Shown here: positions 1 to 23,339 of the stretch, piece after piece | How the letters are laid out: each line of letters starts with the position of its first letter | Numbering within the stretch: position 1 is the stretch's first letter | DNA from: a virus | DNA length: 23,339 bases | IMG/VR virus record: IMGVR_UViG_3300031851_000198 | Coordinates: 1-23,339 of that record | Strand: one strand, 5' to 3' | The notes under the pieces: generated by a model | Database searches by the model: none | The model's input: the letters and a program-made list of their open reading frames with translations, nothing else | What the model was told of the DNA's origin: nothing | Position numbers and translations under genes: made by a program

Positions 1-87
1 TTGTGTGCGGAGTGTGGCGCAGAGTCACTGATTTATCAAGACGGGTGTGTAACGTGTTCGTCTTGTGGTTATGCGAAATGTGGATAA
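1..87 (+). CDS. nrdJ: Adenosylcobalamin-dependent ribonucleotide reductase, C-terminal end (partial)
   Basis: The window opens inside a gene read in frame 1; 28 residues remain before the TAA at 85-87. They form a tight cysteine pattern, CAEC, then GC, CSSC and GYAKCG at the very end. Class II (B12-dependent) ribonucleotide reductases finish with this kind of pattern, where the tail cysteines pass reducing power to the active site during reduction of ribonucleoside triphosphates or diphosphates. The catalytic barrel lies outside the window, so the call rests on the tail alone. Topoisomerase-type zinc ribbons have similar spacing, but the terminal SCGYxKCG ending favours the reductase. A glutaredoxin gene at 21111 could be its electron donor, which is inference. 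Confidence 0.68.
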   Translation: MCAECGAESLIYQDGCVTCSSCGYAKCG

Positions 88-103
88 AAAAATAAAAAAA
101 CAC

Positions 104-132
104 TTGACAACAAGTATAGATAGTGTTATATT
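104..132 (+). promoter_or_regulatory. Sigma-70-type promoter upstream of the GroES-like operon
   Basis: The -35 TTGACA (104-109) is a perfect match, the spacer is 17 bp, and the -10 is TATATT (127-132) preceded by TGT, an extended -10. A perfect 6-bp inverted repeat, GTGTTA (123-128) and TAACAC (135-140), straddles the -10 and the start region and could be an operator. The 11-mer GTGTTATATTA (123-133) recurs in the same register at the groEL promoter (16698-16708). Confidence 0.78.
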
Positions 133-157
133 AGTAACACAAACAAAGGAGAGTCAC

Positions 158-412
158 ATGAGTGATGAGAAGAAGACAGTAGACCAGTACATTGAAACCT
201 ATATCAAGTCCGTTTCGGCACTTGAGGAAGCACAAGAGCCATTCAAGGAGCAACGCCGTGAGCTTCGCAAGGAGTATGAAGATCAGGGTTGGTTGTCCAA
301 GGAGCAGCAACGACTCGCTATCAAGGCTTATCGTCTGATCAAGGATGAAGAAGATATGGAACAGCTTCTTGATTTCTACGAGAAGGTTGCAACCATTCGG
401 CGAACGTCTTAA
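158..412 (+). CDS. Small charged helical protein, weakly GapR-like
   Basis: The ATG at 158 is chosen because AAAGGAG lies just upstream and the promoter at 104-132 ends before it; longer readings would start inside the promoter. The 84-residue product is highly charged and looks almost entirely helical, with heptad-like Leu/Ile spacing across residues 20-75 and a KEQRRELRKEYEDQG stretch. Its layout (N-terminal coiled coil, then a second helix with KAYRLIKDEEDMEQLLDFYE) faintly recalls the GapR/DUF2312 family of small DNA-binding proteins, but no diagnostic residues are obvious. It is the first gene after the promoter and is followed by the GroES-like gene after a 13-nt gap, so the two are probably co-transcribed. 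Function is unknown. Confidence 0.75.
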   Translation: MSDEKKTVDQYIETYIKSVSALEEAQEPFKEQRRELRKEYEDQGWLSKEQQRLAIKAYRLIKDEEDMEQLLDFYEKVATIRRTS

Positions 413-425
413 GGGGGGGTGCACT

Positions 426-713
426 ATGCTAGTACCATACAATAGACATTTACTGGTAGAGCTAGTGCAGGCGGAAGATAGGGGTGAGGCAGTTGTGCTG
501 ATCCCCGACTCTTCCATCCCTAAGCCTGCCTATTCTTTGGTTAAACTTTTAAACGTTGCGCCTGATTGTGAAAAGTTCAACGGCGAGGTTGGTTCAACTC
601 TGCTCGTTAACACCAATATGGTGGAAGAGATCTCTGTTGCTGGATCAAGTTATAATTTAATTCTTGAGAACCACGTTGTGGGTCTATACTACGAGGACGG
701 TACGGGGGAATAA
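426..713 (+). CDS. GroES-like co-chaperonin
   Basis: This 95-residue protein has the length and layout of a Cpn10/GroES subunit, the heptameric lid that binds GroEL. The N-terminus (YNRHLLVELV) matches the first beta strand, and EAVVLIPDSSIPKP at about residues 20-33 sits where GroES carries its mobile loop, with VVLIP resembling the GGIVL contact. A conserved-looking barrel follows (LLNVAPDC, GEVGSTLLVN) and it ends with ILENHVVGLYYE, like the GroES terminal strand. Identity to bacterial GroES is low, as for T4 gp31, so this is probably a virus-type co-chaperonin. The start ATG at 426 follows a G-rich ribosome binding site (AAGGGGGGG). A full GroEL gene at 16742 provides an obvious partner. 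Confidence 0.62.
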   Translation: MLVPYNRHLLVELVQAEDRGEAVVLIPDSSIPKPAYSLVKLLNVAPDCEKFNGEVGSTLLVNTNMVEEISVAGSSYNLILENHVVGLYYEDGTGE

Positions 714-716
714 TGA

Positions 717-1250
717 ATGGGATTATCCGAACTAATATGTGCCGCAATCATTTCCATTGGGATGCCTCAAGCAAACTTTGCTTGTGAGCATATGGACTTA
801 GTTGTAAGTGCCTCGCAAGAAAACGACATAAGACCAGAAGTGTTGGTTGCGTTGATTCACGTTGAGAGTCGCTGGACTCCAACGGCGGTCAGTCATGCCA
901 ATGCTTGTGGTCTTACACAAGTGATTCCAAAGTGGACCGGGGGCAGAGCCTCTCGCAACATTCGGTACACTTGTGAGGAATTACAGAATCCTGTCATTTC
1001 AATAGTTGCCGGTGCGACCATCTTCAACCACTGGCTACATAGGTACGGGCGTTGCTCAAGTGGCAACTGCCGACGACCACACTACATGGTTGGCTTGTGT
1101 GGATACAATGCCGGATACCGATGCCGAGGCGACAACCCAAATCGTTTCGGTATGCACTACGCCAGAACAGTTTTAAGAAAAGCTAGACAAATTGAATCAG
1201 CAATGCGGAGAATTGAAAATGCAAACAGGCAGAATAGAAGTCAGCGATGA
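717..1250 (+). CDS. Lytic transglycosylase, SLT family
   Basis: The 177-residue protein carries the soluble lytic transglycosylase fold, which cleaves the MurNAc-GlcNAc bond of peptidoglycan and leaves a 1,6-anhydro product. Visible motifs are the catalytic glutamate E50 in HVESRW, GLTQVIP (65-71), equivalent to the usual GLMQ-P motif, and GYNAG (129-133). A hydrophobic N-terminus (residues 1-23, ending NFAC) may be a signal or membrane segment, but it lacks a basic n-region and a clean lipobox. Several extra cysteines (C23, C64, C85) hint at disulfides. The start ATG at 717 lies 3 nt after the GroES-like stop, with GGGGGAA as ribosome binding site. It could act in DNA entry or lysis; an amidase endolysin is encoded separately at 13159. 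Confidence 0.85.
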   Translation: MGLSELICAAIISIGMPQANFACEHMDLVVSASQENDIRPEVLVALIHVESRWTPTAVSHANACGLTQVIPKWTGGRASRNIRYTCEELQNPVISIVAGATIFNHWLHRYGRCSSGNCRRPHYMVGLCGYNAGYRCRGDNPNRFGMHYARTVLRKARQIESAMRRIENANRQNRSQR

Positions 1251-1947
1251 TGGTGAGTTGTTTACCGATGAGTTGGTTATTGGCTGCACAATGGAGTCAA
1301 TGCTTTTTGCGGATGAATACAACATCCCGGTGGTCTATAATCAGTTGAACTCGCCACACTTCTTTGAGGAGACTTCTCTTCAGGAATATGCGGAGTTGTG
1401 TTTTTATCTTTCAATTCAGGGTTTGAGTCCGTTTGGTGATATGCCAGAGAGACTCCGGTTGGATGTTGAGGATGATTGCCTTTCAGTGTTTTGTGGACCG
1501 AAGTCGTATAAAATTTATTACAACAAGGCTTATGTCTTTTCGGATAAAGATCTTACGGGTTTGCCAGAACCGTCCGTTAAAAATAAAAGTTATAAAGTTC
1601 TTGACTGGCTGGATGTCACTTGTGAATCTGGAGATTTTGATACGATACAATCTGATTCGGAGTTCGTCAGCAGCGTGCATTTTTACCCTAGCTTGAGAAC
1701 ACCCTTGCAGGGGTACAGTGATGCTGTCGCTGTCTCCTATATGAATAAGAAACAGTTATCTAATCCCGACTGGGCTGATTCTTATGTGCGTCTTAAGGCT
1801 ATTAACCTTATGTCATCTGTCGGCATCCGAGGCGGTAGCAACGGACCTGACCGACATAGGCGACTGGAAGTGAGCCACTCCCACAGAGAAATTATTCCAA
1901 TTAATAAAAATACCTACCCAGAGATTCCGAACGTGGAGTTCCGTTGA
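1219..1947 (+). CDS. Unknown protein, 242 aa, paired with the next gene
   Basis: The ATG at 1219 is preferred because GGAGA lies 7 nt upstream; it overlaps the end of the transglycosylase gene by 32 nt. I do not recognise the family. The N-terminal part reads as alternating strands and helices (DELVIGCTMESMLFA, then IPVVYNQL), suggesting an alpha/beta fold, and the first strand-helix turn could be a Rossmann-like unit although the GxGxxG motif is absent. The C-terminal 40 residues are rich in Gly, Arg and His (RGGSNGPDRHRR, SHSHRE). The stop overlaps the start of the nucleotidyltransferase-like gene (TTGA), which suggests translational coupling and a shared pathway. Function unknown. Confidence 0.7.
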   Translation: MQTGRIEVSDDGELFTDELVIGCTMESMLFADEYNIPVVYNQLNSPHFFEETSLQEYAELCFYLSIQGLSPFGDMPERLRLDVEDDCLSVFCGPKSYKIYYNKAYVFSDKDLTGLPEPSVKNKSYKVLDWLDVTCESGDFDTIQSDSEFVSSVHFYPSLRTPLQGYSDAVAVSYMNKKQLSNPDWADSYVRLKAINLMSSVGIRGGSNGPDRHRRLEVSHSHREIIPINKNTYPEIPNVEFR

Positions 1948-2843
1948 TTGATTCGGTTAACAAATCAGGGTTGAATTCATTTCACCTTGCAGGAATCGTG
2001 CCAATTGCAGGTCAACCTCTTGAGTTTGGCTTCCCTTGGCACCCTTCCTTGAACCCTCTTGATGTAGACTATCTTGCTATTGAAAGGGCGGTTTATGAAT
2101 GTGCAATGGTTGGATGTGAGACAATTTGGATTGTTTGCCACAGGGAGGTTCAACCTCTCGTCAAGAAGACTGTGGGAGAGTGGATTGTGGATCCTTGTTC
2201 GGGTCAGGGACCGTTCGGCACCGACACAATCCGCCGAGTGCCCATTTATTATGTACCAATCCACCCGAAGGATCGTGAGCGGCGAGATTGTTTGGGCTGG
2301 TCTGCTCTTTACGGTGCCCTGTCTGCGTATTGGGTGAGCCGAAAGATGAGCAAGTGGCTTATCCCGGACATGTATTATACGGCGTTCCCATATGGAGTGT
2401 ATCCGGTTGAGTTTTTGCGAGGGCACCGGCGAGAGATTTCCAGTCGGAAAAAATTTTTATTGAAAAGCGAGGGTAAGACGATTAAAGATGGTTTGCCCTT
2501 GGGGTTTACATTTGACGGAGAAGATTTTAAAAATTGCAGGAGGATTGTCAGGGCGGAAAGTATTAATATGTTCGGTCCCGACGGCAAAAAACTCCCTATG
2601 AAAAAAAGATACACTGCACGTCACTTTCCTCTTGACAAAGTATTTGAAGGTGTTATAATAGGGGAGAATTCAAAGTCGGTAGAAGTGCCGTGGTTTTATG
2701 ATATATCCACATGGTGTGGGTACAAAGAATACATTGCGTCAGGTAAAAAGCTTGACAAGTATGAGGAGATGAAGTATAATGAGTGGAGAACTATTGATTG
2801 GAACCCCTGCCCCGAAGAGGGTGATGTGCCAGAACAAGATTGA
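1944..2843 (+). CDS. Nucleotidyltransferase-like (GT-A fold) protein
   Basis: The 299-residue protein starts at TTG 1944 with GTGGAG about 7 nt upstream, overlapping the previous stop. Its N-terminus resembles sugar-nucleotide or NTP transferases: HLAGIVPIAGQPLEFGFPW (residues 14-32) in the place of the nucleotide-binding loop, YLAIERAVYECAMVGCETI (43-61) as the first helix, and IWIVCHREVQPLV as the next strand. The classic GxGTR signature is altered to IAGQPLEFG, so substrate and activity are uncertain. Downstream residues include PDMYYTAFPYGVYP, plausibly part of the sugar site. Together with the preceding unknown gene it may act in nucleotide-sugar or DNA modification, which is inference. 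Two consensus promoters are embedded in its 3' third. Confidence 0.55.
   Translation: MIDSVNKSGLNSFHLAGIVPIAGQPLEFGFPWHPSLNPLDVDYLAIERAVYECAMVGCETIWIVCHREVQPLVKKTVGEWIVDPCSGQGPFGTDTIRRVPIYYVPIHPKDRERRDCLGWSALYGALSAYWVSRKMSKWLIPDMYYTAFPYGVYPVEFLRGHRREISSRKKFLLKSEGKTIKDGLPLGFTFDGEDFKNCRRIVRAESINMFGPDGKKLPMKKRYTARHFPLDKVFEGVIIGENSKSVEVPWFYDISTWCGYKEYIASGKKLDKYEEMKYNEWRTIDWNPCPEEGDVPEQD
2632..2659 (+). promoter_or_regulatory. Intragenic sigma-70 promoter 1 upstream of dnaE
   Basis: A perfect TTGACA (2632-2637), a 16-bp spacer and a perfect TATAAT (2654-2659) with the extended -10 TGT. It lies inside the nucleotidyltransferase-like gene. GTGTTATAATA (2650-2660) differs by one base from the 11-mer shared by the groES-like and groEL promoters. 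Confidence 0.7.
2752..2780 (+). promoter_or_regulatory. Intragenic sigma-70 promoter 2 upstream of dnaE
   Basis: A perfect TTGACA (2752-2757), a 17-bp spacer and a perfect TATAAT (2775-2780). It is near the 3' end of the nucleotidyltransferase-like gene, about 45 bp before the start of the next small gene at 2824, so it could drive that gene and dnaE. Confidence 0.75.
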
Positions 2844-3075
2844 ACGAGGCTATGAAGAAATGTCTTATCACGACAAGGAAAATGCAGGGTTTCCACTCCG
2901 ATATTACGATTTATCTATAGATCAAAAGTTTTTTGTTGACAATCTGTTTGAAACTTGCTATAATGTAGTTACTACAGAGTCAGAGGTTCAGGAAGAGATT
3001 GAGAACCTCAAAGATTTGGTCAAAGAGATACAGAATTCAACCACAGTAATTTATAATTCAATTAGAGGTCATTAA
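2824..3075 (+). CDS. Small unknown protein upstream of DNA polymerase
   Basis: An 83-residue protein; ATG 2824 is chosen for GAAGAGGG just upstream, although ATG 2860 (71 residues, starting MSYHDKE) is also possible. The middle contains DLSIDQKFFVDNLFETCYN and the C-terminal half looks helical with a short coiled coil (EVQEEIENLKDLVKEIQN). No family is recognised. It overlaps the preceding gene by 20 nt, and its TAA overlaps the dnaE ATG by one base, so it is probably translationally coupled to the polymerase. A consensus promoter lies in its own coding sequence (2936-2964). Confidence 0.7.
   Translation: MCQNKIERGYEEMSYHDKENAGFPLRYYDLSIDQKFFVDNLFETCYNVVTTESEVQEEIENLKDLVKEIQNSTTVIYNSIRGH
2936..2964 (+). 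promoter_or_regulatory. Intragenic sigma-70 promoter 3 upstream of dnaE
   Basis: A perfect TTGACA (2936-2941), a 17-bp spacer and a perfect TATAAT (2959-2964) with the extended -10 TGC. Predicted transcripts would begin near 2971, about 100 nt before the dnaE start. TTGACAATCTGT recurs at the promoter at 19243. Confidence 0.78.
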
Positions 3076-6000
3076 TGCAAGATAGAAAAACACCGTCAAT
3101 CCCCTTCGTAGGTCTGCACGCTCACAGTGTAGCAGGTTCCCCGTTTGACGGGCTTGGGTTCCCGCCAGAACATATGGAGTTCGCTTACTCCAATGGTATG
3201 AATGCTTTGGCACTAACAGATCACGGCAATGCTAACGGCTTGTCGTATCAGGTTCTTCATGCAAAGAAGATGCTCGCCGAAGGCAAAGACTTTAAGCCGA
3301 TCTTTGGCGTTGAGGCTTACTTCGTCCCGTCCATCTCCGAATGGAAGGAAGAGTATGACCGTCAGATGTTGGAGAAGAAAGGTCGTGGGTCTAAAACCAA
3401 GGGCGAGAGTCAAGGCACTGTTGTTGAGACAGAAGAGCGCAAGAACAACGATATTCTTAAGCGTCGCAGGCACCTAATTCTCTTGGCGCAAGATCAACAA
3501 GGTCTAAACAATATTTTCAGCTTGATCTCTAAGTCGTTCAAGCCGGAGAACTTTTATCGCTTCCCACGAGTAGATTATGAACTCCTCTCACAGCACTCTG
3601 AAGGGGTCATTGCAGCCTCGGCTTGTCTTGGTGGCGTGTATGCAGGTGATATGTGGGAGAACCGTGAGGACGGCGACGAGGCTGTCTTAAACGCAATGCG
3701 TGAAACCACAGATCGTATGCAAGCTGTCTTCGGTGACCGTTGGTATGGAGAGCTTCAGTGGAATGCGATTCCAGAGCAGCACGATCTTAACGAGTATGTT
3801 ATTCAGGTTGCTAAAGAAAAGAACATGGAGCTTATCTCCACGGCTGACAGCCATTATCCATCTCCTGATGCTTGGAAGGATCGCCTTCTATATAAGAAGC
3901 TTGGTTGGCTTGGTAAGGGTGGGGAGATAGACACAGAGCTTCCGGTTGATGTAGAAGAAGTTGGTTACGAACTTTATCCAAAGAATGGTGAGCAGATGTG
4001 GGAGGGGTATAAACAATATTCTGAATCCCTCGGTCGTGAGTATGACGATGACTTGGTGATGCGCTCTATTACGAACACACACGCTATTGCATTTGATCGT
4101 ATTGACTCTTTTCTCCCGGACAACACCGTACGTTTACCGTCTTTCGTTGTACCCGAGGGTATGACCGATGACGAAGCTCTACGCCGATTCTCTGCTGATG
4201 GTTTGCGCACGGTCGCAAGCTCCTCTAATTTGTCTGAAGAGCAGACACTTGAATATGTTGAGCGTCTAAAGTATGAGCTAGGTGTCATCGCAGACCGAGG
4301 CTTCAGTAAATATTTTCTCACAATGAAAGCTATTTCTGATATGGCGACCGAACGTCAGCTTGTCGGTCCCGGTCGTGGCTCTGCCGCTGGTTCTCTCGTG
4401 TCTTATGTCTTGGGGATTACACAGGTAGATCCGATCAAGTATGGCTTACAGTTTGAGCGTTTCCTCACGAAGACTGGTTCGGGGTATCCTGATATTGATT
4501 ACGACGTGGCGAACCCTATGGGCTTGAAGGAAGAGCTTATTGAGGAGTGGGGTGAGAACACCGTTGTTCCGATCTCCAACTGGAATACACTCCAGCTTCG
4601 GTCACTGATTAAGGATATTTCAAAGTTTTATAATATTCCCTTCACCGAGGTCAACGCTGTTACAGGCAAGATGATCTTTGAAGCAACACCGCTTGCCAAG
4701 AAGAAACATGGCATCACAGCAGGTGTGTATGCTCCGACTTGGGAAGAGGTCATTGAATACAGCAAGAGTCTCAAGGGGTTCTTGACGCAGTATCCACAGG
4801 TTGAAACTCACGTTAAGCGTCTGGTTGGTCAGACTCGCTCGTGCTCTCGTCACGCAGGTGGCGTTGTGGTTGCGGAGGATCTAGACAAACACATGCCCTT
4901 GATTTATTCAGGTGGTGTGCGTCAGACACCTTGGTCCGAGGGAATGAACGTCCGACACCTTGAGCCGATGGGTTTTATTAAATTTGATATTCTTGGTTTG
5001 GCTTCCCTTCGTATGATGGATGGTGCGATTACTCATATCCTCAAGCGTCATCACGGCATTGAGGAGCCTACGTTTGAGCAGGTGTCAAATTATTATAATA
5101 CTAAACTCCACCCAGATGTTATTGACCTGAACGACGCAGAGGTTTATAAAAATATCTTTTGCGATGGTCGCTGGGCTGGCATCTTCCAGTTCACTGAATC
5201 TGGTGCGCAGAGTTTCTGTAAACGTGCTCAACCTGAAAACATTATTGACTTGGCGGCTATTACATCAATCTTCCGTCCGGGTCCACTGTCTGCAAAGGTT
5301 GATAAAAATTATGTAGCATCAAAGAAGGCTCCGGATACGATTGATTACCCTTGCGATGAGTTCCAAGAAGTCACTGAAGAGACCTATGGTTATCTGATCT
5401 TTCAAGAGCAGATTGCATCTCTTGCACACAAGCTTGGCGACAACATCTCTCTAGACGAGGGCAATATGCTTCGTAAGCTTCTCACGAAGAAGGGCACAGG
5501 CAAGGGGCATGAGGTTAAAGACGCTATCTTTGATAAGTTTGTCAGGGGTTGTGAACAGAAGGGGTTAGAAGAGTCTCAAGCGCATCGCCTCTGGGAGACC
5601 TTTGAGTACTTCTCTGGCTATGGCTTCAACAAGTCTCACGCCGTGTCATACTCTATACTTTCTTACCAGTGTGCGTGGTTACTGAATTACTATCCAGCAG
5701 AGTGGATGGCTGCTTTCTTGGACAAGGAACCGGAGAGTCGTAAGGAGAAGGCTCTGAACATTGCCAAATCTCAAGGCTTTAAGATGAAGCCACTTGATGT
5801 TAATACATCTGGACGGGTGTGGGAGATTAGCGAGGATGGGAAAACCCTTGTCCAGCCGTTGACCGCCATTAAAGGCTTGGGAGATTCTGCAATGCAGCAG
5901 ATTCTCAATCATAGACCATTCAACAGTGTTGAAGAGTTTCTCTTTAACGAGGACATCCTCTATTCTAAGCTCAATAAGAAAGCTGTAGATGTTCTTACCC

Positions 6001-6515
6001 GTAGTCAGGCTCTTAATTGTTTGCTGGACGAAAGGTTCTCGGGATTGAAGCACTTCTGGTCTGCTGTCGCCGTTGACCGACCCAAGAGCAAGAAGAAGCT
6101 TTTGGAGAACATTGAGAAGTATGCGCCCGAGGGAGACTTTGATGATCAGGAGAAGATTGAGTACCTCGTCCACTTGACAGGCTCTTTTCCGATGTCTCTT
6201 GTTTTGACAGACCAAGTTATGAGCAGTCTAGAACAGCACAATATCCCTCCGCTCGGAGAGTTTGATCCAGAGTTGGGAGTTGCGTGGTTTATTCCTCGTG
6301 AGATTGTACCAAAGAAGACTAAGCATGGTAAGGTTTATTGGATTGTCACCACGACAGATTTAAGTGGGGCAAACTGTAAGATTAAGTGTTGGGGTATTGA
6401 CCCGAATCGTGATATTTTACACACCAATAGACCATATATGGCTAAACTTGAATATAGCGAACAGTGGGGCTTTAGCACTAGAAGCTTGCGCCACAACTTT
6501 AAGTTACTTGCATAA
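3075..6515 (+). CDS. dnaE: DNA polymerase III alpha subunit (replicative, C-family)
   Basis: At 1146 residues this is close to the length of bacterial DnaE (E. coli 1160) and is probably the phage replicative polymerase. The N-terminal PHP domain keeps metal-binding residues, LHAHS (H15, H17) and LTDHGN (D49, H50), then GVEAYF and TADSHYP, suggesting an active metal-dependent, possibly proofreading, PHP centre; E. coli DnaE has lost several of these. The palm has GPGRGSAAGSL (near residue 430), the catalytic pair in YPDIDYD (D473, D475) and the third carboxylate in KFDILGL (D638). RHAGGVVV, FQEQ and GYGFNKSHAVSYS follow, then a helix-hairpin-helix (AIKGLGDSAMQQIL). The C-terminus is short and no clamp-binding or tau-binding segment is obvious. 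No intein or frameshift is seen. ATG 3075 follows AGAGGTC. Confidence 0.96.
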   Translation: MQDRKTPSIPFVGLHAHSVAGSPFDGLGFPPEHMEFAYSNGMNALALTDHGNANGLSYQVLHAKKMLAEGKDFKPIFGVEAYFVPSISEWKEEYDRQMLEKKGRGSKTKGESQGTVVETEERKNNDILKRRRHLILLAQDQQGLNNIFSLISKSFKPENFYRFPRVDYELLSQHSEGVIAASACLGGVYAGDMWENREDGDEAVLNAMRETTDRMQAVFGDRWYGELQWNAIPEQHDLNEYVIQVAKEKNMELISTADSHYPSPDAWKDRLLYKKLGWLGKGGEIDTELPVDVEEVGYELYPKNGEQMWEGYKQYSESLGREYDDDLVMRSITNTHAIAFDRIDSFLPDNTVRLPSFVVPEGMTDDEALRRFSADGLRTVASSSNLSEEQTLEYVERLKYELGVIADRGFSKYFLTMKAISDMATERQLVGPGRGSAAGSLVSYVLGITQVDPIKYGLQFERFLTKTGSGYPDIDYDVANPMGLKEELIEEWGENTVVPISNWNTLQLRSLIKDISKFYNIPFTEVNAVTGKMIFEATPLAKKKHGITAGVYAPTWEEVIEYSKSLKGFLTQYPQVETHVKRLVGQTRSCSRHAGGVVVAEDLDKHMPLIYSGGVRQTPWSEGMNVRHLEPMGFIKFDILGLASLRMMDGAITHILKRHHGIEEPTFEQVSNYYNTKLHPDVIDLNDAEVYKNIFCDGRWAGIFQFTESGAQSFCKRAQPENIIDLAAITSIFRPGPLSAKVDKNYVASKKAPDTIDYPCDEFQEVTEETYGYLIFQEQIASLAHKLGDNISLDEGNMLRKLLTKKGTGKGHEVKDAIFDKFVRGCEQKGLEESQAHRLWETFEYFSGYGFNKSHAVSYSILSYQCAWLLNYYPAEWMAAFLDKEPESRKEKALNIAKSQGFKMKPLDVNTSGRVWEISEDGKTLVQPLTAIKGLGDSAMQQILNHRPFNSVEEFLFNEDILYSKLNKKAVDVLTRSQALNCLLDERFSGLKHFWSAVAVDRPKSKKKLLENIEKYAPEGDFDDQEKIEYLVHLTGSFPMSLVLTDQVMSSLEQHNIPPLGEFDPELGVAWFIPREIVPKKTKHGKVYWIVTTTDLSGANCKIKCWGIDPNRDILHTNRPYMAKLEYSEQWGFSTRSLRHNFKLLA

Positions 6516-6561
6516 ATGAGATTTTTAAAATTTTTTTGCCGGTAATTTTTTGAAATTTAAC

Positions 6562-6590
6562 TTTACAAATGAGTGAAAGTATCATATACT
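6562..6590 (+). promoter_or_regulatory. Sigma-70-like promoter of the dUTPase operon
   Basis: TTTACA (6562-6567), a 17-bp spacer and TATACT (6585-6590), in the AT-rich 94-bp gap between dnaE and the dUTPase gene. The predicted start point is near 6597, immediately before the AGGAG ribosome binding site, giving a short leader. No clear terminator for dnaE precedes it, only an AT-rich stretch (6523-6560). Confidence 0.6.
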
Positions 6591-6609
6591 AATTAAAAGG
6601 AGAAAACAT

Positions 6610-7068
6610 ATGATTATTGAATATTACAGAACCCACCAACACGTAGTGCCACCAATGCGCTCAAATCCGAGCGACGCTGGTCTTGACGTGTTCTATTCAC
6701 CAGAGGTGCCAGAACCTATAGAGATTCAACCCGGAGAAAGTGCACGTTTGGCTACTGGACTCCGTTTTGGCATCCCACATGGTTATATGCTACAGGTGAT
6801 GAACCGCTCGTCAATGGCTTCTAAGAAAAATCTGGTTGTTGGTGCACATTGTGTTGACAGCGGCTATGACGGTGAAGTGTTTATTGATATGCACAACATC
6901 GGAACTGAAATGCAGGTAATTGAGCCCGTGGCAAAGATTGCACAAGTTGTGCTTGTACCTGTTGTGAGCTTTCGTGCTCTAGAAACCAAAAGTCCCGATT
7001 TGTATGACTGGGCACCAATCACCATCTCTGACCGAGGTGCTGGCGGGTTTGGCTCTACAGGAGGTTGA
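6610..7068 (+). CDS. dut: Deoxyuridine triphosphatase (dUTPase)
   Basis: This 152-residue trimeric-type dUTPase hydrolyses dUTP to dUMP and pyrophosphate, keeping uracil out of DNA and supplying dUMP for dTMP synthesis. All five family motifs are visible: SDAGLD (21-26), NRSSMASK (65-72), VDSGYDGEV (82-90) with the catalytic D83, EPVAKIAQVV (105-114), and DRGAGGFGSTG (141-151), the nucleotide-capping loop. Length is normal. ATG 6610 has AAAAGGAG 5-8 nt upstream. It opens a run of nucleotide and DNA-modification genes with minimal gaps, next to the polymerase. Confidence 0.96.
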   Translation: MIIEYYRTHQHVVPPMRSNPSDAGLDVFYSPEVPEPIEIQPGESARLATGLRFGIPHGYMLQVMNRSSMASKKNLVVGAHCVDSGYDGEVFIDMHNIGTEMQVIEPVAKIAQVVLVPVVSFRALETKSPDLYDWAPITISDRGAGGFGSTGG

Positions 7069-7069
7069 T

Positions 7070-7348
7070 ATGGGCGGAATGAAACGCAAAATTGAGCGCA
7101 AAAAGATTAAAAACGCTGAAAAAGAGATGAAACAGAAGATGGGAATGTTTGACAAACTTGATGACGAGTGTTTAAACTGTCAGAAAGGGTTTGACAAGAA
7201 GGACCGTTCTATGGTGGAATCTTGGAGAGTAGTGGTGAGAAAGAGCGAGAATAAAGTAAACTTGTACTGCCCAGATTGTTGGGATTTCGCACAAAAGATT
7301 GTAAAGGAGGCTCTTGGTGGACAAGACAACAATGAAGACAATGTTTAG
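7070..7348 (+). CDS. Small zinc-finger-like protein
   Basis: A 92-residue protein starting at ATG 7070, with GGAGG 5 nt upstream and only 1 nt after the dUTPase stop. A very basic N-terminal helix (residues 1-25, lysine and arginine rich) is followed by two cysteine pairs, CLNC and YCPDC, about 33 residues apart, which should form one zinc-binding knuckle. Between them lies a beta-rich segment with SWRVVVRKSENKVNLYCP. The layout suggests a nucleic-acid-binding or adaptor protein; similar small zinc-finger proteins are common in phage replication regions. The acidic tail (GGQDNNEDN) overlaps the next gene. No specific function can be assigned. Confidence 0.75.
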   Translation: MGGMKRKIERKKIKNAEKEMKQKMGMFDKLDDECLNCQKGFDKKDRSMVESWRVVVRKSENKVNLYCPDCWDFAQKIVKEALGGQDNNEDNV

Positions 7349-7832
7349 TTCTAAGTCTAATGAGTGGGAGACCCCTCAAGACTTTTATAACAAACTCAAT
7401 GAAAAGCACGGCTTTACGCTTGATCCCTGTGCATCGCACACATCTGCAAAGTGTATAAAGTATTATACGGCGGAAGATGATGGTCTTGAGCAAGATTGGG
7501 GCGGTGAAGTGGTGTTCATGAATCCACCTTACGGTCGTGAAATTAAGAACTGGATCAAGAAGGCTTATAGCGAGAGTCGTAAAAGTAATACGACTGTTGT
7601 TTGTCTAATCCCTGCTCGTACTGATACGAAGTATTGGCACGAGTATTGCATGAAGGCTCACGAGGTTAATTTTGTAAAAGGTCGTCTCAAATTTGGCGAC
7701 AGCAAGAACAGTGCACCGTTCCCGTCGGCTGTAGTGGTGTTCAAACCAGACCACACTGCGATCTTCGGTGGAAACTATCCAAAGGTGTATACTCTCAACA
7801 AGGAGGGAGTGAAGTGCAACACCCACGAATAG
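7317..7832 (+). CDS. Phage N-6-adenine DNA methyltransferase (Dam-like)
   Basis: This 171-residue protein matches the phage Dam family, which transfers methyl from S-adenosylmethionine to adenine N6. It shows the opening SNEWETPQDFYNKLNE, then DPCAS (36-40), and the catalytic NPPYGR (69-74), the N-P-P-Y form of the amino-methyltransferase motif. The compact size without a separate target-recognition domain is typical of the phage family. GTG 7317 is preferred because AAGGAGG (7304-7310) is 6 nt upstream; TTG 7314 would be too close. It overlaps the previous gene by 32 nt and the next by 19 nt. It may protect phage DNA from host nucleases; the target sequence cannot be read from the gene. Confidence 0.9.
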   Translation: MDKTTMKTMFSSKSNEWETPQDFYNKLNEKHGFTLDPCASHTSAKCIKYYTAEDDGLEQDWGGEVVFMNPPYGREIKNWIKKAYSESRKSNTTVVCLIPARTDTKYWHEYCMKAHEVNFVKGRLKFGDSKNSAPFPSAVVVFKPDHTAIFGGNYPKVYTLNKEGVKCNTHE

Positions 7833-8839
7833 GCGAAGCTCTGACGTACCAAGACGTTTTGCTGGTGCCTCAATATAGTGATATAACTTCCCGTAAAGAG
7901 GTGGTTTTGTCGTCTTCGTTGGATGACAGTTTGGTCTTAGAGTTGCCGATTATCGCCAGCCCGATGGACACTGTTTCTGAAGCTATGATGGCATCAGCGA
8001 TGTCTGACCTTGGGGGCATGGCAGTCATTCACCGGTACAACACACCAGAAGAGCAAGCTCAAATGGTGATGGATTCCCAAGCGACAAACGTCTCGGCGGC
8101 AATTGGGATGAGCGGTGACTATAAGCACCGTGCTGAACTTTTGGTAGAGTCTGGAGTCAATGCTTTGTGTGTAGATGTTGCACACGGTCATCACTCATCA
8201 ATGAGAGAAGTTCTCTTGTGGCTTAAGGATAATTGTGGAGATGTTCACATCATCGCAGGTAACGTTGCAACTCGTGACGGCTTTGACTCGCTGGCTGACT
8301 GGGGGGCAGACTCTGTTCGTTGTAACATCGGCGGAGGAAGCATTTGCACGACTCGTGTACAGACAGGTCACGGTGTTCCGGGGCTTCACACTATTTTTGA
8401 TTGTTCTACTTCTGTTAACGCTGGTAATGTTAATATCATTGCCGACGGTGGCATTCGGAATTCTGGAGATATCGTCAAGGCTCTTGCAGCCGGAGCGGAT
8501 TTTGTGATGTTGGGTTCACTCCTAGCAGGTACAGATGAAGCTCCGGGCGATGTCTTTGAAGATGCCACAGGTAAGCAATTTAAATCTTATCGTGGGATGG
8601 CAAGTCGTGACGCACAGGTTGACTGGCGTGGCACAGTAGGAACCCCTGAAGGTGTTGCGAGCGTGGTTCCTTACCGTGGTTCTGTTCACGTTATCGTTGA
8701 CCAGATTGCAGGCGGTATGAGGAGTGGTTTTTCTTATTCAGGGGCACGAAATATCCGCCAGTTGCACTCTAAAGCACGATTTATTAGACAAACTGGTGCC
8801 GGTCAGATGGAAAGCTCGGCGCACATTCTAAAGAGGTGA
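7814..8839 (+). CDS. IMP dehydrogenase/GMP reductase family enzyme, CBS-less
   Basis: A 341-residue barrel enzyme of the IMPDH/GMPR family. It shows [10 protein letters not shown] near the N-terminus, ASPMDTVSE (49-56), the catalytic cysteine C178 in GGGSICTTR, the phosphate-binding [26 protein letters not shown] and YRGMAS. The end ([27 protein letters not shown]) is closer to IMPDH, as are GxGVP after the cysteine loop and WRG..PEGV in the flap. The CBS pair that normally interrupts IMPDH is missing; only a short linker (residues 76-97) remains, as in GMP reductase. It therefore either makes XMP from IMP or reduces GMP. GTG 7814 has AGGAGGG upstream. Either role adjusts guanine nucleotide supply during infection. 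Confidence 0.88.
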
Positions 8840-8843
8840 TTGA

Positions 8844-9170
8844 ATGCCCGAATACGGCGAAGAAAAGAAAAAAATTGTTTTTGATTCATCCGGCAAGAAG
8901 CACGCCGAATTTAAGGTCAAACTACAGTATGATGGTCTTGGTCAGGGGGAGTTTTTTAGAGAAGTAGTTTCGGCTTATTTGTCAGAAGAGCCAGAGTTTA
9001 TGAATTTTGTACATGCACTCAAGGAGCGTATTGAAGTGCAGGATAAACGACAACGAGAGGTTGTCAAGAAGGAGCGTAGTATGTCAGAGGTTAATAAAAA
9101 AGATTTTGCCCTTACCAGCGACGAGGTAGAGAGCATTTTTGATCTTCTAGAAAGGGAGACAGGATTATGA
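8844..9170 (+). CDS. Small protein, possible ribbon-helix-helix DNA-binding
   Basis: A 108-residue protein starting at ATG 8844, 4 nt after the previous stop, with GAGGTG upstream. Residues 19-47 (HAEFKVKLQYDG, then GQGEFFREVVSAYLSE) look like a beta strand followed by a helix, turn and helix, the order seen in Arc/MetJ ribbon-helix-helix repressors. The rest is a charged helix (residues 58-80, rich in Lys, Arg and Glu) and a short acidic tail with SDEVESIFDLLERE. This would fit a small regulator, but no operator is evident. It is coupled to the sigma-like gene through an ATGA overlap. The fold call is inference. Confidence 0.7.
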   Translation: MPEYGEEKKKIVFDSSGKKHAEFKVKLQYDGLGQGEFFREVVSAYLSEEPEFMNFVHALKERIEVQDKRQREVVKKERSMSEVNKKDFALTSDEVESIFDLLERETGL

Positions 9171-9409
9171 GAGAATGTAGTAAGACGTGTATGAAGTTGG
9201 AAGTCTCTTGCCCAGTCAATGACTGTAGGATGTGGATTGAACATGAGGGAGATCTGAATTGTACATTTGTTGCGATTGAAAATAACGATGGGAAACCCAT
9301 GACCTTGCGTCAAACCGCTGAACGCATCGGGGTTAGCTTCCCGAGGATTAAACAGATTGAAGACGGGATGTTTGTAAAGTTGCGAAAACGATTTGAGGAT
9401 TATAAGTAG
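9167..9409 (+). CDS. Mini-protein with sigma region-4-like helix-turn-helix
   Basis: An 80-residue protein overlapping the previous stop as ATGA. The C-terminal half, MTLRQTAERIGVSFPRIKQI followed by EDGMFVKLRKRF (residues 45-76), closely follows sigma-70 region 4.2, the part that reads the -35 element. The N-terminal half has five cysteines (C4, C8, C15, C20, C32) around an RMWIEHEGDLNC segment and may bind metal. Region 2, needed for -10 recognition, is absent, so it cannot be a complete sigma factor. It could be a transcription regulator that touches host polymerase or -35 DNA. It ends the 6562-9409 operon, before the next leader. The helix-turn-helix is clear; the role is inference. Confidence 0.72.
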   Translation: MRECSKTCMKLEVSCPVNDCRMWIEHEGDLNCTFVAIENNDGKPMTLRQTAERIGVSFPRIKQIEDGMFVKLRKRFEDYK

Positions 9410-9426
9410 CAAATTTAATAAATATC

Positions 9427-9486
9427 GTGGCTTTTCGCCAGCGACAGACTATTTATAAATTGAAAGGCACTTTCTGTATATGTGCC
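9427..9486 (+). other. Leader with two small hairpins before the acidic protein gene
   Basis: The 108-bp gap 9410-9517 holds TGGC/GCCA (9428-9440) with loop TTTTC, and GGCAC (9466-9470)/GTGCC (9482-9486) with an 11-nt loop. Neither is followed by a T tract, so a terminator is not supported. No convincing sigma-70 promoter is seen; the AT-rich stretch 9451-9460 (atttataaat) could be a phage late-type -10, which is speculative. Confidence 0.35.
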
Positions 9487-9517
9487 AATTAACTAACTAT
9501 TTTAGGAGAGAGTAAAA

Positions 9518-10090
9518 ATGAGCAAGAATACTAAAGGAACTATCCTTAACGAGAATACGATCCGTAGGTTTATGAAGTTGGCGGCTATTGAGCCACTTAC
9601 AGAAAACTACCTTGACCAGTTTAATGAGGAAGAAGATGAGATGGCACCCGCTGAAGAGCCAGCAATGGACGACATGGGTGCTGAAGAACCAGCAATGGAT
9701 ATGGAAATGGGTGCTGAAGAACCTGCTGCTGAAGAAGGAGCCGCTGCTGCCGTTCCCCAAGAAGCTGTAGAGGAAATTGTAGCCGCTATCGCATCCGCTG
9801 TAGAAGAGGTTACGGGAACTCCTGTTTCATCTGAACCTGCTGACGACATGGCTGCTGCTGAAGAGCCTGCTATGGACGCAGAGGCTCCTGCTGATGATCT
9901 AGCAGAACCTGCTGGTGAAGAAGAAGAAGCACCGGCAACGAGGTACGAGGGCAAGAAGGGTGTAAATCCTTTTGCAGACAAGGAAGATAAAGAGGACGAA
10001 GACGAATCCGACGAGGATGTTGAAGAGGCTCTTATTAAGCGAGTGGCGCAACGAGTTGCTGAACGACTCACTGCACGAAAAAACAAGTAA
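9518..10090 (+). CDS. Acidic, repeat-containing protein
   Basis: This 190-residue protein has three parts. Residues 1-36 form a mixed helix (LNENTIRRFMKLA, then IEPLTENYLDQF). Residues 37-145 are very acidic and low complexity, built from repeats of AEEPAMD with Ala, Glu, Asp and Met, interrupted by a hydrophobic helix (EAVEEIVAAIASAVEEVTG). A basic C-terminal helix closes it (EEALIKRVAQRVAERLTARK). The middle should be disordered. Start ATG 9518 has a strong AGGAGAG site, suggesting high expression. Its place next to a ClpP-like protease fits a head-core or scaffold-type protein, but no family is recognised, so this is inference only. Confidence 0.8.
   Translation: MSKNTKGTILNENTIRRFMKLAAIEPLTENYLDQFNEEEDEMAPAEEPAMDDMGAEEPAMDMEMGAEEPAAEEGAAAAVPQEAVEEIVAAIASAVEEVTGTPVSSEPADDMAAAEEPAMDAEAPADDLAEPAGEEEEAPATRYEGKKGVNPFADKEDKEDEDESDEDVEEALIKRVAQRVAERLTARKNK
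9650..9886 (+). repeat. Imperfect in-frame repeats coding AEEPAMD
   Basis: GCTGAAGARCC units begin at 9650, 9680, 9713 and 9857. The first two share a 20-bp unit with one mismatch and are 30 bp apart; the third follows at 33 bp. They encode AEEPAMDDMG, AEEPAMDMEMG, AEEPAAEEG and AEEPAMDAEA, and probably grew by slippage or unequal recombination. Confidence 0.75.
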
Positions 10091-10134
10091 TTACTTGACT
10101 CTCTTAGTTACAGATCGTAAATATTAATATTCCT

Positions 10135-10168
10135 AATCGCCGTCTTGCAATATAGTGGGGCGGCGATT
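10135..10168 (+). terminator. Hairpin, possible terminator after the acidic protein gene
   Basis: AATCGCCG (10135-10142) pairs perfectly over 8 bp with CGGCGATT (10161-10168), enclosing an 18-nt loop. It is followed by TGTATTTG, a poor T tract, so it may instead be a processing or stability element. Just upstream, TTGACT (10095-10100), 17 bp and TAAATA (10118-10123) form a weak promoter-like pair, which would start RNA just before this hairpin. Confidence 0.45.
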
Positions 10169-10190
10169 TGTATTTGAAAGGAGTGTCGGT

Positions 10191-10721
10191 TTGGAAATTT
10201 CTATTTTTTTAGGTTTTTTTGCAGGATATGTGGTTGGCAACGTGTTCTCTAGACTAATTAAGTTTAGGGAGCAGAAGCAAGCAATCACTATGGCACAAAT
10301 ACAATCACTAAGACTAATGTCCAACAGTGTTGTTCACTATGGAACACTACGCCAGTGGCACAACAACGTTGCTATCGGCATGGACGATATTAAGAAAAAA
10401 GCTATTGAAAGAATGACCGCTGGAATCAAGACTGATTCGGGGGTTATTTCTTTTTCAGATGCCGAAGTACGAGAACTGGAAGAGTTCTGGAAGAGCGACT
10501 GCGAGCAAGAGCTAAAAGGTGTTTGGAACACTTTTGAGTGGGATTTTAATAAATTTAAAGACGCATCAGTTGCGTTGATCGCAGAGGGTTCGTCTGAATA
10601 TGGTAAGCCACCTTATGGCAACTGGAGAGAGGCTATGCAGTGGTTGGGTATGTTTGAACTTGCGCTGATGCAGAAAGAGAAAGAGCGACAAAAATCGGAG
10701 GAAGAGAAAAATGAAGCTTGA
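10191..10721 (+). CDS. N-terminally membrane-anchored unknown protein
   Basis: TTG 10191 is chosen because AAAGGAG (10177-10183) sits 7 nt upstream; an upstream GTG at 10155 would begin inside a hairpin loop. The 176-residue product begins with a single membrane span (EISIFLGFFAGYVVGNVFSRLI, residues 2-23) followed by a basic stretch, so the body probably faces the cytoplasm. The soluble part is mostly helical, with tryptophans at conserved-looking sites (LRQWHNN, EEFWKSD, VWNTFEWDF, NWREAMQWLG) and a charged C-terminal tail rich in Lys and Glu. No family is recognised. It overlaps the kinase gene by 11 nt, suggesting coupled translation. Confidence 0.75.
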   Translation: MEISIFLGFFAGYVVGNVFSRLIKFREQKQAITMAQIQSLRLMSNSVVHYGTLRQWHNNVAIGMDDIKKKAIERMTAGIKTDSGVISFSDAEVRELEEFWKSDCEQELKGVWNTFEWDFNKFKDASVALIAEGSSEYGKPPYGNWREAMQWLGMFELALMQKEKERQKSEEEKNEA

Positions 10722-11985
10722 GGATGAAAATATTTTAAATGTCGGAGAACTAAAAGAATTGATTTCCGAAGAGAGAAAAAAGCAGAGACTTGTCAAGAAA
10801 GGGTTTCTGTTAGAGACACCAGAGGATCTTGAAGAAGCATCTTCTTTACGTAAAGAGCGACACGCTTTCAAAGCCGTGTTTTTGTTCGGTCCTGCCGGTT
10901 CTGGCAAGACGTTTATCTCAAACCAAGTGGGTCTTCCAAAGGTTGAGGATGGAAACAAGGGGTTCTCAACGGTAAACCCCGATCAGAGAATTGAAGATGT
11001 TTTCCCTTCTTTCGGTGTCACTATGAAGTTCGCATCTGGTGAGGGCAACGAAGAGTTGGAGAAACTACAGCAGGGTATGCGTGGGATTCTACAAAACGCC
11101 TCACAGCAACATACCCATAACTTGATTACAAAGGCGAAGCCATTGATCTTTGACACTACTGGCGAAGACGTTAAGAAGATGATGAAGAGGGTCAAGTCTC
11201 TACAAAGTATTGGGTACAAGGTCGGCGTTCTCATGGTCAATGTCCCACCTGACGTGTCGGTAGAAAGGGACAACAATAGGGCTAGGACTGTTGGTGCTGA
11301 TCGTACGAAAGACATTAGTAATACCTATCAACAAGCCGTTGTACAAGAGCGAGGCTACTTCAAAGCATTGCGGGGAACTGGTGCTACAGTGTTTGGTGGT
11401 GATATTTATCCAAACTTGTTTAACTTGAGCACAAATACTCTACTTAAGGGTATATCTCCAGAACACGTCAAGGCGATGGGTAACCCAACACCAGAGGCTG
11501 CAAAGGCTCTGTTGGACAATATTAAAAAAGATGTGCAAATGTTTTTGAGCCCAGATTCACCATTGACAGCCCACGGTGAAGCTATTAAGGCTGCGATGTT
11601 GAAGATGATTCAGATTACTGGGGGTAGAAACGGTCAGAACATGCTTGATATTGAAATGTACTGGTCCGATGCTTTCCGTGAAGAATATCCTGAAGTTGTT
11701 GGCGACAAACACATTGAGCAGGCAGCGAAATATCTTTCGTGGCTCGGTGGAGCAGAACCATCGGCTAAAAAGGCAAATCGTTCAAGGAAGGACATTGGTG
11801 ATGACACTGTACGGGATATGACGGGAAACAGGAACCCAACAAAAATGGGTCAAATGGTTCCGGGAACTGACACCGAAGAAAACCCACAGGGTCGCAACCG
11901 AAGGTGGCAAGAGAGTGAACAGAAATTGGTCTCCGATGTAATTCGTGAGGCTGTTTTACAGATCAAGAAAGATCTTGGTAAATGA
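10711..11985 (+). CDS. Zeta-toxin-like P-loop kinase
   Basis: This 424-residue protein contains a P-loop kinase domain. The Walker A motif is GPAGSGKT (60-67, with K66), followed by STVNPDQRIED (86-96), which resembles the zeta-toxin substrate-aspartate motif, and LIFDTTGEDV (145-154), the Walker B-like strand. A lid with several arginines follows (R186, R190, R192 in VERDNNRART). Zeta toxins phosphorylate UDP-GlcNAc; relatives phosphorylate nucleotides or polynucleotides, so the substrate here is open. Residues 250-424 form a separate region without recognised motifs, ending in a helical tail (SEQKLVSDVIREAVLQIKKD). There is no adjacent antitoxin-like gene. It sits between a membrane protein and a ClpP-like protease. 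Confidence 0.72.
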   Translation: MKLEDENILNVGELKELISEERKKQRLVKKGFLLETPEDLEEASSLRKERHAFKAVFLFGPAGSGKTFISNQVGLPKVEDGNKGFSTVNPDQRIEDVFPSFGVTMKFASGEGNEELEKLQQGMRGILQNASQQHTHNLITKAKPLIFDTTGEDVKKMMKRVKSLQSIGYKVGVLMVNVPPDVSVERDNNRARTVGADRTKDISNTYQQAVVQERGYFKALRGTGATVFGGDIYPNLFNLSTNTLLKGISPEHVKAMGNPTPEAAKALLDNIKKDVQMFLSPDSPLTAHGEAIKAAMLKMIQITGGRNGQNMLDIEMYWSDAFREEYPEVVGDKHIEQAAKYLSWLGGAEPSAKKANRSRKDIGDDTVRDMTGNRNPTKMGQMVPGTDTEENPQGRNRRWQESEQKLVSDVIREAVLQIKKDLGK

Positions 11986-11989
11986 TGCT

Positions 11990-12352
11990 GTGCAAAGTTC
12001 GGAGTCTGAATATATTATCCAGAAGGTTATGGAAAACCTCAAGGAACGGTTTATGGAGGAGGAAGATAATGTCGTCAAGGCAGAGAAGTTCTTTCTCGTC
12101 TGGTCCGTCGTCCGAGACGTTGTTCAGAGAAAGTTTTCTGGAGAGTTGGACGACGAACAGTGTCGGGCATACTTTGTTTATGTTGAGAAGTTTCTCAAAG
12201 GTGAGGTAGAAATGTTTTGGGAAGAAGGCGTGGTTAAAGTAAAGAGAAAGACTAATTACGAAGAAGAGCGCAAAAAGGCTTTAGAGTCGTTACGTTCAGC
12301 ATACGAAAAAATGTTAGGTACACCAGACCCTGACACCAATAAAGAGGAGTAA
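11990..12352 (+). CDS. Small helical unknown protein
   Basis: The start is uncertain: GTG 11990 (120 residues), TTG 11975 (125 residues, overlapping the kinase stop) and ATG 12029 are all possible, and none has a strong ribosome binding site. The product is helical and charged, with KAEKFFLVWSVVRDVVQRKF and FVYVEKFLKGEVEMFWEEG as two amphipathic helices, then a basic linker and a C-terminal helix (ALESLRSAYEKMLG). No family is recognised. It lies 4 nt or so from the kinase and 3 nt before the protease start, so it belongs to the same operon and could be a partner of either. Confidence 0.65.
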   Translation: MQSSESEYIIQKVMENLKERFMEEEDNVVKAEKFFLVWSVVRDVVQRKFSGELDDEQCRAYFVYVEKFLKGEVEMFWEEGVVKVKRKTNYEEERKKALESLRSAYEKMLGTPDPDTNKEE

Positions 12353-12355
12353 GTT

Positions 12356-13147
12356 GTGGTATTTTTAATTAACGAAGAAGAGGAAATTATTTTGGAAGAG
12401 TCGGAAGACAAGACCGAAAAAAAGAAGAGAGCACCTCGTAAAAAGAAGGTCGCTGAAGAACCCGCTGAAGAAGAAGCTGAAGAGTCAGAGGAATCTTCTG
12501 GAGAGCTTCCGGGTGGACTGATTGAGGAGCAGATGCCACAGGTCATTGTGTTGTCCCCACCAGCAGCGCAGGCAGAAGAGAAGCCAAAGGTCCGAGTCAT
12601 CGGTCTTATTGGAAATGTGGATGAGGATCGTGCTGCGGAAATTATCTACGGTATGCTCTTGATGCAAAAGACTAGTAAGAAGCAGGTTCTTGTAGATGAG
12701 GAAGATCCATCTAAAGGTGTAGAGTCAATCTGCGAACCTTTTGACATGATCATCTCAACGTTTGGTGGTTCTGCTTTTGAGATGCTTGGGATCTATGATA
12801 TGATGAGGAAGACGAGAGAAGAGTGTGAGATTGGTACCCACGGCGTGGGGAAGGTTATGAGCGCAGGCGTTCTCTTGTTGGCTGCTGGTACGAAGGGGAA
12901 ACGTAAGATTGGCGAGAACTGCCGAGTTATGATTCACAGCGTTATCGGGGGCTCCCACGGGGCTATTCATGATTTAGAGAACGAGATGGAAGAAATCAAG
13001 TGGATGCAAGATAGATACATTTCAATCTTAGCTAGAGAAACTGATATGACTGAAAAGTATATTAAGAACCTCTTGAAACGCAAGGTGAACGTTTACCTCA
13101 ACGCAAAAGAGGCTGTAGAGTTAGGTATTGCAGACATTATTGTTTAA
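12356..13147 (+). CDS. ClpP-like serine protease with charged N-terminal extension
   Basis: The 263-residue protein has a ClpP/crotonase-type fold from about residue 80. It shows MIISTFGGSAFE (131-142), in place of the oxyanion-hole glycines, KVMSAGVLLLAAGTKGKR (166-183) with nucleophile S169, and MIHSVIGG (192-199) with catalytic H194. The third triad position, Asp in E. coli ClpP within RDRFLSA, aligns to N245 in VNVYLNA, so catalysis may rely on another residue. The first 75 residues are not ClpP-like: they alternate acidic and basic runs (EKKKRAPRKKK, then EEPAEEEAEE) and should be disordered. Many phages use ClpP-type proteases as prohead proteases; the context fits but does not prove that. 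GTG 12356 follows GAGGAG. Confidence 0.85.
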   Translation: MVFLINEEEEIILEESEDKTEKKKRAPRKKKVAEEPAEEEAEESEESSGELPGGLIEEQMPQVIVLSPPAAQAEEKPKVRVIGLIGNVDEDRAAEIIYGMLLMQKTSKKQVLVDEEDPSKGVESICEPFDMIISTFGGSAFEMLGIYDMMRKTREECEIGTHGVGKVMSAGVLLLAAGTKGKRKIGENCRVMIHSVIGGSHGAIHDLENEMEEIKWMQDRYISILARETDMTEKYIKNLLKRKVNVYLNAKEAVELGIADIIV

Positions 13148-13158
13148 GGTGGGTAAAG

Positions 13159-14067
13159 ATGAGTATTGTAGACAAATATTTTTATAATCAGGCTTCTTCG
13201 GAAAAGCTTGGCTGGGAGCCATCTTGGTTCGGCGCAGCAGATTTTGAGGATGACCTGATTAAGAAGATCAGGGGCTTTCAGAGGAAACACGGGCTAACGC
13301 CCGATGGTCTCTGTGGTCCCGGTACTTATCGCCGCATCTTTACAGAGCGTCAATCTGATACAGATTTGATCAAGCCAGAGGTACAATCCAGTACAGATAA
13401 TTATATTATTTGTAATAGTAAAAAGGTTCCAATTAATTGGGGCAAGGTGGTTCTGTGGGATGATCAAGGCGGCTTGGGGTGTAAGGAGGGTACATACTCT
13501 TCTTATGCTGGCAAGGAAGAGCGCAAGGTTACAATGTTTGTTAACCATTGGGATGTTTGCTTGTCTGCGGAGTCTTGTGCAAAAGTAATTGCCAAGCGTG
13601 GAATTAGTGTTCATTTTAATATTGACAATGATGGGACAATCTATCAGTTGCTGGACACCCAGCACGCAGCTTGGCAAGCGGGTAATAGAACCGTGAACCA
13701 CTGTTCTGTTGGCGTTGAGATTAGTAACGCTTATTATCAAAAGTATCAAAGCTGGTACGAGAAGAATGGTTTCGGACCCAGACCCCTGTGGGACGATGTA
13801 GAGGTACATGGGCGCAAGCTTAAGCCTTTCTTGGGGTTCTATGATGTGCAGATGGAAGCAGCCGCTGCTTTGTGGAAAGCAATTCACGAAGCTTATGGTA
13901 TGCCATTGGAGTGTCCTACTGGCGACGACGGAAAAATGCTGACAACCGTAGATCCAAAGGTTCCTTCTGGCGAGTTTGAGGGTGTGGTACACCACTTGCA
14001 CGTTACGAAGCGTAAGATTGATGCGGGAGGGTTTCCTATTGATGAGTATTTGGAGAAAATCAAATGA
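13159..14067 (+). CDS. Endolysin: peptidoglycan-binding plus N-acetylmuramoyl-L-alanine amidase
   Basis: A 302-residue lysin. Residues 29-62 form a peptidoglycan-binding repeat (LIKKIRGFQRKHGLTPDG, then GPGTYRRI). The amidase_2 domain spans about residues 90-295 and removes the stem peptide from MurNAc using zinc. Likely ligands are H130 (VNHWD), H281 (HHLHVTK) and D288 (KRKIDAGG), with VHFNIDNDGTIYQLLD and SVGVEIS (E187) as the family core. No signal peptide is present, so release would need a holin or carrier; the coiled-coil membrane protein at 18355 is one weak candidate. ATG 13159 follows AAGGTGGG. The binding domain comes first, the reverse of many Gram-positive phage lysins. It overlaps the next gene as ATGA. 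Confidence 0.92.
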   Translation: MSIVDKYFYNQASSEKLGWEPSWFGAADFEDDLIKKIRGFQRKHGLTPDGLCGPGTYRRIFTERQSDTDLIKPEVQSSTDNYIICNSKKVPINWGKVVLWDDQGGLGCKEGTYSSYAGKEERKVTMFVNHWDVCLSAESCAKVIAKRGISVHFNIDNDGTIYQLLDTQHAAWQAGNRTVNHCSVGVEISNAYYQKYQSWYEKNGFGPRPLWDDVEVHGRKLKPFLGFYDVQMEAAAALWKAIHEAYGMPLECPTGDDGKMLTTVDPKVPSGEFEGVVHHLHVTKRKIDAGGFPIDEYLEKIK

Positions 14068-16670
14068 GCACGAGATCAAAAAAATACAACCTCCAGTCAC
14101 GAATTAATAGAACAGAAGCCATTTATGGTGCGCTGGATGAGGCTGCTTATGAAGGCAATCTCGGGATGGTTGAAGTCGCAAAGTTCTACATGAACGCAGA
14201 CGACAGTCAGATTCAAGAGTTCGAGACAGAGTTAGATAATGGAAACGAGACAGAAGCTTGGGACATTGTTCAGAGATTCCACGGTGTGGATCTGGTCGGC
14301 ATTGGTAGTGACCAACCCAGCACTCGTGCACAAACGGTTGCCGGTCAAATTGATGAATATTATAATAAAAAGAGCAACAAGAAAGCCTTGACATACGAGC
14401 TTCTTTATGAGATGGTCAAAGAGGTGTATCTCACTGAAGCAACGACTTCTTATGAAATAGCAAATGAGTTTATTACCAAGGCTATCAATGCTCTCAAGGG
14501 ACAGTTTCCAGATTTATCGGCAAAGAAAGAGACAGTGAAGAAGGTGGAACGAGTTATCGGCTTTAATAATGTTGGTAACCGCTACGTCAGAGCAGATTTC
14601 CTTGGTCCCTTGAGCAGAGAGGCTGAACGACAAGGGTATGAACTGGACGCTTCTTACGATTCAAAAGACACGACTCTCCCTAGAGGGTTTTGGCTAAAGA
14701 AAGGCGGCAAAAGGGTCACAAATAAGTTGGGCATTTCGCAGGGCGGAGCCGCTTCCGGCGAGGCTACAAAGTTTGAAAAAAACCTTATTGTTGCGCTAAA
14801 CAACGCTGAACTAGACCTGAAAGCACAGATGTCTTACGGTGAGAAAAACTTTACAGACCCAGATACAGGCAAGCCGCAGATCAATACCGACGAAAGATAT
14901 CAGAAGTCTGCGATGGATATAGCCGACGTTTTACGGAACCTGACCAAGCCCAGTGGCGATAAAGGGCGTGAAACAACTAAGGCACTGCCTCAAGGTGGAA
15001 CGTTTTTCCCCGCATCCGGAGGCAGGGCTACCGGTACTTTAACAGAGCCGTATCTGAAGTGGGGAGCCACGAGTGAGGAGTCAAAGGCAGATCTTTTGTG
15101 GCAAGCTGACGCATCGAAAGACCAGATTGGCGTGAGCGTGAAAAAGGTTGAAGATGCCCAGTTCATGTCAACCCAAGGTCCAGAGTGTGCAGCGGTGTTT
15201 GATGTTGTCGCCAAAGAGATGAATATCGCCCCAGAGCTTGAGGGGCATATGGAAAACTTTCTTAAGCAACTACGGCGTGCCATGACTCCAGATGGTGGAT
15301 CCACCGTTGATAAGGAATTAAAAGACCTTGGTAAAGAATATGCTGCCGCTGAAAAACCCGACGTAGGTGATTCGCAGTATTCTACAGATGCCGGTGACGA
15401 AGAATTGTTGTCAAAGGTCAGCCAGTTGGCTGATGAGTATAGAGATGCAGCGATTCAAAATGTTTATAAAGCCGTTGAAGAACTCCCACCAGATGCCTCG
15501 GAAGAGGACATTGAGAAGCATAAGAACAAGTCTCCTTTCAAGAGCGGTGGGTATAACTTTGTTGTGCCTGAACTGCAAAAGAGAATTGGCGAGCTAGAGT
15601 CGAAAGGCAAGTTGACAAAAAAGCAACAGGCTGAATTGAACAAACTTCAGAGAGCGTTGAAGATTGCCAGCCACGGTGCAAACAAGGACATCGGAAACTT
15701 CACCAAGGGTATGGCATACCCCTTCCGAGATGAGGTGCAAAAACAAGTTCAAGCTGTATACGCTCGTTGTGTAGATGGTGACGAGGAGGCTTGCAGGCTC
15801 AAGGGTGAGCTTGAAAAGAATTTTGGCACCAAATCGGCATCAAAGAAGGATCCGAGCAGGGTTGATTCAGAGTCCTCAAAAGTGGTATTCCAGAAGTTGT
15901 TGACAAATCTTGTTGGTCTAGATTGTCAGAGCAGTTTAAGCCCAGTCGGTAAAGCCATGTTAAACTCTGTAATGGGCAACGTGGCAACTAGAGCAGAAAG
16001 CAGCTTTGTTGAACTTGCGAACAACTTGCAGACTGTTTTTGAAAATCCAGCGTTCAGACAAGGGGTCGTGAAAGAGGGACTTACTGGTGACGGCAAGTTT
16101 GAAGATGAATCAGCAAAAGCATACGCCATTTTAAAGTGGAGTATTGGCAACCCTCAAACTTCAGGCTGGGAAGATATGCGAAACGGCGGAAGCTGGGACG
16201 ATTCTTATTTTCTAAAGAAAGCTGCGGATTTGAAACTCGGCTTTCGTGATCGAGGCGACGGCAGAGGCTTTGCTCTCCGAGGTGACGCAGCATCAAAAGC
16301 TGCGTGTGGAGAAATTAAAGAAGAACTGTTTACAGGTTTTGATTGGTCCGAAATTCATGAATATAAATTTACTGAAGATGAGGAGCAGCAAATTGTTGAA
16401 CAAGCTGCTGTGCTTTCCGAGGCGATTATCGGAGATCAGGTTCTCGTTGAAGGCTGGCTCGGCGATTTAGTAGATAAGGGGCTCGACATCGCAAAGAAAG
16501 GCGCAGACTGGGTTAAGAAAGCTTTTAATGAAGTTGTGAAGTATGCAACGGAAGCTTTAACTCGTTTAGGCAACTGGCTGAAGAAGCTGTTACAAGAAAG
16601 TTTTTCTAAATTTATGAGAGTCATGGGTTTTAATACCACAGAGATGGCAGTTGAAATCCAAAACAATTAA
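14064..16670 (+). CDS. Large unknown protein with possible PD-(D/E)XK nuclease-like core
   Basis: The 868-residue protein is the second largest here and matches no family I know. Three pieces in the middle resemble a restriction-endonuclease-like fold: a helix with E238 (TKFEKNLIVALNNA), a strand with D343 (SKADLLWQA) and a strand with K360 (IGVSVKKVEDAQFMS), the order E-D-xK. N-terminal residues 1-150 and the region around 440-600 look helical and charged, including a coiled coil (KRIGELESKGKLTKKQQAEL). The last 65 residues form amphipathic helices (WLGDLVDKGLDIAKKGADWV and onward) that could contact a membrane or another protein. It overlaps the endolysin stop and precedes the groEL promoter. 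It could be a virion protein; the nuclease idea needs a profile search. Confidence 0.75.
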   Translation: MSTRSKKYNLQSRINRTEAIYGALDEAAYEGNLGMVEVAKFYMNADDSQIQEFETELDNGNETEAWDIVQRFHGVDLVGIGSDQPSTRAQTVAGQIDEYYNKKSNKKALTYELLYEMVKEVYLTEATTSYEIANEFITKAINALKGQFPDLSAKKETVKKVERVIGFNNVGNRYVRADFLGPLSREAERQGYELDASYDSKDTTLPRGFWLKKGGKRVTNKLGISQGGAASGEATKFEKNLIVALNNAELDLKAQMSYGEKNFTDPDTGKPQINTDERYQKSAMDIADVLRNLTKPSGDKGRETTKALPQGGTFFPASGGRATGTLTEPYLKWGATSEESKADLLWQADASKDQIGVSVKKVEDAQFMSTQGPECAAVFDVVAKEMNIAPELEGHMENFLKQLRRAMTPDGGSTVDKELKDLGKEYAAAEKPDVGDSQYSTDAGDEELLSKVSQLADEYRDAAIQNVYKAVEELPPDASEEDIEKHKNKSPFKSGGYNFVVPELQKRIGELESKGKLTKKQQAELNKLQRALKIASHGANKDIGNFTKGMAYPFRDEVQKQVQAVYARCVDGDEEACRLKGELEKNFGTKSASKKDPSRVDSESSKVVFQKLLTNLVGLDCQSSLSPVGKAMLNSVMGNVATRAESSFVELANNLQTVFENPAFRQGVVKEGLTGDGKFEDESAKAYAILKWSIGNPQTSGWEDMRNGGSWDDSYFLKKAADLKLGFRDRGDGRGFALRGDAASKAACGEIKEELFTGFDWSEIHEYKFTEDEEQQIVEQAAVLSEAIIGDQVLVEGWLGDLVDKGLDIAKKGADWVKKAFNEVVKYATEALTRLGNWLKKLLQESFSKFMRVMGFNTTEMAVEIQNN

Positions 16671-16678
16671 TTTAATCC

Positions 16679-16707
16679 TTTACAAACACACTAGGTTGTG
16701 TTATATT
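16679..16707 (+). promoter_or_regulatory. groEL promoter with dyad in the spacer
   Basis: TTTACA (16679-16684), a 17-bp spacer and TATATT (16702-16707) with the extended -10 TGT. The spacer is nearly filled by a perfect inverted repeat, AACACA (16685-16690) and TGTGTT (16697-16702), a plausible repressor site. It shares GTGTTATATTA with the promoter at 104. No CIRCE element, the usual groE operator, is present. Confidence 0.72.
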
Positions 16708-16741
16708 ATATTATACAAAACCATACATATTGGAGGTATTC

Positions 16742-18316
16742 GTGAGCAAGGTTTATAGTAGTAATTCTACACTTAATGAGAAGATTCTAAAGGGCGTGGA
16801 TACGTTGGCAGACAACGTAGCAGCCACACTGGGACCAAAGGGCAGAAATGTCATTTTGAAAACAAAGGAAGGAAACCCAGTGATTACCAAAGACGGCGTG
16901 ACCGTCGCAAAGTTTGTTGAGCTTGACGACCCATTTGAGAATTTGGGTGCGCAAGTTATCAAGCAAGCTTCCCAAGTAACAAATAGCAACGCAGGTGATG
17001 GTACAACCACCGCCACGGTCCTTGCCCGTGAGATTGTCCGGAAGGCACAGAAGTATATTGCTGCTGGTGCTTCTCCGGTAGAACTCAAGCGAGGTATGGA
17101 TGAGGCTACAGAGGTGATTCTGGACGCTCTCACTGAAATGTCTATCCCTATCCGAAGCGAATCAGAAGTAGCCAACGTAGCTACCATTTCTGCCAACGGT
17201 GATGCCAAGATTGGATCTCTTATCGCTATGGCGGTTGACCAAGCAGGCAAGGACGGCGGCATCTCTATTGAAGCGGGTAAGTCTATGCAGACCACCCTTG
17301 ATTTGGTTGAGGGGTTCCGGTTTGACTCTGGATACATCTCATCTTCGTTTGTCACAGATGAGCGTCTAGGTCGCATGAAGTATCGTGAGCCATACATTCT
17401 TGTTGCGGAAAGCAACATCTCCGCTGTTGAAGACTTGCTCCCCACCTTAGAGCAGGTTGCACGAGAGGGCAAGCCCCTCGTAATCGTCGCAGAGAACGTA
17501 GAGGGTCAAGCCCTTGCTGCCCTCATCATGAACACTGTTCGTGGAAATATGAAGGTTGCAGCAGTCAAGGCTCCTATGTATGGAGACGAGCGACGAAACA
17601 TTATGCGTGACCTCGCATTGAGCACTGGCGCAACGTTTGTATCTAGGGAGACAGGTCTACAACTTAAAGATGTAAAACTTGAACACTTAGGTATCGCTAA
17701 GAGCATTGAGAGTACAAAAGGTTCAACAGTAATTATTGATGGTTCGGGCGATTTGGACGAGGTTGATAAAAAGATTGAACTTCTTAAGACTGAAATGTCC
17801 GAAATTAAAGATCTGCACGAGGCTGAAAAAACCCAAGAGCGTATTACTCGCCTTGCAAGTGGCGTAGCTATTATCCGAGTCGGCGGTACAACCGAAGTGG
17901 AGATGGTTGAAACAAAGCATCGCATTGAGGATGCCCTCTCTGCTGTTAAGTCAGCACAAGAGGAAGGTATCGTTCCCGGTGGCGGCGTTGCGCTGTTGCG
18001 AGCATCTGCATCACTCGCAGATTGCCGATGTGAAGATCCAGACCGACAAGCTGGTGTTGATATCATCCGGCAGGCAGTTTGTGGTCCTCTCCGCCAAATG
18101 GCTCTTAACTCGGGGGAAAGCCCAGATCTTGTTATTTCGGCAGTCTGCTCGGAGCAGGGCAATGTGGGCTTCAATTTCGCCACCGGCAAGCTTGAAGACC
18201 TACTTGAGTCTGGAGTCATTGATCCGGCAAAGGTTACAAAAAATGCACTGCAAAATGCTGTTTCCGCAGCAGGAACACTGCTTACAACAAATCACGCAAT
18301 TGTTGAGGTTGAATAG
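16742..18316 (+). CDS. groEL: GroEL chaperonin, 60-kDa
   Basis: GTG 16742 is chosen because TGGAGGT (16731-16737) lies just upstream; a TTG at 16730 would overlap that site. The 524-residue product is a complete GroEL ring subunit that folds proteins in an ATP-driven cage. Key elements are LGPKGRNV (30-37), NAGDGTTTATVLAR (83-96) with the ATP-site D86, KVAAVKAPMYGDERR, the RIEDAL aspartate and IVPGGGVALLR. The order matches bacterial GroEL throughout with no gaps visible. It ends at TTNHAIVEVE and lacks the Gly-Gly-Met tail. A GroES-like gene lies at 426 rather than next door, unlike bacterial groESL. Preservation of ATPase and hinge residues suggests it is functional, probably folding phage capsid or other proteins. 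Confidence 0.97.
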   Translation: MSKVYSSNSTLNEKILKGVDTLADNVAATLGPKGRNVILKTKEGNPVITKDGVTVAKFVELDDPFENLGAQVIKQASQVTNSNAGDGTTTATVLAREIVRKAQKYIAAGASPVELKRGMDEATEVILDALTEMSIPIRSESEVANVATISANGDAKIGSLIAMAVDQAGKDGGISIEAGKSMQTTLDLVEGFRFDSGYISSSFVTDERLGRMKYREPYILVAESNISAVEDLLPTLEQVAREGKPLVIVAENVEGQALAALIMNTVRGNMKVAAVKAPMYGDERRNIMRDLALSTGATFVSRETGLQLKDVKLEHLGIAKSIESTKGSTVIIDGSGDLDEVDKKIELLKTEMSEIKDLHEAEKTQERITRLASGVAIIRVGGTTEVEMVETKHRIEDALSAVKSAQEEGIVPGGGVALLRASASLADCRCEDPDRQAGVDIIRQAVCGPLRQMALNSGESPDLVISAVCSEQGNVGFNFATGKLEDLLESGVIDPAKVTKNALQNAVSAAGTLLTTNHAIVEVE

Positions 18317-18324
18317 GTTTGTAG

Positions 18325-18343
18325 CCGACTAATTATAAGTCGG
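18325..18343 (+). other. Hairpin at the ribosome binding site of the next gene
   Basis: CCGACT (18325-18330) pairs over 6 bp with AGTCGG (18338-18343) around a 7-nt AT-rich loop. Its 3' arm shares two G bases with the GGAGGGG ribosome binding site of the gene at 18355. There is no T tract, so it is not a terminator; it could limit translation or mark a processing point between groEL and the next gene. Confidence 0.5.
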
Positions 18344-18354
18344 AGGGGTAAGCC

Positions 18355-18753
18355 ATGTCAAATGAATTAGAAAAAGTGCTGGGTCAGATTTCAGCACAGA
18401 TGGAAGCGATAGAGGAAAAGTTTGAGCAAAAGACTAAAACCCTTTCTTCGCACCCATCTCAAAATGGAGGCTGGAGTAGACTAGAGAGTTCGCTAGAGCG
18501 TATTGAAGCGCAAGTCACCGCTATTGATATTTCACTAAACGACCCAAATACTGGAGCTATTGCAAAACTCAACGATCAAATCGCTTGGCGTGGCAGAGTT
18601 GACCCTATCTTAGATGATAATCGTAAGCAGGACGAGAGGATTTTAAAACTTGAGTTGCAGATTGGTGTCTACAACAAGATCACTTGGGCACTTGGTTTAA
18701 GTACTCTCGGTCTGCTGGCAAAAGCTTTTATGGGCTTACTCATAAGTGTCTGA
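18355..18753 (+). CDS. Coiled-coil protein with C-terminal membrane span
   Basis: The 132-residue protein has heptad-type helices in residues 1-60 (LEKVLGQISAQMEAIEEKFE and LESSLERIEAQVTAID), a charged region (RKQDERILKLELQ), and one C-terminal membrane span (ITWALGLSTLGLLAKAFMGLLISV). Coiled coil followed by a tail anchor resembles XhlA-type holin partners and some membrane tethers, but length and sequence are not specific. ATG 18355 has a strong GGAGGGG site. It is co-transcribed with groEL, and the ncRNA promoter follows. A role in lysis or membrane attachment is possible and unproven. Confidence 0.75.
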   Translation: MSNELEKVLGQISAQMEAIEEKFEQKTKTLSSHPSQNGGWSRLESSLERIEAQVTAIDISLNDPNTGAIAKLNDQIAWRGRVDPILDDNRKQDERILKLELQIGVYNKITWALGLSTLGLLAKAFMGLLISV

Positions 18754-18794
18754 AATCACTAATCTTTAAAAAATAAAAAACATTGATAAAATAC

Positions 18795-18823
18795 TTGACA
18801 AACAGGTGATTGTTTGGTATAGT
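18795..18823 (+). promoter_or_regulatory. Strong sigma-70 promoter of the structured RNA
   Basis: A perfect TTGACA (18795-18800), a 17-bp spacer and TATAGT (18818-18823) with the extended -10 TGG. The predicted start is at about 18830, which is exactly where the first hairpin (GTAAGG) begins. The next start codon is nearly 200 nt away at 19025. Confidence 0.78.
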
Positions 18824-18829
18824 ATGTAT

Positions 18830-18994
18830 GTAAGGTGGTAGAGAGGACTGATCATCTTCTCGGATCCTTACCACTGGCTAATCACCGGTGAAAGAAAAGA
18901 CATAAGATGATGGGTTGATTCCCCGGATTCGGTTCATCACCCGAGCCTAGCTGGTAGGTTGAGATTGGCGGTTCAATTCCGTCCTCGGGTTCCT
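18830..18994 (+). ncRNA. Candidate structured RNA with tRNA-like 3' domain
   Basis: Between the gene ending at 18753 and the one starting at 19025 no coding region is supported, but the sequence folds well on paper. Hairpin 1 spans 18830-18871: GTAAGG/CCTTAC, an internal loop, then GAGAGGA/TCTTCTC closing the 7-nt loop CTGATCA. Hairpin 2 spans 18872-18890: CACTGG/CCGGTG around the 7-nt loop CTAATCA. An A-rich linker (18891-18905) follows, then hairpin 3 (18909-18938): GATG/CATC with an inner CCG-GATT-CGG. The 3' end is the tRNA-like domain at 18939-18994. The promoter places the 5' end at hairpin 1. It is not a canonical tRNA or a recognised tmRNA. Folding was done by eye. Confidence 0.55.
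18939..18994 (+). other. tRNA-like domain lacking an anticodon arm
   Basis: ACCCGAG (18939-18945) and CTCGGGT (18984-18990) form a perfect 7-bp acceptor-type stem. Inside are a D-arm-like hairpin, CCTA-GCTGG-TAGG (18946-18958), and a clear T arm, GGCGG-TTCAATT-CCGTC (18967-18983), with a 5-bp stem including one G-U pair and a T-loop-type heptamer. Only 8 nt (TTGAGATT) replace the anticodon arm and variable loop. The tail TCCT lacks an encoded CCA. It could be a degenerate tRNA or a processing or tRNA-mimic element. Confidence 0.6.
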
Positions 18995-19024
18995 AACGAT
19001 CATAAACTAGAAAGGTGTCTTGAA

Positions 19025-19234
19025 ATGGAATTAGAAGATGTTGAGAGAAGAAAGTCGGCTTTGGTTACGATCTTGAATCAGATGGAGGTACCCGAAGACA
19101 ATAAGGATTTTCACCCTTCCCGAGCTTCAAGAAACCTACGCTGGCTCCAGCGAAACCTTGCGGTGCAAAACGGAGAACACCCTATGTTTGGGACAGCAAT
19201 GGTGCTGGTTAGGGATATTTTAAAAAATATTTAA
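19025..19234 (+). CDS. Small unknown protein, 69 aa
   Basis: ATG 19025 is preferred; earlier in-frame starts would run through the tRNA-like domain. GAAAGGTG lies about 9 nt upstream. The product starts with an acidic helix (ELEDVERRKSALVTILNQME), followed by a basic segment (SRASRNLRWLQRNLAVQN) and a C-terminal helix (MVLVRDILKN). No family is recognised. It would be transcribed from the promoter at 18795, behind the structured RNA, and ends just before the promoter at 19243. Confidence 0.6.
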   Translation: MELEDVERRKSALVTILNQMEVPEDNKDFHPSRASRNLRWLQRNLAVQNGEHPMFGTAMVLVRDILKNI

Positions 19235-19242
19235 AATAATGC

Positions 19243-19271
19243 TTGACAATCTGTGTTCTAGATGCTATATT
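19243..19271 (+). promoter_or_regulatory. Sigma-70 promoter for the 19302 gene
   Basis: A perfect TTGACA (19243-19248), a 17-bp spacer and TATATT (19266-19271) with the extended -10 TGC. The -35 region TTGACAATCTGT is identical to that of the promoter at 2936. It lies in the 67-bp gap before the next gene. Confidence 0.78.
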
Positions 19272-19301
19272 ATATATGTACTGATGATGAGGAGAGCTTA
19301 A

Positions 19302-20084
19302 ATGGGACTTCGTGAGCGATTGGAAAACTTGGTGACTAACCCCTTGGTTGTGGATTCCACAGACTATGACTTTGCAAAAGGTCTCTTGGAATATTACGAC
19401 AGGAAGGGTTGCCTTACGTCCGGTCGCCGACCGTGGCTTGATAAGCTTGAGCACAAGTATGATGCTGCTAACTACGTTGATCCTCTTGCGGGTAATCCGC
19501 AGGCAAAGGTTATCGTAGATCTTCTCGCAAAAGAGAACGTCGCCGAAGGCGACAAGCGGTTTCTCACCTCTCTTAAGGGTGCCGTCGCCCGCTGGGGTAA
19601 ACTGACAGAGCGACAATCAGCCGCTCTTGAGCGTATTATGGAGCGTTACTCTGAAGCAGGTCAACAGCGTCGTGCGGTTTGGTCTGAAGTTTACGCAGAC
19701 CGTCGCCATGAGGCAGTCGCTGCGGCGAACTACTATGCAGCGAACCCACCTTACTATGGTGACTTGGCGGAGCGCATTCTGACAGAGGTTGATTTCGTCC
19801 CCACTGAAAAGCAATTCAATGCTATTACTCAAAACAAGTATGCACAAAAAGTAATCAAAGCGACTCTCTCGGAGCCTTTGTTCCCTGCGGGTGCTATGGT
19901 AGAGGGTCGTGCATCTGCGAACTATAAGCTGCGAGGCAAAAAAGCATTCGTTCTTAAGGTTAACTACGGTCACGTAACTAATGCGGCAAAAGGGACTAAA
20001 AAGTATTTAGTTCTACCAGTTGGTGCTCCCACCCCTCTGGTTGTTGAGGAGCGTGAAATTAAAAAGGTTAAGAAACTAAAGTAA
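19302..20084 (+). CDS. Unknown protein with internal helical repeats
   Basis: This 260-residue protein starts at ATG 19302 after GAGGAGAG, and its promoter and ribosome site suggest strong expression. Residues 1-200 show about three loosely repeated units of 60-70 residues: LLEYYDRKGCLTSGRRPWLD, LKGAVARWGKLTERQSAALE and ILTEVDFVPTEKQFNAIT, each followed by a short helix. The unit (helix, G-x-LT or P-T turn, helix, Lys/Arg-Tyr) resembles a small helical binding module. Residues 205-260 look beta-rich and basic (YKLRGKKAFVLKVNYGHV) with a lysine-rich end. I do not recognise the family; nucleic-acid binding is a guess from charge. A strong hairpin follows at 20092. Confidence 0.78.
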   Translation: MGLRERLENLVTNPLVVDSTDYDFAKGLLEYYDRKGCLTSGRRPWLDKLEHKYDAANYVDPLAGNPQAKVIVDLLAKENVAEGDKRFLTSLKGAVARWGKLTERQSAALERIMERYSEAGQQRRAVWSEVYADRRHEAVAAANYYAANPPYYGDLAERILTEVDFVPTEKQFNAITQNKYAQKVIKATLSEPLFPAGAMVEGRASANYKLRGKKAFVLKVNYGHVTNAAKGTKKYLVLPVGAPTPLVVEEREIKKVKKLK

Positions 20085-20091
20085 ACGATGT

Positions 20092-20114
20092 TGCAGGGGC
20101 GAGTTTCCCCTGCA
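20092..20114 (+). terminator. Strong hairpin after the repeat protein gene
   Basis: TGCAGGGG (20092-20099) and CCCCTGCA (20107-20114) form a perfect, GC-rich 8-bp stem with a 7-nt loop (CGAGTTT). The downstream CACTTGTATCT is only weakly T-rich, so termination may be partial; it could also protect the 3' end of the upstream mRNA or be an RNase III target. No new promoter is seen before the gene at 20145. Confidence 0.55.
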
Positions 20115-20144
20115 CACTTGTATCTAAAGAAGAGGATATATTAA

Positions 20145-20525
20145 ATGGAAAGAAGAGTTAATATTTCATATGTTATTGATCTGGATGATGTACCGGGCGA
20201 AGCAAACAAGCTTGCAGATGACGCAAAACACTGGGCTACTGTGCTCGTTGATGATCTGATGGATATCAGTTTTTCAAAACCACTACCAGAGCTTGCCGAA
20301 CGAGTGCACTCCATTCGTGAGCGTCTGGCTAGGATTGATCAACGGATAGACGATTGCTATGCAATCACCGTTGGATACCATCAGGCTATTAGCCAACCGG
20401 TGGCGCAGCCTGAAGAGCAGGAACACGCTGGCTTGCCCGAAGAGCAGGCGTTACAGGTGGGCGATCTCGCAGAGAAGATTCAACAGTTGCAACGGGTGAT
20501 GACCCCAACAACGGAGGAGAAGTGA
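20145..20525 (+). CDS. Unknown acidic protein, 126 aa
   Basis: ATG 20145 follows AGAGGA at moderate spacing. The protein begins with a strand (RRVNISYVIDLDDVP), then helices with coiled-coil character (LAERVHSIRERLARIDQRID), a Pro/Gln/Glu-rich linker (QPVAQPEEQEHAGLPEEQ) and a final amphipathic helix (VGDLAEKIQQLQRVM). No family is recognised. The end overlaps the next gene by one base (TGATG), suggesting coupled expression. Possibly an oligomeric accessory protein; function unknown. Confidence 0.72.
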   Translation: MERRVNISYVIDLDDVPGEANKLADDAKHWATVLVDDLMDISFSKPLPELAERVHSIRERLARIDQRIDDCYAITVGYHQAISQPVAQPEEQEHAGLPEEQALQVGDLAEKIQQLQRVMTPTTEEK

Positions 20526-20809
20526 TGACGAGGGACGGTAAAGGAGATCTGGTATATATCCCATCCAGTGTAACACTGTACCAGTTAGACGATAACTATG
20601 ATATGAAAACTAACCACGCTAAGGAGTGGGTACAAGATGACAGCGATTATATAAGAGGTCCGGTGGTTAAATATAAAAAAACAGAAAAACCCATGAATGC
20701 CCTCTGCGTTGGTGAGTATGACGCAGGGTATAAGAAAATTATTTATGAGTCTGAAACATGGCTAGTTAGAGAAAGAGATGTTTATTCAGCTAAAAAAGGA
20801 GAATTTTAA
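20525..20809 (+). CDS. Small unknown protein, SH3-like beta layout
   Basis: ATG 20525 (94 residues) has GGAGGAG 5 nt upstream; GTG 20522 is a less likely alternative. The sequence reads as short strands: GDLVYIPSSVTLYQ, then RGPVVKYKKTEKPMNALCVG, then YKKIIYESETWLVRERDVYS. Alternating hydrophobic residues and the GDLVYIP opening, where a control-type turn binds ligands in small beta barrels, suggest an SH3-like fold. Similar short proteins are common in phage early regions, but none is identified. It is followed immediately by the next gene with no gap. Confidence 0.72.
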   Translation: MTRDGKGDLVYIPSSVTLYQLDDNYDMKTNHAKEWVQDDSDYIRGPVVKYKKTEKPMNALCVGEYDAGYKKIIYESETWLVRERDVYSAKKGEF

Positions 20810-21118
20810 ATGTTTGTTACGTTAACGGAAGTGGTGGAGAACACTACCACTACGAATTTATCAGACAGCAGTAATTCTAGGTACACGTTACGTGAGGTGA
20901 CGATCAATCCGGAATATGTTGTTTGTGTGCGAGAGGACGCTTCAATGCGCCGAATGTTGTCGGAGGGTCTGTTGCCCAATGAATTGAGCACCACCCATCA
21001 GTTTACTAAAGTTTATTTGGACCGAGGTCAGACTGGTATTGATCTTACGGTGGTGGGAGACCCCCAGATTATTGAACAACAGTTGCTGCCAAAGAATAAG
21101 GAGCTTTTAAATGGCTGA
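20810..21118 (+). CDS. Small unknown beta-rich protein
   Basis: ATG 20810 starts directly after the previous stop, with AAAAAGGAG upstream. The 102-residue product has a beta-rich N-terminal part (MFVTLTEVVEN, then YTLREVTINPEYVVCVRED) that loosely follows the FlbD/small-barrel pattern of strand, Asn-Pro and strand, then a stretch with FTKVYLDRGQTGIDLTVVGD. No catalytic residues are apparent. Its end overlaps the glutaredoxin start by 8 nt. Function unknown. Confidence 0.72.
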   Translation: MFVTLTEVVENTTTTNLSDSSNSRYTLREVTINPEYVVCVREDASMRRMLSEGLLPNELSTTHQFTKVYLDRGQTGIDLTVVGDPQIIEQQLLPKNKELLNG

Positions 21119-21389
21119 AAAAATAAAAATTATTACGGTTCAGGGTTGCCCGTGGTGCAAAAGGGCTATTGACTTAGCAGAGCGTCAAGGGTATGATTTA
21201 GAGGTTAAGAGGATGTCTTGGGGTGAAGAATTACGAGAAATTCAAGCCAACGAGAGTGGGTGGAAAACTGTGCCTATGGTGTATGTCGGCGACGGAGAGT
21301 TGCAGATGTTTATTGGTGGGTATTCGGAGTTTGCGGAGTTTGTGAGGGAAAATGCTGGACAGCAAGAAACTAAAGAGTCTAAAGGATAG
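21111..21389 (+). CDS. Glutaredoxin
   Basis: A 92-residue dithiol glutaredoxin with active site CPWC (C13-C16) after the first strand, the cis-proline loop TVPMVYV, and GGYSEF, the glycine pair that holds glutathione. It would reduce disulfides, most likely those of ribonucleotide reductase. The phage has a class II reductase tail at 1-87, so a matching electron donor makes sense, although the pairing is inferred. ATG 21111 follows AAGGAG. The 38-nt overlap with the next gene is unusually long for this window. Confidence 0.92.
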   Translation: MAEKIKIITVQGCPWCKRAIDLAERQGYDLEVKRMSWGEELREIQANESGWKTVPMVYVGDGELQMFIGGYSEFAEFVRENAGQQETKESKG

Positions 21390-21879
21390 AGCGGCAAGGA
21401 TCAACCAATCTAGTAACTCGGAAGAGCCTACTGGGATCCCGTGTCATTTTTTAAAACAGGGCGAGTTTGAGTCCGTTGTTCCCAACTGGGATGGACCCAA
21501 AAAGTGTGGTAATTATCACGGTTCTGTGTGGCACGAGGTACAGGGGTTCGGTACTAGTCATTGGGTTGTTGGTACTCACGTTGTAGTTGATTATGACAAG
21601 TACCGCAAGCTGGGAATGACTGACGAGGAGATTTTACGAGGTTGTATTGAATTCTTAAATTGCCCACCAAAGAGGAAAAAGTATGCCAAGCGCACACCCA
21701 AGCCCCTTTATGGTCAACTAGGAGATTTGCCTCTGCGACACAAGTTCAAGATCAAGAGTGGTAAGAAGTGCATTATGATGATTCTTGTCACAGATAAGAG
21801 AAAAAATAGACACTTCCACGGCGAGGGTCAAAACTATGTCTTACACAATAGAAAGAAGCGAAGAAAGAAAACTACTTGA
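21352..21879 (+). CDS. Unknown basic protein, cysteine and histidine containing
   Basis: ATG 21352 lies inside the glutaredoxin gene, with GAGGGAA close upstream; the overlap is 38 nt. The 175-residue product has a basic N-terminal helix, a central segment with CHFLKQGEFE, CGNYHGSVWHEV and HWVVGTHVVVDYDKY, a helix with DEEILRGCIEFLNCPP, then a very basic C-terminus (KNRHFHGEG and RKKRRKKTT). Paired Cys and His suggest metal binding and the charge suggests nucleic-acid binding, but I do not recognise the fold. It overlaps the next gene by 44 nt. Confidence 0.68.
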   Translation: MLDSKKLKSLKDRAARINQSSNSEEPTGIPCHFLKQGEFESVVPNWDGPKKCGNYHGSVWHEVQGFGTSHWVVGTHVVVDYDKYRKLGMTDEEILRGCIEFLNCPPKRKKYAKRTPKPLYGQLGDLPLRHKFKIKSGKKCIMMILVTDKRKNRHFHGEGQNYVLHNRKKRRKKTT

Positions 21880-22285
21880 TGCCCAAATCGGTGTTGTTGT
21901 GGATTATCTTGAGGACAATGACATCGTTGTTGAGTTCGGCGGCAAGATTAACGGCTTCTTCTATGAGGATGGGTTGATTACGATCACCAACAAGCAGTCC
22001 ATGCGTTCTAAGTTCTACACCCTACTTCACGAGGCAGGGCACTTCCTTTTGAGAAACAGGGACAAGCGTTTCCTGAACTCTTCAAGGGACAACCGTAGGA
22101 AGAATAAAAACAAAAGGGTTGAGATTGTGCACGAGGAGTTTTTAGCTTGGGATACTGGCTTGGAACTTGCAAGAGAACTTAGCCTGCATGTGGACGAGAA
22201 AAGCTGGGCTAGTTTTTCCCGTAAGCATCTTTATGACTATATTGCTTGGGCACACAAGCCGTTGGAGTTTGGAGAAAACAAATGA
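21836..22285 (+). CDS. HEAGH metalloprotease-like protein, ImmA/IrrE type
   Basis: A 149-residue protein with the zinc-protease motif HEAGH (65-69, catalytic E66) in the helix FYTLLHEAGHFLLR. Before it are the strands IVVEFGGKI and DGLITITN, as in ImmA/IrrE proteins, which place the zinc helix after a small sheet. A third ligand may be E100 or E101 in HEEFLAWDTGLEL. ImmA cleaves repressors in mobile elements and IrrE cleaves DdrO after DNA damage, so this may clip a repressor or host factor; the substrate is unknown. ATG 21836 is chosen for GAGGG upstream and a sensible N-terminus. It overlaps the next gene as ATGA. Confidence 0.78.
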   Translation: MSYTIERSEERKLLDAQIGVVVDYLEDNDIVVEFGGKINGFFYEDGLITITNKQSMRSKFYTLLHEAGHFLLRNRDKRFLNSSRDNRRKNKNKRVEIVHEEFLAWDTGLELARELSLHVDEKSWASFSRKHLYDYIAWAHKPLEFGENK

Positions 22286-22668
22286 AAGAAGAACAAGAGA
22301 AAAAGGTTTCAATACCATTTGAAATTTTCATTGGTATTTGCGCTGATGTTCGGTCGGCAAAGGACATTGCGGCGTTTCATCTTGAGTGGGAGGTGGAGAA
22401 GAACCCAGCCTTAACTTGGGAGACTACATCGGTACCTCTTTTGTGTGATTATTATTCTTGCTTGAGTGCCTTGCAAATGCTGCTGGAAGATACTATCCTA
22501 TCCGAAGATGCAATAACGGATGCTGTGGATGCGGCAGTGGCAAGTAACAAGGAGAATGTTATAATGGTACCACTTGAGGACTTGCAGATGGTTCGTTTAC
22601 TTATGGAACAGGCGCACAGTATGAAGACTGGCTTGACATCTTCTGGTCTATCAATGGAGGTGCACTAG
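22282..22668 (+). CDS. Unknown protein, 128 aa
   Basis: ATG 22282 overlaps the protease stop and has GGAG upstream. The product begins with a charged segment and the pattern SIPFEIFIGICADVRSA, followed by helices (DIAAFHLEWEVEK, YYSCLSALQMLLED, AITDAVDAAVASN) and ends with a helix (LEDLQMVRLLMEQAHSM). It looks like a compact helical protein without catalytic motifs. No family is recognised. Its stop overlaps the next GTG start by one base. Confidence 0.7.
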   Translation: MKEEQEKKVSIPFEIFIGICADVRSAKDIAAFHLEWEVEKNPALTWETTSVPLLCDYYSCLSALQMLLEDTILSEDAITDAVDAAVASNKENVIMVPLEDLQMVRLLMEQAHSMKTGLTSSGLSMEVH

Positions 22669-23339
22669 TGGATGTGTCCGTCGTTGACAGGTTCAAAAAT
22701 TATAATAAAGATCACTGCTGGCAGTACGAGGTCCGGGTAAACAATTTACCTGAAGACCTCGCATCTGCTGGTATGACCAGTGAAGAGGCAAGCTCTTTGA
22801 GGGTGTCAGACTTTATTTTTGAATATGTTGACAAGTCGGATCGTCCAAGGTGCGAAGAGATTAAGTCATTCATTGAGCGACATGAGTGGCTTGGTAAGTT
22901 GCCTGCAAGACCAACTCATCGGTTCGTTGCGAGGCTTAAGAAGAGTGGTCTATTAGCTGGTGTTGTTGTTATGTCAACTCCCAATGCGTTCTCGCATCTG
23001 TTGGGGAAAGAGAATAGAGATAAAGAAAAATTAATTGCCCGAGGTGCGAGCATTAGTTGGGCACCAAAGAACATGGGTTCGTGGATAGTGTCTTCATCCG
23101 TCAAGTGGATGGTGAAGAATACAGACTTCAGAGTTTTCACGGCTTATTCAGACCCAGAAGCAAAGGAGCTTGGTACGATTTATCAGGCTATGAACTGGAT
23201 TTACTTGGGGCAGACCAGTGGAACTATCAAACAATACTTTGACCCGAAGCGACCCAAGGCTGGCTGGTTCAGTGATCGTGACTTTCGTAAGCGTTCAAAG
23301 TATAGAATCTATGCAGAGAACGTCGGCTTGAGCAGAGAT
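22668..23339 (+). CDS. Mom-like GNAT acyltransferase (partial at right edge)
   Basis: An open frame of 224 codons begins at GTG 22668 (TCAATGGAGG upstream, one-base overlap with the previous stop) and runs off the window. Its second half follows the GNAT-fold Mom family: HRFVARLKKSGLLAGVVVMS (84-103), ISWAPKNMGSWIVSSSVKWM (129-148) and FTAYSDPEAKELGTIYQAMN (157-176), with the acyl-CoA-contacting strand-helix region. Mu Mom converts adenine to an N6-carbamoylmethyl form that resists restriction. Relatives are widespread in phages and not all are shown to modify DNA. Together with the Dam-type gene it suggests adenine modification in this phage. The C-terminal end is not visible. Confidence 0.74.
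   Translation, partial: MDVSVVDRFKNYNKDHCWQYEVRVNNLPEDLASAGMTSEEASSLRVSDFIFEYVDKSDRPRCEEIKSFIERHEWLGKLPARPTHRFVARLKKSGLLAGVVVMSTPNAFSHLLGKENRDKEKLIARGASISWAPKNMGSWIVSSSVKWMVKNTDFRVFTAYSDPEAKELGTIYQAMNWIYLGQTSGTIKQYFDPKRPKAGWFSDRDFRKRSKYRIYAENVGLSRD

Follow-up and report, generated by a model that had tools for sequence, protein, structure and literature searches.

A predicted phage RNA ending in a tRNA-like domain without an anticodon arm, and the viral class to which the domain belongs

The window, a stretch of 23,339 nucleotides from the viral record IMGVR_UViG_3300031851_000198, carries a structured element that ends in a tRNA-like domain lacking an anticodon arm. The structure is conserved in a second genome, and the domain belongs to a class that is widespread among viruses and occurs beside known phage RNAs. 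An independent homologue with a compensatory change, a strong covariance-model score and many relatives give good support for a structured RNA with such an anticodon-less 3' domain, most likely a new small non-coding RNA to which the armless domain is attached. We think it somewhat better than an even bet that the window holds a promoter-driven phage non-coding RNA whose armless domain acts as a processing signal, cut by RNase P at its 5' edge.

The features are as follows.

18795..18823, plus strand: promoter TTGACA-17-TATAGT with extended -10 (consensus scan, 11/12 matches)
18830..18871, plus strand: hairpin 1, the 5' part of the predicted RNA (RNAfold)
18872..18890, plus strand: hairpin 2 (RNAfold; two-sequence consensus)
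18896..18913, plus strand: conserved block AAAGACATAAGATGATGG, identical in homologue L396
18909..18938, plus strand: hairpin 3, abutting the tRNA-like domain (RNAfold and consensus fold)
18938..18939, plus strand: predicted RNase P cleavage position (deduced from where the acceptor stem lies)
18939..18991, plus strand: anticodon-armless tRNA-like domain (descriptor, covariance model, homologue with a compensatory acceptor pair)
18939-18945/18984-18990, plus strand: acceptor stem ACCCGAG/CTCGGGT, perfect 7 bp
18946-18958, plus strand: D-like arm CCTAGCTGGTAGG, carrying the D-loop GG
18959-18966, plus strand: linker TTGAGATT, 8 nt in place of the anticodon arm
18967-18983, plus strand: T arm GGCGG-TTCAATT-CCGTC with canonical T-loop
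18991, plus strand: position-73 base, U
19025..19234, plus strand: downstream 69-aa ORF (ORF list)

The predicted RNA gene in the window and its homologue

The initial annotation had placed a promoter-driven structured RNA in a 271-bp gap without a supported gene, and this layout was borne out. The ORF list leaves 18754-19024 (271 nt) without a supported ORF. The near-consensus promoter has its -35 TTGACA at 18795-18800, a 17-nt spacer, the -10 TATAGT at 18818-18823 and the TG of the extended -10 at 18815-18816, so that transcription is predicted to start at about 18829-18831, at hairpin 1, as had been proposed. RNAfold, which had been suggested as a check, returned the same three hairpins and, after them, the tRNA-like fold; acceptor stem, D-like arm, 8-nt linker and T arm all lie where they had been described. 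The domain shares with tRNAs the 7-bp acceptor stem and the T arm with its canonical T-loop, and has only 8 nt between the D-like arm and the T arm where the anticodon arm would stand. Its D-like arm forms 3-4 bp, CCT(A)/(T)AGG, with no 8-9 linker, and departs from the canonical 4-bp D stem TAGCTC..GAGC. The domain ends in U73 and has no RCCA 3' end.

Neither a tRNA nor a tmRNA had been recognized in this element, and the programs agree: ARAGORN called neither in the window, and Rfam gave no match at gathering, where a known element would have spoken against the annotation, and no tRNA or tmRNA match even at E<=10. We therefore set aside a canonical tRNA, a tmRNA or any known Rfam family as its identity. 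Covariance model R1, trained without the window, scored it at 30.5 bits (E=3.5e-8 in 287 kb), and a strict armless-tRNA descriptor (7 acceptor pairs, 5 T-stem pairs, T-loop, short spacing) found matches in 5/2000 Markov-shuffled windows. A permuted tRNA in which hairpin 1 would serve as the anticodon arm was discarded since the acceptor strands are unseparated and hairpin 1 is unconserved, and a prophage att site in a tRNA is unlikely, given that conservation extends to the 5' acceptor strand and the D arm.

Related phages had been named as the place to look for covarying stems, and one independent homologue supplies such a case. Contig records L016, L017 and L018 (G014-G016), linked to the window phage via a 260-aa protein, contain a 53-nt match identical in length to the window domain; the three contigs are near-identical and count once, so that the RNA body is compared between two sequences. 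The homologue aligns with window 18874-18991 over 118 nt at 84% identity, and pair 4 of the acceptor stem, C-G in the window, is G-C in the homologue, a compensatory change. In the consensus fold of the two sequences, three pairs of hairpin 2 have changed on both sides and are still paired. Both sequences share hairpins 2 and 3 as well as the tRNA-like domain; of the three annotated hairpins it is hairpin 1 that is not kept in L396, block CTGATCAT excepted. Block AAAGACATAAGATGATGG was found in no viral contig besides the window and the homologue. Within the window, AAGATGAT (18904-18911) is complementary to ATCATCTT (18851-18858), and this candidate long-range helix could form in L396 too, with one G-U there, although two sequences are no proof. 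The homologous RNA has its own promoter, a length of ~313 nt and a fold z=-3.6; its gene neighbours differ from those of the window, and it precedes another gene, which has its own promoter. Directly after its domain stands TTTCATTTTTTT, a U-run, and then the next promoter; no U-run follows the domain in the window copy.

The promoter is present at the syntenic place in L002, L003 and L218-L222. L002 and L003, the closest syntenic relatives, keep it and have no domain, and the slot holds a small ORF in L218-L220 and almost nothing in L221-L222; because the slot is so variable, we take the RNA gene as accessory. Downstream, the 69-aa ORF has relatives in other viral contigs (37-51% identity) and no match in Pfam or PHROG. 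We saw no promoter of its own before it, so it is probably on the same transcript as the RNA.

Several further observations concern the window and its relatives. L002 carries a different ~150-nt insert at the slot of the window RNA (L002:3760-3915), with ends GGCTGTAG/CTACAGCC. Most promoters of this phage group are followed by a GAGAG or GGAGAG-like leader motif (window 18818-18845 and 19266-19302; L003, L218-L222, L396). GGGTTGATTCCCCGGATTCGG, just upstream, bears no more than a resemblance to tmRNA, and a tmRNA-like reading of it was set aside. At window 10711-11985 a 424-aa protein with an AAA_33/Zeta-toxin-like kinase domain (Pfam) is encoded, in the same region as ClpP, GroEL and an amidase.

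A class of armless units in viral genomes

Is the domain one of a kind? The initial annotation treated it so, and this did not survive a class scan of 2.9 million viral contigs. The scan sought D-loop and T-loop motifs so closely spaced that an anticodon arm would not fit between them, selecting on these loop sequences only and making no use of acceptor pairing, and it found at least 107 unique viral loci in which such an arm would have almost no space. Perfect 7/7 acceptor pairs in the expected register occur in 45/107 among the matches listed, versus 0.26% expected when acceptor partners are exchanged between matches. Among 50 listed matches with six or seven pairs there are 47 distinct acceptor sequences; with the acceptor sequence so free, a specific synthetase is unlikely. 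In alignment A3 (49 sequences) the Levitt pair 15-48 covaries, with GC in 34, AU in 11, GU in 1 and 3 unpaired; the acceptor and T-stem pair counts of A3 are biased because its members were picked for pairing, and 15-48 was not selected. The window domain is a short variant of this class, with a paired acceptor, D/T-loop motifs, a T arm and <35 nt from acceptor to T stem.

ARAGORN called 0/55 class members, and CCA is encoded in 6/55. About two thirds (35/55) have no tRNA at the same locus, standalone copies far from tRNAs among them, and about a third lie in tRNA clusters; the class is perhaps mixed, and some of the cluster members may be decaying tRNAs. Most canonical armless relatives exceed the Rfam tRNA cut-off; the window copy has no Rfam tRNA match. 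Hairpins are enriched upstream of the units (mean z -1.45 vs -0.23 further upstream), which is suggestive only, because intergenic DNA is hairpin-rich, and the window itself (z 0.8) lacks the enrichment. A pattern for the window's own subclass, TGGTAGGTTN{6,14}GGTTCRANTCC, gave 7 matches, of which several are intact tRNAs and only L197 is similar.

We found no description of anticodon-armless phage tRNAs in the open-access literature. Nor did that literature yield an account of the armless fold as a class that recurs and covaries, or of its placement at RNA ends.

Related forms also turned up. A second recurrent minimal form, centred on GGTAGAGCTGGTGC and including a T arm and CTACC, appears at L288, L235, L248, L290, L303, L305, L317, L319 and L322; it is apparently an even shorter tRNA-like unit, present in many contigs. 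In a Lacticaseibacillus genome, three consecutive tRNA-like units, the first armless, adjoin a phage late activator gene (L344:3768-4126, minus strand), and neither L344 nor L347 showed GOLLD even at a loose threshold. Around the capsid gene of Rhodococcus phage REQ3 and Streptomyces phage SV1 there was no armless unit. Many matches in bacterial genomes (e.g. L342, L343, L346) were ordinary tRNAs with NN assembly gaps in the anticodon arm and were discarded; such NN runs in metagenome-assembled genomes mimic armless tRNAs, and filtering is needed.

Armless units beside GOLLD, ROOL and other phage RNAs

Pseudo-tRNA inside GOLLD has been described (PMC6582537), and GOLLD and ROOL are reported near tRNA islands, with functions unknown (PMC12286853); the association of these RNAs with tRNAs is therefore already known. 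The placement of the units adds to it. In an S. porci prophage, an armless unit begins 4 nt past the GOLLD end. Across 19 GOLLD loci, which represent three bacterial families, 7/19 carry a strict tRNA or tRNA-like unit whose start is no more than 15 nt from the 3' end, vs ~1% at random positions. Among these loci, L418, L424, L426 and L433 have intact tRNAs, which cover Trp, Arg, Phe and Asn, and L417, L425 and L440 an armless or degenerate unit; the strict unit is absent in the other 12/19. In five further loci, all from the first family, a T arm is present and its partner is degenerate. Since intact and armless units interchange behind GOLLD, selection would seem to act on the acceptor-elbow half and not on decoding.

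ROOL at L432 lies between an armless unit, which ends 10 nt upstream, and a tRNA-Lys, which starts 5 nt downstream; the ROOL loci L427-L429 have no armless or tRNA unit. One phage record, G023, combines ROOL and HEARO with ~20 armless units, each 40-62 nt long and mostly 47-185 nt apart, which form two arrays poor in ORFs. In this record (L398, G023:59500-76000), many mini tRNA-like units are followed by a small hairpin or a repeated GGAGGACGCTTGTTCTCGACAGC. At L321:1866-1965, between head-scaffold and major capsid genes, an abiF RNA (RF03085, 39.9 bits, cut-off 37) is followed after 4 nt by an armless unit. The window RNA and L396 gave no match to the Rfam GOLLD and ROOL models.

A proposed processing mark and its rivals

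Why keep half a tRNA? The acceptor-elbow half is what RNase P, tRNA 3' nucleases, the CCA enzyme and T-arm modification enzymes read, and the only parts that the armless units keep, acceptor pairing, T arm and D/T elbow, are those read by enzymes of tRNA ends. On the processing reading, which is the simplest one, an RNA body of ~110 nt (18830-18938) would be transcribed from the window promoter together with the tRNA-like domain after it, in which acceptor stem, T arm and D/T elbow are retained and the anticodon arm is lost. RNase P would cut at 18938/18939; this would leave the RNA body with a defined 3' end beside hairpin 3 and detach it from the 69-aa ORF, and on its far side the domain may be trimmed by a tRNA 3'-end nuclease. 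The transcription, the cleavage and the enzymes are what we infer for the window RNA. RNase P measures the elbow-acceptor edge (PMC4919913), and it matures the 5' end of tmRNA, whose tRNA-like half has no anticodon arm (PMC3985003). Some bacterial RNase P reactions depend on an RCCA 3' end (PMC12710915), and U73 and the missing RCCA of the window domain count against its being read by RNase P. The absence of the domain in L002 and L003, of the strict unit in 12/19 GOLLD loci and of any unit at L427-L429 likewise counts against processing. Processing by tRNA enzymes as at MALAT1, the role that the initial annotation gave the domain, has indirect support from the interchange of units behind GOLLD, from armless units that flank or punctuate other phage RNAs and from the parts of the tRNA that are kept.

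The domain could instead stay uncut and shield the RNA as a stable 3' cap or terminator hairpin, which we regard as fairly unlikely. The succession of domain, TTTCATTTTTTT and next promoter in L396 favours this, and given its U-run the homologue's domain may double as a terminator; but the window copy has no such run, and D-loop GG, T-loop and 15-48 covariation would be needless in a plain hairpin. Unlikely, too, is a decoy, in line with the host-factor mimicry that the initial annotation gave as its alternative, in which an elbow-acceptor mimic would bind or tie up host tRNA enzymes or a defence aimed at tRNAs. Retention of generic elbow features, standalone copies far from tRNAs and many copies in one phage all fit a decoy, but the position at the ends of other RNAs and the replacement of intact tRNAs behind GOLLD fit processing better, and anticodon nucleases would be unable to read an armless domain.

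We hold it quite improbable that the domain is a decaying tRNA gene that has lost its anticodon arm: although its D-arm and T-arm sequences plainly derive from a tRNA and about a third of the class sits in tRNA clusters, acceptor changes are compensatory both between window and homologue and class-wide, and a 118-nt context is conserved at a different genomic place. A cis-acting leader controlling the 69-aa ORF is very improbable; the RNA does lie between the promoter and that ORF, but the homologue stands ahead of a different gene with its own promoter, and the fetched relatives of the ORF (L113-L124) have no tRNA-like unit adjoining the gene. Chance resemblance, for which the ordinary fold energy of the window (z=-0.28, RNAfold) might speak, has a negligible probability and is for practical purposes refuted by the shuffle rate (5/2000) and, more strongly, by the model (E=3.5e-8) and the conserved homologue.

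For the processing reading, MALAT1/mascRNA is the best-fitting analogy, if an unproven one. In MALAT1/mascRNA and NEAT1/menRNA, two lncRNAs of mammals whose maturation depends on tRNA enzymes, the non-coding RNA runs into a tRNA-like domain and the cut site has a stable element just ahead of it; in the window, too, a tRNA-like domain lies directly 3' of a structured, putatively non-coding RNA, with hairpin 3 ahead of the predicted cut. The mammalian RNAs have a triple helix, whereas the phage RNA has a hairpin, no anticodon arm at all and a predicted processing step. A 2025 paper gives MALAT1 and NEAT1 as the only lncRNAs known to mature via the tRNA-processing machinery (PMC12941219). Among phage RNAs, GOLLD (RF02032) shares with the window RNA a tRNA or tRNA-like unit at its 3' end (7/19 loci) but has another body, the window RNA being far shorter and without an Rfam match; ROOL (RF03087) has the armless unit and tRNA flank of L432 and occurs in a phage with armless arrays, but its body is unrelated and several of its loci have no tRNA neighbour. 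The tRNA-like domain of tmRNA resembles the window domain in its acceptor and T arm, the missing anticodon arm and its cleavage by RNase P (predicted in the window), but its acceptor strands lie hundreds of nt apart around a tag ORF, whereas those of the window lie within 52 nt. Canonical tRNA (RF00005) shares acceptor stem, T arm and D-loop GG; the window domain has no anticodon.

More broadly, phages of many hosts may use a dedicated anticodon-less fold, not itself a tRNA, as punctuation that defines where non-coding RNAs end, GOLLD, ROOL and the new window RNA among them, with arrays of ~20 in one genome, a proposal to which we give slightly less than even weight. If true, GOLLD and ROOL would gain a testable maturation route, their siting near tRNAs would be explained, and the known tRNA-derived elements would be joined by one that escapes ARAGORN and is labelled a plain tRNA where Rfam does pick it up.
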